Assembly (NCBI RefSeq): GCF_020905375.1
Contig: NZ_JAJJBU010000014.1
Span: 1-64,000, forward strand
DNA from: Arthrobacter cryoconiti
Lineage (GTDB): Bacteria; Actinomycetota; Actinomycetes; Actinomycetales; Micrococcaceae
Direction: 5' to 3'
DNA: 64,000 nucleotides
The notes below the pieces were generated by a model. It was not told the DNA's origin, did not search any database, and saw only the letters and a program-made list of their open reading frames with translations. Both the position numbers and the translations under genes were made by a program. Shown here one piece after another: positions 1-64,000 of the stretch. Every line of letters begins with the position of its first letter. The stretch's first letter is position 1.

Positions 1-81
1 CGTACCGGATCAAACCCACCAACCATGCCTAATTACGAAGAGCCCCTTGTCAGCGCTTAGCTTCTGCCCTATGTTTCTTGA

Positions 82-720
82 ATGGGGATCAAATGGCGTG
101 GTCATAGATGTTTTACAATTCTTGCCTGTACGACTGCTCCTTTGTTCGCACTGTCCGCGTGCACCGGGGCCCCACAGCAAACGAGCGAGTCCACTCTCCC
201 CATCCCCGAACCTTCATCAAGCGTGTCCGCATCGTCACGGGATTCTGAAATTAGTCCGCATGCCGACGGAACCGCATTTCAATTCGAATGCGACAACCCC
301 ATCGGTATCGGGCAAACAGCAGCCGATCTTGGTGCGGGGGCGGAAAAACCAAGAGTACCGGAAGTCCTCTCCATCAACACGGCCTCTACCGGAATCGACC
401 CAAACCAGTGGAGCGCCGGAGTTACCTCCGATGGGTTCCAATTCCAAAAGATGGGCCTCGTCATGAAGGCGGGCACCGCTTTCATGTTGAGCGTGCCCGC
501 AGAGATGCGCGGCAGGATGAAGATCGGCTGGTCAAATTCCGGGTATACACTTGCCGACGAATTAGTAATCGCCGGTTGTACATCCGCGCAAGCCAACGCA
601 AACTGGCTTGTCTACCCCGGCGGGTTTTGGCTCAAGGAACCTGGATGCGTTCCCCTTGAGGTGACGACGGACCAAACGAACCAGACCATCAACATCCCAA
701 TCGGCAAGACCTGCCCCTGA
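82..720 (+). CDS. putative lipoprotein, unknown function
   Basis: A 212-residue protein with a clear lipoprotein signal. A short basic N-region is followed by a hydrophobic stretch and an LSAC lipobox with the lipidated Cys at residue 27. A Ser/Thr/Pro-rich linker (residues 30-55) follows, typical of surface-anchored lipoproteins. The remaining ~150 residues contain several Cys (FECDN, IAGCTS, EPGCVPL, GKTCP), which may form disulfides. I do not recognise a family. No strong ribosome binding site precedes the ATG, so the exact start is uncertain. It stands apart from the next gene by about 135 bp. Confidence 0.6.
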   Translation: MGIKWRGHRCFTILACTTAPLFALSACTGAPQQTSESTLPIPEPSSSVSASSRDSEISPHADGTAFQFECDNPIGIGQTAADLGAGAEKPRVPEVLSINTASTGIDPNQWSAGVTSDGFQFQKMGLVMKAGTAFMLSVPAEMRGRMKIGWSNSGYTLADELVIAGCTSAQANANWLVYPGGFWLKEPGCVPLEVTTDQTNQTINIPIGKTCP

Positions 721-855
721 TCATATGCCCGACCGTCCCAGTAGCCGTTTCGCCTCCGGGCGGGTGAAGAGACAAGCGTTGCCGTGTTTGGATGAATCAT
801 GAGAGCTTCTGGAGACAAAGGAAAAGTTTGTGGTTCGCTAAGCGACAGGGACTAG

Positions 856-1176
856 ATGCCTATCGCGTCGGTTGCCCGCATCGCTGCGCTCGGGGTGAAT
901 ATCCTGCTCGTGTCTGGCGGTCTTGTTCCGGTTATTTGGCAATCCTTGGAGAAGAGTAGTGCCGTCGTCTTGTATGAAGCAGCCGGTGGTTATGCCGGTA
1001 ATGATGTAACTAGAGGCTATTACATCGGCATCGTGGGCGGGCTGGGCATCACGCTGCTCGCCGTCACAAGCCTAGTTTGTTCATTGGGAATCATATTCGC
1101 CATCGCTACCCATCTGCTGTTGCCGGACAGCCGCAAAGCTATGATTCGCCACCCACAAAACGTCACGTCCTTATAG
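856..1176 (+). CDS. small membrane protein, unknown function
   Basis: A 106-residue protein with two probable transmembrane segments: about residues 6-28 (a Val/Leu/Gly-rich run) and residues 56-90 (the GIVGGLGITLLAVTSLV region). A polar loop lies between them and the tail is basic. The ATG is preceded by a modest GGGA. No family is recognised. It lies in the same direction as the upstream lipoprotein, and the following alginate-lyase-like gene converges on it with about 20 bp between them. Confidence 0.5.
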   Translation: MPIASVARIAALGVNILLVSGGLVPVIWQSLEKSSAVVLYEAAGGYAGNDVTRGYYIGIVGGLGITLLAVTSLVCSLGIIFAIATHLLLPDSRKAMIRHPQNVTSL

Positions 1177-1198
1177 AGGTTCGCTGACCGGTAATGGT

Positions 1199-2332
1199 TC
1201 AGTTCGCGAACAACGCGGCGAGTTCGAACCCGTCGGCGTTGATTCTCCCGTCGGAGACTACCCGGGCGGCATCGGCGTTGGTGTAGTACTTAAGGAGCAG
1301 CGGAAAGTATGAGGCGTTTTCGACCCCGATAAGCTTGCTCTTCTCGCCCCTAAAATACTGGAACGATGCCGGGTCTAGCGTCCACCCGGCAGCGGTCGCA
1401 AACGCTCTCTGAAGCAGTTGACCACCGCTTGATTGCCACACGGATAGACCTGCATCGGCGAACAGTTTCGCCGACATGCTGGCTGGCTCCAGCGTGAAAT
1501 GCGTGTAGTCGATTCCCTTAATGCCCTCGTCCGGGCCGCCCCGATAATTGTTGGTGTCGCTGCGTGCGGCCTCACGCGGCATCGACCCATCAGAGGTGAC
1601 CTCGCCCTGGAGAATCTGCGCCCAACGGTTCTGCGCCGAGCCCATGAGAGCATGATTGCCAGTGAATGTTGCTGCACTCGCTTCCATCAAGACAGCCCAC
1701 ATCCCATGATTGTTCGGATCGGTCAGTTCCGCATTCGGCAACACCACCCCCTGCAAGAACGATGCGAACGCCGACGGATTCCAGTTGTTGGCTCCACGCA
1801 CCCAGGTTGCGGCACCGATCATATACGGCATATCGAAATTGATCGCGTCTTTACCCTGAAGGGTCGGCGCACTTGTCAGAGTCTTCGTCCAGGCATCGAT
1901 GATCGACTGGGCGTGCGTGGCATACCGGGCCTCGCCTGTCACCAAAAAGCACAGTCCATCCCGATAAGCCATCTGAGCGTCAGGAGCCAGTGGGTCGCTT
2001 TGATGTGAGCTGGCGTCGACACCCGATGCGGTGTAATGCGGGTCCAAAGCCAGCGTTGCGATCGGGTGTGGCGACTGGGAAGCCTGCCTGTCACAGCGCT
2101 GGATCACCGACCCAAAGCGGCTCTCCTCACCCCTGAGGGCTGCGGCTTCTTGCGAACTCAACAGGAACAGGGCACCGGGCTGGGCGGAACTTGACGGCGA
2201 AGCGGCGCTTGAGCCAGCGGATGAGGTCGACGGCGAAATCGGCGAAGCGCACCCCGCCATCAGGCCAGACGCGCCAACCAACACGACCAGTCCCGCCAGC
2301 CCCAAAACTATACGACGCCCTATATCCTTCAA
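1199..2332 (-). CDS. alginate-lyase-family (PL5-like) lipoprotein
   Basis: A 377-residue exported protein. The signal peptide ends in an LMAGC lipobox (Cys28), followed by a Ser/Pro-rich linker (about 30-55). The body resembles the alginate lyase family (alpha-helical toroid). The diagnostic stretch DPNNHGMWAV near residue 205 matches the NNHxxW active-site motif of that family, and an upstream helix contains AQSIIDAWTKTLTSAPTLQG. The translation begins at a TTG, about 5 nt after a GGAAG ribosome binding site. Inferred role: depolymerising uronic-acid polysaccharide at the cell surface. Substrate specificity cannot be read from the sequence. The gene stands alone. Confidence 0.75.
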   Translation of the reverse strand: MKDIGRRIVLGLAGLVVLVGASGLMAGCASPISPSTSSAGSSAASPSSSAQPGALFLLSSQEAAALRGEESRFGSVIQRCDRQASQSPHPIATLALDPHYTASGVDASSHQSDPLAPDAQMAYRDGLCFLVTGEARYATHAQSIIDAWTKTLTSAPTLQGKDAINFDMPYMIGAATWVRGANNWNPSAFASFLQGVVLPNAELTDPNNHGMWAVLMEASAATFTGNHALMGSAQNRWAQILQGEVTSDGSMPREAARSDTNNYRGGPDEGIKGIDYTHFTLEPASMSAKLFADAGLSVWQSSGGQLLQRAFATAAGWTLDPASFQYFRGEKSKLIGVENASYFPLLLKYYTNADAARVVSDGRINADGFELAALFAN

Positions 2333-2828
2333 ATTGCTTCCTACCTCACGACCGTGTCAGCCTACACACCGCAGTTCTCTTCGCATCGGGCATCGATCGA
2401 CGGACCGACGCGAGGATCAGTCTAGATGCTCTGGCTGTTCAGAAGGCTTATGCTCAGGCGGACAACACACTCCCACCAGGACCCGGCGGAGTGACTGCCC
2501 TCAGATTGTCCCGCACAAGGTTCCCTTGAGTAAGACCCGGAGCATCGGCCACACGGGAGTCTTAGCTCTGGTGACGACTACAACCAGGTAACGGCTGGTG
2601 ACATGAGTCTGAGAACACTGACAGCCAGCGTGAGAACCTACACGTCGGTTGGAGACGATTCGATATTTTCATTTGGCAGCTGATGCGGATGAATCGGGGC
2701 GAAACCCGCATCTGCTGCCAAATGAATGTCACCAGGGCACTGTGACTGTGTTTTTCGTCCCTCAGGCTGAGCCGAGCCAACGGGAAACTTTTACTGCATC
2801 AAGGTGGCGCTGCTGCCTGCCCGCTTAG
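2333..2828. other. 496-bp gene-free interval with a long hairpin
   Basis: No reading frame here looks coding. The interval separates the divergently placed upstream end of the alginate-lyase-like gene from the 3' end of the VOC gene. It holds a long near-perfect inverted repeat (2670-2724, listed separately) and a weaker one near 2528-2564 (TAAGAC..CCG/CGGGAGTCTTA, bulged). I see no transposase remnant. Confidence 0.5.
2670..2724. repeat. 19-bp-stem inverted repeat (hairpin)
   Basis: Arms 2670-2688 and 2706-2724 pair over 19 positions with one mismatch. The outer part is CATTTGGCAG against CTGCCAAATG, the inner part CTGATGCGG against CCGCATCTG, with a 17-nt loop. Neither strand has a T-tract after the stem, so it is not a classical intrinsic terminator. 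It lies about 105 bp past the 3' end of the VOC gene. It could be a T-less terminator or an extragenic palindromic element. Confidence 0.7.
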
Positions 2829-3248
2829 CTACTGCGTTTTAGCTGCGAAAAGCTCCAACGCGATGTTGTCGGGGTCCCGAAACTCGAGAATGTTGGCTTC
2901 GCCGATGTCTTTGATGCCACTATGGGCAACTCCAGCTTTCTCCAGCAGAACGACCGCCGCCGTAAGTTCATCGAGTGAGTCCACAGTGAGACTGAGATGG
3001 TCCAGACCGGTGCGGTCTTCGCTAAAGGCGTCCTTTGCGACGGGACGCAGTCCCAGCAGTGAATGACCAATGTTGTAGATGACTCCACCGTAGAGGAAGT
3101 CGAAGCGGCCTTGCTCCGCGGCGGGCGTATCCGCTGGCATTTCAATAGCAACCGGCCAGGCGAAGAGCGCTTCGTAGAATGCCCGGGAGCGATCGATGTC
3201 CGTGACTGTTAGACGGATGTGATTGATGGAATTCGTCGAGATGGTCAT
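2829..3248 (-). CDS. VOC (glyoxalase/bleomycin-resistance fold) protein
   Basis: A 139-residue single-domain vicinal-oxygen-chelate protein. The repeated beta-alpha-beta-beta-beta halves are visible, each opening with a His-containing strand (NSINHIRLTV near residue 10 and LDHLSLTVDS near residue 80). A C-terminal FRDPDNIALELF strand supplies the usual Glu metal ligand. The family includes glyoxalases, extradiol dioxygenases and fosfomycin/bleomycin resistance proteins, and this sequence does not decide among them. It is monocistronic. Confidence 0.8.
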   Translation of the reverse strand: MTISTNSINHIRLTVTDIDRSRAFYEALFAWPVAIEMPADTPAAEQGRFDFLYGGVIYNIGHSLLGLRPVAKDAFSEDRTGLDHLSLTVDSLDELTAAVVLLEKAGVAHSGIKDIGEANILEFRDPDNIALELFAAKTQ

Positions 3249-3349
3249 AGTCGCATCCTGCCACCACGGGCGTCACGGTGCCAACGGCGGGCATCTGTTT
3301 TTCACTTTATTTGCTGAATAAATAGAGTACCCTGAGGTTCAAGTCACTC

Positions 3350-3613
3350 ATGGCTGCTTACGGCGCGAACAAAGGCGAAACGGTGGAACTCATTCCCGGC
3401 GGAACATTGATCACGGCAACTCCTGAAGAGGGACGTGCGCTGGCGATGCTCATGGCTCGCAAGAGTATCGGTGCTATCCAGCCCGACGCCGAGGTCCGCA
3501 AGTCTTTGCGTCCCGAGTATTCCACAAGTGCAGACTCGCTCACGGGTGCAGCCCATGTGGTCGCGATTGAGTTCGCGACCGTTGCCGCGGCTAACAAGTA
3601 TTGGCGCAAGTAG
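3350..3613 (+). CDS. small hypothetical protein
   Basis: An 87-residue ORF with codon usage resembling neighbouring genes. There is no signal peptide or membrane segment. Recognisable features are a central helix (TPEEGRALAMLMARKSIG) and a basic C-terminus ending in YWRK. A GAGG about 12 nt upstream is a weak ribosome binding site. No family is recognised. It is the only plausible gene between the VOC gene and tRNA-Ala. Confidence 0.45.
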   Translation: MAAYGANKGETVELIPGGTLITATPEEGRALAMLMARKSIGAIQPDAEVRKSLRPEYSTSADSLTGAAHVVAIEFATVAAANKYWRK

Positions 3614-3705
3614 GGCAAACGGCACGTCAGTTTCTGGTATGTCGGTTTGGAATCTTGGTGTTGATAGGCATAACCTAGAAGCGCTGACGGCCATGCTGGC
3701 GTCAC

Positions 3706-3778
3706 GGGGCTATGGCGCAGTTGGTAGCGCGCTTCGTTCGCATCGAAGAGGTCAGGAGTTCGAATCTCCTTAGCTCCA
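3706..3778 (+). tRNA. tRNA-Ala(CGC)
   Basis: A complete 73-nt cloverleaf. The acceptor stem is GGGGCTA/TAGCTCC with one G-U pair. The D stem is GCGC/GCGC, the anticodon stem CTTCG/CGAAG, and the anticodon loop TTCGCAT with anticodon CGC at 3739-3741. The T arm is AGGAG-TTCGAAT-CTCCT and the discriminator base is A. The 3' CCA is not fully encoded (ACC then T). It reads the Ala codon GCG. Confidence 0.95.
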
Positions 3779-3785
3779 CCTGTTG

Positions 3786-3836
3786 AAGGGCTCTCCAATC
3801 CACGGAAACGTTGGGTCGGAGAGCCCTTGGTTTTTT
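3786..3836 (+). terminator. intrinsic terminator of tRNA-Ala
   Basis: The perfect 11-bp stem AAGGGCTCTCC (3786-3796) with GGAGAGCCCTT (3818-3828) is followed by a six-T run (3831-3836). It begins 8 nt after the tRNA. Confidence 0.9.
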
Positions 3837-3937
3837 GGAGCCCTTATTTGTTCAGCGTCAGGGGTTGGTGTCTCCTAGACCCGCGTTTCAAACGAGTAGA
3901 AGCTGGTCAAACAGCAAGACCTGCTGAACGGCACCGG

Positions 3938-4618
3938 TCAGTAGTCGATTCGTCCGTTCCGGTTGTGGAATTCCCCAGTTGGGCCGTCTGCATCCACGCA
4001 GGCAAGCCTAACCGTTGCATCCGTGCCCTCGGTCACTGTTTGGTGGCCACCATGACCGTTGAAATCCGTGGCGGTATATCCGGGATCGCTCGCGTTGATG
4101 CGGAAAGATGGCAGGTTCTTCGCGTATTGCACAGTGAGTGCAATGACGGCAGCTTTCGATGCCGCGTATGGGATGGCGGGAACGGGAAATTCGTCATGCC
4201 CTTCGGTGCTCAAGAATCGTGGCCAGCCGACACCCGAAGAGACATTGACAATGACCGGGCGGGCCGATCGGCGCAAGAGAGGCAGCGCAGCCTGGGTTAC
4301 CCGGACGATGCCGAGCACATTGGTGTCGAGGACGCTTTGCATTGCTTCCGGGGTAAGATCCTCGACACCGAACGACGTGCCGAGGATGCCTGCGTTGTTG
4401 ACGAGTATGTCTAGTTCGGGCAGGGAACCGAGTGCTGTGTTGACACTGGTTTGATCGGTGACGTCGAGTTGAACGACGTGGGCGCCTAGTGCGCGAACCG
4501 CGTCGCCGTTCGCTGAATCTCGCATGCCAGCATAGACGGTATGGCCGGCTTCGAGCAGTCGACGGGCGGTTTCGAGACCAAGGCTCTTGTTGGCTCCGGT
4601 GATGAAAGTTGTTGTCAT
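3938..4618 (-). CDS. short-chain dehydrogenase/reductase
   Basis: A 226-residue classical SDR. The N-terminal TGANKSLG matches the TGxxxGxG cofactor motif, NNAG lies near residue 73, and a catalytic Ser (NVSSG) and YAASK complete the Tyr-Lys pair. It is slightly short for the family (about 245), with a reduced C-terminal substrate-binding segment. The substrate is unknown. It is divergent from the XRE/MmyB regulator at 4720, an arrangement in which such a regulator commonly controls the adjacent SDR. Confidence 0.85.
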   Translation of the reverse strand: MTTTFITGANKSLGLETARRLLEAGHTVYAGMRDSANGDAVRALGAHVVQLDVTDQTSVNTALGSLPELDILVNNAGILGTSFGVEDLTPEAMQSVLDTNVLGIVRVTQAALPLLRRSARPVIVNVSSGVGWPRFLSTEGHDEFPVPAIPYAASKAAVIALTVQYAKNLPSFRINASDPGYTATDFNGHGGHQTVTEGTDATVRLACVDADGPTGEFHNRNGRIDY

Positions 4619-4719
4619 GAGTCAATAGTGCATCTGTACGATTATTTTGCACAGGCCCTCTGTAACAGGAGGACTGGGAGTACCACCCTGCAGAGACGGT
4701 TGTGAGGGATGATGGGGGC

Positions 4720-5562
4720 ATGAACGAATTTGCCAGCGTACTAAGATCCTGGCGCGACAGGGTCAGCCCGGCGGACGTTGGTCTCCCGGCAGGTTCTGGA
4801 CGGCGGAGCGTCGGCCTGCGACGTGAGGAGCTAGCCGCACTTGCAGGAATCAGCGTGGATTACATCGTGCGCCTCGAACAAGGCAGGGCACTGCACCCAT
4901 CGGCACAGTTGCTTCGAGCTCTTGCCGTCGCACTGCGCCTCAGTGATCACGAGCGCGACCACCTCTATAGGGTCGCCGGGGCTGCCCCACCGTCCGCCGA
5001 CGTCGTACCGCAACACATCAGCCCAGGGGTGCAACGCATCGTCGACCGGCTGCGCGACGTGCCCATGGCCGTATTTACAGCCACTCACGACATCGTCTTA
5101 TGGAATCCCCTGTGGGCCGCACTGAACGGCGATCCGTCGCGGTATGTCGGAATGGAACGAAACCTTGTGTGGCGGCATTTCATGATCGGTCATGATGGAA
5201 CTGATTTCGACAACCAGCACGAGGAAGACTTCGCCAGCGATCTCGCGGCCGATCTCCGCTCAGCGGTCGGCCGTTACCCCCGCGATCGCGCTCTCGCACG
5301 GCTTGTGAGGCATTTGCGGGCTGAGTCCTCCGAATTCGAGCGCCGATGGGCGGAGGCTAGGATTGCGGAGCACCGATCAAGTCGAAAGACGGTGACCGAC
5401 ACCCCGGCGGGGCCCATCACCGTCGATTGTGATGTACTGCTCGCGCCAGGGAGCGATCTGCGGATCGTCGTCTACACAGTCGCGCCGAACAGCGCGGATG
5501 AGGCCAAACTTGATCTCCTGCGCGTCACCGGACTCCAAACGCTCACAACGACACCCGTATAG
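4720..5562 (+). CDS. XRE/MmyB-like transcriptional regulator
   Basis: A 280-residue regulator. The N-terminal helix-turn-helix (about residues 30-75, LRREELAALAGISVDYIVRLEQGR) is followed by a MmyB-like ligand-binding domain (WNPLWAALNGDPS, then NLVWRHFM and RLVRHLRAES). This architecture is common in actinobacteria, and MmyB-like domains are thought to bind fatty-acid-like ligands. The ATG at 4720 follows a GGGGG; an in-frame GTG at 4702 lacks a spaced ribosome binding site. It is divergent from the SDR, which it probably regulates. Confidence 0.85.
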   Translation: MNEFASVLRSWRDRVSPADVGLPAGSGRRSVGLRREELAALAGISVDYIVRLEQGRALHPSAQLLRALAVALRLSDHERDHLYRVAGAAPPSADVVPQHISPGVQRIVDRLRDVPMAVFTATHDIVLWNPLWAALNGDPSRYVGMERNLVWRHFMIGHDGTDFDNQHEEDFASDLAADLRSAVGRYPRDRALARLVRHLRAESSEFERRWAEARIAEHRSSRKTVTDTPAGPITVDCDVLLAPGSDLRIVVYTVAPNSADEAKLDLLRVTGLQTLTTTPV

Positions 5563-5821
5563 TGCCTCCGGCAGGCGGACACTTGTACAACTCATGGTAT
5601 TGGTGCCGCAGCCCTTTTCCCCCGCACCCCGAGAGTGAGGGAGTTTGGGGGACCCGACGACTCGGGCTCGACGCGCAGACGTGTACTCGCGGTGCTCACC
5701 TGGCTCCAACACGTTCCATCTGCACGGGGCTTAGGGCAGAGGTGAGTGCTCGCCCAAAACTAGTGTCGGCTCCGTCGGACAGTGCCGCCACAGTTTGCCT
5801 GCGGCGTCCCTGAAATAGCCG

Positions 5822-7075
5822 TCAAGCTTTTTCAACTGCCGGAAACGCGACGTCGTACTGGAGTCGTTTAAGCGTTGCGATGATCTCCGCTTTGTGGTCC
5901 TGACCTTTGGTCTCGACCTTGACGGCGATCTGCACATCGGTTGCCGCGAGCCCGGTGCTCGTTCGGTCGTGCTCAACGCTCACCACGTTGCATTCCGTTT
6001 GCGCCAGGGCGGTGAGGAGCTTGACGAGTGAACCGGGCCGATCGGACACACGGACTATCATCTCCATAAATCGCCCGGCCACTACGAGTCCGTGCAGCAG
6101 CACCCGATTCAGCAACAAGGTATCGACATTTCCGCCTGACAGGACGACGACGATTGGCCCCTCCAAACCAATCGATCCGGCGAGGAGAGCGGCAACACCA
6201 ACGGCACCGGCAGGCTCCACAACCAGCTTGGCTCGCTCACTCAGGAACAGCATGGCCTCGCCGATCTGCTCTTCGGTCACCGTGCGAATTTCAGCGACGT
6301 GCTTGCGCACAATTCCTAAAGTCAACTCACTAGGTTCAGGCACCGCGATCCCGTCGGCGATGGTCGCCATCTGAGTCAGACGCACCGGCGCTCCCTTGGA
6401 CAACGACGCCGGAAATGCGGCTGCACCCTCAGCTTGTACCCCGACGACTTGTGCTCGGGAGCCGGAAAGATGCACTGCTATGGCAACCCCTGCGAGCAAC
6501 CCGCCGCCTCCCGTAGGGACAAGGATCGTGCCTACTTGTGGGACCTGCTCAAGGACTTCTAGACCCAAGGTGGCCTGGCCGGTAACGATATCAACGTGAT
6601 CGAACGGTGGGATGAAAACACGTCCACTTTCGGCTGCCTCGATTTGTGCCAACTCGATGGATTCTGCTAGATCTTCCCCGGCCAGGCGTACCTCGGCGCC
6701 ATAGGTGCGGGTAGCAGTCACTTTTGGAAGTGCCGCACCATTGGGCATAAAGACGATGCAATCAATCCCGAGCTCTCGGGCGGCAACGGCCACACCTTGG
6801 GCGTGGTTGCCAGCGCTTGCTGCTATCACTCCTTTTTTGCGATCCGTCTCGCTAAGTGCAGAGAGCCGCGTGAACGCGCCACGCAATTTAAACGAGCCCG
6901 TCCGCTGTAGGTTCTCACACTTGAGAAAAACCGATGTCCCCGCAACTGCGCTCAGTGATGAGCTGGTCTCTATTGGCGTGTAAGCTGTCACCCCGTTGAG
7001 CAACCTTCTGGCACGTTCAATATCGGCGAGGCTGATCGGGGAAATATCGTCGTTGACCGGCTCTAATGCACTCAT
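5822..7075 (-). CDS. ilvA: threonine ammonia-lyase with C-terminal ACT-like domain
   Basis: A 417-residue PLP enzyme converting L-threonine to 2-oxobutyrate and ammonia. The PLP lysine lies in GSFKLRGA (Lys63), the phosphate-binding glycine loop is TGGGGLLAG near residue 195, and SAGNHAQG is the conserved N-terminal segment. The C-terminal ~80 residues (FMEMIVRVSDRPGSLVKLL onward) form an ACT-type regulatory domain. The overall length matches the ~400-residue single-ACT form. An AAGGAG ribosome binding site lies 8 nt before the ATG. A biosynthetic (isoleucine) or catabolic role cannot be separated by sequence. No ilv genes are nearby. Confidence 0.9.
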   Translation of the reverse strand: MSALEPVNDDISPISLADIERARRLLNGVTAYTPIETSSSLSAVAGTSVFLKCENLQRTGSFKLRGAFTRLSALSETDRKKGVIAASAGNHAQGVAVAARELGIDCIVFMPNGAALPKVTATRTYGAEVRLAGEDLAESIELAQIEAAESGRVFIPPFDHVDIVTGQATLGLEVLEQVPQVGTILVPTGGGGLLAGVAIAVHLSGSRAQVVGVQAEGAAAFPASLSKGAPVRLTQMATIADGIAVPEPSELTLGIVRKHVAEIRTVTEEQIGEAMLFLSERAKLVVEPAGAVGVAALLAGSIGLEGPIVVVLSGGNVDTLLLNRVLLHGLVVAGRFMEMIVRVSDRPGSLVKLLTALAQTECNVVSVEHDRTSTGLAATDVQIAVKVETKGQDHKAEIIATLKRLQYDVAFPAVEKA

Positions 7076-7287
7076 ACGGAGACTCCTTCACTTGAAACAA
7101 GCTAAAGTCCCGAGAGGAAAGTAGCCAGCCCGTTTGCGTGAAGCGTGGTCGGCCTGGTCGTCTTTGACCTGCTCACCTCACTCGGGAGCAATCTCTCTCA
7201 CCATAGGACATACTGCTCCGGCATGGTTAGCTCAGACACGACGGGGAGCATGAACCGTTTGGGTTTTTTGCTGAAAGGCTAGAATTT

Positions 7288-7689
7288 CTAGAGCGGTTTT
7301 TCCACTAGCGCCTGGCGGTAGAACACGATCTTGTCGCGGATGACCTGACGGTAGGCGATCAGTTCTTCGATCTTCGTGTCGAGAGAACTGGCGTGGGCTT
7401 CCATCAACTCAATCCGTTCGGACTCGTTTCCATCGCCTGCACGGACCAGGTCGGAGTATTTAGCCATGTCGGCTACCGGCATGCCAGACTCGCGGAGCCG
7501 TGTCAGCAACATTAGCCAGAGCGCAGCGTCCGTATCGAATATCCGCTGACCACCTGGGGTTCTTCGAATGTCCCGAGGGAACAAGCCCTGAGCTTCGTAC
7601 CAGCGCAGGGTGTGCACACTCAAGCCGGAAAGATCGGCCATTTCTCCGATCGTGTTGTCTCGCTTGCTTAAAGCCGCATTGTTCGCCAT
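7288..7689 (-). CDS. MerR-family regulator
   Basis: A 133-residue regulator. The N-terminal winged helix-turn-helix (TIGEMADLSGLSVHTLRWYEAQGLFP, about residues 13-38) is followed by a dimerisation helix. The short effector region has no Cys metal-binding loop, so it is not a heavy-metal MerR. An AAGGGGA ribosome binding site precedes the ATG. It is divergent from the SDR at 7740, and the shared 51-bp gap contains a perfect MerR-type operator. It therefore very likely controls the SDR and itself. Confidence 0.88.
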   Translation of the reverse strand: MANNAALSKRDNTIGEMADLSGLSVHTLRWYEAQGLFPRDIRRTPGGQRIFDTDAALWLMLLTRLRESGMPVADMAKYSDLVRAGDGNESERIELMEAHASSLDTKIEELIAYRQVIRDKIVFYRQALVEKPL

Positions 7690-7701
7690 GAAACCATCCC
7701 C

Positions 7702-7732
7702 TTGACCTAGAGTGCACTCTAAATCGTAGCCT
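7702..7732 (+). promoter_or_regulatory. MerR-type promoter/operator for the SDR gene
   Basis: TTGACC (-35, 7702-7707) and TAGCCT (-10, 7727-7732) are separated by 19 bp, the lengthened spacer typical of MerR-activated promoters. The spacer holds the perfect palindrome TAGAGTGCACTCTA (7708-7721). The expected transcription start falls at about 7739-7740, on the ATG itself, so the SDR message is probably leaderless. Confidence 0.8.
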
Positions 7733-7739
7733 GTTGGGT

Positions 7740-8723
7740 ATGACTACAACAGAAGACATGATCGTCCGCCAGCAGCCTCTTGCCACCGCGTTCGGGTATC
7801 GCACCACAGCCACCGAAGTCCTCTCCTCTTCGGACCTGGCGTCAAAGACCGCCATTGTCACGGGCGGCTATTCAGGTCTCGGGATCGAGACGGTGAAGGC
7901 GTTAACCGTCGCGGGGGCTGCTGTTATAGTCCCCGCTAGACGACCGGACGCCGCCAGGGCTGCCCTTGCCGGTTTAGCCGGGGTGACCGTCACGGCGATG
8001 GATCTTGGTGATCTTGATTCGGTCGCCGCATTCTCCCAATCTGTTCGAGAAGATGGCACCGCGATCGATATCATGATCAACGTCGCAGGGGTGATGGCCT
8101 CGCCGTACTCGCTCACACCCCAGGGATGGGAATCGCAGTTCGGAGTGAACTACCTAGGTCATTTTGCCCTCGTTGCGGGGGTAGCTGAACTGCTAAGTGA
8201 CGGCGCCCGCGTGGTGTCCTACTCGTCAACGGGGCACTACCTTTCGCCGGTCAACTTTGATGACATTAACTTCGAACACACGCCGTACGATCCATGGATC
8301 GCCTACGGCCAGTCCAAGACGGCCGACGCGCTATTTGCCGTTGCCCTCGACGCCCGCGCCGCCTCGCATGGCGTCCACGCATTCTCCGTACACCCGGGCG
8401 GGATCATGACGGAGCTTCAGCGGCACATGTCTCGTGAAGAACTCATCAAACGGCAGTGGGTTGACGCAGACGGCAAACCGAACGAAATGTTCAAGACCCC
8501 GGCTCAGGGAGCTGCGACAGCCTTGTGGGCTGCAACCGCCCCCCAGCTGGTAGACCGCGGCGGGGTGTATTGCGAAGACTGCTCCATTTTGGGTCTCGCT
8601 GCGCAAGCGCAAGGGTCACTGGCAACGGGAGGCGTTAAAAAATGGGCTATCGACATGGACGCCGCAGATCGCCTGTTCGCTCTTTCCGTAAAGGCGACTG
8701 GGCTAAACCCGTTCGCGGACTGA
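7740..8723 (+). CDS. short-chain dehydrogenase/reductase (long, retinol-dehydrogenase-like)
   Basis: A 327-residue SDR. TGGYSGLG is the cofactor motif (near residue 40), NVAG replaces NNAG, YSSTG carries the catalytic Ser, and YGQSK is the Tyr-Lys motif. Length and motif spacing resemble WW-domain oxidoreductase/retinol dehydrogenase-like SDRs. The ATG at 7740 is chosen because it coincides with the predicted transcription start of the MerR-type promoter; an in-frame TTG at 7734 is less likely. The substrate is unknown. Confidence 0.85.
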   Translation: MTTTEDMIVRQQPLATAFGYRTTATEVLSSSDLASKTAIVTGGYSGLGIETVKALTVAGAAVIVPARRPDAARAALAGLAGVTVTAMDLGDLDSVAAFSQSVREDGTAIDIMINVAGVMASPYSLTPQGWESQFGVNYLGHFALVAGVAELLSDGARVVSYSSTGHYLSPVNFDDINFEHTPYDPWIAYGQSKTADALFAVALDARAASHGVHAFSVHPGGIMTELQRHMSREELIKRQWVDADGKPNEMFKTPAQGAATALWAATAPQLVDRGGVYCEDCSILGLAAQAQGSLATGGVKKWAIDMDAADRLFALSVKATGLNPFAD

Positions 8724-8760
8724 GTCACCTCACTGTCATGCCGCACTTATGATCGGAGCT

Positions 8761-9408
8761 ATGAATGAACCTCGTGATATCACACGGACTCGGGCCGCGT
8801 ATGACGCCGTAGCAGTGAGCTACGAACAACTATTGCGCGGCCTTATGGCGGAGAAACCTTATGACAGGGGTGTTCTTTCTATCTTTGCTGAACGGGTCCG
8901 CGGCACGGGTAATCTAACAGTGCTGGACGCCGGTTGTGGCCCTGGAAGAGTTGCGGGCTATCTGGACTCGTGCGGGGTGAGTGTGCGCGGAATTGACCTT
9001 TCGCCTGGCATGGTTGAGGTTGCGAGAAGGTCCTATCCATCGATCAATTTTGCCGTCGGAACTGTGGAAGCGCTAGACGCCGCTCCGGGGGAGTTGGGTG
9101 GGATCCTCGCCTGGTATTCGCTCATCCACACTCCACCCCAACGCCGTCGTGATGTTTTCGACGGCTTCGCCAGGGCCCTAATACCGGGAGGATTCCTTCT
9201 TCTCGCTTTCCAAGTAGGTGACACTCAACGGCACATTGAGCACGCCTATGGACACGCGATCAATCTGGACGCTTTCTTGATGGATCCACAGAGAATCGAA
9301 ATTCTCTTAGAATCGGCTGGCTTTGCCATCGAGGCTCGGCTGGTCCGGGAAGCCGATAAAGACGAGCACACTCCCCAGGCGTATTTGATCGCGCGTGCCC
9401 GGAACTAG
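8761..9408 (+). CDS. class I SAM-dependent methyltransferase
   Basis: A 215-residue protein with the Rossmann-fold SAM site VLDAGCGPGRVAGYLD (motif I, near residue 55) and GIDLSPGMVEVAR (motif II). These are followed by LAWYSLIHTPP, typical of UbiE/Methyltransf_25-type enzymes. Start choice: a GGAG lies 4-5 nt before the ATG at 8761, whereas the upstream in-frame ATG at 8749 has none. The methyl acceptor is unknown. It is monocistronic, about 25 bp after the SDR. Confidence 0.8.
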   Translation: MNEPRDITRTRAAYDAVAVSYEQLLRGLMAEKPYDRGVLSIFAERVRGTGNLTVLDAGCGPGRVAGYLDSCGVSVRGIDLSPGMVEVARRSYPSINFAVGTVEALDAAPGELGGILAWYSLIHTPPQRRRDVFDGFARALIPGGFLLLAFQVGDTQRHIEHAYGHAINLDAFLMDPQRIEILLESAGFAIEARLVREADKDEHTPQAYLIARARN

Positions 9409-9420
9409 GCAAGCGTAGGA

Positions 9421-10398
9421 CTACGGATGTAGCACAATCTTCCCTACGCGGCCGGGAGTTAAGTTCTCCTTTGCCGCAGTCCTTGCTTCGTCGAACGAGT
9501 AGCTGGCTTCCACCGGAAGCGTTATTACTGCGCTGCCAATGTAGTCAACTAGTTCGCCAAGCAGTGCACCACGCTTTTGGCAGGGCATAGATGCGCTGAC
9601 CTTGCTTCCCCAAAAACCGCGGACGCTTAGTTGTTTGAAGATAATGTCTCCAGATCCGATTTGCATCACAGGGGATTGCATAGCACCGAAAACTACCAGA
9701 GTGCCAGCGTCAGCAAGAAGTGAAAGTACCTCCCCGCTTGCACTGCCTCCTACAGAGTCGATGCCAGCAATAATAGGCGCGTCGCCTACGATCGCTCTTA
9801 CCTCATTGACCCATCCAGTGGAATCAGTGGAAACAATGTTCTTGATGCCCTGTTCGGAGAGCTCACCCACTCCATCGCCACGCCTGACTAAGCCAATAAC
9901 GTTGAGCCCTCGCGCCGCAGCGAGTTGAGCCAAGAGGCGCCCCACTGTACCGTTGGCGGCGTTTTGAACAAACCAGTCGCCCGAAGACAGGTTCAACGAG
10001 TCCAAGAGACTGATAGCGCTAAATGGCATGGAAATCAGCTGGCCAGCTACCTCGTCAGAAATAGAATCGTCTACTGGAATCAAAGCACCCGCCTTGGCAA
10101 TGAAGTATTCCGCCCAGACCCCAAAAGTGCCGCCCGTGGCAACCCGTTGACCCACATTAAGGCCAGTGACACCATCACCGATGGCATCGACGATACCAAC
10201 GGCTTCGGAGCCCGCGCGAGCTGGTAATTCGGGTTTGAACCCATAAGTGCCGCGGATGGTCCAGAGATCGTGGTTATGGATGGGGGAGAGCAGTAGCCGA
10301 ACACGAACTTCACCCGAACCTGGGTCAGGGACAGGAATGTCTTCGACGGTGAGAACCTCGGAGGGATCTCCAAAATCGTGATGCACTAAAGCTCGCAT
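9421..10398 (-). CDS. MDR-superfamily oxidoreductase (quinone/enoyl reductase-like)
   Basis: A 325-residue medium-chain dehydrogenase/reductase. The N-terminal GroES-like domain (PARAGSEAVGIVDAIGDGV) lacks the Cys/His zinc ligands of alcohol dehydrogenases. The Rossmann domain begins NAANGTVGRLLAQLA, a variant of the NAANS-VG motif of the trans-2-enoyl-CoA reductase/quinone oxidoreductase branch. It is probably NADPH-dependent; the substrate is unknown. It lies 72 bp after the DoxX gene in the same direction and may belong to the ohr-doxX transcript. Confidence 0.8.
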   Translation of the reverse strand: MRALVHHDFGDPSEVLTVEDIPVPDPGSGEVRVRLLLSPIHNHDLWTIRGTYGFKPELPARAGSEAVGIVDAIGDGVTGLNVGQRVATGGTFGVWAEYFIAKAGALIPVDDSISDEVAGQLISMPFSAISLLDSLNLSSGDWFVQNAANGTVGRLLAQLAAARGLNVIGLVRRGDGVGELSEQGIKNIVSTDSTGWVNEVRAIVGDAPIIAGIDSVGGSASGEVLSLLADAGTLVVFGAMQSPVMQIGSGDIIFKQLSVRGFWGSKVSASMPCQKRGALLGELVDYIGSAVITLPVEASYSFDEARTAAKENLTPGRVGKIVLHP

Positions 10399-10470
10399 GA
10401 TGCTCTCAATCCTTGATTATGGGCGGACCCAAAACAGTCCGCGGGGGGTGTGTAACTGACCGCATCTACT

Positions 10471-10878
10471 CTAAGATTTGGTGTGCCGAGCTGACTGTGT
10501 GGACCAAAGGGCCCACGCGATGAGTAATGGTTGAAAGAGCAGACGGACGGCACGCTTGCGGTCTGTATCTAGTCCGAAAGCCGAGGTCTTGGTGACGAGC
10601 TGGGAGATATTTCCGGGAAATACCAAAGCGAAGAACACCGCTGCTGCCCGTCCAACACCTGATTTTTGCTGGGGCCATGCGATAAGAGCCGTGCCAAGTG
10701 TCAATTCAATGCCCCCGGATACGAGGACGACGGCGTCTTTCGATGCTGGAAACCAGCCCGGAACCTGGGCCTGGAATTCTTGGCGTTTTTTACCTAGATG
10801 CCCTCGTCCGGCACTCAGTAGAACCCCACCGAGAGCGAGCCTGCTGATGGTCCGAAGAAGGTTGATGAAACCGTGCAT
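10471..10878 (-). CDS. DoxX-family membrane protein
   Basis: A 135-residue integral membrane protein with four predicted helices. The DoxX-type opening RLALGGVLLSAGRGHLG and the SGGIELTLGTALI and FFALVFPGNISQL segments are present. Family members are often linked to oxidative-stress or detoxification functions. An AAGGAAT ribosome binding site precedes the start. The gene begins 20 bp after ohr in the same direction, so an oxidative-stress-linked role is inferred from context. Confidence 0.75.
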   Translation of the reverse strand: MHGFINLLRTISRLALGGVLLSAGRGHLGKKRQEFQAQVPGWFPASKDAVVLVSGGIELTLGTALIAWPQQKSGVGRAAAVFFALVFPGNISQLVTKTSAFGLDTDRKRAVRLLFQPLLIAWALWSTQSARHTKS

Positions 10879-10898
10879 GAGATTCCTTGCTTTGAGGC

Positions 10899-11321
10899 TT
10901 AGTCTTCTACGACGTTGACGGTGACTTCAATATTGCCGCGAGTGGCATTCGAGTACGGGCACACCTGGTGTGCGGCATCTGCCAACGCCTGAGCTTGGTC
11001 GCGAGGGATTTCTGGGATAACAACCTCAAGGGCTACCGCGAGAACGAAGCCGCCTTGATCATTGGGAAGGATATGCACGCGGCTTCCAACTGAGGTACCC
11101 GAGATGGTGACTTTCTGCTCGCGCGCAACCAGCTGTAGAGCGGAGTGGAAACAAGCGGCGTATCCGGCTGCGAATAGTTCCTCTGGGTTTGCTCCGTTGC
11201 CTGATCCGCCCATTTCTTTCGGGATTGCCAGATCAAGGTCAACTGTTCCGGACGTGGTTCGTACGTGACCATTTCGGCCCGCCCCGGTTGAGAGGGCTTC
11301 AGCGGTGTAGAGGGGACCCAT
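10899..11321 (-). CDS. ohr: organic hydroperoxide resistance protein (OsmC/Ohr)
   Basis: A 140-residue thiol peroxidase that reduces organic hydroperoxides. The two catalytic cysteines are in YAACFHSAL (Cys57) and HQVCPYSNATRG (Cys121), the diagnostic Ohr signature. The Ohr-type N-terminus (LYTAEALSTGAGRNGHVRT) is also present and the length is normal. No MarR-type OhrR regulator gene is adjacent. It is first gene of a probable ohr-doxX operon. Confidence 0.93.
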   Translation of the reverse strand: MGPLYTAEALSTGAGRNGHVRTTSGTVDLDLAIPKEMGGSGNGANPEELFAAGYAACFHSALQLVAREQKVTISGTSVGSRVHILPNDQGGFVLAVALEVVIPEIPRDQAQALADAAHQVCPYSNATRGNIEVTVNVVED

Positions 11322-11471
11322 TAGTTGGACCTTTCGTTAGATTGGCATTTGGGCCAGGTGAGCTGGAAAGACTACGGATAGGCCAAACAAATTATCTGGT
11401 GAAGAGGGTCCGCGCCTTCTCCTGCAAAACTCTCACCGTGACTCATCTATAAATCCTCGCATAAAAGTAGA

Positions 11472-11481
11472 TTGTGCACAA
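11472..11481. promoter_or_regulatory. short palindrome upstream of ohr
   Basis: TTGTGCACAA is a perfect 10-bp palindrome in the 181-bp interval between the 3' end of aspD and ohr. It may be a regulator site for ohr, but it is about 150 bp from the start codon and is short. Confidence 0.25.
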
Positions 11482-11502
11482 CTTGATGGTGGACAATTTA
11501 AT

Positions 11503-13098
11503 TCAGCGTTGCGTGGCCGTGAACGATTCATAGTATTCGTCGATGACACGTCGGGTTGCCTTCCCGATGGCTTCGTATTGGAATCCGGTCAGGTTGGCCA
11601 GCGAGACCCGGGCCGAAGTATCGACGACTTCGAATCCTTTGCCCGGGAGTAGGACTACCCCTGTTTCTTCCGCCAAGCGAAAGAGGAACGCCGTACCGAT
11701 GTCTTGTTCTATAAACCAGGCTTGGAATTGCGCGCCATAGAGTTCCTTACTGATCTCTTGCAGATCAATAAGACTGTAATAATTGACGTCGTTTGGTTGG
11801 TAGTCGGCGGTGACGCCGATGTTTCGGTACAGCGTTTGATAGCGCCGGCGAATGAGTTGCTTCGCAGCGTCCTTGTATCGGTCCAGTCTGTCCATCAGCG
11901 CGTTGAGCGCAAAAAGGGCCATTTGCAATTGCTGAGGCCCCGATAACCCGGCTGTATGGTTCAACGCTACGGCCCGGCTGTCCGCAACCAGACGGTCAAT
12001 GAACGCAAGTTTGCGGGGCTCACTTGTCAGCGTGACGTAGCGGGCATCCGTGGCTGACTTCTCGGTCTCTGTTTGGGCAGCAATAAGTTCGTCGATAATG
12101 TTCTCGTGGTGCAGCGCGATGGCACCGAGTCGCCACCCTGTTGCCCCGAAAAATTTCGAGAAGGAGTAAACGCACAAGGTGTTCCGGGGACACTTGGCGA
12201 AAAGCGAGACGAAGTCGTCGGCGAAAGTCCCGTACACGTCGTCAGTGACAATGATTAGATCGGGACGTTGAGCACTGACCAGTTCCGCCAGTTTGTCCAA
12301 GACCGCATCGGACAACTTGGACGATGGTGGATTACTCGGGTTCACGAGACAAAAAACCTTGATGGCTGGATCGAGGAGCTTAGCGATCTCCTCGTCCGGC
12401 AACTGCCAGTCCGCAGTGCGGTCCATCCGGATGTCCACTATATCCAGTCCATACTCGGCCAGGACAGGAATTTCGAGGTAAGGAGAGAAGATGGGCGTGG
12501 CCATTGCAATCTTATCCCCGGGTTGAATCAGAGCATTGACGGCCAAACTTTGGAAGATATAGGTCATTGCTGCCGTTCCACCCTCCGTGGCGAAGATGGA
12601 AAATTCGCCGTCGGACTTCAACGGCCCAAACATTTCTTGAATCAGGTATGCCTTCACGATCTCTTCGGTATGGGAGAGCATTCGTGGCGGCGTCGGGTAC
12701 GTGCACCCTAAAAACGCTCCCACCATCTCATAGAGAAATGCATCCCGGTCTAGCCCCAGCCTGTCCTTGACATAGGAGATAGTAGAGCGCAAAAAGGTGA
12801 CGCCCTCACCGTGGTCCTGGTGCGCGGCAAAAGCTTCGAATCGCTGGACAATGCCGTCCCGCTCGGGTAATCCGCCGAATCCGCTGTCGAGAAAAGAGTA
12901 GGAGCGCTCGGATTCCCGGATAGCAAATTCACCCAAGGTCAAGAAAGCGCGTCGGGGCAAGGTGGCAAGAAAGTTCGGATTCCCACGGCCAGCATTAAGC
13001 ATGAGCCGTTCAGTATCCGAGGACGCGGCCGCAATGAGTTTGTCCTTGAGCTCGAAGGGGCTCAGATTGGCAAGGCTGTTGAAGTTCTGCTCTGACAT
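11503..13098 (-). CDS. aspD: aspartate 4-decarboxylase (bifunctional aspartate aminotransferase)
   Basis: A 531-residue fold-type I PLP enzyme that converts L-aspartate to L-alanine and CO2. The PLP lysine lies in YSFSKFFGATGWR, with the cofactor Asp/Tyr in VTDDVYGTF and a substrate Arg near the C-terminus. The length matches AspD (about 530) rather than ordinary aspartate aminotransferase (about 400). Long N-terminal (GNPNFLATLPRRAFLTLGEFA) and internal insertions are typical of the decarboxylase. It follows aspT by 21 bp in one operon, so product and substrate exchange and decarboxylation are co-expressed. Confidence 0.93.
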   Translation of the reverse strand: MSEQNFNSLANLSPFELKDKLIAAASSDTERLMLNAGRGNPNFLATLPRRAFLTLGEFAIRESERSYSFLDSGFGGLPERDGIVQRFEAFAAHQDHGEGVTFLRSTISYVKDRLGLDRDAFLYEMVGAFLGCTYPTPPRMLSHTEEIVKAYLIQEMFGPLKSDGEFSIFATEGGTAAMTYIFQSLAVNALIQPGDKIAMATPIFSPYLEIPVLAEYGLDIVDIRMDRTADWQLPDEEIAKLLDPAIKVFCLVNPSNPPSSKLSDAVLDKLAELVSAQRPDLIIVTDDVYGTFADDFVSLFAKCPRNTLCVYSFSKFFGATGWRLGAIALHHENIIDELIAAQTETEKSATDARYVTLTSEPRKLAFIDRLVADSRAVALNHTAGLSGPQQLQMALFALNALMDRLDRYKDAAKQLIRRRYQTLYRNIGVTADYQPNDVNYYSLIDLQEISKELYGAQFQAWFIEQDIGTAFLFRLAEETGVVLLPGKGFEVVDTSARVSLANLTGFQYEAIGKATRRVIDEYYESFTATQR

Positions 13099-13119
13099 GA
13101 GAAAACCTTTCGGAACAAG

Positions 13120-14826
13120 TTAGGAGGCGTTTTTCGTGATGATGCCTACGATGATCGGACCCCATAAGGTCAGGAACACGTTGGCCACTGCATAAGTGAC
13201 GGTGAAGGAGACCACTGGGGTGGCGTTGCCTGCTTTGACTAACAGCGCGGCGAAGGCAGGGTTAGCGCTGCGGCCGCCCGCTACGCACGCCAATGCTTCG
13301 ATGGGATTACGAATGCGCAAGACGTAGTAGGAGAAAAAGAAGGTAATGAGTGGGGGGATGAGAGTTACGCCAAAACCGAGGAACAAGAGAGTTAGCCCAT
13401 ATTCCCTGATGGCGGTCAAAGCCTGAGGGCCGGCTGTGATGCCAACGATTCCTACAAACACGGCAAGGCCGAAGTCCCGCAGGAAGTTGGAGGCACCCAG
13501 CGGAAGGGCCGCGAACCTGGGGTGAACGCTGCGTAGCCAGCCAAACATCAGTCCAGAAATCAGGCAGCCGCCGCCGCTTCCAATTGAGACCGGAATGCCA
13601 AACAACTTGAAGCTGACCAGGCCAAACAACAAGCCAATTGCCATCCCGATACCGAAGAAAATAAAGTCCGTAATGTTCGCCGCAGTGATCTTGTAGCCGA
13701 TCTTTGACTCAACTCGGTCCAAATCACTGGGACGTCCGATGAAATGGAGTTCGTCGCCTCGGTTAAGCCGTAGCTTGCCCAGCAGCGGAAGGTCGCGGCC
13801 CATACGTTTGGCCTGGGTCAGGAAAACTCCGTGACGAGTATCAACATTCACGTGGTCGTGTATTTCGGATATTTCCCGCGACGCCAGCGCCTTGTTTGTT
13901 AAGATAATTTCCCTGCTCTCCTCCACCAATTGAAAATCAGCAGGTGCCTGGGATTCGCTCCCGAAGTAGGTGCGGGCGCTCTCCATGGTCTCGGAGGTTC
14001 CGGTCACGGCGACGACATCCCCACTGATCAAGGTTGTTGTATCAGTGAGCGTCTGTGTGAGCCCGCCGCGGATGATCGCTTCAATCGAGGCATCGGATAA
14101 CGCAGCGTCAATCTCGATTGAACTTCGGCCTTCCGCTTTGCCGCCGGAAGTTACGGGAAAAAACCGTGTGATTATGGGACGGACTGCATTGAACTGGCCA
14201 GGTTCGAGTTCTGGATGTCCACCAGCTAAGGACGCTGCAAGTTTGAGCGCTTCCTTCCTGATATCCCAGCGTTTGAGTGAAGGCAAGAGCCAGGTGACCA
14301 GAATGATGGGACCTAGGGATCCGAAAATATACGCCACGGCGTAGCCTACGGCGACATTCGTCTGCATAGTCTTGGTGATATCTGATGACAGGCCAAGTTT
14401 CGCAATGGCGTCACCGGCCGTGCCGATGATCGCCGATTGTGTTAGCCCGCCACTGGCAAGCCCTGCCGCCATTCCCCGATCCAGACCAAATATCCAAGCA
14501 CCCGCCAATACGGTCAACAATCCCAAAAAACACATGACGAACGCTGAAACGAGTTGGTTCAAGGAACGGCGGTTAAGGGCGTGGAAGAATTGGGGGCCAC
14601 CCTGAAAACCGACGGCGTAGATAAATAGGGCAAAGAAGATGCCCTTGATCCCCGGGTCGATGGGGATGCCGATCTGCCCAATAATGACACCGACGATCAA
14701 TGTTCCGGCAATTCCGCCGAGGACGAAGGTGCCAATTCTGATTTTCCCCAGAAGGTACCCCAAGGTGAGGGTGAGGAACAGGACTATCAAGGGTTGAGCA
14801 GTAAGAATCGCTCGGATAAAATCCAT
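13120..14826 (-). CDS. aspT: aspartate:alanine antiporter
   Basis: A 568-residue inner-membrane exchanger of the AAE family. The N-terminal membrane half begins MDFIRAILTAQPLIVLFLTL and includes GLASGGLTQSAIIGTAG. A large central soluble region has two TrkA-C-like segments (about residues 210-390), and the C-terminal membrane half carries GGRSANPAFAALL. It electrogenically exchanges aspartate in for alanine out; with AspD this makes a proton-motive metabolic cycle, as known from Tetragenococcus. The ATG at 14826 is chosen because GAGGA precedes it by 8 nt. Confidence 0.92.
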   Translation of the reverse strand: MDFIRAILTAQPLIVLFLTLTLGYLLGKIRIGTFVLGGIAGTLIVGVIIGQIGIPIDPGIKGIFFALFIYAVGFQGGPQFFHALNRRSLNQLVSAFVMCFLGLLTVLAGAWIFGLDRGMAAGLASGGLTQSAIIGTAGDAIAKLGLSSDITKTMQTNVAVGYAVAYIFGSLGPIILVTWLLPSLKRWDIRKEALKLAASLAGGHPELEPGQFNAVRPIITRFFPVTSGGKAEGRSSIEIDAALSDASIEAIIRGGLTQTLTDTTTLISGDVVAVTGTSETMESARTYFGSESQAPADFQLVEESREIILTNKALASREISEIHDHVNVDTRHGVFLTQAKRMGRDLPLLGKLRLNRGDELHFIGRPSDLDRVESKIGYKITAANITDFIFFGIGMAIGLLFGLVSFKLFGIPVSIGSGGGCLISGLMFGWLRSVHPRFAALPLGASNFLRDFGLAVFVGIVGITAGPQALTAIREYGLTLLFLGFGVTLIPPLITFFFSYYVLRIRNPIEALACVAGGRSANPAFAALLVKAGNATPVVSFTVTYAVANVFLTLWGPIIVGIITKNAS

Positions 14827-14872
14827 CAATCGTCCTCGTTCACGTAGAAGCACCTGCGGATGCTCTCAATCG

Positions 14873-14900
14873 GGTGTGGCAAGGCATCCCTTGCCACACC
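14873..14900 (-). promoter_or_regulatory. perfect 12-bp hairpin in the aspT leader
   Basis: GGTGTGGCAAGG (14873-14884), a 4-nt loop and CCTTGCCACACC (14889-14900) form a perfect hairpin ending 47 nt before the aspT start. No T-run follows on either strand. It may be a structured leader or operator for aspT-aspD, or a T-less terminator of arsR, which runs in the same direction. Confidence 0.5.
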
Positions 14901-15052
14901 AACGATTTGATCACTGACGCCGACATCAAAACAGAGTCGAAAGTCCCTCGCGCAGGGCTTCTCTTACACAGGGCTTCCCTCATGCGGTGCCAGAACTCGA
15001 TTCACGGCGTGGGGTGTACGTGGTCCCAAGACGAACAGGCGCGGTACTAGGC

Positions 15053-15403
15053 CTAAAGGTTCGTGATGAGGGCCGCGGCGCGCTCGAGGGCGCCGGGCAC
15101 CACAGAGTAGTAGGCCCAAGTACCACGTTTCTCACGCTTCAATAGTCCGGCGTCGACCAGGATCTTTAGGTGATGGGAAACAGTGGGCTGACCCAAATCG
15201 AGAGGCTCGGTGAGATCGCAGACACAGGCTTCACCGCCGTCGCCCGCCTTGACGATCGAGAGCAGCCTAATTCGGTTCGGGTCGGCGAATGCCTTCAAAA
15301 CTTGTGCCGCACTCGTTGCGTGGGCGGCGTCGATAGCCGGGCGTTCGCTCGGTGCACAACAGAGCTGATCCTCGCCAGCCGGGAACGCTAAGGCAGTGTC
15401 CAT
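15053..15403 (-). CDS. arsR: ArsR-type arsenite-responsive repressor
   Basis: A 116-residue winged helix-turn-helix repressor (DLGQPTVSHHLKILVDAGLLKREKRGTWAYY). Cys pairs are visible at CCAP (Cys15/16) and EACVCDL (Cys60/62). The ELCVCDL-like motif in the DNA-binding helix is the classical As(III) site; the N-terminal pair may add a ligand. It is divergent from acr3-arsC with operator palindromes between them, so it most likely represses both directions until arsenite binds. Confidence 0.92.
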   Translation of the reverse strand: MDTALAFPAGEDQLCCAPSERPAIDAAHATSAAQVLKAFADPNRIRLLSIVKAGDGGEACVCDLTEPLDLGQPTVSHHLKILVDAGLLKREKRGTWAYYSVVPGALERAAALITNL

Positions 15404-15413
15404 GTGCCTATTA

Positions 15414-15468
15414 TGTCAATATATTGACAGTTGTCGATATATGCGGCAATACTCTTTGTATCGACAAC
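15414..15468. promoter_or_regulatory. ArsR operators (two inverted repeats)
   Basis: TGTCAATATATTGACA (15414-15429) is a perfect 16-bp palindrome just upstream of arsR. GTTGTCGATA (15430-15439) and TATCGACAAC (15459-15468) form a second, perfect inverted repeat with a 19-bp spacer, towards acr3. Both contain the TTGAC/GTCAA- or TCGAC-like cores expected for ArsR sites. Confidence 0.75.
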
Positions 15469-15500
15469 GATCAATTTTATGTTCAGCCGCAAGGAGACTT

Positions 15501-16580
15501 TTGAATACCAGGACCACCGACCCGTCCCCGAAAGCAGAGGCTGCGGTTCTGGGCAAGCTCTCTACCTTGGACCGGTTCTTGCCGGTGTGGATCATTTTCG
15601 CGATGGTGGTCGGGCTGCTACTTGGCAGCTTTATTCCAGGACTGAACACGGCCCTGGATGCGGTGAAAATCGGCTCGGTGTCCCTTCCGATCGCAGTGGG
15701 ACTGCTCGTCATGATGTACCCGGTCCTGGCGAAAGTTCGCTATAGCGAGACTGGCCGTGTCGTGGCGGACCGCAAGCTCATGATCACCTCGCTAGTCCTG
15801 AACTGGGTCCTGGCGCCGGCATTCATGTTCGCCCTGGCCTGGATCTTCGTTCCTGACCTTCCGGAGTACCGGACCGGCCTGATCATTGTTGGACTGGCGC
15901 GGTGCATCGCCATGGTCATGATTTGGAATGATCTGGCGTGCGGAGATCGGGAAGCTGCCGCTGTACTGGTTTTGATCAATTCTGTTTTCCAAGTGCTTGC
16001 CTTTGGCGCCTTGGGCTGGATTTACCTTCAGGTATTACCCGCCCTGCTAGGCCTGCCTGTCAGCAGTGCGGATTTCTCCTTCGGAGCGATCATGCTCTCA
16101 GTTGTTGTCTTTCTTGGTATCCCCCTACTTGCTGGTTTCCTATCCCGAACCATTGGTGAGAAGGCCAAAGGCAGGCAATGGTATGAAGGTTCCTTCCTGC
16201 CTAAAGTTGGACCGTGGGCGCTCTACGGTTTGCTGTTCACCATCACGTTGCTATTTGCTTTACAGGGCAAGAGCATTACGTCCGCACCGCTGGACGTCGT
16301 TCGGATAGCCGTTCCGCTGTTGGTCTACTTCGTGGTGGTTTTCGGAGTGAGTATGGTCATTGGGCGCGCACTAGGACTGGGCTACGCCAAAACCACCACC
16401 TTGGCGTTTACGGCCTCCGGTAACAACTTTGAACTGGCCATTGCCGTCGCGATCGGTACGTTCGGGGTCACCTCCGGCCAAGCTCTGGCCGGAGTAGTCG
16501 GTCCGCTCATTGAAGTCCCCGTCCTGGTTGCCCTCGTCTACGTTGCCCTGTGGACGCGGAAAAGGTACTTCACGTCTTAG
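15501..16580 (+). CDS. acr3: ACR3-family arsenite efflux permease
   Basis: A 359-residue, ten-helix membrane permease that exports As(III). The family signature GLARCIAMVMIWNDLACGD (near residue 130) contains the essential membrane Cys. Start: a TTG at 15501 lies 5 nt after an AAGGAG, and the open frame further upstream (to 15396) runs through the ArsR operators and is not credible coding sequence. It is first gene of acr3-arsC. Confidence 0.93.
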   Translation: MNTRTTDPSPKAEAAVLGKLSTLDRFLPVWIIFAMVVGLLLGSFIPGLNTALDAVKIGSVSLPIAVGLLVMMYPVLAKVRYSETGRVVADRKLMITSLVLNWVLAPAFMFALAWIFVPDLPEYRTGLIIVGLARCIAMVMIWNDLACGDREAAAVLVLINSVFQVLAFGALGWIYLQVLPALLGLPVSSADFSFGAIMLSVVVFLGIPLLAGFLSRTIGEKAKGRQWYEGSFLPKVGPWALYGLLFTITLLFALQGKSITSAPLDVVRIAVPLLVYFVVVFGVSMVIGRALGLGYAKTTTLAFTASGNNFELAIAVAIGTFGVTSGQALAGVVGPLIEVPVLVALVYVALWTRKRYFTS

Positions 16581-16629
16581 CCAGCGGCAGGCTGCCGGAC
16601 TGCTCATAATTTCTCAGGAGAATAGAAAC

Positions 16630-17079
16630 ATGCCCCTCACCCCTGATGCCAAGTTGCCCTCTGTCCTGTTTGTTTGTGTCCATAACGCCGGACGTTCCCA
16701 GATGGCTGCCGCCTATCTGAGTGTTATGTCCTCAGGAAACCTTGAGGTGCGCTCGGCTGGTTCCCAACCCTCGGCGTCAGTCAACCCGGCGGCAGTAGCT
16801 GTTATGGCTGAGGAAGGGATCGACTTGACGAAGGAAATCCCGAAGGTCCTCACATCCCATGCGGTGCAGGAATCCGATGTAGTGATCACCATGGGCTGCG
16901 GGGACACGTGCCCCATTTTCCCTGGCAAACGCTACGAGGATTGGGAATTCGTGGACCCCGCGGGACAGGAGATCGATGCTGTGAGGGCCATCCGAGATGG
17001 CATAAAATTGCGCGTCATGACTCTCATCGAAGAGCTCCTGCCAGCCACTGATCTTCCCGCCCCTGGCCAAGCAGAGTAG
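16630..17079 (+). CDS. arsC: arsenate reductase, low-molecular-weight phosphatase type
   Basis: A 149-residue protein with the P-loop CVHNAGRS (CX5R, Cys16 to Arg22) near the N-terminus, then TMGCGDTCP and the DWEFVDPAGQ segment with the catalytic Asp. It reduces As(V) to As(III) for export by the adjacent Acr3. Members in actinobacteria use mycothiol or thioredoxin, and the sequence alone does not settle which. An AGGAGA ribosome binding site precedes the ATG. It is about 50 bp downstream of acr3. Confidence 0.92.
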   Translation: MPLTPDAKLPSVLFVCVHNAGRSQMAAAYLSVMSSGNLEVRSAGSQPSASVNPAAVAVMAEEGIDLTKEIPKVLTSHAVQESDVVITMGCGDTCPIFPGKRYEDWEFVDPAGQEIDAVRAIRDGIKLRVMTLIEELLPATDLPAPGQAE

Positions 17080-17293
17080 TAGCGAGGCAGCATCGCAACT
17101 TGCTTGTTGTTGCCATCGTTGGCGCTATCGCGAGGTTGAAGAGGCCGCCAGTGCTGTCGTAGTGAATTTGTCCGATTCCGACGCCTGGCGCACTCGTCTT
17201 GGTTCTTCCATACAGGGAAACACAATGTTTTCGCCGTCGGCTGAATATTCTTTCCCACAGCCCCAAGCCATGGATTTCGCCGGAGTCTAGATG

Positions 17294-17320
17294 TATCGTT
17301 AACTATCGTTGTATATCGTT
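17294..17320. promoter_or_regulatory. triple TATCGTT direct repeat
   Basis: TATCGTT occurs at 17294-17300, 17304-17310 and 17314-17320, exactly one helical turn (10 bp) apart, 66 bp before the padR start. This looks like a cooperative operator on one face of the DNA, probably for the PadR protein itself. Confidence 0.6.
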
Positions 17321-17360
17321 CGTGACAGGCTGGCGGCCCAGCTGACCGCTTGTCACGAAC
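17318..17360. promoter_or_regulatory. 10-bp inverted repeat plus direct copy before padR
   Basis: GTTCGTGACA (17318-17327) and TGTCACGAAC (17351-17360) are perfect inverted copies with a 23-bp spacer. A near-identical direct copy, TGTCCCGAAC, follows at 17361-17370. It is likely a regulatory site, or a leader stem-loop, of padR. Confidence 0.55.
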
Positions 17361-17385
17361 TGTCCCGAACCGACATAAGGAGAAC

Positions 17386-17931
17386 ATGATGCGTAATTCA
17401 TTCCCGGCAAGCGGATTTGGCCCCACCAATATGGACGGCATGTGGCAGGCCGTTGAAGACCTCAAATCAAGGTTTGAAAAGCGCTCGGGCACTCGAGCTG
17501 CTCGCGGTGAATTGCGCTCGTCCGTTTTGGCGCTCCTCGCCGAGTCACCGATGCACGGCTACCAGATTATTCACGAGATCGAGGAACGCAGTGGGGGTAA
17601 TTGGAAGCCAAGTGCCGGCTCCGTGTACCCCACATTGCAGTTGCTGGCCGACGAAGGACTGATCAGTGCTGAAGAATCCAATGGCCGAAAAATCTATTCT
17701 CTGACCGACGCCGGCCGCGAGGAAGTTGCTGGCAGTGAAGCTTCAGTTCCGTGGGAGTCAGCAGAGTCGACGACGGGTGGCGGGTTTGCTGCTTTACCCA
17801 AGGCCGGCGTCGAACTGGCACAGGCCGCGGCTCAGGTGGGCCGCACCGGTACTGCAAAGCAAGTTCAGGAGGCTGTGAAAGTCCTCGACGAAGCACGCCG
17901 TCGACTGTACTCAATCCTCGCCCAGGACTGA
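17386..17931 (+). CDS. PadR-family transcriptional regulator
   Basis: A 181-residue regulator with a PadR winged helix: LRSSVLALLAESPMHGYQII, EIEERSGGNWKPSAGSVYPTLQLLADEGLI and YSLTDAGREE (about residues 40-115). A C-terminal dimerisation region resembles the PadR-like Vir_act_alpha_C part. AAGGAG lies 3 or 6 nt before the two adjacent ATGs (17386 and 17389). It is probably co-transcribed with the ABC1-type kinase gene that begins 5 bp after its stop. Confidence 0.88.
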   Translation: MMRNSFPASGFGPTNMDGMWQAVEDLKSRFEKRSGTRAARGELRSSVLALLAESPMHGYQIIHEIEERSGGNWKPSAGSVYPTLQLLADEGLISAEESNGRKIYSLTDAGREEVAGSEASVPWESAESTTGGGFAALPKAGVELAQAAAQVGRTGTAKQVQEAVKVLDEARRRLYSILAQD

Positions 17932-17935
17932 CTGG

Positions 17936-19645
17936 GTGACGTCGGTTCAACGCGGTCGGGCAGATTCGCGCCCCGGTGGTGCGGACACGCGTGCCCGCTA
18001 CCGACGAATCCTTCGATTTGCGGCGTGGTATCTGGCGGTTACATGGTGGTTTGAGCTTTTTCTACCCCGTATTTGGCTGGGTAAAATTTCGCAACGATCC
18101 CGACCCAAAAGGATGCGCCGATTCGCTCAGCGGTTCCATGTGCTTGCGGTGGACCTCGGTGGGCTGATGATCAAAGTCGGTCAGTTTATGTCCTCCAGGC
18201 TTGACGTACTTCCACCGGAAATTACCGCCGAATTGGAAGGACTTCAGGACGAGGTCCCGGCGGTCCCGTTCCCCGCAATCCGGGCTCTTGCCGAGGCAGA
18301 GTTGGGTGCACCTCTAACTCGGGTTTTCGCCTCTGTCGACGAAACGGCTATCGCCGCTGCGTCGCTGGGGCAGGCGCATCGAGCGCAGCTTCTTCCCCAA
18401 GACGCCGCCGACACTGGCCTGCAGAGTGTGGTGTTGAAAGTGCAGCGGCCGGGCATCGACGCGATTGTCGATGTCGATCTCGCGGCCCTGCGTAAAGTGG
18501 GAGGCTGGTTGCGCCGCATACGTGTCGTCTCTGATCGCGCGGACGTGCCTGCCTTGATAGAGGAGTTTGCGCTGACCAGCCTCGAGGAGATCGACTACCT
18601 GCACGAGGCTGCCAATGCCGAACGCTTTGCCGACGATTTCGCCAACGACGCTAGAGTGAGCGTCCCGGGCGTGGTCTGGGAGCGGTGTACTCGCCGGGTG
18701 CTCACCTTAGAAGATGTCACAGCGATTAAGATTACTGATGCCAAGGCACTGCTTGCGGCGGGCATCGATCCGGTTCAAGTTGCCCCCGTTTTTGCCTCTG
18801 TGATGTTTGAGCAGTTGTTCACCAACGGCTTTTTCCATGCGGATCCACACCCAGGCAATATTTTTATCACACCGGTCAATGATGCCGGCGCTGAGCATCC
18901 GTGGAAGCTCACATTCATCGATTTCGGCATGATGGGCGAGGTTGTGCCCACGACGCGTAGTGGGTTGCGTAAACTGTTGATTGCCGCCGCCTCGCGTGAC
19001 GGTAAAGGTTTAGTGGAGGCCATCCGCGGCATGGGTGTGCTGGTTCCATCGGCAGACACAGCTGAGCTGGAGCGGGCCATGACAGAGCTTTTCGCGCGGT
19101 TTGGCGGGATGGGTTTCTCGCAGCTTCGTGACGTGGATCCGCGGGAATTTGCGGATTTTGGTGTGGAGTTTGGCGAGGTAGTGCGCTCATTGCCGTTCCA
19201 GCTGCCCGAGAACTTTCTTCTCATCATCCGTGCCATGTCGCTGACCTCTGGGGTGTGTAGTTCGCTGGACCCCGAGTTTAATCTGTGGGATTCCGTGGAG
19301 CCCTTTGCAGCCGTGCTACTACGCGATGAACGCGGCAACATTATCCGGGACGTGTCAAAGTCGGCGCTTGAGACTGCTGGAATGTTAGGGCGTCTGCCTA
19401 GAAGAGTGGATGGGCTTCTCACGCGCCTGGACGAGGGTTCCTTGGCAGTGTCCAGTCCGCGGTTGGAACGGACGGTGGCCCAGCTAAACCGCATGGCTCA
19501 ACGATTGACATCGGCAGTAATTTTCGGGGTCGTGCTCGTTGCAGGAGCCATGGTCCGATCCAACGACTTGGTCCTAGGCAATGTGCTGATGATCGCCTCC
19601 GTAATTCCACTGCTGAATGGACTGTGGGTGGGACGCCGCCGGTAG
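17936..19645 (+). CDS. ABC1/AarF/UbiB-family protein kinase-like protein
   Basis: A 569-residue atypical kinase. Family landmarks are KVGQFMSSR (KxGQ motif, near residue 80), AAASLGQAH (Ala-rich nucleotide loop), VLKVQRPG (catalytic Lys) and HADPHPGN followed by IDFGMMGE (metal-binding Asp). Two hydrophobic helices end the chain (SAVIFGVVLVAGAMV and GNVLMIASVIPLL), giving a membrane anchor. UbiB homologues support isoprenoid-quinone biosynthesis; actinobacterial members are uncharacterised. A GTG starts 5 bp after padR. Confidence 0.87.
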   Translation: MTSVQRGRADSRPGGADTRARYRRILRFAAWYLAVTWWFELFLPRIWLGKISQRSRPKRMRRFAQRFHVLAVDLGGLMIKVGQFMSSRLDVLPPEITAELEGLQDEVPAVPFPAIRALAEAELGAPLTRVFASVDETAIAAASLGQAHRAQLLPQDAADTGLQSVVLKVQRPGIDAIVDVDLAALRKVGGWLRRIRVVSDRADVPALIEEFALTSLEEIDYLHEAANAERFADDFANDARVSVPGVVWERCTRRVLTLEDVTAIKITDAKALLAAGIDPVQVAPVFASVMFEQLFTNGFFHADPHPGNIFITPVNDAGAEHPWKLTFIDFGMMGEVVPTTRSGLRKLLIAAASRDGKGLVEAIRGMGVLVPSADTAELERAMTELFARFGGMGFSQLRDVDPREFADFGVEFGEVVRSLPFQLPENFLLIIRAMSLTSGVCSSLDPEFNLWDSVEPFAAVLLRDERGNIIRDVSKSALETAGMLGRLPRRVDGLLTRLDEGSLAVSSPRLERTVAQLNRMAQRLTSAVIFGVVLVAGAMVRSNDLVLGNVLMIASVIPLLNGLWVGRRR

Positions 19646-19662
19646 GGCGTCCCGGCCGGCAT

Positions 19663-20370
19663 TTACGAAGCTTGGTTTTGGGTACCTGGAGACATGATCG
19701 CTATAGTCTTTCCGCCGCCGTCACGGATTTCGATGTCGAGCATCTCTTGGATGGCCATCGGAGTTGCCCCCACCACATCGGCCCGGCCCAGGGCCGTGGC
19801 GTTCCAGCTTGCGGCCCGGTCATAGCGCCCCGATCTGTCCTTGATCCACAGGGACAGAACGCCCTGTTCTGGTAGGCCATTTCCTTCGAGTGCAAGCTCC
19901 GTTCCCCACGCTTTTCTAATCAGTCCAAGCTGGATCTGAGGGCCGGAGGCCGTACTGATCGTAAAATTTAGCTCGGGTTTTACTGGCACTTGCGCTGCCG
20001 ATCCCGTGAGATAACCAACAGCTAAAAAGAGCGCCGCGGCGCCAGAAACGAAGGCTGCAGAGCGACGGCGGGAGTTACGGCGGCGCTTACTCAGTTTTCT
20101 CATCAGTGGCCCCGTCCCTGTCTCATCGCCCGGGTTGCCAAAGGCAGGAACGCCCGCGTTGCCGGGCGAAACTAGTGCGAGGGTGTCCTCCAAGGAAACG
20201 GCGTCAAGGAGCTTGGGAAGATTCTGCAGCGAGGATAGTTCTTCCAAGCATTGCGTACACGTGTCCAGATGTTGTTCGAATAAGTGCCGCTCGTTCAGCT
20301 CGATGCCGCCGAGAACATAGGCGCCCACGAGGTGGTGCAGTCTGGCGTGCTCTGTTGGTTCTTCGCTCAT
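19663..20370 (-). CDS. anti-sigma factor, RskA-like
   Basis: A 235-residue, single-pass membrane protein. The N-terminal cytoplasmic zinc-binding anti-sigma domain has the H-x3-C-x2-C motif in FEQHLDTCTQCLEEL (about residues 33-45). One transmembrane helix follows a basic run (RRRNSRRRSAAFVSGAAALFLAVGYL, about 95-125). The C-terminal extracytoplasmic domain is RskA-like (SLWIKDRSGRYDRAASWNATALGRADVVG). Its start overlaps the sigma gene stop by 4 bp, so it is the cognate anti-sigma. Confidence 0.88.
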   Translation of the reverse strand: MSEEPTEHARLHHLVGAYVLGGIELNERHLFEQHLDTCTQCLEELSSLQNLPKLLDAVSLEDTLALVSPGNAGVPAFGNPGDETGTGPLMRKLSKRRRNSRRRSAAFVSGAAALFLAVGYLTGSAAQVPVKPELNFTISTASGPQIQLGLIRKAWGTELALEGNGLPEQGVLSLWIKDRSGRYDRAASWNATALGRADVVGATPMAIQEMLDIEIRDGGGKTIAIMSPGTQNQAS

Positions 20371-20867
20371 GCTTCCACTCCCATCTCGTCTAAAACGCTG
20401 CGCAGCGCCTTAAGGGCGTAGAAGGCCCGGGACTTTACGGTTCCTACTGGGACGCTGAGCTGTACGGCCGCTTCAACGGCAGTGTAACGGCGATAATGAA
20501 GAGCGATAATGACGTTTCGGTGATCGACGCTAAGCCGTGCCAGTGCTTCTTCCATCAAGACCTTGGTGAGTAACCTATCAACATTCTCTACGGCCACGCT
20601 CACCTGCTCCACGTCCGCTGAATGGACCTGGTGTGGGCGGCGCTGCTGCCGACGAAAATTGTCAATGATGACGTTCCTGGCTGTCCGGAAAAGGTAGCTG
20701 CGCATGCTGGTGGTGATCTTTGGAGCTTGCTGCCAGGTGCGCAGGATCGTCTCCTGCACGACGTCCTCGGCTTGGGCGCGGCTGGCTGTGAACCCCACGG
20801 CGAAGCGTCGCAGCGCCGGGGCATGATCCCGGTATATCTCTTCCACTGTTTGTTCATCCAATGGCAT
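20367..20867 (-). CDS. ECF-family RNA polymerase sigma factor
   Basis: A 166-residue sigma-70 factor of the ECF group. Region 2 (YRDHAPALRRFAVGF, AEDVVQETILRTWQ, then YLFRTARNVIIDNFRR) and region 4 (LSVDHRNVIIALHYRRYTAVEAAVQL, VGTVKSRAFYALKALR) are intact, with no extra C-terminal domain. It is coupled to the downstream anti-sigma gene. It is divergent from the lipoprotein at 21086, a plausible regulon member. The control region holds a 25-bp palindrome. Confidence 0.92.
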   Translation of the reverse strand: MPLDEQTVEEIYRDHAPALRRFAVGFTASRAQAEDVVQETILRTWQQAPKITTSMRSYLFRTARNVIIDNFRRQQRRPHQVHSADVEQVSVAVENVDRLLTKVLMEEALARLSVDHRNVIIALHYRRYTAVEAAVQLSVPVGTVKSRAFYALKALRSVLDEMGVEA

Positions 20868-20891
20868 TGCAGACCCTGACGTCGTCGTCGA

Positions 20892-20916
20892 TTACAAATA
20901 CAACTTGTCTTTGTAA
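20892..20916. promoter_or_regulatory. 25-bp palindrome upstream of the sigma gene
   Basis: Left arm TTACAAATACAA (20892-20903), a central C and right arm TTGTCTTTGTAA (20905-20916) pair at 11 of 12 positions. It lies 25-49 bp upstream of the sigma-factor start codon, where a promoter would sit. The regulator is unknown. Confidence 0.65.
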
Positions 20917-21085
20917 GACGCACAGTGGCCGCGGAAAGTTCAATTGTTGGAATCTTCTCTACGAATGAACCAAGCAGTGGTGCGGCAGCGTCTTAGGACG
21001 TATCGGCGTAGTCGCGTCGGACAAAGCAATTTTAGTGAGCCACCCACATATCTCTGGGTCGTCGACAAGAGAGAAACGAGATTTC

Positions 21086-21592
21086 ATGAACAAACGAGTG
21101 AGCACCACCGTGGCCGCGATTTCGCTGGCAGCCTTCGTGCTGACGGGTTGTAGCACCTCAAGCGCCACTCCGGACGCCGGCACGTCATCTAGTGCCGCGA
21201 GTGCAAGTACCTCTTCTAGCACTAGTTCGCCGGTGAAACTGAAGACGGCTGCCACGACAGTTGGAGACATCGTGGTCAACGGCGAGGGCTTGTCCGTCTA
21301 CGTTTTCGACTCGGATGTCAAGGATTCCGGCAAGAGTGCCTGCACGGGTAATTGCCCGGCACTGTGGCCAGCGGTTCCTGCAGGCTCCGGTGCGCCCGTT
21401 CTAGACGGAGTGAGCGGGACGACGGGGAGCATTGCCACGGAGGCTGGAACTCAGCAACTTACGCTCAATGGATTGCCGCTGTACCTCTTCTCCAAGGACT
21501 CTGGACCGAAGGAAATCAAAGGTCAAGGAGTCAAGGGTGTCTGGTGGGTAGTGAGCCCTGCGGGAGAAAAGATCAGCACTTTGGCTGGCTAG
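21086..21592 (+). CDS. Yx(FWY)xxD-repeat lipoprotein (COG4315-like)
   Basis: A 168-residue lipoprotein. The signal ends in VLTGCS, followed by a long Ser/Thr/Ala linker. Two copies of the YxFxxD-type repeat follow: LSVYVFDSDVKDSGKSAC with the CTGNCPALWPAV pair of Cys, and LPLYLFSKDSG ending in GVWWVVSPAGEKI. The family is a conserved exported lipoprotein of unknown function. The ATG at 21086 sits after GAGAAACGAG. It is divergent from the ECF sigma/anti-sigma pair, and a paralogous protein lies next to the DyP peroxidase. Confidence 0.85.
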   Translation: MNKRVSTTVAAISLAAFVLTGCSTSSATPDAGTSSSAASASTSSSTSSPVKLKTAATTVGDIVVNGEGLSVYVFDSDVKDSGKSACTGNCPALWPAVPAGSGAPVLDGVSGTTGSIATEAGTQQLTLNGLPLYLFSKDSGPKEIKGQGVKGVWWVVSPAGEKISTLAG

Positions 21593-21662
21593 ATACCGCT
21601 GTACCTGCGCCTCCTGGAGGCGGATGAGCCATGTTTAGATTCTGTTTCTCTAAGGAACCATG

Positions 21663-22502
21663 TTAAATCGTTGGCCCGTTCGCTTCCCGGAGTGCTGCCT
21701 GGAGTAGTTCGAAGTCAATCTGGGCGTGTTCGGTACCAATAGTTCCGGCTCGTTCTACGTCGCCCTCGCAGATTGCCGCCACTAAGTTCTCATGGTCTTC
21801 CAGCGCGCGTGCTTCCATTTCCCGCATGCCGTTAGGCAGGCCCCAGAGGTGCGACGGCGCGGCGATACTCACCCTTGATTCCACCTCGAATAGCGTTATC
21901 TGCAAGGTGGTGTTGTGAGCGGCTTCAGCGATGGAAAGATGCAGGCGTTCATCGGCTTTTTGAGATGGTTGACCGGAGGCTGCGGCGCGGAATTCTTCCA
22001 GTCGATCTCGCAAAATTGAGGCATCTGCGTCAGTTCTATTGTTTGCTGCGGCTCGGGCAATGGTGCCATGGAGCAGGCTCACGGCCTCGCACGTATCGCG
22101 GAGTGCGTCCCATCTAGCCGTCAGTGTCCGGTGGACCGAAGCGTGTGAGTCTGAACCGGCTTGCTGCCGAACAAAAGAACCGCCGCCGCGCCCCCGCGTC
22201 GTTTCGAGGAGGCCGCCGTCTACAAGCCGTGAGATCGCCGCGCGCACGGTCATCCGCCCAACTTGCAACATGGTTGCAAGTTCTCGCTCGGCGGGCAGCC
22301 TGGATCCCGGGAGGTACTCTCCGATGGCCATTGCTGTGATCAGCCGGTCGGTTACCTGGTCCACAGCGGTAGTGACCGTTTGCACCGAATTCAAGGTGCC
22401 GGGAAGAGCACTTGGGAGAGTGCCCGCTGGGAGCGATTGAGCGGTTTGTGCCTGCTGTGTGGGCAGATTTCGCGGTGTCATCGTTTTATCCATCCAAATC
22501 AA
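21663..22502 (-). CDS. GntR/FadR-family regulator
   Basis: A 279-residue regulator with a GntR winged helix (about residues 52-115: MAIGEYLPGSRLPAERELATMLQV, GRMTVRAAISRLVDGGLLETTRGRGGG). A helical FCD-type ligand domain follows (HLSIAEAAHNTTLQ, ALEDHENLVAAICEGDVERA). It is divergent from the aminopeptidase-permease-amidase operon, and a perfect palindrome lies between them. Candidate starts are ATGs at 22502, 22493 and 22481; no ribosome binding site is decisive. Confidence 0.87.
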   Translation of the reverse strand: MIWMDKTMTPRNLPTQQAQTAQSLPAGTLPSALPGTLNSVQTVTTAVDQVTDRLITAMAIGEYLPGSRLPAERELATMLQVGRMTVRAAISRLVDGGLLETTRGRGGGSFVRQQAGSDSHASVHRTLTARWDALRDTCEAVSLLHGTIARAAANNRTDADASILRDRLEEFRAAASGQPSQKADERLHLSIAEAAHNTTLQITLFEVESRVSIAAPSHLWGLPNGMREMEARALEDHENLVAAICEGDVERAGTIGTEHAQIDFELLQAALREANGPTI

Positions 22503-22508
22503 ATACCG

Positions 22509-22533
22509 AAATGGTCTATCTTCGAGACCATTT
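22509..22533. promoter_or_regulatory. operator-like inverted repeat between gntR and the amidase operon
   Basis: AAATGGTCT (22509-22517) and AGACCATTT (22525-22533) form a perfect 9-bp inverted repeat with a 7-bp spacer, directly upstream of the GntR gene. The TGGT/ACCA core fits FadR-subfamily operators, though with a wider spacing than usual. Confidence 0.7.
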
Positions 22534-22602
22534 ATCAGTCATGCTGTTCACAAGCAGCGGCTGGCCCGCTTGCGGATGTGACGACTACACAAAGGAGTGC
22601 AA

Positions 22603-23502
22603 GTGTCTACGGTTACTACGAGACTAGTCCCCTTCGGCAACTACAAGACGTGGGTTCGGATGGAGCAGCCAGACGCTGCCCGCCCAGAGGCGTTGCCGTT
22701 AGTAGTGCTCCATGGTGGTCCCGGCATGGCTCACAACTATTTGCGTAACCTCGGAGAGCTGGCAAGTACCGGGCGCACAGTAATCCACTACGACCAACTT
22801 GGGTGCGGTAATAGTACCCATCTACGGCAGTCTCCGGCCGATTTTTGGACCCCGCAGCTGTTTGTTGACGAATTTACGAATCTGGTGAGTCAGCTTGGGC
22901 TCTCTTCCTTCCATTTACTGGGCCAATCGTGGGGCGGAATGCTCGGAGCCGAAATCGCAACCCGCCAACCTGTTGGCCTCAAAAGCCTGGTGATCGCCAA
23001 CTCTCCGGCGTCCATGGAGCTGTGGACGCAAGCCGCAAGTGAGCTCAGGTCGCAGCTGCCCGCCGAAGTTCAACAGACCTTGACCGTGCACGAAGAAAAC
23101 GGGACCATTACTGATCCCGCATACCTGCGCGCCACCGAAGAATTTTACCGGCGTCACGTCTGCCGAACAGTTCCCACTCCAGTGGACTTTCAAGAGAGCG
23201 AAGATCAGATGGGGGCCGATCCGACCGTCTACCACACCATGAACGGACCTAATGAGTTCCATGTGGTGGGAACACTGCGCAACTGGAGCATCATTGACAA
23301 ACTCCCGGCAGTAGAGGTCCCAACCCTGGTGGTGGCGGGTGAGCACGATGAAGCCACTCCTGCCACTTGGCAGCCGTTCATCGACGGGATCCCCAACGTG
23401 CTAAGCCACGTCTTCGCCGATGCGAGCCATTGCGTTCATCTGGAACAGCCAGCTAATTTCCGGAAGGTTGTCGCAGATTTTCTGGCTGAGCAAGATCACT
23501 AG
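22603..23502 (+). CDS. proline iminopeptidase-like alpha/beta hydrolase
   Basis: A 299-residue serine hydrolase. HGGPG is the oxyanion-hole motif, GQSWGG the nucleophile elbow, and the C-terminal EHDEATP and ASHCVHLE supply Asp and His. This is the prolyl aminopeptidase/L-amino-acid amidase (S33) pattern. A GTG at 22603 lies 5 nt after AAAGGAG. It is first gene of an operon with an APC permease and an acetamidase/formamidase, suggesting uptake and hydrolysis of an amide or small peptide. Confidence 0.85.
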   Translation: MSTVTTRLVPFGNYKTWVRMEQPDAARPEALPLVVLHGGPGMAHNYLRNLGELASTGRTVIHYDQLGCGNSTHLRQSPADFWTPQLFVDEFTNLVSQLGLSSFHLLGQSWGGMLGAEIATRQPVGLKSLVIANSPASMELWTQAASELRSQLPAEVQQTLTVHEENGTITDPAYLRATEEFYRRHVCRTVPTPVDFQESEDQMGADPTVYHTMNGPNEFHVVGTLRNWSIIDKLPAVEVPTLVVAGEHDEATPATWQPFIDGIPNVLSHVFADASHCVHLEQPANFRKVVADFLAEQDH

Positions 23503-23537
23503 AGCTGTGCAATTTCATTAGAGCTGTGCAATTTCAT
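23500..23537 (+). repeat. tandem 19-bp duplication spanning a stop codon
   Basis: A 19-bp unit beginning with the TAG stop codon of the aminopeptidase gene (TAGAGCTGTGCAATTTCAT) is repeated exactly at 23500-23518 and 23519-23537. Confidence 0.95.
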
Positions 23538-23592
23538 TAAAGCAGGGCGCTGCCCTGAACCGTCCAACCACTCCCAGAGGAAGCCGTCGTCC

Positions 23593-25029
23593 ATGAGAAC
23601 TGCAGATGATTCGAAAGAATTGAGTCCCCAGCAACAGCTGGAGGCATACGGTTATAAACAAGAACTCAAGCGTTCATTGTCCACCGCAGACCTGCTCGTC
23701 TATGGTCTGATTTTCATGGTCCCCATTGCGCCCTGGGCTATTTTCGGGGTGGTGTACAACGCCGCCGGTGGGATGGTGCCCCTGGTCTATTTGATTGGGC
23801 TGATCGCCATGATCTTTACGGCGCTGGCATACCAACAGATGGCAAAGTCCATCCCACTGGCCGGCTCCGTATTCTCTTACGTGGGTCGCGGGATTCATCC
23901 CAACGCCGGATTCTTCGCCGGTTGGGCCATCCTGCTTGATTATTTGCTGGTGCCCACGCTTCTCTACGTCTTCGCCGCAGAATCGATGGTGGGCATTTTT
24001 CCGGATTCGCCACGATGGGTATGGGCCCTGGTTTTCGTGGCCATCAACACGGGAATTAACCTCATGGGCGTTAGTTCGATGAAACTGATCAATCGGGTCT
24101 TTCTCGCAATCGAACTGATTTTCGTGGTGATCTTCGTGATCATTGCCGTCACTGCTCTGACGGGTGGGACAGTTCCCGGGGCCGTATTTTCTATTGATCA
24201 GTTATGGGACTCGAGCAAAGTCACCGGACCGTTGATCGCCTCCGCGCTCTCCATTGCGGTGCTTAGCTTTCTCGGATTCGACGGAATCGCAACCCTGTCC
24301 GAGGAGGCATCCGGGGGACGTAAATCGGCGGGACGTGCCATGGTGCTGGCATTGTGCATCGTGGCGTTCCTCTTCATTTTGCAGACCTGGCTCGCCAGCG
24401 CACTTGCCGGTGGCCGCGAGGCGTTCGGAGAGGATGAAGTAGGCAATGCATTCTTCACGATCGTCCAGGCTGCCTCCAACAGTGGCTGGACGACGGCGTT
24501 CTTCGCGGTGAATGTGCTCGCCGTGGGCATCGCCAACGCCATGGCTGCACAAGCCGCCACTTCCCGGCTGCTGTTCTCAATGAGCCGTGACAGGCAGTTG
24601 CCCAAGTTCCTCAGCCGTCTCAATCATGGCCAAGTGCCGCAGAACGCCATTCTCCTGGTGTCTGTTGTTTCAGCAGTTCTGGTGCTGTTTTTTGTGGGCC
24701 AAATTGATCTGATCTCCTCCTTGGTGAACTTCGGCGCACTCTTTGGTTTCATGTTGTTGCACTTAGCGGTGATTGTGCATTACATGTGGCGTAAGAAGTC
24801 CCGTAATTTCCTGCTGCACCTTGTGGTGCCGATTATCGGTTTTTTGATCATCGGCTACGTGCTGCTCAACGCCAACATCGACGCGAAGGTTGGCGGCATT
24901 GCCTGGCTGATCATCGGCGCTGTGGTCTTCGCCTACTACCGGAAGAGTGGGCGCAAGACTGACCTCTCCGGTGAAGGAGAATTGAACTCAGAAAACATTC
25001 CTGCCACTGGTATGCGAGAAGGGCTCTAA
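23593..25029 (+). CDS. APC-superfamily amino acid/amine permease
   Basis: A 478-residue membrane protein with about 12 helices. The APC signatures are the first helix DLLVYGLIFMVPIAPWAIFGVVYNAAGG, the SFLGFDGIATLSEEASGGRKSAGRAM segment near residue 230, and SMSRDRQLPKFLSRLN near residue 335. It resembles the ethanolamine/putrescine-type APC branch. The substrate is unknown, but its position between an aminopeptidase/amidase and an acetamidase suggests an amide or amino-acid derivative. It sits 3 bp upstream of the next gene. Confidence 0.87.
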   Translation: MRTADDSKELSPQQQLEAYGYKQELKRSLSTADLLVYGLIFMVPIAPWAIFGVVYNAAGGMVPLVYLIGLIAMIFTALAYQQMAKSIPLAGSVFSYVGRGIHPNAGFFAGWAILLDYLLVPTLLYVFAAESMVGIFPDSPRWVWALVFVAINTGINLMGVSSMKLINRVFLAIELIFVVIFVIIAVTALTGGTVPGAVFSIDQLWDSSKVTGPLIASALSIAVLSFLGFDGIATLSEEASGGRKSAGRAMVLALCIVAFLFILQTWLASALAGGREAFGEDEVGNAFFTIVQAASNSGWTTAFFAVNVLAVGIANAMAAQAATSRLLFSMSRDRQLPKFLSRLNHGQVPQNAILLVSVVSAVLVLFFVGQIDLISSLVNFGALFGFMLLHLAVIVHYMWRKKSRNFLLHLVVPIIGFLIIGYVLLNANIDAKVGGIAWLIIGAVVFAYYRKSGRKTDLSGEGELNSENIPATGMREGL

Positions 25030-25032
25030 CTT

Positions 25033-25953
25033 ATGGAACATTTCCTGGACAAAACACACGGCAAATTCGGTTTTTCCTGCGTTGCTAACCCTGCTCTTCG
25101 CATCCAGCCCGGTACTGGTGAGCTGATCGGCTTCGAAACGAGCGACGAGGTTTATCGCCAATTGCATCTTCACGGTGACATGGACAAGCTCACTGTGGGG
25201 ATCAACCCAGTCACTGGACCGGTGTATGTGCAGGGCGCTGAACCAGGCGATGGCCTGGCGGTCACCATCCATGAGATTCGCCTCAAGGATTGTGGCTGGT
25301 CCGTCAGCCTCCCCGGCACCGGGGCATTGGCGGACGTGATGGGAGAAGAAGTCTTCGCCCGCCGCATCCCCATTGACGACGCCGGAGTGCACGTGACGCA
25401 GAGGCACACGTTTGAGCCACGGCCGATGATCGGATGCATCGGCACAGCTCCAGCTACCGGATCCAATTCCACCATCATGCCCAGCTACGGACAGGGCGGA
25501 AACATGGATCTCACGGAGTGCCGCCCCGGATCCACCGTGTACCTGCCGGTCATGGTGGACGGTGCTTACTTATCAATTGGTGACATTCACGCCATCATGG
25601 CGGAAGGTGAATCGTCGTTTGTAGCGATCGAGGCCGAAGGTATTGCAGTTGTCAGTGTGGATCTGGTGAAGGGTATGAACCTGCGCGCTCCACGGGTGGA
25701 AACCGCTCAGGAGTGGATCTTTGTCGGGTTGGGTACCCCGGTGCAAGAGAGTATCAAGCGTGGCTATGAAGACATGTTCAGCTTCTTGGTTCAGGACCAC
25801 GGTTGGGACGGCGGCGACGCATACGCGGTGATGAGCGCCGTCGGCCATTCACGTCTTGGTGGCCCCACAGGTTCAAAGGACCCTGATCCTTTGCATCCCA
25901 TGACGCCCGTCGGCGCGGTGACAACACATCGGTTACCCAAGAGTGTGCTCTGA
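25033..25953 (+). CDS. acetamidase/formamidase-family amidohydrolase
   Basis: A 306-residue FmdA/AmdA-family protein. Typical elements are the early V..GD-equivalent (HLHGDMDKLTVGINPVTGPVYVQGAEPGD), HTFEPRPMIGCIGTAPA, GGNMDLTECRPGSTVYLPV, the GDIHAIMAEGE metal-site motif and AYAVMSAVGHSRLGG. These zinc enzymes hydrolyse small amides to ammonia and acid. It is last in the GntR-linked operon, with only 3 bp after the permease stop. The true substrate is not known. Confidence 0.88.
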   Translation: MEHFLDKTHGKFGFSCVANPALRIQPGTGELIGFETSDEVYRQLHLHGDMDKLTVGINPVTGPVYVQGAEPGDGLAVTIHEIRLKDCGWSVSLPGTGALADVMGEEVFARRIPIDDAGVHVTQRHTFEPRPMIGCIGTAPATGSNSTIMPSYGQGGNMDLTECRPGSTVYLPVMVDGAYLSIGDIHAIMAEGESSFVAIEAEGIAVVSVDLVKGMNLRAPRVETAQEWIFVGLGTPVQESIKRGYEDMFSFLVQDHGWDGGDAYAVMSAVGHSRLGGPTGSKDPDPLHPMTPVGAVTTHRLPKSVL

Positions 25954-25976
25954 ACGCCTACAACACAGCGAACGGG

Positions 25977-27248
25977 TCAGGAGAATAGGGCGGACCCCAA
26001 CCAGTCGGATTCTGCGCTGACCCCGGGCAGGATCGCGAATACACCGCTGGACGTCGTCAAGGTGAAGCGCTCAAGTGCGTCATGGGCTGCCAGTCGCTGC
26101 TGAACCGGGATGAAACTAGTGCTCGGATCTTTTTGAAAGGCAAGGAAGAGTAAACCTTGATCCACGGAGCCGTCGGGCAGTACGGCGCCACGGTAGGAGT
26201 AGCCGCGCCGCATCATATTTTCAGCACTGGAGGCAGGCTTCGCGAGGCGAACGTGACTGTCTGCCGGGATGGTGAGACTGCCATCGGGATTTTTCGCCTC
26301 CAGGTCAACGAAATCGCTTTCAAGCTTTGAGCCGAGCGGGGCGCCAGTATCCTTCGTGCGTCCTATCACCCGCTCTTGCTGCCCTTTGTTCGTTTGATCC
26401 CACTGCTCGGTGAGCATGCGGATGCGGCGTACCACTAAATAACTACCACCAGCCAGCCAGGCTGGTCCGTCGTCACTGACCCAGATCGGGCCAGCTTTGG
26501 CGAGCGCGCTGGTTGTGACGTTGTTCGTCCCGTCAAGCTGGCCCATTAGATTCCGGCCAGTACGCCCGTCCTTCCGCGCGCCCGTGCTGCCAAAGCCCTG
26601 CTCCTGCCAGCGCACGCGTAAAATTCCCCTAGCAAGGCGGGTGAGAACACGATCTGCCTGTGCCAGGACAAGCGGATCATCTGCACACAATTGCACCACT
26701 AGGTCCCCGCCGCTGCGCAGGGGATCAATTTGGTCCCCTGCAAATGCAGGAAGATCGACGAGTGCGCCGGGGCGTTGAGCCTTGATTTTCTCCACGAGAG
26801 TAGCTCCCACACCGACAGTGATGCTCAGACTCGCTGTGCTACTTCCGGTACTGATGTCAGGGTCACCTTCCATCGACGATCCCGTGGTCAGCGCCCGCCC
26901 CGCAAGTGTCCAGGCTTTCATGACGGCGGCGATTTCCGCCTTGCCCGCGGTTCCTGCGACGTCGTAGGCCGTGAGAACCACATTTGACTGCGCGGGAGTG
27001 GCGATGCCCGCCTGATGAATCCCGTCAAATGCGACGACGTCGGAGGCCTGCACCTGTTCCGTCTCCACAGTCGGTGTTGGAGCAGGCTTTGTCAGTTGAG
27101 AAACGCCGGCGTAACCGGCGACGCCGAGGGTAGCAGTGGCGCCGGTTATGCCGAAGATTCCCATCAGCGACCGACGACTCAGGCCCCGGGCCTTATGGGG
27201 TACGGCGGCTGGATCGCGTCCTTCTTGTTCTTCTGGGACTGGCTGCAT
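25977..27248 (-). CDS. Tat-exported DyP-type heme peroxidase
   Basis: A 423-residue dye-decolorising peroxidase. The twin-arginine signal is LSRRSLMGIFGITGA (about residues 22-36). The GxxDG family motif is MGQLDGTNN, followed by a distal Arg region and the proximal-His segment. The ATG at 27248 lies 2 nt after the stop of the preceding Yx(FWY)xxD gene, so the two are translationally coupled. The family includes EfeB, but no efeU or efeO is nearby. It probably acts outside the membrane as a peroxidase or heme-related enzyme. Confidence 0.9.
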   Translation of the reverse strand: MQPVPEEQEGRDPAAVPHKARGLSRRSLMGIFGITGATATLGVAGYAGVSQLTKPAPTPTVETEQVQASDVVAFDGIHQAGIATPAQSNVVLTAYDVAGTAGKAEIAAVMKAWTLAGRALTTGSSMEGDPDISTGSSTASLSITVGVGATLVEKIKAQRPGALVDLPAFAGDQIDPLRSGGDLVVQLCADDPLVLAQADRVLTRLARGILRVRWQEQGFGSTGARKDGRTGRNLMGQLDGTNNVTTSALAKAGPIWVSDDGPAWLAGGSYLVVRRIRMLTEQWDQTNKGQQERVIGRTKDTGAPLGSKLESDFVDLEAKNPDGSLTIPADSHVRLAKPASSAENMMRRGYSYRGAVLPDGSVDQGLLFLAFQKDPSTSFIPVQQRLAAHDALERFTLTTSSGVFAILPGVSAESDWLGSALFS

Positions 27249-27250
27249 GA

Positions 27251-27796
27251 TTAGTTCGCCTTCACGCGCTCTCCGGTGGGGGTCAATGCCCACCATTTGC
27301 CACCATTTTGGTCTTTACCGTTCCCTGTTACCTGACCGACCTCGTCCGAAACATAGCGGTAGAGGGGCCAGTTGTTGAAGGTCAGAACTTCCGCGCCGCC
27401 CTGATCTGTCTTGGTGGAGACAGCCGATGCGTCAACGCCCTTTGCTACATCAGGCTCCGTGGCGCCGTTCTTTTCTAGCGGAGGCCATTTTTTGGCGCAT
27501 CCGCCAGTGCACGTGACGTTTGCGGCCTCATCGGGCTCAAAGAGGTACAGGGTGCGCCCCTGACCGTCTACCAAGATGTCACCGATGCCTTCGACAGTGC
27601 CTACGGCCACTCGTGCGGGGCCAGAGTCGACGACTGCAATATCGCGAGGTGTCACGAAGTAGGCGGTTACCCCACCAACTGCGAGGGCAAGTGCGGCGGC
27701 TGCACCGATGTAAATGTTTCGACGGCGGCGCCTGGTGGGATCCGCGGATGTGGCTGTTGAGGTGGACGGGGTCTTGGGGCTTGTTGATTGGCTCAT
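27251..27796 (-). CDS. membrane-anchored Yx(FWY)xxD-repeat protein (COG4315-like)
   Basis: A 181-residue protein with an uncleaved-looking anchor (RRRRRNIYIGAAAALALAVGG, about residues 22-45) and no lipobox. The exported part carries two repeats, LYLFEPDEAANVTC with the CTGGCAKKWPPL Cys pair, and LYRYVSDEVGQV ending KWWALTPTGERV. It is clearly paralogous to the lipoprotein at 21086. Its stop codon is 2 nt before the DyP peroxidase start. A GAGAGGATA ribosome binding site precedes the ATG. Confidence 0.85.
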   Translation of the reverse strand: MSQSTSPKTPSTSTATSADPTRRRRRNIYIGAAAALALAVGGVTAYFVTPRDIAVVDSGPARVAVGTVEGIGDILVDGQGRTLYLFEPDEAANVTCTGGCAKKWPPLEKNGATEPDVAKGVDASAVSTKTDQGGAEVLTFNNWPLYRYVSDEVGQVTGNGKDQNGGKWWALTPTGERVKAN

Positions 27797-27809
27797 AGAA
27801 ATATCCTCT

Positions 27810-27831
27810 CACAAAACTTGGAAGTTGTGTA
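27810..27831. promoter_or_regulatory. imperfect palindrome upstream of the DyP operon
   Basis: CACAAAACTT (27810-27819) and AAGTTGTGTA (27822-27831) are inverted at 8 of 10 positions, just upstream of the start at 27796. The AAGTTGT/ACAACTT core also occurs in the 25-bp palindrome before the sigma gene, so a shared regulator is possible but unproven. Confidence 0.35.
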
Positions 27832-27925
27832 GTATTGCGTCATGATCTCTTCTTTTAGATCACTGTTCACATTTAAAGCGTAGCCGTATTTCACGATTTT
27901 TACGATAAAAAGGAAAGCCAAAATT

Positions 27926-28690
27926 ATGGACCAGATATCCACCAAACAATCCGGCCCTCGGCGTCGCACCTCACGACGTACTCGCATAGGGCTCATCGTC
28001 ATGGCTTTGCTGGCGCTGGCCACCGCGATCTACGCTGTGCCGCGATACCTCACCGGAAATCCGAACGACAGCGTGATCCCCCTCAACACGGACGTTGCCC
28101 TTCACTACCTGACGCTGGCTATTCACGCAGTACCAGCGGGACTGGCGCTGGTACTTGGACCAATCCAATTCATCACACCGCTCCGGACACGTTTTCCGCG
28201 CGCCCACCGGATCACCGGTCGCATCTATATGATCAGTGTCGTCTTTGCCGCTATTGCTGCGATCGTAGCAACGGGTCTCTCCGTTGACGGATTCTCGGCG
28301 CAGGTAGCCTTTGCTCTCCTTGGAGTCGCCTGGCTCTACACAGTCGTACAGGGGTACCGCACCATCCGACGTGGGGAAGTCCAGCTTCACCGGGTCTGGA
28401 TGGTCCGCAATTACGCCCTCACGTTCTCAGCAGTCACGCTGCGCATTTTCCTTGTTAGCGGACTTGCGCTCCGACCTGTTCTCGGAATCGAATTCGCCGA
28501 GGTCTACTCAGCTAGCGTGTGGGCGGCGATCTTCATCAACGTCGTCATCGCGGAATACTTCTTCGTCCAAAGAATCACAGCGCCGGCACTTCGCCGCCGG
28601 CGCCGCGTGTCGACAAATCAGTCGCCGAAAAGTCCGGCAACCTCAAGTCAGGCGCCTACTCCTGACCCAGAGCTTGCAGGGCAACGATGA
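27926..28690 (+). CDS. DUF2306 membrane protein
   Basis: A 254-residue protein with about six helices. DUF2306-like features are the HYLTLAIHAVPAGLALVLGPIQF segment, RAHRITGRIYM, and QLHRVWMVRNYALTFSAVTLR, whose conserved His residues may bind heme or a metal. The basic N-terminus is cytoplasmic and the C-terminal ~35 residues are a disordered Ser/Pro/Thr tail. The function of the family is unknown. It is divergent from the DyP operon with 129 bp between. Confidence 0.8.
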   Translation: MDQISTKQSGPRRRTSRRTRIGLIVMALLALATAIYAVPRYLTGNPNDSVIPLNTDVALHYLTLAIHAVPAGLALVLGPIQFITPLRTRFPRAHRITGRIYMISVVFAAIAAIVATGLSVDGFSAQVAFALLGVAWLYTVVQGYRTIRRGEVQLHRVWMVRNYALTFSAVTLRIFLVSGLALRPVLGIEFAEVYSASVWAAIFINVVIAEYFFVQRITAPALRRRRRVSTNQSPKSPATSSQAPTPDPELAGQR

Positions 28691-28789
28691 TAGACGGGGT
28701 GTCGATGCAGATATGGCGCTGCCTTCCCAAACAGCCGCGGCGTGCTAGCGTCACTGGGAGGAAAATGGATTCTGGGAAAGGTGTTTAGC

Positions 28790-29449
28790 ATGTCAACACA
28801 GGAACACCCGATTTCCACGAGGGAACGCTTTCGCGAACAAATGCGTGAAGAGGTCAAAGAGATAGCTTCGGAACAGTTGCTCGAGGGAGGCCCTCAAGGG
28901 ATCTCTCTGAACGCGATTGCGAAAAGGCTAGCCGTTTCAGGCTCGGCTCTCTACCGCTATTATTCCAATCGGGATGAACTGCTCGGCGCACTCGTGATCG
29001 ATGCGTACACGGATCTGCGGGATGCTCTGGCCGCGGATGCAGCCTCAAATGAAACTGGCCAAGAATTGATCGACCGAGTGCGAAGTCTGGCGCGAGCTTA
29101 TCGCGACTGGGCCCGTCAACAACCGCACAGGTACGAGCTGCTCTTCAAACCCCCCTTGCCTGGATATGATGCCCACAGTGCTCCCCTGGCGGAGGCGGCT
29201 AGATCACTCATGGGAGTGATCTTGGGCGTCCTTGCCGGACGCCGTAGTGGACAAAAAGCCCCTGCGCACCTTGCCAATGATGAGGTCTTGACCGCCCGTG
29301 GCGCTGGAAGCGAGGACTATGAGCTGGCTCTTCGGCTATGGTCACGCCTTCACGGATTGGTGAGCTTGGAAATCGGCGGCGCCTATTCGGCGATGCACAT
29401 TGACGCCGATGCCCTGTTCGAACACGAAGTGAAGGCGCTCGCAGCCTGA
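28790..29449 (+). CDS. TetR-family regulator
   Basis: A 219-residue regulator. The N-terminal TetR helix-turn-helix (about residues 20-65) reads IASEQLLEGGPQGISLNAIAKRLAVSGSALYRYYSNRDELL. The C-terminal domain contains ARQQPHRYELLF and LWSRLHGLVSLEIGGAY, the WHG-type ligand domain. The ATG at 28790 is the best start, with GAAAGG upstream. It sits between DUF2306 and the CPBP protease genes; its target is unknown. Confidence 0.87.
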   Translation: MSTQEHPISTRERFREQMREEVKEIASEQLLEGGPQGISLNAIAKRLAVSGSALYRYYSNRDELLGALVIDAYTDLRDALAADAASNETGQELIDRVRSLARAYRDWARQQPHRYELLFKPPLPGYDAHSAPLAEAARSLMGVILGVLAGRRSGQKAPAHLANDEVLTARGAGSEDYELALRLWSRLHGLVSLEIGGAYSAMHIDADALFEHEVKALAA

Positions 29450-29649
29450 TTGTTGCCGCTGGGCGCCGTGCGTGCAGTGTGCATTCGTTGCCCTTCCCAA
29501 GGTGCAAATGCCAGCACGGCATCCCTGCGGCTTGCAACTTTGGTAGCACTGTCCAAAGTTGCTCCCTTTGCCGCTACAACCAGTTCTTGTTTCTTCCTAG
29601 GCTTAATTTGTGGCGCATTCGTCACAAATGACGAGGGAGGAAATATCCA

Positions 29650-30591
29650 ATGAACGCAGCAAATTCTGTGCAGGAAGCTGGGAAGGGAGGGCCGCTTGGA
29701 CTGATCCGCAGGTCCCCCCTGCTCAGCTTCTTTGTACTTGCTATGGGTTTGAGTTGGGTGGCGTGGGTGCCCTACATCTTGTCCATGAACGGACTGGGCC
29801 TATGGGATTACAAATTCCCGGATGTTTTAGGGACCGGCCAGCTTCTGGGCGTCTTGCCCGGGGCATACCTGGGCCCTCTTGGCGGCGCTCTATTCGTAAC
29901 GGCAATTAGTGACGGCCGCGTCGGGCTTCGCTTATGGCTGGGACGACTCTGGCGCTGGCGGGTCAATTGGAAATGGTACGCCGTGGCGTTGCTGGGAATT
30001 CCCGCAGGTTTACTGCTCACAGGAGTTGCGTTTTCTGGTGGCGTCATCCAAGCACCTTCCCTTACGGTTCTGAGTCTCTATATTCCCCTTCTCCTAGTTC
30101 AAATCGTCACGACCGGGCTTGCGGAAGAGCCAGGATGGCGCGACTTCGCTCTACCCCGGCTCCAGGCGAAGTTCAGCCCCATGAAATCAGCGATGATCCT
30201 AGGCCCGATTTGGGCGGTGTGGCACTTCCCGCTGTTCCTCTCTGACTGGGGTGGGTATCCGGACGCCGACTGGACTCGTCCGGTTGCTTTCACGATCTTC
30301 TGCGTCGGGTTCAACGTCGTTGTTGTTTGGCTATTTAACCGGACCGGTCAGAGCCTGCCGTTGCTGATCCTTGGACATGTTGGTGTGAACACCGTTGGCT
30401 CCTTGCTGTTCTCAGATATATTTCCGGGCATCGCAGAGGGCATGGTTTTGACGGCATCTGCGAGCGGTGCCGTAATCGCAGCGGTTGCGATCATTGTTGC
30501 GACCAAGGGGAAACTGGGCTATCCGGGACCCTTGCCGGCGACCTCAGGAAAGACGAGCACGAGCAATAACATGGTGGATGCCAATGACTAA
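29650..30591 (+). CDS. CPBP-family intramembrane metalloprotease
   Basis: A 313-residue polytopic protein. The CPBP/Abi signature is present: motif 1 EEPGWRDFALPRLQ (EExxxR, near residue 160), motif 2 IWAVWHFPLF and motif 3 LILGHVGVN, giving the Glu/His catalytic metal site. Substrates of bacterial members are mostly unknown, and some act in bacteriocin immunity. A GGGAGGAAA ribosome binding site precedes the ATG. It converges on the response regulator gene with 13 bp between. Confidence 0.87.
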   Translation: MNAANSVQEAGKGGPLGLIRRSPLLSFFVLAMGLSWVAWVPYILSMNGLGLWDYKFPDVLGTGQLLGVLPGAYLGPLGGALFVTAISDGRVGLRLWLGRLWRWRVNWKWYAVALLGIPAGLLLTGVAFSGGVIQAPSLTVLSLYIPLLLVQIVTTGLAEEPGWRDFALPRLQAKFSPMKSAMILGPIWAVWHFPLFLSDWGGYPDADWTRPVAFTIFCVGFNVVVVWLFNRTGQSLPLLILGHVGVNTVGSLLFSDIFPGIAEGMVLTASASGAVIAAVAIIVATKGKLGYPGPLPATSGKTSTSNNMVDAND

Positions 30592-30604
30592 GGCAACGGC
30601 GTGG

Positions 30605-31243
30605 CTACGAATGTAGATACGCCAGAACTGCCCTGACTCGTCGGTGACCGCTGTCGCCGGCAGAGAGCCCCAGTTTGGCAAAGATGTTGCCAATATGTTT
30701 GCTGACAGCTGTTTCGGATACCACCAGGCGTCCAGCGATGGATGCGTTGTCCAGGCCTGCCGCCATAAGCGCCAGGACTTCGGATTCACGGGGGGTCAGC
30801 GAACGAATGGGGTCATCTGCCCGGCGGCGGGTCATCAACTGTGAGATGACTTCCGGGTCCATGACTGTACCGCCGCTGGCCACTCTTCTTAGTGCGTCGA
30901 CGAAATCCCCGACCTGACCAACACGCTCCTTGAGAAGATAACCCAGGCCCACGGAACCGGCCGCCAGCAACTGGCCGGCGTAGCGGTCCTCGACGTAGGC
31001 GGAGAGAACAAGGATGGGAAAGTTTGGCCGTCTAGCCCGTGCCTCCGCAGCAGCCTTGAGGCCCTCGTTAGTGAATGATGGCGGCATCCGGACATCGACC
31101 ACGCCCACATCGGCGTTGTGGAATTCTTCTAGAAATGCCTCGCCGTCACCGACCGCGGCCACCACATCGAAACCCTCACTTTCCAGTAGAAGGGACAAAC
31201 CCTGACGCAGGAGAACATCGTCCTCTGCTATCACCACCCGCAT
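30605..31243 (-). CDS. NarL-type response regulator
   Basis: A 212-residue two-domain regulator. The receiver domain (1-120) has the acidic pocket (EDD), the phospho-acceptor Asp in GVVDVRMPPS, and a switch Ser/Lys (LSAYVED, YLLKERVG). A LuxR-type helix-turn-helix follows (LTPRESEVLALMAAGLDNASIAGRL, ETAVSKHIGNIFAKL). It overlaps the histidine kinase gene by 13 bp, so they form a cognate pair. Confidence 0.93.
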   Translation of the reverse strand: MRVVIAEDDVLLRQGLSLLLESEGFDVVAAVGDGEAFLEEFHNADVGVVDVRMPPSFTNEGLKAAAEARARRPNFPILVLSAYVEDRYAGQLLAAGSVGLGYLLKERVGQVGDFVDALRRVASGGTVMDPEVISQLMTRRRADDPIRSLTPRESEVLALMAAGLDNASIAGRLVVSETAVSKHIGNIFAKLGLSAGDSGHRRVRAVLAYLHS

Positions 31244-32472
31244 GGCAAAACCGCCTTGATAGTTGTTGGACCCCCACGAGGACTGGTCAGTGTCATGGTA
31301 CCTTCGAACGTTTCAACCCGGCGTCGGATGCCGGCCAGTCCACCGGCAGGCCTCTCCACCGCACCGCCAACGCCGTCGTCCTCCACAGTGAGCACTAGGC
31401 AGTCAACGTTGTCCACGATTTCCCGTTCCAAGCTGACGTCTAAACGTGTCGCCGAACCATACTTGTTCGTATTTGTTACTGCCTCGGCGACAACGAAATA
31501 TGCGGCGGCCTCGATGGCGGCGGGTGAGCGCTGGAGCTGCGAAATGTGAAGAGTGCACGGGCAGGCGCTACGGACGGCGACGGCGGAAAGAGCTCCGTCT
31601 AGACCTAGCTCGTCGAGAACCGGTGGATAAATGTCGTGGACCATGGTGCGCAAGGTGGACAGCGCATCGGTGGCAGCGTCCTGGGCTCGACGCAGATGCT
31701 CCAGGGTGTTAGAACCGCCGGTTTCCAAGGACCTCATGGTCATGCCAAGCATCATGACCACACCGACCAGCTTGTTTTGTGCACCGTCGTGCAAGTCTCG
31801 TTCAATTCTGCGCAGTTCAGAGGAATGAGCCTCTAAGGCTGCGGCCTTGCTAGCCGTCAGGGCCGTGACACGTTCGGCCAACAACGTAGCCCGGCCAATG
31901 TCCAAAAGCCTAGCTTGGGACCGGCTGAACATTCTTCCGGTGACAGGGATGAGCCACCAAGCCAATGCAGCATAAACTGCGGCAACCAAGGGCATAGTGG
32001 CGGCCGCAGCCCAAGAGGTCACGGGATAGGGGTTCGCAATTTCGGTGAAGTGAGAGACAGGCTCCCAGTACAGCGGAATCAACAGGGAATTGAGGGCGGC
32101 GAAAGGGAGCGCGATCGTGAAAAATCCGATGGCGAGTAGAGGTACCCCGTGAATAAGCAGCCATAGTGCATCTTTGCGGGTAGTCCGGGACCACAGCAGT
32201 TCAAATCGTCCCTTATAACTTTGGGCTGTGATGTCAGGATACGAAGTGCTAAGGCGCCGGCCGGAAAATTCAGTGGTGCGTTTCCTAGCCAAATCCGCCC
32301 ACTCGCGAAGCATGGCGACGGCGGTCGTAGCAAACGGCAACCCTGTGATGAGCCCCAGCGGCACAAGCATTGCGCCAACTAAGAGAAAACACAATGACAG
32401 GGCAGCAGTAAAGGACTCAATAGACAAGTACCGCAGGGTTAGAAGCCACGAGCTAAATCGTTCTTTTATCAC
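31231..32472 (-). CDS. sensor histidine kinase (HisKA_3 type)
   Basis: A 413-residue NarL-partner kinase. The N-terminal sensor has about four membrane helices (residues 15-60 and 105-185) with no large extracytoplasmic domain. The HisKA_3 dimerisation domain carries the phospho-His in IERDLHDGAQNKLV (near residue 235). The ATPase domain has the N-box AEAVTNTNKYG and G-box DDGVGG. This class often senses membrane or antibiotic stress and controls a linked ABC exporter, which here is divergently transcribed at 32582. Confidence 0.92.
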   Translation of the reverse strand: MIKERFSSWLLTLRYLSIESFTAALSLCFLLVGAMLVPLGLITGLPFATTAVAMLREWADLARKRTTEFSGRRLSTSYPDITAQSYKGRFELLWSRTTRKDALWLLIHGVPLLAIGFFTIALPFAALNSLLIPLYWEPVSHFTEIANPYPVTSWAAAATMPLVAAVYAALAWWLIPVTGRMFSRSQARLLDIGRATLLAERVTALTASKAAALEAHSSELRRIERDLHDGAQNKLVGVVMMLGMTMRSLETGGSNTLEHLRRAQDAATDALSTLRTMVHDIYPPVLDELGLDGALSAVAVRSACPCTLHISQLQRSPAAIEAAAYFVVAEAVTNTNKYGSATRLDVSLEREIVDNVDCLVLTVEDDGVGGAVERPAGGLAGIRRRVETFEGTMTLTSPRGGPTTIKAVLPCGW

Positions 32473-32504
32473 TTCTCCATCTTTCCTTAAAGGCGGGACT
32501 TGGT

Positions 32505-32524
32505 GGGTATAGCTGGCTATACCC
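32505..32524. promoter_or_regulatory. perfect palindrome between kinase and ABC genes
   Basis: GGGTATAGC (32505-32513), TG, GCTATACCC (32516-32524) is a perfect 9+9 inverted repeat, 58 bp before the ABC ATPase start and 33 bp before the kinase start. It is the expected position for a dimeric NarL-family regulator site. Confidence 0.75.
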
Positions 32525-32581
32525 CAAAGACGGCAGTAGGCAGTGTGTTGGTACGCAGCACCAATCCGTAGCGTTGAAACT

Positions 32582-33358
32582 ATGAGAAAAGCAGAGCATC
32601 AGCCCGCCGGAGTAACCGGCGTTCCCGCCAATTCAGGCATCGCATTAAGGTTGGATTCGGTCCAAAAACAATATGGCAGCGGCCCGGCAACGCTCACTGC
32701 CTTGAACAATGTGTCGCTGGCACTTTATCAAGGATCTTTCACCGCCATTATGGGGCCGTCCGGCTCCGGGAAAAGCACGCTTCTCCACTTGGCCTCTGGG
32801 CTGGATAAGCCTACGCGTGGGAGCGTGCACGTTGGGTCCACCGACATCTCGCAGCTCTCCGGTGACAGACTCACCCAATTTCGCCGTGACCATGTTGGAT
32901 TCATCTTCCAGGCCTACAATCTGCTGCCGACGCTTTCTGTTGAGCAGAACATCACTTTGCCCCTAATTCTCGGAGGAAAGTCCGCTGACAACGCGTGGCT
33001 TGAATACCTGACAAATGCCGTAGGTATCGGAGCTCTTTTGAATCGCAGGCCGGCAGAACTTTCCGGTGGACAGCAACAGCGGGTCGCGATCGCGCGTGCG
33101 CTCATCAGCCACCCGGAAGTAGTTTTTGCCGATGAGCCCACCGGCGCCCTTGATTCACGCAGTGCTAGGGCGGTCCTTGACCTGTTGTGGCATTTGGCCC
33201 GGGAGCTGAATCAGACGATCGTCATGGTCACCCACGATCCAGTCGTGGCAGCTGCGTCCCAACGAGTAATATTCTTAGCCGACGGTCAGCTGGCGGGCTA
33301 CCGGGATGGCGGCACCGCAGCAGAAATCAGTGACTTCATGACGGGGCTGGAAGCATGA
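32582..33358 (+). CDS. ABC transporter ATP-binding protein (MacB/LolD-like)
   Basis: A 258-residue ATPase. The Walker A motif is GPSGSGKSTLLH, the Q-loop FIFQAYNLLPTLSVEQN, the ABC signature LSGGQQQR, Walker B VVFADEPTGALD and the H-switch MVTHDPVVA. This is the MacB/LolD family that pairs with FtsX-type permeases. The gene overlaps the permease by 4 bp (ATGA). The likely role is extrusion or membrane-stress response, controlled by the adjacent two-component system. Confidence 0.93.
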   Translation: MRKAEHQPAGVTGVPANSGIALRLDSVQKQYGSGPATLTALNNVSLALYQGSFTAIMGPSGSGKSTLLHLASGLDKPTRGSVHVGSTDISQLSGDRLTQFRRDHVGFIFQAYNLLPTLSVEQNITLPLILGGKSADNAWLEYLTNAVGIGALLNRRPAELSGGQQQRVAIARALISHPEVVFADEPTGALDSRSARAVLDLLWHLARELNQTIVMVTHDPVVAAASQRVIFLADGQLAGYRDGGTAAEISDFMTGLEA

Positions 33359-35889
33359 AAGATCAAAGTGCAAGCATCAGCACAGATGGCCGAAAGATGA
33401 TCATAAAATCAGGAATCCGTCAACACCTGGGAAGTTTTGCCGGTATTTTCGTTTCCACGCTAGCCGCAGTTATTCTGCTGACTGGCCTTGGTGTGGTGCT
33501 GGAATCTGGGCTTAGAGGCGGCTACGATCCGGTCCGCTATAGCGCGGCCGACGTCATTGTCGGCGGGCAACAATCTTCTGCACTTCCGGAGGATCTGGCA
33601 GTTGTCTTTCCCGAACAGGCAGCTCTTCCACAAGGAGCCGCTGACAGCATCTCCGCATTGAACAACGTGGCGAAAGTTATCCCGGACTTCACTATCCAAC
33701 TCTCCGACAATGGAGCAGCGGTCACCGCACACAATTGGGCGTCCACGTCAATCACCAACCAGAATCTGCTCTCGGGGAAAATGCCACAGCAAGCAGGGGA
33801 CGTGGTAGTTGGTGCTTCAGACCCGCACGCCCACTTGGGTGACTCACTTGTTCTCTCTCATGGTGGGGCTCCAGCCACCTACACAGTCGTGGGGACTGCA
33901 TCGGAACCCCCGAGTAGTTCCGGCTCCGCGCCAGAACGTCAAGTATTCCTGTCCGATGAAGCCGCTGCCGCGCTGACCGGGGGCGATCACGACGCGAAGA
34001 CCTTGGCCGTCTTTGCCAAGGACGGTGTCTCGGCACAGACTTTGGCCGCGAATATCCAAACTCAAGCACCGGGTGTGGACACCTACACCGGCAAAGACCG
34101 TGGAACGGCCGAGTTCTTGGATGCTGGCGCTGGCCGTGGAACGCTGGTCGCCTTCGGCTCCTCGTTCGGGGGAACAGCGTTGTTGATTGCGCTTTTCCTC
34201 GTCGCGGCCGCACTGTCTCTCTCCTTGCACCAGAGGCAGCGGGACTTCGCATTATTGCGCACCATCGGCTCAACTCCAGGGCAACTGCGCAGTCTTATTC
34301 TCGGGGAGGTTTTCGTCGTATCCGCAGCGGCTGGCGTGATCGGGGTCGGGCCTGGATACTTATTGGCACAAATCCTCAAAAATGTCTTTAGTAGCAACGG
34401 GCTGATCCCGCCGGGATTCGCCTTCACCTTCAGTCCCTGGCCGGGAATTAGTGCAGTCGTCCTCGTGGTGCTCACAGTCTTGGTAGTCGCCAACATTGTC
34501 GCGGCTCGCTTCAGCAAGGTCAGCCCAATTCAGGCGCTTACTGAGTCCTCAACGACGCCTGCCAAACTAGGTACGGGGCGTTTGATCACTGGCATCGTCT
34601 TGACCGGGGCTGGTCTGCTTGCAAGCGCATCACCGCTTCTACTCCATGGCACGGCGGCTATCGCTGCCCCTGCTGCGGCTGGCCTGCTGCTCATCGTTGC
34701 GGTGGGACTCTTAGGTCCCAAGATCGCAGGCGCGGGAGTGAGTATGTTCGGACGATTGCTGCGCACCTCGCGTACGCCCGGCGTCGTATTGGCGCACGCG
34801 AATTCTACCGGAAACGCGCGCCGCCTGGCAGCGGCAGTCGTGCCATTGGCGCTGGGGATAGGTTTAGGACTCGTGCAACTGGGTACGTCCGCGATCGTTG
34901 CGAACGAAGCTCAGGTGCAGGTACAGGACGGCATCACAGCTAACTTGCTGGTGACGAACCCCGGATTTGGTTTTTCCGCGAAGGCAGTGGAAAGCATTAA
35001 AGCCACCAGCGGCGTCACCGTGCTCAATGCTGTGGCCGTCAGCGGCGCGACCATCGAGTCCATCCAGTTCGGTGACCCGAGTGCCGAACAATATGCCCTC
35101 CAGGGAATTGATCCTCTTACTGCTCCTGCCACCATGGACCTTGCGGTGAAAATGGGGTCACTTGCAGATCTCCAGAACCCCTTGACGGTTGCGCTGAGCA
35201 CTGATGTTGCCCAGGATGCCGGTGCCAAGCTCGGCGATACCGTAAACGTTCGTCTAGGTGATGGAACGCCCATCAAAGCCAAATTGGTCGCCACCTACGG
35301 GCGGGGTCTGGGCTTTGGTGCTGTCACAGTATCCAATGATCTAGTGCGTGCCCATACGAACACCGGGTTGGATACGCAGGTGCTGATCAATGTCGACCCC
35401 TCTAAGTCTGACCAGGTGGCCGCAGGCTTGAGCAATGCCGGATTCGTTGTGGGAGATCCGCATACAGCTGCGGCGCAGGGAGCGAAAACTCGCTCAGCGG
35501 ATTCGTTCGCCAGCTCACTGGCACTGTTCATCATCTTAGGTTATGTGGGATTGGCAGTCGTGAATACGTTGGTGGTTGCGACACTCGAACGCCGCCGGGA
35601 ATTTGCCCTGCTGCGACTGATCGGAAGCAATGTGCGCCAGATCTACTCCATGATGGCCATTGAGGCAGTCATGATTGCTATTTTGGCCGCAGTCCTCGGG
35701 GTTGCCGTCGCTTTCCCGGCGCTTGCCGGGATTAGCTTCGCCGTCTCAGGGCAGCCATGGCCAAATCTGTCCTCTGGAACCTTGGTGGTTATTGGTGTCA
35801 TGAGCTCCCTTGCCGTAGTAGCGATCGGTTTCGCCACCACGCTGGCCCTGCGGGCGTCGCCGATTGCCGAGATCGGTTCGCGGGAGTAA
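33355..35889 (+). CDS. FtsX-family ABC transporter permease
   Basis: An 844-residue permease with duplicated FtsX-type modules. A first helix (FAGIFVSTLAAVILLTGLGVV) is followed by a large extracytoplasmic domain (about 60-270), a helix cluster (LIALFLVAAALSLSLHQRQRDFALLRTIGST), a second periplasmic-like domain (about 500-680), and a final cluster with RRREFALLRLIGSNVRQI. The paired RxxDFALLRxIG elements are the mechanotransmission-type coupling motifs of this superfamily. It is translationally coupled to the ATPase. Confidence 0.92.
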   Translation: MKDQSASISTDGRKMIIKSGIRQHLGSFAGIFVSTLAAVILLTGLGVVLESGLRGGYDPVRYSAADVIVGGQQSSALPEDLAVVFPEQAALPQGAADSISALNNVAKVIPDFTIQLSDNGAAVTAHNWASTSITNQNLLSGKMPQQAGDVVVGASDPHAHLGDSLVLSHGGAPATYTVVGTASEPPSSSGSAPERQVFLSDEAAAALTGGDHDAKTLAVFAKDGVSAQTLAANIQTQAPGVDTYTGKDRGTAEFLDAGAGRGTLVAFGSSFGGTALLIALFLVAAALSLSLHQRQRDFALLRTIGSTPGQLRSLILGEVFVVSAAAGVIGVGPGYLLAQILKNVFSSNGLIPPGFAFTFSPWPGISAVVLVVLTVLVVANIVAARFSKVSPIQALTESSTTPAKLGTGRLITGIVLTGAGLLASASPLLLHGTAAIAAPAAAGLLLIVAVGLLGPKIAGAGVSMFGRLLRTSRTPGVVLAHANSTGNARRLAAAVVPLALGIGLGLVQLGTSAIVANEAQVQVQDGITANLLVTNPGFGFSAKAVESIKATSGVTVLNAVAVSGATIESIQFGDPSAEQYALQGIDPLTAPATMDLAVKMGSLADLQNPLTVALSTDVAQDAGAKLGDTVNVRLGDGTPIKAKLVATYGRGLGFGAVTVSNDLVRAHTNTGLDTQVLINVDPSKSDQVAAGLSNAGFVVGDPHTAAAQGAKTRSADSFASSLALFIILGYVGLAVVNTLVVATLERRREFALLRLIGSNVRQIYSMMAIEAVMIAILAAVLGVAVAFPALAGISFAVSGQPWPNLSSGTLVVIGVMSSLAVVAIGFATTLALRASPIAEIGSRE

Positions 35890-35928
35890 GACTATGTCCT
35901 TGTTCATGAATTTTGTGGGAGTGAAACT

Positions 35929-36621
35929 ATGATCCGTGTACTCATTGCAGATGACAATCCGTTGGCACGCGCCGGGTTGGGTGCAATTCTTAGCCTTGAA
36001 CCCGGTATTGATGTGGTGGGATCTGCGGAGCATGGGGGCGAGGTGGTGCCGTTGGCGCGGGCGGTTCACCCGGACGTTGTTTGCATGGACATTACTTTGC
36101 CTGGCCGGGATCCTATGAGCATTGTGGCGGAGCTTTCAGCTCAAGACACTTCAGGCAGTGTGCCCGTGTTGGTACTCTCAACATTTGATGTGGACGAACA
36201 TGTATTTAGTGCGTTGGAGGCAGGGGCTTCAGGTTTTCTGCTCAAAAGTGCCGAGCCCCGAATCATCGTTGAGGCCCTCCGCCATGTGGCTGCGGGGGAG
36301 GGCGTCATAGACCAAGCACTGACGGGCAGGGTCCTGCGTGAGTTTTCACTTCGCAGGGCCCTGCAGCCGGTGGTGGTTTCCGGATCCCACGGACTCTTGA
36401 GCGGGAGGGAACTGCAGATCGTCCAACTGCTCGCGGAAGGACTATCAAATGCCGAGATTGCAGTGCGATTGTTCCTGGAAGTCTCCACCGTCAAGTCGCA
36501 TCTGGGCCGAATCATGGCCAAAATCGGCGTCGGGTCCAGGCTCCAAGCTGTGGTGTGGGCCTACCAGAGCGGTATTGTTGAGTTCACACGGGATAGTTTT
36601 CGGGTGAGTGCGTTGAATTGA
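35929..36621 (+). CDS. second NarL-type response regulator
   Basis: A 230-residue regulator. The receiver has the ADDN acidic pair, the phospho-Asp in VVCMDITLPG, LSTFDVDE and FLLKSAEP. A complete LuxR helix-turn-helix (LSGRELQIVQLLAEGLSNAEIAVRL, EVSTVKSHLGRIMAKIGV) follows. It lies 39 bp after the permease in the same direction. No second kinase is adjacent, so it may be served by the kinase at 31231 or act as an orphan. Confidence 0.92.
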   Translation: MIRVLIADDNPLARAGLGAILSLEPGIDVVGSAEHGGEVVPLARAVHPDVVCMDITLPGRDPMSIVAELSAQDTSGSVPVLVLSTFDVDEHVFSALEAGASGFLLKSAEPRIIVEALRHVAAGEGVIDQALTGRVLREFSLRRALQPVVVSGSHGLLSGRELQIVQLLAEGLSNAEIAVRLFLEVSTVKSHLGRIMAKIGVGSRLQAVVWAYQSGIVEFTRDSFRVSALN

Positions 36622-36704
36622 CGCGGCGTAACGCGTTGCCTCCCACGCCTTCTTCGTGTACCGTGTGATCCGAATTACCCACAGCTTAATATGCCTTTTG
36701 AACC

Positions 36705-36894
36705 GTGGCGGGAGAGTCCTCCCACCCAGTGTGGCGGCGCCGTAGGAGCAAATCCTCCCCAGGAATCTCTCAGGCCCCTGTACCGCTATGGCGAGGCAAC
36801 TCTGGAAAGTAGCCAGGTGTAAAAACCTGGCTCACCGACGGTGCAAGCGGATGAAAGTCCGCGGAATCTCTCAGGTCCACGAACAGAGCGGGGA
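36705..36894 (+). ncRNA. tandem glycine riboswitch
   Basis: Two glycine aptamers are in series. Aptamer I (about 36705-36788) has the CGGGAGAG opening, GTAGGAGCAAATCCTCCCC, and the AATCTCTCAGG signature. Aptamer II (about 36790-36894) has AACTCTGGAAAG, GACGGTGCAAGCGGATGAAAG and AATCTCTCAGG again. It lies 55 nt upstream of the gcvP start. Glycine binding is known to turn on glycine-cleavage genes. Confidence 0.93.
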
Positions 36895-36948
36895 GGAACC
36901 CAAACCCACGCCGAGTCCGTCAGGGCAGGCCAGATCTTGGAGTTCCTT

Positions 36949-39855
36949 GTGACCATTGAATCCACACCGTCAGTTTTCGCCGACAGGCACATTGGTGCCC
37001 GCCGCCAAGCCGATATTGACACCATGCTCAAGGCCGTTGGCTACGACAGCGTGGACTCCCTCGTAGACACCGCAGTGCCGGCGAGTATCCGCCAGTCCTC
37101 GCCATTACAGCTACAAGCTGCACTGGGCGAAGTGGAAGTCCTGGACGCACTGCGCGTACTGTCCAAAAAGAACATCCCGGCCGTGCAGCTGATTGGTCAG
37201 GGTTACTACAGCGCGGTGACTCCAGCTGTGATTCGCCGCAATGTCCTGGAAGCGCCAGCCTGGTACACCGCTTACACCCCGTACCAGCCTGAAATCTCCC
37301 AAGGTCGTCTGGAAGCGCTGCTGAACTTCCAGACGATGGTCAGCGACTTAACAGCACTGCCCATCGCTAACGCTTCCCTCCTCGATGAAGCCACTGCCGT
37401 TGCCGAAGCCGTGCTGCTTATGCGCCGCGCTAACAAATCCAAGACGGCCGTCAACGCCAAGACAGTCCTAGACTCTGACCTCTTGCCGCAAACCATCGCT
37501 GTAGTGATGGGCCGCGCCGAGGCACTTGGTTTTGAAGTGGAGATCGCGGACCTTTCTCTTGGCCTGCCAGAAGGCGACATCAACGGCATCGTGCTCCAGC
37601 AGCCCGGTGTTTCCGGACGCGTTTTCAACCATGCCCAGGTCATTGCCGCGGCCAAGGAAAAGGGTGCGCTCGTCACTGTCGCCGCAGACCTGCTAGCGCT
37701 GACGTTGATCACCCCTCCCGGTGAACAGGGCGCAGACATCGCGGTGGGTTCCGCCCAGCGCTTTGGCGTTCCGCTCTTTTTCGGTGGTCCGCATGCCGCG
37801 TACATGGCGGTCCGTCCAGGGTTGGAGCGTTCCTTGCCTGGGCGCATTGTGGGAGTCTCGGTGGATAACACTGGCCTGCCTGCGTACCGCCTCGCTCTAC
37901 AGACTAGGGAGCAGCACATCCGCCGTGAAAAGGCGACCTCCAACATTTGCACGGCTCAGGCTCTGTTAGCCATCGTCGCATCCATGTACGCAGTTTTCCA
38001 CGGGCCGGCCGGACTCAAAGCGATTGCCGAGACCGTCCACCATCACGCCCGCACCCTAGCTGGCGCACTGGCGGCCTCGGGGGTGGAGGTCCTTCATGCT
38101 TCCTTCTTTGACACCGTGACCGTTCGCGTCCCGGGCCGCGCGAAGGCGTTGATTGGTGTTGCCGAATCTCGTGGCATCAACCTTCGCGTGATCGACGCTG
38201 ACCATGTGGGAATCTCCTTGGATGAGACCACAACGGCGGACATTGTGGCACGCGTTGCCGACGTGTTTGGCGCCGCACCGGCAGGTGACGGTGACGACCA
38301 CGCCGGAGCTAGCTTCGCTCTGGCTACGGATACTGTGCGCACCTCAGATTTCTTGACGCACCCTGTCTTCAACAGCCACCGTTCTGAAACCCAAATACTG
38401 CGGTACATCCGCAAGCTCAGTGACCGCGATCTTGCTCTGGACCGGACCATGATTCCACTGGGCTCGTGCACCATGAAATTGAACGCAACCGCGGAAATGG
38501 AAGCCATTTCCTGGCCCGAATTCGCCTCCATCCACCCATTCGCCCCGGACTCCCAGACAGAGGGCTGGCGTCTGTTGATAGCAGATCTGGAAGCAGACCT
38601 GTGCGAGATCACCGGTTATGACCAGGTCTCCACCCAACCCAATGCCGGCTCACAGGGTGAGTTGGCGGGCCTGCTGGCTATCCGTGGCTACCACCTCTCC
38701 CGCGGTGATGCCCAGCGCACTGTGTGTCTGATTCCCGGATCTGCACACGGCACCAACGCAGCCTCCGCCGTGCTGGCAGGGATGAAGGTTGTGGTGGTGG
38801 GTACCGCCGCCGACGGATCTATTGACCGAGCCGATCTGGACGCGAAGATTGAAACTCATAAGAGTCAACTCTCCGCGATCATGATCACCTACCCCTCTAC
38901 GCACGGTGTTTTTGATGCCGACGTCACCGAAGTCTGCGATGCTGTCCATGCCGCTGGCGGGCAAGTCTATGTTGACGGCGCCAACCTCAACGCTCTGGTG
39001 GGACTGGCCCAGCCAGGAAAGTTCGGCGGGGATGTTAGCCACCTGAACTTGCACAAGACCTTCTGCATCCCGCACGGTGGCGGCGGCCCCGGCGTTGGCC
39101 CGGTAGCAGCCAAATCGCACCTGGCACCGTTCATGCCCGGTGACGCCAACGCAACGGTAGGGAACGGCGCGGGCGAACCTGCGGCGTCGACCGGCGTTCC
39201 GATCTCCGGATCGCGCTTTGGCTCCGCAGGGGTACTTCCCATCTCCTGGGCCTACGTTAAGCTCATGGGCGGTAAAGGCCTGACGGAGGCAACAAAATCA
39301 GCTCTGCTGGCTGCCAACTACATTGCCTCCCGTTTGAACGACTACTTCCCGGTCCTGTACACCGGTGCCGGGGACTTGGTAGCACACGAGTGCATCCTTG
39401 ATCTGCGCGAGCTGACGTCGCGCACTGGCGTCAGCGCCGAGGACGTAGCCAAACGCTTGATCGACTATGGTTTCCACGCACCAACTCTGTCCTTCCCTGT
39501 GGTGGGCACGCTTATGGTGGAGCCCACAGAATCCGAAGATCTGGGGGAAATTGACCGTTTCATCACCGCCATGATTTCCATCCGCCATGAGATTGATCAA
39601 ATCGCAGCAGGGGAGTTCACCTTGGCTGATAGCCCGCTGCACAACGCACCCCATACGGCTGCTGCGGTAATCAACTCAGCTTGGGACCGCGGCTACACTC
39701 GCGAACAAGCTGCCTTCCCCCTGGATGCGCTTCGTCAAGACAAGTACTTCCCGCCCGTAGGACGTATTGACGGAGCAACCGGCGACCGAAATCTAGTGTG
39801 CTCTTGCCCGCCCCTCGAAGCGTTCGAGGACCCTACAGAGTCATTCGAAAACTAA
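36949..39855 (+). CDS. gcvP: glycine dehydrogenase (decarboxylating), P-protein
   Basis: A 968-residue PLP enzyme that decarboxylates glycine and passes the methylamine group to lipoyl-GcvH. The opening [10 protein letters not shown] is typical, and the PLP lysine is in [16 protein letters not shown] (near residue 700). The single long chain is the fused form. The GTG at 36949 follows GGAG by 6 nt; the frame stays open back to 36841, but that stretch is riboswitch and not coding. It is first gene of gcvP-gcvT-gcvH-glyA-sdaA. Confidence 0.97.
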
Positions 39856-39864
39856 GGACCATTC

Positions 39865-40986
39865 ATGAGCGAAAAATACACGGCACTCTACGAAGCACAC
39901 CAGCGCGCCGGCGCGTCCTTTACCGACTTTGGTGGCTGGTCAATGCCGCTGAAGTATTCCTCTGAGCTGGCCGAGCATCACGGCGTACGCAACGCCGCAG
40001 GCCTTTTTGACCTCTCACACATGGGTGAGATTTGGGTCAGCGGGCCAGACGCCGGAGCCTTCTTGGACTATGCGTTGGTGGGCAAACTCTCTGCCGTCGC
40101 CGTGGGCAAGGCCAAGTATTCGCTTATCTGCCAGGCCGACGGCGGCATTGTGGACGATCTTATCTCTTACCGCCGCACTGACGAGAAATACTTGGTGGTC
40201 CCCAACGCTGGCAACGCGGAAACGGTCGCCGCCCTGCTGGCCGAACGCGCAGCGGGCTTCGACGTGGTGGTTGAGGATGTTTCCCAAGCGACCTCACTCA
40301 TTGCCGTGCAGGGGCCGGTTTCCGAGGAGATTCTGCTGACATTGGTGCCAGAAGCGCAGCACTTAGCCGTCACGGAGCTAAAGTACTACGCCTCCGTCGA
40401 AGTCACCATCAACGGACAGGAACTGCTTCTGGCTAGGACCGGTTACACAGGTGAAGACGGTTTTGAGATCTACGTCCCCAACGCAGAAGCCGAGGCGCTG
40501 TGGGACAAGCTGCTTGAGAACGGGACGGCTCTGGGTTTGATACCAGCTGGCCTGGCAGCTCGGGACTCCCTGCGGCTCGAAGCAGGCATGCCGTTGTACG
40601 GCAACGAGCTCACTCTGACCGGTCACGCCTACTCGGCCGGTTTAGGCCCTGTAGTGTCCCTGGCCAAGGAAAGTGACTTTGTCGGTAAGACGGCGCTTGC
40701 CGCCATCAAGGAATCGGGACAGGGCACCACAACTGGCAGGAAGCTGGTTGGGTTGAAGGGACAGGGCCGTCGCTCGGCTCGCGGCCACTACCAAATTTTG
40801 AAAGACGGAATTGTGGTAGGCGAGGTAACTTCCGGCCAGCCGAGCCCCACTCTGGGGTACCCTGTGGCGCTGGCCTACGTGGACGTGGAACTCGCTACCC
40901 CCGGAACGTTGTTGGATGTCGATCTTCGCGGGAAAGCTGAACCTTTCGAGGTTGTTACCCTGCCGTTTTACAAGCGTCAAAAATAG
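39865..40986 (+). CDS. gcvT: glycine cleavage system aminomethyltransferase, T-protein
   Basis: A 373-residue folate-dependent enzyme. It releases ammonia from the GcvH-bound aminomethyl group and makes 5,10-methylene-tetrahydrofolate. Typical features are the N-terminal FGGWSMPLKY, GLFDLSHMGEI, RTGYTGEDGFEIY and the LRLEAGMPLYGNEL segment with folate-contacting residues. It lies 9 bp after gcvP. Confidence 0.96.
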   Translation: MSEKYTALYEAHQRAGASFTDFGGWSMPLKYSSELAEHHGVRNAAGLFDLSHMGEIWVSGPDAGAFLDYALVGKLSAVAVGKAKYSLICQADGGIVDDLISYRRTDEKYLVVPNAGNAETVAALLAERAAGFDVVVEDVSQATSLIAVQGPVSEEILLTLVPEAQHLAVTELKYYASVEVTINGQELLLARTGYTGEDGFEIYVPNAEAEALWDKLLENGTALGLIPAGLAARDSLRLEAGMPLYGNELTLTGHAYSAGLGPVVSLAKESDFVGKTALAAIKESGQGTTTGRKLVGLKGQGRRSARGHYQILKDGIVVGEVTSGQPSPTLGYPVALAYVDVELATPGTLLDVDLRGKAEPFEVVTLPFYKRQK

Positions 40987-41020
40987 CCCGCTTTTTCACG
41001 ACACTTAGATAAGGACCCGC

Positions 41021-41404
41021 ATGAGCAAGGTAGCTGCCGAACTGAAGTACTCCGCCGAGCATGAGTGGCTCGCAAGCCATGAAGCCGGCCCCGCAACGAT
41101 CGGCGTTTCTGCCGTAGCCGCTGACGCCTTGGGCGACATCGTCTACGTCGATCTTCCAGAGGTCGGCTCCACGGTTACGGCCGGACAGACCTGTGGCGAG
41201 ATCGAATCCACTAAATCTGTCTCGGACCTGTACGCCCCTGTCACCGGGGAAGTCACTGAAGTAAATGCGGATGCCATCGCCGATCCGGCCCTCATCAACT
41301 CGGACCCTTACGGGGCTGGCTGGCTGTTCAAAGTGGTTGTGGAGTCATACGGTCCACTGCTCAGTGCCACGGAGTACGCAGAAATTAACGGTGGAGTCCT
41401 GTGA
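41021..41404 (+). CDS. gcvH: glycine cleavage system H-protein
   Basis: A 127-residue lipoyl carrier. The lipoylated lysine is in [19 protein letters not shown] (near residue 67), and the N-terminal YSAEHEWL is also diagnostic. It overlaps glyA by 4 bp. Confidence 0.97.
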
Positions 41405-42702
41405 AATTTCAGCAAGTTATTTCGCCAAGCCTTGACGCACCCATAGCGGTTGCGGATCCAGAAGTTGCCGTGGTGATCGATGCCGAACTGGCTCGTCAGC
41501 GCTCCGGCTTAGAAATGATCGCCTCGGAGAACCACACGGCGTTCTCCGTTATGCAGGCCCAGGGTTCGGTGCTGACCAACAAGTATGCCGAAGGCTACCC
41601 TGGCCGGCGTTACTACGGCGGTTGCGAGCACGTTGACGTCATAGAGCAGCTGGCTATTGATCGCGTCAAAGCCCTATTTGGCGCCGAATATGCGAACGTC
41701 CAGCCGCACTCTGGTGCACAGGCCAATGCGTCAGTGATGCACGCGCTGATCAAGCCAGGGGACACCATCATGGGGTTGAACCTTGCGCACGGCGGTCACC
41801 TCACACACGGGATGAAGATCAACTTCTCCGGACGGCTTTACAACGTTGTCCCATATCAGGTCCGCGAGGACACGCACCAAGTGGATATGGCGGAAGTTGA
41901 GAGGCTGGCACTTGAGCACAAGCCAGCCTTGATCGTCGCGGGTTGGTCAGCCTACGCGAGGCAGCTCGACTTTGCCCAGTTCCGTCGTATTGCCGACCTT
42001 GTGGGCGCGTACCTCATGGTGGATATGGCGCACTTCGCCGGGCTAGTTGCCGCCGGATTACACCCTTCACCCGTTCCGCATGCCCACGTCACGACCTCCA
42101 CGACGCATAAGACACTGGCCGGTCCCCGTGGTGGGATTATCCTTTGCAATGATGCGGCAATCGCGAAGAAGATCAATTCTGCTGTCTTCCCCGGCCAGCA
42201 GGGCGGGCCGCTAGAACACGTCATTGCCAGCAAAGCCGTGGCGTTCAAGATTGCAGCGTCCCCTGAATTTGCAGAACGCCAGGAACGAGTGCTCCTTGGC
42301 GCGCGTCTGCTGGCCGAACGCCTGATCCAGCCTGATGTCGCGGCCAAGGGGATCTCCGTGATTTCCGGCGGCACCGACGTGCACTTGGTATTGGTGGATT
42401 TGCGCAATTGTGTGCTCAACGGCCAGCAGGCCGAGGACCGTCTCGCCACGATCGACATCACTGTCAACCGCAACGCTGTCCCCTTTGACCCCCGCCCACC
42501 GATGGTCACTTCCGGGCTGCGTATTGGTACGCCGGCCTTGGCCACGCGTGGTTTTGGTGAAGCGGCATTTGTCGAGGTGGCTGACATCATTGCGGAGGCT
42601 TTGATGGCGGACGACGACGCTGACCTTTCGGGACTGCACCAGCGGGTACACGAGCTCGCTGGCGCCCACCCGTTGTACGCGTCAGTAGCGGCACTTTCCT
42701 AG
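41401..42702 (+). CDS. glyA: serine hydroxymethyltransferase
   Basis: A 433-residue PLP enzyme interconverting serine and glycine with folate one-carbon units. The PLP lysine lies in [16 protein letters not shown], and HSGAQAN and [13 protein letters not shown] are conserved. It begins with GTG overlapping the gcvH stop (GTGA). With gcvPTH it lets the cell turn two glycines into one serine, which the next gene degrades. Confidence 0.96.
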
Positions 42703-42802
42703 CGTCACGTTCCAACCAGTACCGCCGGTCAACTAGTCCGCCCGCCAGTTTTCACTGCCGGAATCATGCACGCCCAAAGTTCTCTGAAGTAAAGGAACAC
42801 AC

Positions 42803-44200
42803 ATGTCCGTTGGAGTTTTTGATCTATTCACAGTGGGGATTGGCCCGTCCAGTTCACACACCGTAGGTCCCATGCGAGCAGCGGCCGCTTTTGCTAATGA
42901 ACTCCAGGGAGCATCGGTCTTGGGGAAGATCGCCTCCATTACGGTGGATTTGTATGGTTCATTGGCTGCAACAGGGCGTGGGCACGGGACTATGACGGCG
43001 GTTCTGCTCGGCTTGGAGGGCCGGGAACCTGAGCTGATCTTGCCCGCAGAGGTTGAGGAACGGCTGGCAGCTTTTGCGGCCGGCAACCCCTTGCTAGTCG
43101 CAGGTAGCGTGCCTCTGGCCTATGGTCCGGAGGACATTACCTTGCATCCGCTAACCATTTTGCCCCGGCATACCAACGGGATGAAGTTTGCTGTCCTGGA
43201 TGCCGGCGGCGTGGTGTTGCGTGAGGCGACGTACTTTTCCGTGGGCGGGGGTTTCATTATTCGCGAAGACGAAGAAGCCATGGCAATGGAGGAGCTGGAA
43301 TCCTCCAAGAATAAGCTGCCCTATCCTTTCCGCACGGCCGTAGAGCTACTACGCCACTGCACAACCGCTGGCGGGAACTTCAGCGACGTCATGCTCGCCA
43401 ATGAACTTACCGAGCGCACTGTCGAGGAAGTACGTGCAGGTTTGCTGCACATCCGCGACGTCATGGAAGAGTGCAAAAATTCCGCTCTGACACGGGATGG
43501 TCTGCTGCCCGGCGGATTAAAGGTCCGGCGGAGGGCGCCAGGCTGGCACGCCCGGCTCCGGGCTGAAGATCCTGATCGTGATCCCAAATTCTGGCAGGAA
43601 TGGGTGAACTTGGTGGCGTTGGCTGTCAATGAGGAAAACGCATCGGGAGGGCGCGTTGTTACCGCCCCCACGAATGGCGCTGCAGGAATCATTCCGGCTG
43701 TCATGTTTTACGCAACCCATTACGCGCCAGGTATGCAAGATGCCACGCCCGAGCAGGTAGATGATGTAGTGGTGAAGTTCCTGCTGGCCTCCGCCGCCGT
43801 CGGAGTCCTTTACAAAGAACAGGCCTCGATTTCTGGTGCTGAAGTTGGCTGCCAGGGAGAAGTTGGTTCTGCTTCGTCGATGGCTGCTGCTGGTTTGGCA
43901 GAAATAATGGGCGGGACTCCGGAGCAGGTGGAAAACGCCGCAGAGATCGCGATGGAACACAATCTTGGCCTCACGTGCGATCCCATCGGCGGGCTAGTGC
44001 AGATCCCGTGCATCGAACGCAACGCCATTGCCGCAGCGAAAGCTATCAACGCCGCCAAAATGGCGCTGTGGGGCGACGGTGAACACCGGGTCTCCCTCGA
44101 CGAGGTCATCATCACCATGCGCGAGACCGGCCGGGATATGAGTTCAAAGTATAAGGAAACAGCCATGGGCGGGCTAGCAGTCAACGTCGTCGAATGTTAG
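42803..44200 (+). CDS. sdaA: L-serine ammonia-lyase (iron-sulfur type)
   Basis: A 465-residue single-chain L-serine dehydratase producing pyruvate and ammonia. The N-terminal [14 protein letters not shown] (beta domain) and the C-terminal alpha domain with [20 protein letters not shown] and [20 protein letters not shown] supply the [4Fe-4S] cysteines. An AAAGGAAC ribosome binding site precedes it. It follows glyA by 100 bp in the same direction, consistent with glycine-to-pyruvate catabolism under riboswitch control. Confidence 0.95.
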
Positions 44201-44205
44201 GAACC

Positions 44206-44315
44206 CCCTAACCCCGACGCTCGGTTACTTTCGGGGCGGTTTTCCCAAACGCTCCCTCACTAAAGTGAGGGAGCGTTTGGGCTTAAAGCCCCGAAAGTAA
44301 CCGAGCGTCTTAGGG
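44206..44315. repeat. 110-bp nested palindrome
   Basis: The outer arms 44216-44237 and 44288-44309 are perfect 22-bp inverted copies. Inside them, CCCAAACGCTCCCTCAC (44244-44260) and its exact complement (44265-44281) form a 17-bp hairpin with a TAAA loop, separated from the outer stem by a symmetric 6/6 internal loop. Outside, CCCTAA (44206-44211) pairs with TTAGGG (44310-44315) past a CCCC bulge. It follows sdaA by 5 bp. It may serve as its terminator, though no T-run follows. Confidence 0.9.
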
Positions 44316-44389
44316 CTGCACGGTACCTGCCGCTAAAGTGGTGTCTGGTGTTTTCCCACACCTCCACCTGCCATTGAAGGACCACACCC

Positions 44390-45970
44390 ATGAGCTTGAT
44401 CCGGCTGAACGACGTCAGCGTGAACTTTGATAAAGTCCAAGTGCTGCGTGAGGCCTTCTTCAAGTTGGAGGCCGGGGACCGGGTAGGGCTGATCGGACGC
44501 AATGGCTCTGGTAAGTCCACACTGCTCAAACTGGTCTTGGACCAGGTGGCACCCGACTCCGGCACAGTGGCCGTGGAACTGGGCACCAAGCTTGGCTACT
44601 TCTCTCAATTCTCCGAACTTAATGGCGCGGCCACCATCGTGGAAGTGCTCCAAGACGTCTTCGCCCACGTAATGGATATTGAAACGGAGCTGGCTGAGAT
44701 TGACGCGGCGCTTGCTGTGGAGACACCGGAAGCTGAGCTGGACCGGCTGATACACCGGCAATCAGAACTATTTTCCGACATGGACAGGCTGGACGGCTGG
44801 GACTATCCGCGCAGCATCGAAAAGGTGCTGACTACCCTGGGTTTCAGCGACGCGCATCGCAGTTGCCCCATCGACGATTTGTCAGGCGGCTGGCGTAACC
44901 GCGCTGCTCTGGCCAAAATTCTGCTCGAGGCCCCGGACGTATTGCTGCTTGATGAGCCCACCAACTATTTAGACGTGGCCGGGGTGGAATGGCTGGAAGG
45001 CTGGTTTAAGAACTTCCAAGGTGCGGCGATCATCGTTTCCCACGATCGTAAATTCTTGGACTCCGTGGTCACTCGCATCATTGAGGTGGAGAACTATCAC
45101 CTACACGAATACCCAGGTAACTTTGCCAACTATGTGATTGCCAAGCAGTTTCGGCTGAAATCCCTAGAAAGCCAGTTTGCCCACGAATCGGAATTGTTGG
45201 CGTTTGAAGCGGAGGGCATCTCAGATCGTCGAGAAGCTGCCAAGGCCGGGTCAAAGGGGCTTGACTCAAAGCTGTCCAAGATCAAAAAGGCTCGCGCACC
45301 GCGGCCGGTAGACCAGATCATCACAGAAATTTATCGGGGCCTGCATGTGAAGGATGTGCTGTGCCGTGTTGAGTCGCTGACCAAGGCCTACGGAGACCGG
45401 ACATTGTTTAGCAACGTCAGCTTTGAAATCCGCAGGGGCAACAAAATGGTAGTGCTGGGGGCCAATGGCTCTGGTAAGTCGACGCTGCTACGCGCCCTGA
45501 CGGGGGAGGAGCCAGCGGACTCCGGATACGTGACGTGGGCCAAAGGAGGCGGCCTCATTTCCTACAACCAGGTCCTCGCCGAACTGGACCCCGAGGATAC
45601 CCTCACGCACGCCGTTAACGCGATGCCGGACAGCTTGGCTTTGACTGCGACGAAAAAATCAGTCAACCGGTTCCTGGCCATGTTCCAGTTCTCCGAAGCT
45701 GATCTAAAACAGCGGATCGGTAACCTCTCCGGTGGTCAGCGCGCACGAGTGGCCATGGCGCAGTGCCTGCTTTCCGGAGCGTCAGTATTGGTACTCGATG
45801 AGCCCACCAACCACTTGGATATGGCCAGTACCCAGGTCATGGAGCGCGCATTGCTGCATTTCCCCGGCGCGGTTCTCGTTGTTAGCCACGACCGCTTCTT
45901 TACGGATAAGATCGCCAACCGCCGACTTGTTTTTAATCCTGAGGTGCAAGGAGAGATCAGCATTCGTTAA
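44390..45970 (+). CDS. ABC-F family ATPase (ribosome-associated type)
   Basis: A 526-residue soluble protein with two ABC domains and no membrane segments. The Walker A motifs are GRNGSGKSTLLK and GANGSGKSTLLRA, the signatures LSGGWRNR and LSGGQRAR, and the Walker B motifs VLLLDEPTNYLD and VLVLDEPTNHLD. A charged linker (about 240-310) lies between the domains. ABC-F proteins act on ribosomes in translation control or antibiotic protection; the subgroup was not determined. Confidence 0.92.
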   Translation: MSLIRLNDVSVNFDKVQVLREAFFKLEAGDRVGLIGRNGSGKSTLLKLVLDQVAPDSGTVAVELGTKLGYFSQFSELNGAATIVEVLQDVFAHVMDIETELAEIDAALAVETPEAELDRLIHRQSELFSDMDRLDGWDYPRSIEKVLTTLGFSDAHRSCPIDDLSGGWRNRAALAKILLEAPDVLLLDEPTNYLDVAGVEWLEGWFKNFQGAAIIVSHDRKFLDSVVTRIIEVENYHLHEYPGNFANYVIAKQFRLKSLESQFAHESELLAFEAEGISDRREAAKAGSKGLDSKLSKIKKARAPRPVDQIITEIYRGLHVKDVLCRVESLTKAYGDRTLFSNVSFEIRRGNKMVVLGANGSGKSTLLRALTGEEPADSGYVTWAKGGGLISYNQVLAELDPEDTLTHAVNAMPDSLALTATKKSVNRFLAMFQFSEADLKQRIGNLSGGQRARVAMAQCLLSGASVLVLDEPTNHLDMASTQVMERALLHFPGAVLVVSHDRFFTDKIANRRLVFNPEVQGEISIR

Positions 45971-46042
45971 GGCATGGCGAGGCGCGTGGCCCCTAGAAAG
46001 AATGGTTGACTAGGCTAAAGAAATACCACCGTTAGGGAGCTC

Positions 46043-48013
46043 ATGATTCGCCGTTTCACGTCGTTGTTGCTAGGTCTGGCTTTGGTAGGTGGGGGGATGA
46101 GCGCCTGCGCACCCGCCAAAGATGATGGAACCACAACGGCGAAGGCTCTGGCGCAAGCTTTGACCAAGCACACTGTAGGTGAGTTGCCCTTCGACCAGCC
46201 AGGAGCAACCATCCAAAAGGAGCTTGATGCGCTGGCTAAGGGAGTTGACCCGGTCTGGCCAGCAGTGAGTGTCGAAAACGTCGTAGTGAATAAGGACGGC
46301 AGCGCCAAGGTGGCCTTGGACTACTCGTGGAAGCTGCCCAAAACTACCACCGCGTGGGCGTACAAAACTGAGGCGAGTATGCAGCGCGACGGCGATGGCT
46401 GGAAAATCGCCTGGGCGCCGGCGATGATAGAGCCCAGTCTGAAAGCCGGTGAACGACTGAAAATCGACAGCCTTTACACGCAGCGTGCCGGAATCCTGGA
46501 TGCCAGCGGGGACGCGATTGTGAAAGACCGGCCCGTGCGGATCGTGGGTATCAACAAAAATGGACTCAGTGAAGCCGACGCCGAGGCAGGCGCCAGTGCG
46601 CTGGCCGCAGTTCTCGAAATTGATCCGACAAATTTCATTGCCAAGGTCAAAGCATATGGACCTGTGGCATTTGTTGACGCAATTACCTTACGCGATGATG
46701 CCTTCGCCGCCCTTGACCAAGTGCGGCTTAAGAGTATCCCAGGGTTCCTCGCCACGGTCGGAACAATGCCTTTAGCTCCGTCTCGCACCTTCGCCCAAGC
46801 CATCCTCGGCACCGTTCGGGACGCTACGGCAGAAGATATTGAGAAGTCCAAAGGTGAGGTGGTGGCTGGACAGGTAGTAGGAGCCAGCGGCTTGCAGGCT
46901 GCCTTTGATAGCCAGCTCGCTGGCACTCCGGGGATCACGGTCCTTGCAGTACCCGGCGAAACATCTAGCGAGCAATCCACGGAAAAACCGTCCACGGCTG
47001 CTCCCGCCACGGCTTCTCCCACCCCGGCTGCTGCCACGGACCAGCCGCCGCGGCAGCTGTTTTCGGTACCGCCCGTGGAGGGCAAGGATGTGAAGACGAC
47101 GCTGGTGACAGCGATCCAAAATGACGCCGAGGGTGCGCTTGCACACTTGAGCACACCAAGTTCGGTCGTAGTCATGCGGGCTTCGACTGGGGCCATCTTG
47201 GCGTCGGCAAATGGTCCTGCCAGTAACGGCTACAACACGGCATTTCTTGGCCAGTACGCCCCCGGATCGACCTTCAAAATAGCTACAGCATTGGGACTGT
47301 TGCGTCAGGGGCTGACTCCTGACTCAAAGCTTAGTTGTACCCCGAAGTTCACCGCTGACGGGAAGAATTTCCTCAACGCCCCAGGATATGCCGCCAGTGC
47401 TCTCGGTGAAATTTCCATGACGGTGGCCATAGCCCATTCCTGCAATACGGCGTTTGTATCCCAATTCGACAAGCTTCCCCAGGACAAGCTCGCTGATGCA
47501 GCGGCAGCCCTCGGCATCGGAATGAGCAATGATTTGGGCTTGGATGCGTTCATGGGTTCTGTGCCTCGCGATTCCGCCGGCACCGAACACGCGGCCTCCA
47601 TGATCGGTCAAGGCAAGGTCCAAGCCTCACCTCTGGCGCTAGCGGCGCTGATGTCCACTGTTGTCAAGGGTTCGGTATCCGCTCCCGTGTTGATAGATGC
47701 TCACGATGGTAAAGCGAAGCCTGCTAGCAGCCCTGCCTTGACTGCGCCTGAAGCGCTGGCCCTGCAGTCTATGATGCGTGCTTCGGTAACTGACGGCTAC
47801 TTGGATCTGTTAGCTGATTTGCCCGGTGCCCCTGCCATAGGCAAGACCGGAACGGCAGAATTTGGCACCGAAAACCCTCCGCACACGCACTCCTGGGTCA
47901 TTGCGGCTCAAGGAGATATTGCTGTGGCCGTCTTCGTTGAAGACGGTGATTTGGGGGCGGTGACAGCCGGGCCGATTGCCAAGGCCATGTTGGCGGCAGC
48001 CGCGGGTAAGTAG
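46043..48013 (+). CDS. penicillin-binding lipoprotein (class B transpeptidase)
   Basis: A 656-residue protein. The signal ends in a MSAC lipobox (Cys23). An NTF2-like/MecA_N domain (about 30-145) and a dimerisation domain follow, then an Ala/Pro/Thr linker (about 310-340). The transpeptidase domain carries STFK (catalytic Ser), SCN and KTGTAEFG. It resembles the actinobacterial penicillin-binding lipoprotein class (for example mycobacterial PBPlipo). It cross-links peptidoglycan outside the membrane and lies 37 bp before a DivIVA-domain gene. Confidence 0.92.
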   Translation: MIRRFTSLLLGLALVGGGMSACAPAKDDGTTTAKALAQALTKHTVGELPFDQPGATIQKELDALAKGVDPVWPAVSVENVVVNKDGSAKVALDYSWKLPKTTTAWAYKTEASMQRDGDGWKIAWAPAMIEPSLKAGERLKIDSLYTQRAGILDASGDAIVKDRPVRIVGINKNGLSEADAEAGASALAAVLEIDPTNFIAKVKAYGPVAFVDAITLRDDAFAALDQVRLKSIPGFLATVGTMPLAPSRTFAQAILGTVRDATAEDIEKSKGEVVAGQVVGASGLQAAFDSQLAGTPGITVLAVPGETSSEQSTEKPSTAAPATASPTPAAATDQPPRQLFSVPPVEGKDVKTTLVTAIQNDAEGALAHLSTPSSVVVMRASTGAILASANGPASNGYNTAFLGQYAPGSTFKIATALGLLRQGLTPDSKLSCTPKFTADGKNFLNAPGYAASALGEISMTVAIAHSCNTAFVSQFDKLPQDKLADAAAALGIGMSNDLGLDAFMGSVPRDSAGTEHAASMIGQGKVQASPLALAALMSTVVKGSVSAPVLIDAHDGKAKPASSPALTAPEALALQSMMRASVTDGYLDLLADLPGAPAIGKTGTAEFGTENPPHTHSWVIAAQGDIAVAVFVEDGDLGAVTAGPIAKAMLAAAAGK

Positions 48014-48050
48014 CGTAAATTTACAGTAGCTAAAAGTAGGAGGAGTGAGC

Positions 48051-48335
48051 ATGCACAGTTCAGAGGTGGCGACGATTATGTTCACGCTCACCAAATTCCG
48101 CGAAGGCTATGCGATGGCCGACGTCGATGCTTTCCTTGAGCGATCTCGCGCCGCCTTAGCGCAGTGGGAAGCGGGGAGGGCCGCGGAACTTCAAGCAGTG
48201 GCCGTGGCCGAGGTTAGGTTTTCGCCCACTAACTTCCGCAAAGGTTACGATCAAGACCAGGTGGATGACTTCCTGGATAAACTCTCCGCGACGCTGACGG
48301 ACTATGAGCACGGACGTAGCCCCCGGTCCTATTAA
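48051..48335 (+). CDS. short protein with two DivIVA-type motifs
   Basis: A 94-residue protein containing two tandem DivIVA N-terminal motifs: FREGYAMADVDAFLERS and FRKGYDQDQVDDFLDKL. The F-x-x-GY-x3-VD-x-FL pattern is the membrane-binding element of DivIVA/Wag31. No long coiled coil follows, so it is not the polar-growth DivIVA itself. TAGGAGGAG precedes the ATG. Its neighbour is a peptidoglycan transpeptidase, suggesting a cell-envelope role. Confidence 0.82.
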   Translation: MHSSEVATIMFTLTKFREGYAMADVDAFLERSRAALAQWEAGRAAELQAVAVAEVRFSPTNFRKGYDQDQVDDFLDKLSATLTDYEHGRSPRSY

Positions 48336-48359
48336 CTGGTTCAAGTTAACTGGTTCAAG
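48332..48359 (+). repeat. tandem 14-bp duplication spanning a stop codon
   Basis: TTAACTGGTTCAAG occurs twice in tandem (48332-48345 and 48346-48359). The first copy contains the TAA stop of the DivIVA-motif gene. Confidence 0.95.
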
Positions 48360-48466
48360 GAACGAAGCCGCAGGACAGCCGAGGCAAACGGGAGACTGCT
48401 GCTAGCGTTAGGCAGCTCTACCACGACAGGGCGGTGAGTGGCAGCCTGCAGCTACCTGAAGTTCAG

Positions 48467-48970
48467 CTACCGGGAGAGTGCCGCCGCAACCCAGCCATCC
48501 GGCGTCGTGCCTTGGGCTAAGAATTTTAGCAAGTCATCGCTGGCAGCTGCGTCCAAGATGGCATCCGCCTGCGTGTAGATGATGGGTTCCTCCTTGGAAT
48601 TGTGGGCATCGAGAAGTGCTAGCAGAGCCGTGCAGGCCTCTCGGAGTGAGGCCGTAGCGGAGGCGCCGGTAGCTGGTGCGTCGGCCAGGAGAATATCAAG
48701 GTGGTCCATGGCGGTCCATAACTGCCCGTGTTCGCGCAGCATGACGAAGATGGGGCCCATGAGCCCGGCCGCTTTCAAAGGGGGGAACAAGAACTCTTCC
48801 TCCAGATAGATGTGGCGACGCAGGCCCTCGATGGCACTTTGCAGCGGTGCAGGATCGGCAAGGTCGGCGGGTGAGTCCAGTCCTGCCAACGCTGTCAGGT
48901 ATGCCTCAATGCCGCCGTCGATCTGGCGGTGCTCAGTTTCTAATGCCCCGCCTAACGTTCCCTGGTCCAT
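48467..48970 (-). CDS. hemerythrin-domain protein
   Basis: A 167-residue helical protein with the HHE cation-binding pattern. Ligand-type residues occur at LETEHRQID, RRHIYLEEEFLFPPL, LREHGQLW and LLDAHNSKEEPIIY. Hemerythrin-like proteins bind a di-iron centre and sense or buffer oxygen or NO. It begins 6 bp after the ABC permease stop in the same direction, so it is probably last gene of the exporter operon. The partnership is unusual. Confidence 0.85.
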   Translation of the reverse strand: MDQGTLGGALETEHRQIDGGIEAYLTALAGLDSPADLADPAPLQSAIEGLRRHIYLEEEFLFPPLKAAGLMGPIFVMLREHGQLWTAMDHLDILLADAPATGASATASLREACTALLALLDAHNSKEEPIIYTQADAILDAAASDDLLKFLAQGTTPDGWVAAALSR

Positions 48971-48976
48971 GGTTTC

Positions 48977-50614
48977 CTACTCCGATTCAATGTCTCGTGT
49001 GCTAAAGCGCCAGATACCAAGCGCGCCCAAGACCAATGCTACGACTGTGAGCGCCAGCATCGGTGTGAGGGAGAATTTCTCAGCTGGCATACGCGGGACT
49101 GCGCCGAACGGGGTGGCGCGAATAGCGTCTTCAGAGAGTGAAAAGAGTCTGCCAAATAGTGCCAGAATGAGGAAGGCTCCGTAAATGGCCCAGGCGATGC
49201 TGACGCTGTGACGTGGGGCGAAGCCGTACAAGAACGTGAATACCCCCATCATTAGCAGCACCGCTGGCCAGTAAGCGAAACTGGCGCCCGCCGTGGTTAA
49301 ACCGGATATGACGCCGCCGGAGCTCGCGCCTGTGAGCCAACCGCCCAGGAGCAGCATTGCAGCAGATCCCGCCGCAGCGACCAGCACATGCCCGCCAAAC
49401 CACCGCAGTCGAGACACGGAACCAGCCAGCTCCAATTCGAGGGGTCCGCCGGCTTCCTGACTTCGGGCAGTAGTGAGGATCTGAACTGCGAAGGCAGCGG
49501 CTAAGAGGGCATTGAACAAGCCGAAAATTCCCAGAACACTATTAAGCATGTTTTGGGAATCACCCACAAATGCTTTTGCCCACGGAGTGGATGGGTCCAA
49601 GAGACCTGCCATGGCCGTAGCCACCCCGCCGAAGAACAGGCCAGCTACCACCGCACCCACGATCCACGCGGCCAAGGGCGTGCGTTGCAGGCGTAATACC
49701 AAGCCCACGTGCGTCGTCAAGAAAGCTGAGGCACGCGCCGGTCCGGGTCTCTCGGCCAGCAGACCCATCCCAAGGTCACGATGGGTTTCAACTCTCAGGG
49801 CTACAGCGCAGCTGATAACAGTGAACGCCAGTAGCGCCAGAAACGGCCACCAGTTATTGTCGCCAAAGGCCCGCATATTTTGTGCCCAACCGATCGGCGA
49901 TAACCAGCTGAGACCCGAAGAACGGCTGCCATCGGCGCGGACGTCAGCGACGGCTCGAATGACGTAAAAAACTGCTAAAAAACCAACGCCCAGGGAGTTG
50001 GCTCCCCGGCTCGTGGAGCTCAGCTGGCCGCATAGCGCGCCGATTCCCACGAACACAAGTCCGACGCCTGCAACGGAGCCACCCATAACGAATGATCCCG
50101 CAGTGGGGAGCTTCTCGCCCAGCGAAAATAGTGCAATAAGCAGGCCCGTGACCACGCTCAGGGAACCCACCACCGCGTAGTTGGCCAGGCTGTACGCATA
50201 GCGGCCTAGGGCCTGGGCGCGCAGCAGTTCAGTGCGTCCGGCCTCTTCGTCAGCGCGCCCGTTGCGTGTCAGCAGAAAAATGGAAGCAAAAGCCAATGAA
50301 ATCGCCAGCGTCATCCAAATCTTGATGACCAATATCCCGCCCAGACTTCCAGACGAATATGGCAGGCCGGTCATGGCGGCGACAGCTGGGGTATTGGCTA
50401 CTTGGGAGTAGGAATCCCTGGCCGTCTGTGTGGGGAATGCAGCTTGTTGGGAGCTATAGACCACGGGAATCATCAGAGGCAAGAGGACGGCCCAAATCAG
50501 CAAACGCAGCCAGTTGCGCCGCAGAAGCAAGCGCACGCACAGTCCGAACCCGGTGAGCACGCCGTTCGTGGCCGGTATTGACGCGGTATCGCCAGCTGCT
50601 GGGCTAGCGCTCAT
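48977..50614 (-). CDS. ABC exporter permease (polyketide/antibiotic exporter type)
   Basis: A 545-residue permease with about 12 helices. The start VRLLLRRNWLRLLIWAVLLPLMIPVVY and the repeated six-helix arrangement match the exporter-of-polyketide-antibiotics family common in actinobacteria. It starts at the stop of the ATPase gene (TGATG overlap). The substrate is unknown. Confidence 0.87.
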   Translation of the reverse strand: MSASPAAGDTASIPATNGVLTGFGLCVRLLLRRNWLRLLIWAVLLPLMIPVVYSSQQAAFPTQTARDSYSQVANTPAVAAMTGLPYSSGSLGGILVIKIWMTLAISLAFASIFLLTRNGRADEEAGRTELLRAQALGRYAYSLANYAVVGSLSVVTGLLIALFSLGEKLPTAGSFVMGGSVAGVGLVFVGIGALCGQLSSTSRGANSLGVGFLAVFYVIRAVADVRADGSRSSGLSWLSPIGWAQNMRAFGDNNWWPFLALLAFTVISCAVALRVETHRDLGMGLLAERPGPARASAFLTTHVGLVLRLQRTPLAAWIVGAVVAGLFFGGVATAMAGLLDPSTPWAKAFVGDSQNMLNSVLGIFGLFNALLAAAFAVQILTTARSQEAGGPLELELAGSVSRLRWFGGHVLVAAAGSAAMLLLGGWLTGASSGGVISGLTTAGASFAYWPAVLLMMGVFTFLYGFAPRHSVSIAWAIYGAFLILALFGRLFSLSEDAIRATPFGAVPRMPAEKFSLTPMLALTVVALVLGALGIWRFSTRDIESE

Positions 50615-51543
50615 CAGATACCCGCAGTCCGGGTCGAAACCGGACGTTGGAGAGGGTCGCTATAGTGGCGAAGGAATATCGCCTCCAAAGATGGAGGTTT
50701 GGATACCAGCGAATGCGGAGAATATGCGGAAAGTGCGGCCAGAACGGCGCCGAGCTCCGCTTCCGACACGGTGAAAGTGGCGTGTTTACCGTCCACCACG
50801 AGGTCATTGACTCCGGGTGTCCCTACGAGAACGGAAGCGTCACGATCAAGTGATACAGCAACAACAGAGCGCTGCAGATGCCGGAGTTCGTTGAGCCGGC
50901 CGGCCTCCACGGTCCGCCCATCACGGATGATAGTGATGGTGTCGCAGAGTTTCTCTACTTCGGTGAAGATGTGGCTAGAGAGCAGTACACTGCGCCCCTG
51001 GGCCTTGATTTCCTGAATGCACTCGGTGAATACCTCCTCCATCAGGGGGTCCAACCCGGACGTTGGCTCATCTAGAATCAGCAGTTCCGCGTTAGTCGCC
51101 AACGCCGAAACCAACGCCACCTTCTGGCGGTTTCCTTTGGAATAGCTGCGCGCCTTCTTGGTAGGGTCCAGCTGAAAACGTTCCAGCAACTCCTCCCTCT
51201 TGACCTTGTCGGCGCCGCCGTGCAGCCTGGCGATGATATCGATGGCCTGACCGCCGGTGAGGTTTGGCCACAGGCTGACATCGCCGGGGACATAGGCGAT
51301 GCGCCGGTGAAGTGCAACGGCGTCGTGCCAGGGGTCACCGCCAAGGAGCCTGGCGTTGCCGCCGTCGGCTCGCAAAAGGCCCAACAAAATACGGATGGTG
51401 GTGGATTTGCCGGAGCCGTTAGGCCCAAGGAAGCCTGTGACTTGACCTTGGTCTACGCTGAGGTTCAGACCATCCAGAGCCAATGTCCGCGCGAACCGTT
51501 TGCGGAGACTAGAAACTTCAATTGCCGCAACGGTGGTGGACAT
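50614..51543 (-). CDS. ABC exporter ATP-binding protein
   Basis: A 309-residue DrrA-like ATPase. The Walker A motif is GPNGSGKSTTIR, the signature YSKGNRQKVAL, Walker B LLILDEPTSGLD and the H-switch LSSHIFTEVEK. A C-terminal regulatory extension follows. The ATG at 51543 is preceded by GAAGGGAAAG. It is first gene of an ATPase-permease-hemerythrin operon. The DrrA type exports drugs or lipids. Confidence 0.92.
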   Translation of the reverse strand: MSTTVAAIEVSSLRKRFARTLALDGLNLSVDQGQVTGFLGPNGSGKSTTIRILLGLLRADGGNARLLGGDPWHDAVALHRRIAYVPGDVSLWPNLTGGQAIDIIARLHGGADKVKREELLERFQLDPTKKARSYSKGNRQKVALVSALATNAELLILDEPTSGLDPLMEEVFTECIQEIKAQGRSVLLSSHIFTEVEKLCDTITIIRDGRTVEAGRLNELRHLQRSVVAVSLDRDASVLVGTPGVNDLVVDGKHATFTVSEAELGAVLAALSAYSPHSLVSKPPSLEAIFLRHYSDPLQRPVSTRTAGI

Positions 51544-51743
51544 GGTCTTTCCCTTCAATAGTGGCCGAAAAACCCTGCTGAGCCCGTTACCTCTGGGTTT
51601 GCTGCGTCCTTGTTCTGCACGCTACTCGCGCGCGTAGCCGCTGGCAATGAAATCATCCGTGCGTGGTGAGTTGCCGTGTTTTACACGTTGCTGCGCAACA
51701 CACAGCTGCGGTGTCCGTTGTGAAAGAGCGTTGTACATCGAAT

Positions 51744-51749
51744 TAGAAT
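51744..51749 (+). promoter_or_regulatory. -10 element, leaderless start of the thioesterase gene
   Basis: TAGAAT at 51744-51749 lies 6 nt before the ATG at 51756, so transcription should begin at or next to the start codon. A matching -35 at optimal spacing was not found; TTGTGA at 51718 is 20 bp away. Confidence 0.5.
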
Positions 51750-51755
51750 GGATCC

Positions 51756-52223
51756 ATGAGTGAAAATGGCGGGGGAGCAGGAGTTTTGAGCACTGCTGAA
51801 CGGCTGCTGCTCTCTGGTGCGTCCGGAGTCTGCGTTGAGCACACGGTTGAATGGGTCGACACCGATGCTGCCGGGCATCAGCATAACTCTGCGATCATGC
51901 GGTGGGTTGAATCTGCGGAGGCGGAGCTTTTTCGCCAATTGCGGCTACCAGAGTATTTCCCCACTGCGCCACGCGTTCATCAATCAATCAACTTCTTGGG
52001 GAAACTTTGGTTTGGTCAACGGGTTAGCACCACTTTGTGGGTGAAGAAGATCGGCACAACGTCAATGACGTTTTCCTTTGAGGTTCAGGGCCATTCGATG
52101 CCCAAGAATGCGGGCGGTCTGGCTGCTTCAGGAACGTTGATTACGGCGCATGTTCCTTTGGGGTCCTCTGGTTCAATGCCCTGGCCCGCAAGCTTTCTCA
52201 CAACGATCAAAGCTGAACAATGA
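51756..52223 (+). CDS. hotdog-fold acyl-CoA thioesterase (4HBT-like)
   Basis: A 155-residue hotdog protein. The 4-hydroxybenzoyl-CoA thioesterase-like active-site segment VEWVDTDAAGHQHNSAIMRWVESAEAELFR carries the catalytic Asp. It is probably leaderless. It overlaps paaX by 4 bp. Its position at the edge of the aryl-CoA cluster suggests hydrolysis of an aromatic CoA ester, or recycling of stalled intermediates. Confidence 0.82.
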   Translation: MSENGGGAGVLSTAERLLLSGASGVCVEHTVEWVDTDAAGHQHNSAIMRWVESAEAELFRQLRLPEYFPTAPRVHQSINFLGKLWFGQRVSTTLWVKKIGTTSMTFSFEVQGHSMPKNAGGLAASGTLITAHVPLGSSGSMPWPASFLTTIKAEQ

Positions 52224-53086
52224 CGGGGCATCCGCAACCATCGGTGCGACACCAGCAACTGATTATTACGCTCTTTGGACTTTATAGCCGTGACCCGGGT
52301 AGGGCCGTCCCCGTTTCGGTTCTTATTGAAATGCTTGGTTCGCTCGGATACGACGCTCCGGGTGTCAGATCCTCCGTTTCACGCCTGAAAGCAAAGGGTG
52401 TACTGCGAAGCGTCAAGAGCAACAACGTGGCCCAATACACACTTGAGGAAGGGCTGGCCGATGTATTCAGGGAAGGGGACGACCGCATTTTTTCCCCGGT
52501 AGGTGCAAACCTCGGCGATGGATGGATACTGGCCATCTTTTCAGTTCCCGAGTCATTGCGGAGCAGGCGGCATACGCTGCGAACCGAATTGTTGAATTTC
52601 GGCTTCGGGTTCATTTCCTCTGGAGTCTGGATTGCTCCCGTTTCTGTCTTGGACAGGGTTCGTAGCCGGCTCGTTGCCCTCAAACTTGACCAGTTTGTGG
52701 ACTTTTTCAGCGGAGACTACGTGGCTGATGGGTCGATGCGTGAAAAAGTTGCCCAATGGTGGGACCTGACTCACCTGGACGAACAATTTGGAGAATTTCT
52801 AGAATTCTATGGCGACGCCGTGAACCACTGGACGGCGTTGGTGGGCTCGGACCCGGGCCTAGCGCTGGAGGAGTCAACGCCGGAGCTGCGACTCGAAGCG
52901 TTCAAGTACTACATACCCATGCTGACCCTCTGGCGTCGCTTCCCCTATAAGGATCCGAACCTTCGAAGTGAACTGCTACCGGAAGGCTGGAAGGGTGCTG
53001 CGGCCCGGGAGACCTTTTTAGCGGTCCACAAACTCATTGCACCATTGGCAGACGCCCACGCTAAGACACTGCTGACTTTGGCATAA
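52220..53086 (+). CDS. PaaX-family transcriptional regulator
   Basis: A 288-residue regulator. The N-terminal winged helix (LYSRDPGRAVPVSVLIEMLGSLGYDAPGVRSSVSRLKAKGVL, about 15-60) and the central PaaX domain (GDGWILAIFSVPESLRSRRHTLRTELLNFGFG) are clear. PaaX proteins repress aromatic catabolic operons and respond to aryl-CoA such as phenylacetyl-CoA. Here the ligand is probably the CoA ester made by the ligase at 56114. It is coupled to the thioesterase gene. Confidence 0.88.
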   Translation: MTGHPQPSVRHQQLIITLFGLYSRDPGRAVPVSVLIEMLGSLGYDAPGVRSSVSRLKAKGVLRSVKSNNVAQYTLEEGLADVFREGDDRIFSPVGANLGDGWILAIFSVPESLRSRRHTLRTELLNFGFGFISSGVWIAPVSVLDRVRSRLVALKLDQFVDFFSGDYVADGSMREKVAQWWDLTHLDEQFGEFLEFYGDAVNHWTALVGSDPGLALEESTPELRLEAFKYYIPMLTLWRRFPYKDPNLRSELLPEGWKGAAARETFLAVHKLIAPLADAHAKTLLTLA

Positions 53087-53151
53087 AGCGCGCTGATTTC
53101 ATTGCGTATCGGCGTATGGGGTCTATGGGGGTGCTCATGGAATCTCCCAAG

Positions 53152-53544
53152 TCACTCAATGACTGCAACTCCTTGAATTTCGATCAGCGCCTCCTTTTGC
53201 CAGAGACGGCTGACGCCTATTCCTGCCATGGCCGGGTACTCGGTGCCCGCCATGGAGCGCCATAGCCGACCTATCTCCCGGCCGTTGGCCATGTAGTCGT
53301 CAACGTCGGTGAGGTAGATGGTGACACTGACCAAGTCCTGTGGTTGCCCGCCGGCTTCGATAAGTGTGGTGAGGACATTCCCGAAGGCCTGTTTGAATTG
53401 TTCCACTATCCCCCCGGGAACAATGTTCATGTCCTTATCGAGGGCCGTTTGACCCCCCAAATATACGGTGCCTGCCGCGAGGATGCCGTGCGCATACCCC
53501 GACGGTTTGGCCAGGGACGATGGATTGACGGTCTTTTTCGGCAA
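53152..53544 (-). CDS. Rid-family protein lacking the catalytic Arg
   Basis: A 130-residue YjgF/RidA-fold protein (AHGILAAGTVYLGGQTALD, TIYLTDVDDY, IQGVAVIE). Compared with E. coli RidA, the PARS segment holding the essential Arg105 reads YPAMAGIGV here, and the conserved IEIEA reads IEIQG. Imine deamination by the canonical mechanism is therefore unlikely. It lies between paaX and the divergent FAH operon. It may belong to a Rid subgroup linked to amino-aromatic degradation. Confidence 0.85.
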   Translation of the reverse strand: MPKKTVNPSSLAKPSGYAHGILAAGTVYLGGQTALDKDMNIVPGGIVEQFKQAFGNVLTTLIEAGGQPQDLVSVTIYLTDVDDYMANGREIGRLWRSMAGTEYPAMAGIGVSRLWQKEALIEIQGVAVIE

Positions 53545-53654
53545 AGCGAACCTCCACGCTTAGCGCTCCAACCCTGGTCTATTAATTTCGTGCGACCTGA
53601 GCCTTTTGTGGAACTGTGATTAGTGTTACATTGAGTCTATGTGACGACCGTAAA

Positions 53655-53714
53655 TATGTCGACATACGCGTGATCGACATACGAACGATTGATTCACGAA
53701 CGACAGTCACGAAC
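53655..53714. promoter_or_regulatory. repeat-rich control region of the aryl-CoA operon
   Basis: The perfect palindrome TATGTCGACATA lies at 53655-53666, with GACATACG at 53661 and again at 53676 (15-bp period). ACGAACGA occurs at 53681 and 53696 (15-bp period), with a further ACGAAC at 53709. TGATTCACGA (53690-53699) matches 9 of 10 positions of the core TGATTCGYGW of the E. coli PaaX site. It lies 26-85 bp before the FAH gene. Confidence 0.6.
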
Positions 53715-53739
53715 TTAGGCTCCGAAAGGAACGGCATCA

Positions 53740-54600
53740 ATGAAGCTGGCGACACTACGAACAGGACCAGGCGCAACTTCTGCGGGACTCGCAGTGGGAG
53801 CCGAAGGCTTCATGTTGCTTCCTGCCGCGAACGTAGGAGATCTGCTGGCCGATCCGCAGTGGAGAACCATAGTCGCGGATGCGCAGAGCCGTGACTGCGA
53901 GAAATTCACACCAATAGATCGTGCCGAGCTGGCGCCCCTACTTCCAACGGCAGCCAAAGTGATCTGCTGCGGGCTCAATTATGCAGACCATATTTTGGAA
54001 ATGGGCCGGGAACTTCCGGAATATCCCACACTTTTTGTCAAATATGCGGATACGTTGACGGGCGCCATTGACCCTATCCATGTTTATGGAAGCCAACGTG
54101 TTGATTGGGAAGCTGAGCTGGCTGTTGTTGTGGGCGAGACGCTGATACGGGCAGATGAAGAAGAAGCTTCGCGCGCTATTGCCGGCTACACCGTGGCTAA
54201 CGATGTTTCAATGCGTGACTGGCAGAACCGCACCTTGCAGTGGTTCCAAGGAAAAGCGTTTGACGCCACGACTCCCGTGGGCCCGGTCATGGTCACGGCC
54301 GATGAATTCCCGCAAGGCCACGGCTTCGACGTCCGCGGATTCGTCAACGGGGAGGTTGTCCAAAGCGGCAATACCTCATCGCTGGTTTTTAGTCCCGCCC
54401 GACTTCTATCGTATATTTCACAGTTCACCACGCTTCGAGCAGGAGACCTGGTGCTAACGGGGACCCCCGGCGGAGTCGGGATGGGTATGACGCCGCCACG
54501 GTACCTCAACGATGGCGATGTTCTCGCCACCGAGATCGCCGGAATAGGTCGCCTAGAAAACACCATCCGCTTTTGTGGAGCAAACAGTAAACAAGTCTAA
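53740..54600 (+). CDS. fumarylacetoacetate hydrolase-family protein
   Basis: A 286-residue FAH-fold enzyme. The metal-binding and catalytic pattern is visible in CCGLNYADHILEMG, DWEAELAVVVGETL (E-x-E-type ligands), GYTVANDVSMRDWQ and LTGTPGGVGMG. Members hydrolyse acylpyruvates such as fumarylpyruvate, or decarboxylate dicarboxylates, after ring cleavage. It is first gene of the operon FAH-cupin-thioesterase-ligase-monooxygenase/reductase. It suggests the pathway yields an acylpyruvate-like ring-cleavage product. Confidence 0.88.
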   Translation: MKLATLRTGPGATSAGLAVGAEGFMLLPAANVGDLLADPQWRTIVADAQSRDCEKFTPIDRAELAPLLPTAAKVICCGLNYADHILEMGRELPEYPTLFVKYADTLTGAIDPIHVYGSQRVDWEAELAVVVGETLIRADEEEASRAIAGYTVANDVSMRDWQNRTLQWFQGKAFDATTPVGPVMVTADEFPQGHGFDVRGFVNGEVVQSGNTSSLVFSPARLLSYISQFTTLRAGDLVLTGTPGGVGMGMTPPRYLNDGDVLATEIAGIGRLENTIRFCGANSKQV

Positions 54601-54689
54601 AAGCACACTGACCTATGTTACGGATTTTCTAAAGAATTGCTTATCAACGACCATCCCCACAGAACATGAATCGGCAAGGAGAAGCCAAA

Positions 54690-55175
54690 ATGAAAGAGAC
54701 TCACACTTACCTCACCGAAGGCGACAACTCGATCTATGCCAACGCGGACGGAGTCGTACTTCCGGTTGTAACCCGAGCGGGCCAGGAAAGCGTGGACACC
54801 GCCCAGTCCGGAGATGCTGTGCGGGTATCAGGTGTGTCCATCCAGCACACGCCGGCCACCAAGATTTGGTTTGGCCAAGTGTCCAACACGCCAGGGTACC
54901 GGTCGCTGCCGCACCATCATGGCGAAGCTGAGACCGGTGGCTATGTTCTTCGCGGTCATGGCCGCATCTACTTCGGGGAAAATTTCTCACAGTTTCTTGA
55001 TATGACTGCTGGCGATTGGGTTTTCGTTCCACCCTTCATGCCACACGTTGAAGCCAATATGTCCATCACGGAAGAGCTGGTGTGGCTTACAGCGAGGACG
55101 CCCGAGAACCTGGTGATCAACCTTCCCGACGTGGAAGATGCAATTCTTGCCGACTACCGCCGCGCAAACTCATGA
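54690..55175 (+). CDS. single-domain metal-binding cupin
   Basis: A 161-residue cupin. Motif 1 is LPHHHGEAETGGYVLRGHG (HxHx4Ex6G) and motif 2 GDWVFVPPFMPHVEAN, so the 3-His/1-Glu metal site is complete. Gentisate and related ring-cleaving dioxygenases are cupins but usually bicupin and about 350 residues; this one has a single domain. A ring-cleavage role is therefore only a candidate. It overlaps the next gene by 4 bp (ATGA). Confidence 0.8.
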   Translation: MKETHTYLTEGDNSIYANADGVVLPVVTRAGQESVDTAQSGDAVRVSGVSIQHTPATKIWFGQVSNTPGYRSLPHHHGEAETGGYVLRGHGRIYFGENFSQFLDMTAGDWVFVPPFMPHVEANMSITEELVWLTARTPENLVINLPDVEDAILADYRRANS

Positions 55176-56068
55176 GCGGTGAATTGATGATCGCGAGTGC
55201 GGGAACATCCGGGGCGTTCCTGAAAGCCATTGAGCTGACTCACGTTGATGCACGGCTGGGCGATCTGGCGTTCGAAGCGAACACACAATACGTCCCTTGG
55301 CCCAAGTCCTATGGGGGTGACATGGTGGCACAAGCCGCCGCGTCAATGATGCGCTCAGTAGAAGCAGATCGAACTTTGCACTCCATGCACAGCTACTTTA
55401 TGCGGCCGGTGGATATCGGTGCCGTGGTGCGGTACGAAGTGGAAACCTTACGTGATGGACGGGGCTATTCCACCAGGACCGTGCGAGGGTATCAAAACGA
55501 AAAAGCTGTATTCGTGGCGATGGCGTCCTTTCACGTTCCTGAGCTTGGACCCAACTTCCAGCCAGGTATCCCAGAGGCATTCAGTCCGGCCGTTATTGAT
55601 CCAGACTCCCTGCAAAGTGCTGCAGAAGTTCTTGACGAAGTAGCGGGTACCGCCGCGGACTACTGGTCCCATGGACGCAGCTTTGACATCCGGCACATCC
55701 CCGGGCCGCTCTACCTGGAATCGGACGGCGCTCGTACGCCCGTACAAGCGGTATGGATCAAGGCTTTTCAGCGGCTAGACGATGACGCCAACTTGCATCG
55801 ACTAGCCCTCGCGTATGTCTGCGATTACACCATTTTGGAGCCACTGCTTCGGGTCAATGGACTTAATTGGTCCTCTGCAGGGTTGGCGACCGCCAGCCTT
55901 GACCACTCCATGTGGTTCCACCGGGAAGGCCGCGCAGATGAATGGGTGTTGTATGTCCAAGAAGCCGTATCAGGACAAAATAGCCGTGGTTTAGCCATCG
56001 GTCGAATGTTTTCCCGCAGTGGCGAGCTCTTGGCCACCGTTGCCCAAGAAGGAATGGTCCGGGGTTAG
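55172..56068 (+). CDS. acyl-CoA thioesterase II (TesB-like)
   Basis: A 298-residue double-hotdog protein. The N-terminal hotdog (PKSYGGDMVAQAAASMMRSV, LHSMHSYFMRPVD) and C-terminal hotdog (LAYVCDYTILEPL, SLDHSMWFHR) match the TesB family. The ATG at 55172 overlaps the cupin stop. Frames open further upstream but run inside the cupin gene. It would release a free acid from an aryl-CoA in this pathway. Confidence 0.88.
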   Translation: MSGELMIASAGTSGAFLKAIELTHVDARLGDLAFEANTQYVPWPKSYGGDMVAQAAASMMRSVEADRTLHSMHSYFMRPVDIGAVVRYEVETLRDGRGYSTRTVRGYQNEKAVFVAMASFHVPELGPNFQPGIPEAFSPAVIDPDSLQSAAEVLDEVAGTAADYWSHGRSFDIRHIPGPLYLESDGARTPVQAVWIKAFQRLDDDANLHRLALAYVCDYTILEPLLRVNGLNWSSAGLATASLDHSMWFHREGRADEWVLYVQEAVSGQNSRGLAIGRMFSRSGELLATVAQEGMVRG

Positions 56069-56113
56069 GCGCTCCGCCACTCTGCCCTAGACCAGAAAAT
56101 GAAAGGAATGGCC

Positions 56114-57778
56114 ATGACGATGATGACTTCGGCCCATGTGGATACTTTTGCCCGAGACCACCTTCCACCTAAAAAATCGTGGCCGGTACTGGAATTCACG
56201 CTACCCGAATTGCAGTATGCGCAGCGGTTGAATGCTGCAACTGTGCTCATTGACGACGGCGTTGCCAACTTTGGTGCCGAGCGCCCGGCGCTTCATACCC
56301 CCGACGGCGGAGTGTGGACGTATGGGGAATTATTGACCCGTGCCAACCAGGCGGCCCAAGTTCTGAGTGAAGACTTCGGAATCGTACCGGGTAACCGTGT
56401 GCTTTTGCGTGGCCCCAACAATCCTTGGTTGGTCGCCCTGTGGCTAGGGGTGCTCAAAGCTGGTGGTGTGGTTGTCACGACGATGCCGATGCTGCGTTCG
56501 GCCGAAGTAGCCGGATTGTTGAAGCTGACTCAGCCTTCTGTGGCCATTACAGATCACCGCTTTGCGCACGAAATGCAACAGGCGGCCCCCGATGGTTCTA
56601 TTCCTGTGATTACGTATGGCAACGTGACGGACCCCGACGATTTCATTCAGCGTTGTGGCGCCAAAGATGGTGTCTTTGCCAATGTTGAGACGTCCGCAGA
56701 CGACGTTGCACTTCTTGGGCCAACGTCCGGTACCACTGGCACGCCGAAGATCACTATGCACTTTCACCGCGACATTCTTGCGAATGCTGATACATTCGCC
56801 CGCCATATTCTCAAGCCGACGCCGGATGATGTCTTTGCCGGGTCGCCGCCACTAGCTTTTACTTTTGGGCTGGGTGGTTTGGTGGTTTTCCCACTACGTT
56901 TTGGGGCTGCGGCACTGTTAACAGAACGCACAACTCCCGTTGAATTGGCGGAGGCGGCCGCAAACGCCGGTGCCAGTGTCTTGTTCACGGCACCTACTGC
57001 GTATCGGGCAATTTTGAAAGCCGGCCGTGGCGAGCTTTTGAGCCGGTTACGACTTGGCGTCTCTGCTGGAGAGCACCTGCCCCAAGCAACGTGGGAGCAC
57101 GTCTACCAGGAGACCGGGATCAAACTGATCGATGGGATCGGCTCTACGGAGATGCTGCACGTCTTTATTTCTGCTGCGGGGGATGACATTCATCCGGGGG
57201 CCACCGGCATTCCCGTCCCCGGATACCGCGCCGTCATCTTGGACATGGACGGTAACGAGGTGGAACGAAATACCCCAGGGAGGCTGGGGGTTATCGGTCC
57301 GACAGGTTGTCGATACCTTCAAGACCCTCGGCAAAACAACTATGTGTGTAACGGCTGGAACGTTACCGGGGACACGTTTATCCAAGATGATGAAGGCTAT
57401 TTCATCTATCAAGCCAGAAGCGACAACATGATTGTTTCCTCCGGCTATAACATTGGTGCTCCCGAAGTTGAAGCGGCTATCAATGAACACAAAGACGTGG
57501 TTGAGTGCGCCGTTGTTGCCCGCCCAGATACGGAACGCGGCCAAGTGGTGTGCGCCTTCGTGGTGCTCAACGATGGAGCAGTCGGGGACGAGGCGAAGCG
57601 CAAAGAAATCCAGGACTTCGTCAAGGCCACGATCGCACCGTACAAATACCCCCGTGACGTTCGTTTTGTTGATGAGCTACCGAAGAATCCGAGCGGAAAA
57701 CTGCAGCACTTCCGCCTTCAAGAGGCGATCTTGGCAGCCTCCGCCCCCGCCGAGAGAGAAGAAGGAAAAGTCCTATGA
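56114..57778 (+). CDS. aryl-CoA ligase, 2-aminobenzoate/benzoate-CoA ligase type
   Basis: A 554-residue AMP-forming ligase. The P-loop is [12 protein letters not shown], and [31 protein letters not shown] and the catalytic C-terminal [12 protein letters not shown] follow. The overall pattern ([14 protein letters not shown] at the start) is that of benzoate/2-aminobenzoate-CoA ligases. Start choice: AAAGGA is 6 nt before the ATG at 56114. It overlaps the monooxygenase/reductase gene by 4 bp, making the ligase and its consumer enzyme obligate partners. Anthranilate is the favoured substrate, with salicylate possible. Confidence 0.88.
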
Positions 57779-60201
57779 AAATCGCAATTGTTGGAGGCGG
57801 CCCCGGCGGATTGTACTTCGCTGCACTTATGAAGCAACTAGATTCCAACCACCAAGTCACGCTATGGGAGCGCAACGCTGCTAGCGACACTTTCGGATTT
57901 GGAGTCGTCTTCTCGGATGAAACCCTAGGTGGCATCGGCAACGCGGATCCTGTGGTGGCAGAGTATATGAGTCGGCGGTTTGCCCGTTGGAGCGACATCG
58001 ACATCCATTTCAGGGATGAAATGCACACCGTTGGTGGCCAAGGATTTGCGGCCATGAGTCGGAAGGAATTACTGGAACTCTTGCATCGGCGCACCCTGGA
58101 ACTCGGGGTCGATGTCCGGTTTAGCACTCTGGCTCCGGATGTTGCGGAACTGGAAAAAGACTATGACCTAGTGCTGGCTGCGGATGGTGTGAACTCTGGA
58201 ATCCGCAGCAAATACGCTGATTCGTTTGTTCCCACCTTGGATGTACGGAACAACAAATTTATGTGGCTTGGTACTGATCAAGTCTTCGAGGCTTTCAAGT
58301 TCTACATCAAAGAGACCCGATGGGGCACCATGCAGATCCATGGCTACCCTTACTCCGATGAAGGATCCACCTTCATTGTTGAAATGTCACCCGATGTCTG
58401 GCGTCGAGCAGGCTTTGATGAAACGGTGGGGGAATCGTTTCCCCCCGGCGCTTCCGATGAGAAAGCCGTTGCAAAAATACGAGACATCTTTAGAACGGAA
58501 CTGGATGGGGATGAAGTACTTACCAACAATTCCAAGTGGCTAAACTTCACCACTGTACGCAACGAGCATTGGCACCGAGGCAATGTAGTCCTCTTAGGTG
58601 ACGCTGCCCATACCGCCCACTTTTCCGTTGGTTCGGGAACCAAATTGGCGATGGAGGACGCACTGGCCCTAGCCGCCTGCCTGCACGAACACCCGGACCT
58701 GGCCTCGGCCTTGGACGCCTACGAAACAGAACGGCGCCCCGTCGTCGAATCAACTCAGCGTGCTGCACAAGCATCGCTGGAATGGTTTGAGAACATCGGT
58801 CAGTATAAGGATCAGGACCCCACCTCGTTTTGCTTCAATCTGTTGACGCGCAGCCGACGAATCACTTATGAGAATCTGAAATTGCGTGATCCGGAGTTTG
58901 CGGAGCAGGTGGATGCAAATTTTGCGGCCTCTCAGGGGCTTGAACAGGTGGCTCCTGCAATGTTCCAACCATTTAAGATCGGTGAGTTGGAGCTGAAAAA
59001 CAGAATTGTTGTCTCTCCGATGGATATGTACTCGGCAAAAAGCGGTGTCCCGGGGAACTTTCACCTGGTCCATTTGGGTAGTAAGGCCATGGGCGGGGCA
59101 GGGCTGGTAATGACCGAAATGGTATGCGTCAGCGCACAAGGAAGGATCACTCCGGGGTGCAGCGGACTGTACACGGACGCTCAGGGTGAAAGCTGGCGGG
59201 AGGTTGTAGAGTTTGTGCACACTCAATCCACTGCCAAGATGGGCGTCCAGATCGGCCATTCTGGCCGCAAAGGTTCCACGAAGCTCATGTGGGACGGCAT
59301 AGATGAGCCGCTGGACGAGGGGAACTGGGAGGTGTGCGGACCTTCGGCGCTTCCGTACAGCGTGAATAACCAAGTTCCTCGAGAGCTCACGCGTGCGCAG
59401 ATGGACGTTGTCCGCGAGGAGTTTGTCGCAGCGACTAGGCGAGGCGCTGCTGCGGGATTTGACCTTCTGGAAGTTCACGCAGCACACGGGTACTTGCTGT
59501 CATCGTTCATTTCGCCGGTGTCCAATACCCGCACGGATGAATATGGGGGGAGCTTGGAAAACCGGATGCGCTTCCCCTTGGAAGTGTTTGACGCGGTGCG
59601 CGAAGTCTGGCCAGCCGAGAAACCTCTCACTGTACGCATCTCTGCCACGGACTGGTGTGACGGTGGCAACACAGCTGAAGAGGGCGTTGAAATTGCTCGA
59701 GCATTCATCGACCACGGCGCAGCGGCGATTGATGTCTCCACGGGACAGGTCAGCAAGGAAGAAAAACCGGCGTTTGGACGCAGCTATCAAACACCATTTG
59801 CTGATCGAATCCGTCATGAGGTGGCAGCGCCGAAGGGGGTAGCCGTCATCGCCGTGGGGATCATTTCCTCCTATGACGACGTCAACTCGATTCTGCTGGC
59901 CGGGCGTGCTGATCTTTGCGCCCTGGGCCGTGCGCACCTTTACGATCCGCAATGGACGCTGCATGCTGCTGCCGAACAGGGATTTGCGTCAGATTCGGCA
60001 GCCTGGGTGCTCCCGTTCCGGGCGGGGAGTCGGAAACCGCCGGCCGCACGGACGGACGCTGTGCGTCCGCGGTTGGCTCTGCTCAAGGAAGAGGAAGCCG
60101 CGGATTTGACCGTTCATCTTCGCTGGACGCCCAGCGCCAAGTCCACCCAAGAAATGGGTGGACGCGCCGGATTGGAGAGTGTACCTGCAGCCATGTCCTG
60201 A
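57775..60201 (+). CDS. fused FAD monooxygenase/old-yellow-enzyme (2-aminobenzoyl-CoA monooxygenase/reductase type)
   Basis: An 808-residue bifunctional flavoprotein. Residues 1-390 form a class A flavin monooxygenase ([12 protein letters not shown] for [27 protein letters not shown]). Residues 395-770 form an old-yellow-enzyme domain ([53 protein letters not shown]). This is the domain order of Azoarcus 2-aminobenzoyl-CoA monooxygenase/reductase, which hydroxylates C5 and then reduces the ring; databases also call such proteins salicylyl-CoA 5-hydroxylase. Both halves look complete. Confidence 0.93.
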
Positions 60202-60219
60202 CCGTTGTACTTGAGTCGC

Positions 60220-60269
60220 GTGCTGGATGATTGAACAGGTTCGCCCGTTCAATCATCCAGCACCATTTT
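60220..60269 (+). terminator. intrinsic terminator of the aryl-CoA operon
   Basis: A perfect 17-bp stem (60220-60236 with 60247-60263; inner TGCTGGATGATTGAAC) with a 10-nt loop is followed by CATTTTG. It begins 18 nt after the monooxygenase/reductase stop. Confidence 0.88.
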
Positions 60270-60278
60270 GTCTTCACG

Positions 60279-60284
60279 TACTAT
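60279..60284 (+). promoter_or_regulatory. -10 element of the Nudix gene
   Basis: TACTAT (60279-60284) lies 9 nt before the ATG at 60294. The message would have almost no leader. Promoter and terminator are nearly contiguous. Confidence 0.45.
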
Positions 60285-60293
60285 GGTTGCGCT

Positions 60294-61037
60294 ATGGACC
60301 TAACTCTTGCCCTCGCTCCGCTCGAGGATGCCGCTACGGTGATTTTATTGCAGGACTCACCAACTGGCCCGCAGGTATTGATGCTTGAGCGTCCAGGCCG
60401 AGCTGGGTCGTTTGCCGGTGCCTGGGTTTTTCCCGGTGGCAAGGTGGACCCCGAGGACCGTGAATCAGGGCTTGACGAGCTGGGGGCCGCTCGAAGCGCG
60501 GCTGTGCGCGAGGTGGGCGAGGAAACGGCGCAAGTATTAGCGGCGGATTCTTTGATTCACATTTCGAATTGGACGCCCATGCGGCCCCTCCCACGCCGCT
60601 TTCGTACCTGGTTCTTTCTCGCTCGGGCCGCGTCTGGCAATGTTGTGCTCAGCGAAGGTGAACATGTTGCTTTCGCGTGGATGAAGCCTGCTGCAGTCTT
60701 AGCCAAACATGCGGCCGGAGAAATGCACCTTCTTCCGCCAACGTGGATCAGTCTCTACTTCCTTACTCATGCCTCATCCGTTGCGCAGGCTCTTAGCCGT
60801 GCGCAGAGCGAGATGCCTTTTGACTACACGACCTATGTCCTGGGAGAGGAACTTTCGCGAGTAATAAGTGACTCAAAAGCGATGGGTGGTGGAACGGTTG
60901 TGTGGGCAGGAGACGCGGACTATCCAGGGGTTGGGGCTGGCCCGACAGGCGCGCGCAACAGGCTGTATATGGAATCACTACCGTGGGTTTTTGAACAGGT
61001 AGCAAGTTCAGAAAATGGCAGCAAAAATAAGCTCTAG
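60294..61037 (+). CDS. Nudix hydrolase (NUDT19-like)
   Basis: A 247-residue Nudix protein. The Nudix box is GGKVDPEDRES followed, after an insertion, by AAVREVGEETAQV. An insertion between the G and REVGEE parts is typical of the NUDT19-like group, several of which cleave CoA or its esters. The start at 60294 is preferred because the open frame upstream lies inside the terminator stem. The function here is inferred; the aryl-CoA context makes CoA-ester turnover possible. Confidence 0.85.
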   Translation: MDLTLALAPLEDAATVILLQDSPTGPQVLMLERPGRAGSFAGAWVFPGGKVDPEDRESGLDELGAARSAAVREVGEETAQVLAADSLIHISNWTPMRPLPRRFRTWFFLARAASGNVVLSEGEHVAFAWMKPAAVLAKHAAGEMHLLPPTWISLYFLTHASSVAQALSRAQSEMPFDYTTYVLGEELSRVISDSKAMGGGTVVWAGDADYPGVGAGPTGARNRLYMESLPWVFEQVASSENGSKNKL

Positions 61038-61093
61038 GGAAGCGAACGCGGCGGGATGGTTGCCCAACTTTACCTCTGGCTGAACTTGCTTTT

Positions 61094-61136
61094 TACCGAT
61101 CGGTACAAGAGGATGAATTGTATCGATCGGTACAAT
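61094..61136. promoter_or_regulatory. twin TetR operators
   Basis: The perfect palindrome TACCGATCGGTA (61094-61105) and a second, 20-bp site (61117-61136, ATTGTATCGATCGGTACAAT, one mismatch) share the core CGATCGGTAC. The centres are 27 bp apart, 33-75 bp before the NTF2-like gene. Confidence 0.75.
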
Positions 61137-61168
61137 AGTGTCGGTGTTCTGTCTCAGGAGAATCCTTT

Positions 61169-61636
61169 ATGAACGTTCGTCCGCCATTTCCTCCGTTCAC
61201 CGCCGAGACCGCTACTCAGAAAGTGCGTGGTGCTGAGGGTGCGTGGAATGCACGTGATCCGCAACAAGTCTCACTGGCCTATACCCTCGAGAGCCGCTGG
61301 CGTAACCGTGACCGATTCGTCGACGGCAGAAGCCAGATCGTAGCGCTTCTTAGGGAAAAATGGGACCGCGAGCTGGACTACCGGCTGATCAAGGAGATGT
61401 GGGCATATGAAGGCAACCACATCTCCGTTCGGTTCGTCTATGAAAGCCATGACTCGACCGGGCAGTGGTTCCGGTCCTACGGCAATGAGAACTGGGAGTT
61501 CGACGAGAACGGTTTGATGAGTCGCAGACTGGCGGCGATCAACGACGTCGCGATCCAGGAGAGCGAGCGCCTCTTCCACTGGCCGCTAGGCCCGCGCCCG
61601 GCCGACCACCCCGGACTTACCGAACTGGGAATTTGA
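61169..61636 (+). CDS. NTF2-like protein (DUF1348 family)
   Basis: A 155-residue protein of the SnoaL/NTF2-like fold. The typical [45 protein letters not shown] and [21 protein letters not shown] segments of the DUF1348 group are present. The role is unknown, and the pocket could bind a small ligand or substrate. It is 4 bp upstream of a tetR gene and preceded by twin operators, so it is likely the target of that repressor. Confidence 0.85.
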
Positions 61637-61640
61637 AGCC

Positions 61641-62210
61641 GTGCCTAGAACGACGACGAGCCGCGGGGCAGTCATACCGGCGCTCGGGAACGCTTTCCGT
61701 GAGCATGGTTACGAGGGCGCCAGCATGGCAGTGCTTCAAGAGGCATCTGGACTTGGGCGTGGTAGTCTCTACAATTTTTTCCCGAAGGGAAAAGAAGAGA
61801 TGGCACAAGCTGTGCTCGACGACATCGATGGGTGGTTTCAAGCGCACATCTTCACTCCCTTGCGGGTAGCGGCCGTAGGAGATGCTGCGGACGCCCGTGT
61901 TGCTGTGAGAACTATGTTCGCAGAAGTCGACATGTACTTCCGCTCGGGTTCTCGAATATGCCTCCTCGGCGCTTTTGCCATCAGCCACCAGCGCGATCGT
62001 TTCGCTCACACGGTTGGCTGCTACTTCACCGACTGGATCGACGTGTTGACTGCGGCGTTGATCGCTGCGGGCACAGCCGATCCCAAGTCCACCGCTTTCA
62101 GGTGTATCGCATTGATCCAAGGCGGAATCGTTCTAGCACGTGCACTGAATGACCCCGCCGCGTTCACGGCAGTCATCGGTGACGCCACTGCCATGGCCAC
62201 GCTTGACTGA
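61641..62210 (+). CDS. TetR-family repressor
   Basis: A 189-residue protein. The N-terminal helix-turn-helix is FREHGYEGASMAVLQEASGLGRGSLYNFFPKGKEEM (about 18-53), with a helical ligand domain behind. A GTG start follows the NTF2-like gene by 4 bp. Autoregulation through the twin palindromes at 61094-61136 is inferred. Confidence 0.9.
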   Translation: MPRTTTSRGAVIPALGNAFREHGYEGASMAVLQEASGLGRGSLYNFFPKGKEEMAQAVLDDIDGWFQAHIFTPLRVAAVGDAADARVAVRTMFAEVDMYFRSGSRICLLGAFAISHQRDRFAHTVGCYFTDWIDVLTAALIAAGTADPKSTAFRCIALIQGGIVLARALNDPAAFTAVIGDATAMATLD

Positions 62211-62400
62211 CCGGTGTGCTGAAGTGGTCGGGGGATCGATCCGGTGGCACCGGACGCCGGGGCCCTAATCATGCCAGTTTCATGCCATGGCGAATACTTC
62301 TAACTACGATCGTGTTTTTACCTTGGGCTTTCCTGTGCGAACTGTATGCTTGAAAAATTCGGGGATGTCCCGCGTTGTAGTCCCGCAAGGAGATGTACGG

Positions 62401-62562
62401 ATGCCAGTGTGGCTGCTGATCACCATCATCGTGGTGGTTTGGATTCTGGTCGTCCTTGCTATCATCGCTTTTATGATGGGTGCCTCACGTGGGCGTGCAT
62501 TAGAGCGGCGCGCTGAGAGCGAATCCGATCCGACCCGAGCTCAGACGCCCAAGAAACACTGA
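62401..62562 (+). CDS. small single-pass membrane protein
   Basis: A 53-residue protein. An N-terminal transmembrane helix (PVWLLITIIVVVWILVVLAI, residues 2-21, extending to about 27) is followed by a charged cytoplasmic tail rich in Arg, Glu and Ser. An AAGGAGAT ribosome binding site ends about 6 nt before the ATG, which decides this start over an open frame beginning at 62287. It is of unknown function. Confidence 0.65.
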   Translation: MPVWLLITIIVVVWILVVLAIIAFMMGASRGRALERRAESESDPTRAQTPKKH

Positions 62563-62595
62563 CCGAGCGCGAACTAAGCATCCTGGGGGATGGAC

Positions 62596-64000
62596 ATGCA
62601 CAAACAGTCGCCTGTTTCATTTACTGAGTCTTCTCCTGGTGCGCACCGGAGAACCAGGGCTTTGCCTCGGCTTCTGGCGCGTGCGCCACGATGGGTCACC
62701 TTTGCGGTTGGTGCCGCTTGCGTGTGGTTGGGCCTCTCTCTTTTACTTAAACCGCTCTCTTCTTTAGAGGTGCTGACCTTCTATGTAGGTGTCAGCTGTA
62801 TCCTTTCCGGTCTTTTAGATCTGCTTTCTGTTGATGAAAGTAGCGAAAACCGTGCCCGGAGTGCCACCCGTCTTTTACTGGGGTGGGGCTGGGTTGTGGC
62901 TGGTGTTCTTGTCTTGGTTTGGGTGGGTGGCGTATTCACAGTGCTGCCTGCCTTTGTGGCCGTGGCTCTGATCGCCTCAGGACTTGGCCGTGGGCTGATG
63001 GTTGTCCGGACTGTGCGCGCGAACCTGGGTTCCCCCGACGAGCGTGCCGCAACAATGTTGCTCGCCGGGACCGATCTCCTTTTGGGCGTCGTCGCGCTTG
63101 CCTGGCCAGATGTCACTTTGTTGATAGTTGCCGTCTTATTTGGCGCGCGAATGGTCCTTTTTGGACTGGGTAGGGTCTGGTATGCATTATTCGTGGTCAG
63201 AACAGGGCTTACGTCACGGGCAAGATCAGCCCACGGCCCGTTCCGGCGATGGATGCGTGTAACTGGAGCGCTCCTCTCGCTTGTCTTGGCCGGTGCGGCG
63301 GGCGCACTTGGAGCGAAGCTAGACCATGATTCTCCGGAGGTCTCAGCTTTCTACGATGCGCCGCCCACGGTGCCGAGCTCTCCCGGTATGTTGTTAAAGT
63401 CGGAACCGTTTACCACTTCGGTTCCACTTGGAGCCAGGGCATGGCGCATCCTTTACACGACAACCAGCACCGATGGTTCAGCGACAGTCGCCAGTGCAGT
63501 CGTCTTGACGTCTACCAAAGCAGCCTCGGAGCCCCGCCCCGTCATCACGTGGGCCCATGGAACTACCGGCTATACATCCAACTGTGCGCCATCCATCGTG
63601 GCTGCTTCATTTGCCTCAGGTGCTCTGCCCGCACTTGATTCAATAGTCGAGAATGGTTGGGTTCTGGTAGCGCCGGACTACACCGGGTTGGGCACCAAGG
63701 GCCCCCAACCCTACTTGATCGGTCAAGGCCAAGCGCGGTCGGTGCTTGACGGAGTTCGGGCTGCCAGAGCACTCGATGCACGCGAAACTGAGCTATCCAT
63801 GGCGGACTCCACCGTAGTTTGGGGCCATTCGCAAGGCGGGCAAGCTGCACTTTGGACTGGGGGACTCGCCCCTTCCTATGCTCCCGACGTGAAAATAAGT
63901 GGGGTGGCTGCAATGGCCCCGGCCAGTGATGCCATCGGGTTGGTGAAAAATCTGCCCTCCGTTTCAGTAGGAAGCGTATTCGCCTCCTACGTGGCCGCAG
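62596..64000 (+). CDS. DUF308/HdeD-like membrane domain fused to a secretory-lipase-type hydrolase (partial)
   Basis: An uninterrupted reading frame from the ATG at 62596 (after GGGGGA) to the window edge gives at least 468 residues. Residues 30-235 contain about six helices in two-helix units resembling HdeD/DUF308 (VTFAVGAACVWLGLSLLLK, LEVLTFYVGVSCILSGLLDL, LLGVVALAWPDVTLLIVAVLFGARMVLFG). A seventh helix leads into an exported alpha/beta hydrolase like secretory lipases: VITWAHGTTG, VAPDYTGLGT and the nucleophile elbow WGHSQGGQAA. The C-terminus lies outside the window. Confidence 0.82.
   Translation, partial: MHKQSPVSFTESSPGAHRRTRALPRLLARAPRWVTFAVGAACVWLGLSLLLKPLSSLEVLTFYVGVSCILSGLLDLLSVDESSENRARSATRLLLGWGWVVAGVLVLVWVGGVFTVLPAFVAVALIASGLGRGLMVVRTVRANLGSPDERAATMLLAGTDLLLGVVALAWPDVTLLIVAVLFGARMVLFGLGRVWYALFVVRTGLTSRARSAHGPFRRWMRVTGALLSLVLAGAAGALGAKLDHDSPEVSAFYDAPPTVPSSPGMLLKSEPFTTSVPLGARAWRILYTTTSTDGSATVASAVVLTSTKAASEPRPVITWAHGTTGYTSNCAPSIVAASFASGALPALDSIVENGWVLVAPDYTGLGTKGPQPYLIGQGQARSVLDGVRAARALDARETELSMADSTVVWGHSQGGQAALWTGGLAPSYAPDVKISGVAAMAPASDAIGLVKNLPSVSVGSVFASYVAA

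Follow-up and report, generated by a model that had tools for sequence, protein, structure and literature searches.

The locus at 51756-60201 of the window (the whole 64-kb stretch of DNA that was analysed, from a soil bacterium) raises the question of how an anthraniloyl-CoA route may be finished when its fused monooxygenase/reductase is accompanied by an FAH-family hydrolase, a cupin and a TesB thioesterase. What becomes of the reduced ring in the anthraniloyl-CoA pathway is an acknowledged gap: a pathway resource of 2022 does not cover the degradation of tryptophan by way of anthraniloyl-CoA monooxygenase/reductase because too little is known (PMC9007349).

Gene layout and its counterpart on pAL1

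The locus encodes, in this order, a hotdog protein, PaaX, Rid (minus strand), FAH, cupin, TesB, a ligase and a fused monooxygenase/OYE. Every gene was found at the position given in the initial annotation, Pfam bore out the families, and the ligase ORF (56099-57778) and the fused-enzyme ORF (57775-60201) have 4 bp in common, as had been noted:

51756..52223, plus strand: hotdog (4HBT) thioesterase (Pfam 4HBT_2/4HBT)
52220..53086, plus strand: PaaX-type repressor (Pfam PaaX, PaaX_M, PaaX_C), 4-bp overlap with the hotdog gene
53152..53544, minus strand: Rid (Pfam Ribonuc_L-PSP)
53642..53653, no strand: palindrome TGACGACCGTAA, candidate PaaX-type operator, between Rid and FAH
53740..54600, plus strand: FAH-family hydrolase, proposed succinylpyruvate (acylpyruvate) hydrolase (Pfam FAA_hydrolase)
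54690..55175, plus strand: single-domain cupin, proposed O2-dependent ring-cleaving beta-keto-thioester dioxygenase (Pfam Cupin_2)
55172..56068, plus strand: TesB-type acyl-CoA thioesterase (Pfam Acyl_CoA_thio, 4HBT_3C)
56114..57778, plus strand: anthranilate-CoA ligase (Pfam AMP-binding; identity to the pAL1 ligase)
57775..60201, plus strand: fused FAD monooxygenase/OYE reductase of the 2-aminobenzoyl-CoA monooxygenase/reductase type (Pfam, NCBIfam NF006101)

The flanking PaaX, hotdog and Rid genes are present as annotated, and three starts were refined. The TesB ORF is open from 55082 and its most likely start is 55172, where ATGA gives a 4-bp overlap with the cupin stop; judging the upstream bases by eye, the cupin likely starts at 54690 (ORF open from 54666) and the ligase at 56114 (ORF open from 56099). 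Rid, being on the minus strand and divergent from FAH, stands beside the operon and not within it.

The full layout, which the initial annotation thought worth a look, has precedent because it is already annotated on pAL1 (pARUE113), a linear plasmid of Arthrobacter sp. Rue61a; the suggested precedent in quinaldine-degrading Arthrobacter is supported. There the lower-pathway anthranilate genes RidA (minus strand), FAH, cupin, TesB, ligase and fused FMO/OYE follow one another as in the window, the ligase and fused enzyme are 74-78% identical, and a similar palindrome is found at the same place. By contrast, PaaX (minus strand) and hotdog come after the fused enzyme on pAL1 and upstream in the window, a further upstream PaaX gene is particular to pAL1, and the pAL1 copy is on a linear plasmid, that of the window on a 225-kb contig that may be plasmid or chromosome.

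A PaaX-type repressor probably controls the cluster; that of the window shares 47% identity with the PaaX encoded downstream of the fused-enzyme gene on pAL1. The palindrome at 53642-53653 is a candidate, predicted from the DNA, for the PaaX-type operator of the operon. It belongs to a block conserved among seven aligned Rid-FAH intergenic regions (that of the window included), TGACGATCGTAA occupies the corresponding place on pAL1 (L061:7953-7964), and one changed base separates it from TGACGNNCGTcA, the palindrome reportedly given as motif in work on MeqR2, for which the effector is said to be anthraniloyl-CoA. The pattern TGACGNNCGTMA has a single match in the 64 kb, with 0.24 expected; 13 of 100 shuffled versions of the window contain at least one.

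The upper route and its substrate

The window ligase shares 74% identity with the ligase that adjoins the fused enzyme on pAL1, taken by position to be ARUE_113p00220, for which anthranilate-CoA ligase activity has been reported (PMC3534580). The fused enzyme combines FAD_binding_3 and Oxidored_FMN within a single protein of 808 aa, scores 1215.6 bits against NCBIfam NF006101 (cut-off 1078; family name salicylyl-CoA 5-hydroxylase/oxidoreductase) and is 78% identical to its pAL1 counterpart. By Pfam and NCBIfam this is the architecture of the Azoarcus-type fused 2-aminobenzoyl-CoA monooxygenase/reductase, and a ligase accompanies the fused enzyme as in the 2-aminobenzoyl-CoA pathway described for Azoarcus evansii (PMC4539516). 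All 98 aligned members, the window protein among them, keep the HxxHGYL pair of the OYE domain, in agreement with the view that the retained reductase domain points to 2-aminobenzoyl-CoA.

Rue61a, the host of pAL1, is reported to grow on anthranilate and not on salicylate, gentisate or 5-hydroxyanthranilate, the last being converted cometabolically (PMC3534580). The same source describes a C7H8O4-CoA ester, defined by its formula only, which occurred solely in anthranilate-grown cells and was read as possibly cyclohexanedione-carboxyl-CoA, and a C7H7NO3-CoA, presumed to be hydroxyanthraniloyl-CoA, also present in anthranilate-grown cells. As Rue61a has chromosomal paralogues too and a mutant without the plasmid can still use anthranilate for growth (PMC3534580), these observations on growth and CoA esters are not linked specifically to the pAL1-type operon.

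The 74% identity of the ligase to that of pAL1, whose host uses anthranilate for growth but neither salicylate nor gentisate, makes anthranilate the most likely substrate. It would be activated as a CoA thioester, and is one of the two substrates first considered. Genes of the tryptophan-dioxygenase or kynureninase type are found near L050, L054, L062, L063, L090 and L121, which are loci with the cupin (cupin-type), and also near L103, a locus with beta-oxidation genes (beta-oxidation-type); aqdC1, for the dioxygenase of the Pseudomonas quinolone signal (PQS), is near L194. The genome to which the window belongs has kynureninase and tryptophan dioxygenase matches above the cut-offs. Anthranilate is a product of tryptophan breakdown.

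A proposed second ending behind one upper route

We compared the surroundings of the fused enzyme in 80 named loci and in 28 loci of the order, two sets that overlap in some strains. Of the named loci, 37 have the cupin and 34 have beta-oxidation genes, with both in none and neither in nine. All three of cupin, FAH and TesB are present in 34/80 named and 25/28 order loci, so that the conserved linkage for which the initial annotation proposed a check is indeed found. Among 396 genomes of the order, 27 have the cupin (E<=1e-15), and 26 of the 27 belong to the 30 that encode a full-length fused enzyme, for which reason the linkage is not due to chance (Fisher P 2e-35, taking genomes as independent and ignoring kinship).

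TesB, at 100 bits or more, is confined to cupin-type loci in both sets, and FAH is absent from the cupin-type stretches of L084 and L089 and also from that of L085, which is probably cut by the contig start. A ligase of at least 100 bits is absent from the stretch in 6 of the 37 named cupin-type loci. Rid, present in 77/80 named loci, accompanies either ending (35/37 cupin-type, 34/34 beta-oxidation-type) and all 28 order loci. The hotdog gene varies in position, and a homologue of at least 80 bits is found in 9/37 cupin-type versus 0/34 beta-oxidation-type named loci, so it is no fixed part of the set; a possible role is the release of wrongly activated acids.

The clusters of Azoarcus, Paracoccus and Ruegeria encode enoyl-CoA hydratase, acyl-CoA dehydrogenase and an SDR instead of the FAH, cupin family and TesB of the window, although Rid is present in Paracoccus and Ruegeria as it is here. 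Paracoccus has a hydroxyacyl-CoA dehydrogenase in addition, and its stretch includes an annotated FAH-family gene, yet phmmer with the window FAH (P0005) gave no match to it. No cupin of the window family was found in beta-oxidation-type clusters, and no enoyl-CoA hydratase or acyl-CoA dehydrogenase of at least 200 bits in cupin-type stretches. In the window itself (phmmer, frames of at least 80 aa) the Paracoccus enoyl-CoA hydratase, acyl-CoA dehydrogenase and hydroxyacyl-CoA dehydrogenase had no match at 1e-5. Two weak SDR matches, of 31-32 bits, lie near 4 and 8 kb of the window.

Salicylate/gentisate-type CoA clusters of the same order, similar to the sdg cluster, share with the window a homologous FMO, an AMP-forming ligase, a cupin-fold ring-cleaving enzyme, PaaX in most stretches and an FAH of the same clade (48% identical to P0005). 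Their FMO is without the OYE domain that the window enzyme has, as SdgC reportedly is, and they encode a bicupin gentisate dioxygenase-like protein and a mycothiol maleylpyruvate isomerase, neither of which the window has. No gentisate dioxygenase or maleylpyruvate isomerase was found in the 66 cupin-type stretches or in the window, and the window's own genome gave no match to TIGR02272 (gentisate dioxygenase), for which none of 14 control genomes passes the cut-off and four have weaker matches.

Where the initial annotation saw parts of two routes combined, the FAH/cupin/TesB set looks, over the loci, less like a patchwork than like an alternative ending that recurs behind one and the same upper route. 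What is new is this comparison of cupin and beta-oxidation endings, the layout itself being known from pAL1.

From the reduced ring to pyruvate and succinate: proposal and alternatives

We propose, with slightly more confidence than doubt, that anthranilate is degraded via CoA thioesters under PaaX control and that Rid, cupin, TesB and FAH lead to pyruvate and succinate. Hydrolysis of the enamine of the reduced ring by Rid would give a cyclic beta-keto thioester, 2,5-dioxocyclohexane-1-carboxyl-CoA. The cupin, as a mononuclear metal dioxygenase, would split the C1-C2 bond of this compound with O2 to 2,4-dioxopimeloyl-CoA, from which TesB would free 2,4-dioxopimelate (succinylpyruvate), to be hydrolysed by FAH to pyruvate and succinate. 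This would be the gentisate ending one reduction level lower, so that no maleylpyruvate isomerase would be needed, and it would replace the beta-oxidation ending of Azoarcus-type clusters.

The last step agrees with the earlier suggestion of acid release followed by acylpyruvate hydrolysis. FAH residues H84, E87, E124, E126, D155, R159, Q162 and K172 are invariant in 20 aligned sequences and, matched by spacing, correspond to H30, E33, E71, E73, D102, R106, Q109 and K123 of FAHD1, for which a His-Glu dyad, an E-x-E...D metal site, an Arg, a Gln and a proton-donor Lys are described as acylpyruvase residues (PMC7116474); the acylpyruvase-type set of the superfamily is thus full in the window FAH. 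In the FAH tree, cupin-type and gentisate-cluster proteins form one clade (support 100/98; 26/28 cupin-type and 10/10 gentisate rows), within which two Microbacterium cupin-type FAHs nest on the gentisate side. The FAHs of L050 and L054 are of another lineage.

That the cupin is an O2-dependent ring-cleaving dioxygenase is proposed from context and metal residues. H83, H85, E89 and H127 (longer-ORF numbering) are invariant in 32 aligned sequences, the three His being putative metal ligands by motif. The PDB sequence search revealed no clear relation to any solved protein (best E 0.026), fold searches tied oxalate decarboxylases, storage proteins, lyases and dioxygenases, as expected of a generic cupin fold, and an hhalign comparison with a gentisate dioxygenase, made from a shallow profile, gave no relation. 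A parallel is Dke1, described as a 153-aa cupin that splits beta-diketones with O2 (PMC4019311), which like the window protein has about 150 aa and HxH...E...H, and whose beta-dicarbonyl cleavage is a reaction of the same kind. However, sequence similarity to Dke1 was not detected (its entry 3bal is absent from the four PDB matches at E<=1), and the substrate proposed here is a cyclic thioester.

Such a generic fold, in which non-oxygenases tie with dioxygenases, also suits a non-oxidative opening. FAH-family enzymes catalyse retro-Claisen hydrolysis, and FAH (or the cupin) might in this way cut C1-C2 of the cyclic beta-keto thioester to 4-oxopimeloyl-CoA, TesB freeing 4-oxopimelate, with the cupin serving as isomerase or as accessory metal protein, the remainder being left to genes elsewhere; the absence of this cupin family from beta-oxidation-type clusters fits as well. 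We consider this unlikely, as it would yield no 2-keto acid for an FAH that keeps all of the acylpyruvase residues and falls in with the FAHs of gentisate clusters (substrate a C7 2,4-dioxo diacid), and as the enoyl-CoA hydratase and acyl-CoA dehydrogenase to finish 4-oxopimelate are missing from the cupin-type stretches and the window at the thresholds given above.

Less probable still is a classical gentisate-type ending, in which the fused enzyme would mainly give 5-hydroxyanthraniloyl-CoA or gentisyl-CoA, a thioesterase would free the aromatic acid, the cupin would cleave it and FAH would hydrolyse fumaryl- or maleylpyruvate. The NCBIfam name, the FAH grouping and the C7H7NO3-CoA of anthranilate-grown Rue61a (PMC3534580) are in its favour, but the OYE His pair is kept in 98/98, all 66 cupin-type stretches are without a maleylpyruvate isomerase or gentisate dioxygenase match, and the reported lack of growth of Rue61a on gentisate and 5-hydroxyanthranilate, subject to uptake, argues against it (PMC3534580). 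FAH, cupin and TesB might instead form a salvage branch for dead-end CoA esters, thioesterases often having a part in CoA salvage, while the carbon takes a beta-oxidation route encoded at other sites of the genome; the lack of FAH in two or three cupin-type loci, and the scoring of beta-oxidation genes at the level of loci and window, leave some room for this, but we find it very improbable, the either/or pattern over 71 of the 80 named loci being predicted by replacement and not by a side branch. Salicylate as natural substrate, as in the Streptomyces sdg-like route, had been an equal candidate and now appears extremely improbable: for it speak the NCBIfam name and a divergent Rid that could be unrelated, and against it the identity to pAL1 proteins with the reported growth of Rue61a (PMC3534580), the kynurenine and PQS genes linked to loci, Rid in nearly all of them, and the separate gentisate-type clusters of the order, which use an FMO without OYE and one of which, examined closely (L147), has a DHB-AMP-type ligase.

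Returning to oxidative cleavage by the cupin, we give an even chance to the wider proposal that Actinobacteria have a new ring-cleavage strategy, in which a small cupin dioxygenase uses O2 to open a dearomatised, CoA-bound cyclic beta-diketone. Pyruvate and succinate would then arise through deamination, ring cleavage, removal of CoA and hydrolysis of the acylpyruvate, with no beta-oxidation at all, and on more than one occasion the one ending would have taken the place of the other, in either direction, while the front-end enzymes stayed the same. The proposal assigns an enzyme to each missing step, and its predicted products are open to simple assays. It also suggests that the NCBI name 'salicylyl-CoA 5-hydroxylase/oxidoreductase' is misleading for these proteins. 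If true, it would tie the breakdown of tryptophan, quinaldine and the Pseudomonas quinolone signal to one short route in soil actinobacteria.

Gene order of the cluster and its plasmid precedent

The window spans bases 1-64000 of one contig in a genome of 3.6 Mb, and the cluster in it is arranged as follows:

51756-60201, first part: hotdog thioesterase, PaaX-type regulator, then Rid-family gene (-)
after the Rid gene, up to 60201, plus strand: FAH hydrolase, cupin, TesB thioesterase, AMP-forming ligase and fused FAD monooxygenase/old-yellow-enzyme (OYE)

The ligase and fused-enzyme genes overlap by 4 bp; the probable start of TesB is at 55172, where it shares an ATGA with the stop codon of the cupin gene. 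NCBIfam describes the fused enzyme (P0001) as a 'bifunctional salicylyl-CoA 5-hydroxylase/oxidoreductase' (1215.6 bits, cut-off 1078). Residues about 415-419 of its OYE domain read PMDMY, recovered by a loose pattern in 69 of 98 fused-enzyme members; YqjM-type OYEs carry PMCMY at the equivalent position, and PMDMY might tune the flavin. The downstream genes (NUDIX, DUF1348, TetR) look unrelated to the cluster, as does, by eye, the minus-strand ABC exporter 5' of it; the NUDIX hydrolase gene (60231-61037) lies directly 3' of the fused enzyme on the same strand. In the remaining window, beta-oxidation, gentisate and kynurenine queries matched nothing at 1e-5 apart from one weak SDR match near 4 kb and another near 8 kb.

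The layout is already on record from the linear plasmid pAL1 (Arthrobacter sp. Rue61a), annotated as PaaX, hypothetical gene, RidA, FAH, cupin, TesB, ligase, fused enzyme, PaaX and hotdog; the window ligase and fused enzyme are 74% and 78% identical to their pAL1 counterparts. Anthraniloyl-CoA is formed by the plasmid ligase and a chromosomal paralogue, and Rue61a grows on anthranilate; salicylate, gentisate and 5-hydroxyanthranilate do not support its growth, and 5-hydroxyanthranilate is converted cometabolically (PMC3534580). CoA esters of C7H7NO3 and C7H8O4, which the authors suggested to be hydroxyanthraniloyl-CoA and cyclohexanedione-carboxyl-CoA, occurred only in anthranilate-grown cells (PMC3534580). 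As a plasmid-free mutant retained growth on anthranilate, these growth and CoA-ester data belong to the strain and not to the pAL1 operon alone; the terms cupin and fumarylacetoacetate are absent from the main text of that paper (PMC3534580).

Substrate and proposed route

The initial annotation had proposed anthranilate or salicylate; the substrate is most likely ANTHRANILATE, not salicylate. Loci of the fused enzyme were sorted by their linked genes into a cupin type and a beta-oxidation type. The fetched stretches of cupin-type L050, L054, L062, L063, L090 and L121 and of beta-oxidation-type L103 carry a tryptophan dioxygenase or kynureninase-type gene. L050 and L054 have genes of both kinds, and their stretches lack a ligase. 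In Rhodococcus erythropolis BG43 the cluster genes adjoin aqdC1, annotated as a 2-heptyl-3-hydroxy-4-quinolone dioxygenase, whose route leads to anthranilate. The genome containing the window has kynureninase and tryptophan dioxygenase matches, both above cut-offs, and no gentisate dioxygenase match. The gentisate-type cluster found elsewhere in the order combines an FMO that lacks OYE with a ligase, a bicupin resembling gentisate dioxygenase, a mycothiol maleylpyruvate isomerase and an FAH. In one such cluster, L147, the bicupin reaches 271.6 bits (cut-off 442.1); the closest match of the ligase is to DHB-AMP ligases, at 593 bits with a cut-off of 723.55.

In the proposed route the ligase would convert anthranilate to anthraniloyl-CoA, followed by early step(s) reported for Azoarcus (PMC4539516). 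The Rid protein would then give 2,5-dioxocyclohexanecarboxyl-CoA and NH3, a product consistent with C7H8O4-CoA; the cupin, with O2, would form 2,4-dioxopimeloyl-CoA, from which TesB would release succinylpyruvate and CoA, and FAH would split succinylpyruvate into succinate and pyruvate. The carbons balance, seven being C4 plus C3. TesB could act ahead of the cupin, but the resulting free beta-keto acid would be prone to decarboxylation.

The FAH reaction is the best supported of the inferred steps. The window FAH (P0005) and 19 aligned relatives all keep the acylpyruvase residues, namely a His-Glu dyad, three metal residues (two Glu, one Asp), Arg, Gln and the Lys that donates a proton, as assigned by spacing to positions of FAHD1, an acylpyruvase whose catalytic and metal residues are named in PMC7116474. 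In a tree built from 56 FAHs, with 6 rows omitted, one clade (100/98) unites 26 of the 28 cupin-type FAHs, 10/10 gentisate-cluster FAHs and that of L156, to the exclusion of the 17 remaining paralogues. The substrate of gentisate-cluster FAHs is fumarylpyruvate, a 2,4-dioxo diacid with seven carbons. Gentisate dioxygenase and maleylpyruvate isomerase are both present in all 10 distinct gentisate loci; neither matched at 1e-6 in any of 66 cupin-type stretches. The two Microbacterium cupin-type FAHs fall on the gentisate side of the tree (100/98), suggesting that the same activity was recruited a second time. The FAHs of L050 and L054 fall outside the clade; they belong to a different lineage and are located beyond PaaX.

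The window cupin (P0004) is a putative dioxygenase, because an acylpyruvase substrate derived from the reduced ring requires an oxidative C1-C2 cut. The complete cupin metal motif (H83, H84, H85, E89, H127) is kept in 32 aligned cupins. No solved structure was clearly similar in sequence (best E 0.026), and the AlphaFold model (mean pLDDT 76.1) is a generic cupin whose matches tied among dioxygenases, decarboxylases, lyases and storage proteins. An oxidative cut of the proposed kind is made by Dke1, a cupin of 153 aa whose metal is held by three His, on those beta-diketones that can form cis-keto-enolates (PMC4019311). A second branch of the cupin family occurs at L155:7506-11985 (G114) and L156:3601-9544 (G285), 46% and 56% identical to P0004, adjoining MaoC, acyl-CoA dehydrogenase and carboxyltransferase, plus OYE (L155) or a gentisate-type FAH (L156); neither stretch contains the fused enzyme. 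We read these as a further pathway in which the cupin is reused, in L156 together with the FAH.

Distribution, regulation and the two endings

The cluster is a conserved unit: among 396 genomes of the order, 30 encode the fused enzyme with both domains and 27 the cupin (E <= 1e-15), 26 of the latter being among the 30 (Fisher P 2e-35, kinship ignored). G285 has the cupin without the fused enzyme; G004, G016 (on a 4-kb contig), G023 and G368 show the reverse. For the order, 28 loci were taken with their flanks, omitting G016 and the genome of the window itself; 25 of them have cupin, FAH and TesB together. Public genomes yielded 136 loci, of which the best 80 (the named loci, with some strains common to the order set) were compared: 37 have the cupin, 34 of these with FAH and TesB; FAH is absent from L084, L085 and L089, in L085 probably because the contig starts there. 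L084 and L089 have TesB and no FAH within 22 kb; its place may be taken by a different hydrolase or by an FAH encoded farther away. The ligase is absent from the fetched stretch in 6 of the 37. In L062 (Arthrobacter sp. ERGS1:01 plasmid), FAH, TesB and PaaX matches at about 7000-10300 are broken across several frames, so this operon copy may be decaying; the adjoining ligase and fused enzyme look intact.

The palindrome TGACGACCGTAA lies at 53642-53653, in the Rid-FAH gap, within a block conserved among 7 aligned regions, and is seen again in pAL1. The pattern TGACGNNCGTMA matches here and nowhere else in the window (0.24 matches expected; 13 of 100 shuffles gave at least one). Of 62 cupin-type loci with both genes, 27 have a looser form between Rid and FAH and 35 do not. 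MeqR2, the pAL1 PaaX protein, is reported to bind a palindrome of this kind and to respond to anthraniloyl-CoA. In four beta-oxidation-type loci of Kibdelosporangium and Actinosynnema (L104, L113, L130, L131), TGACGGTCGTAA stands directly 5' of the fused enzyme, at about 9962 (fused-enzyme match from 10001), hinting at PaaX control common to both pathway types.

With labels set at a cupin of at least 100 bits, or at no less than 200 bits for an enoyl-CoA hydratase or acyl-CoA dehydrogenase resembling the Paracoccus cluster's, the best 80 of 136 named loci comprise 34 beta-oxidation, 37 cupin, 0 both and 9 neither (Fisher P 2e-14), and the 28 order loci 25 cupin, 2 beta-oxidation and 1 neither. 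Rid is found in 35/37 cupin-type and 34/34 beta-oxidation-type named loci and is therefore a member of the shared part. The two annotated clusters considered outside actinobacteria, from Paracoccus and Ruegeria, are both of beta-oxidation type; no relation to the window cupin was detected for the Ruegeria cluster's cupin.

The pathway was left out for lack of knowledge by the GapMind authors (PMC9007349), and the literature searched, partly as excerpts, yielded neither the dihydro-gentisate reading of the lower half, nor the either/or relation to beta-oxidation, nor the FAH grouping. A FastTree phylogeny covered 98 fused enzymes, among them those of 12 of the 28 order loci; 51 were of cupin type, 37 of beta-oxidation type and 10 of neither. 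On it the cupin label requires 3 changes, with a long-branch warning at one of the three places, against 33 in shuffles; the ending thus tracks the ancestry of the fused enzyme, yet has probably switched.
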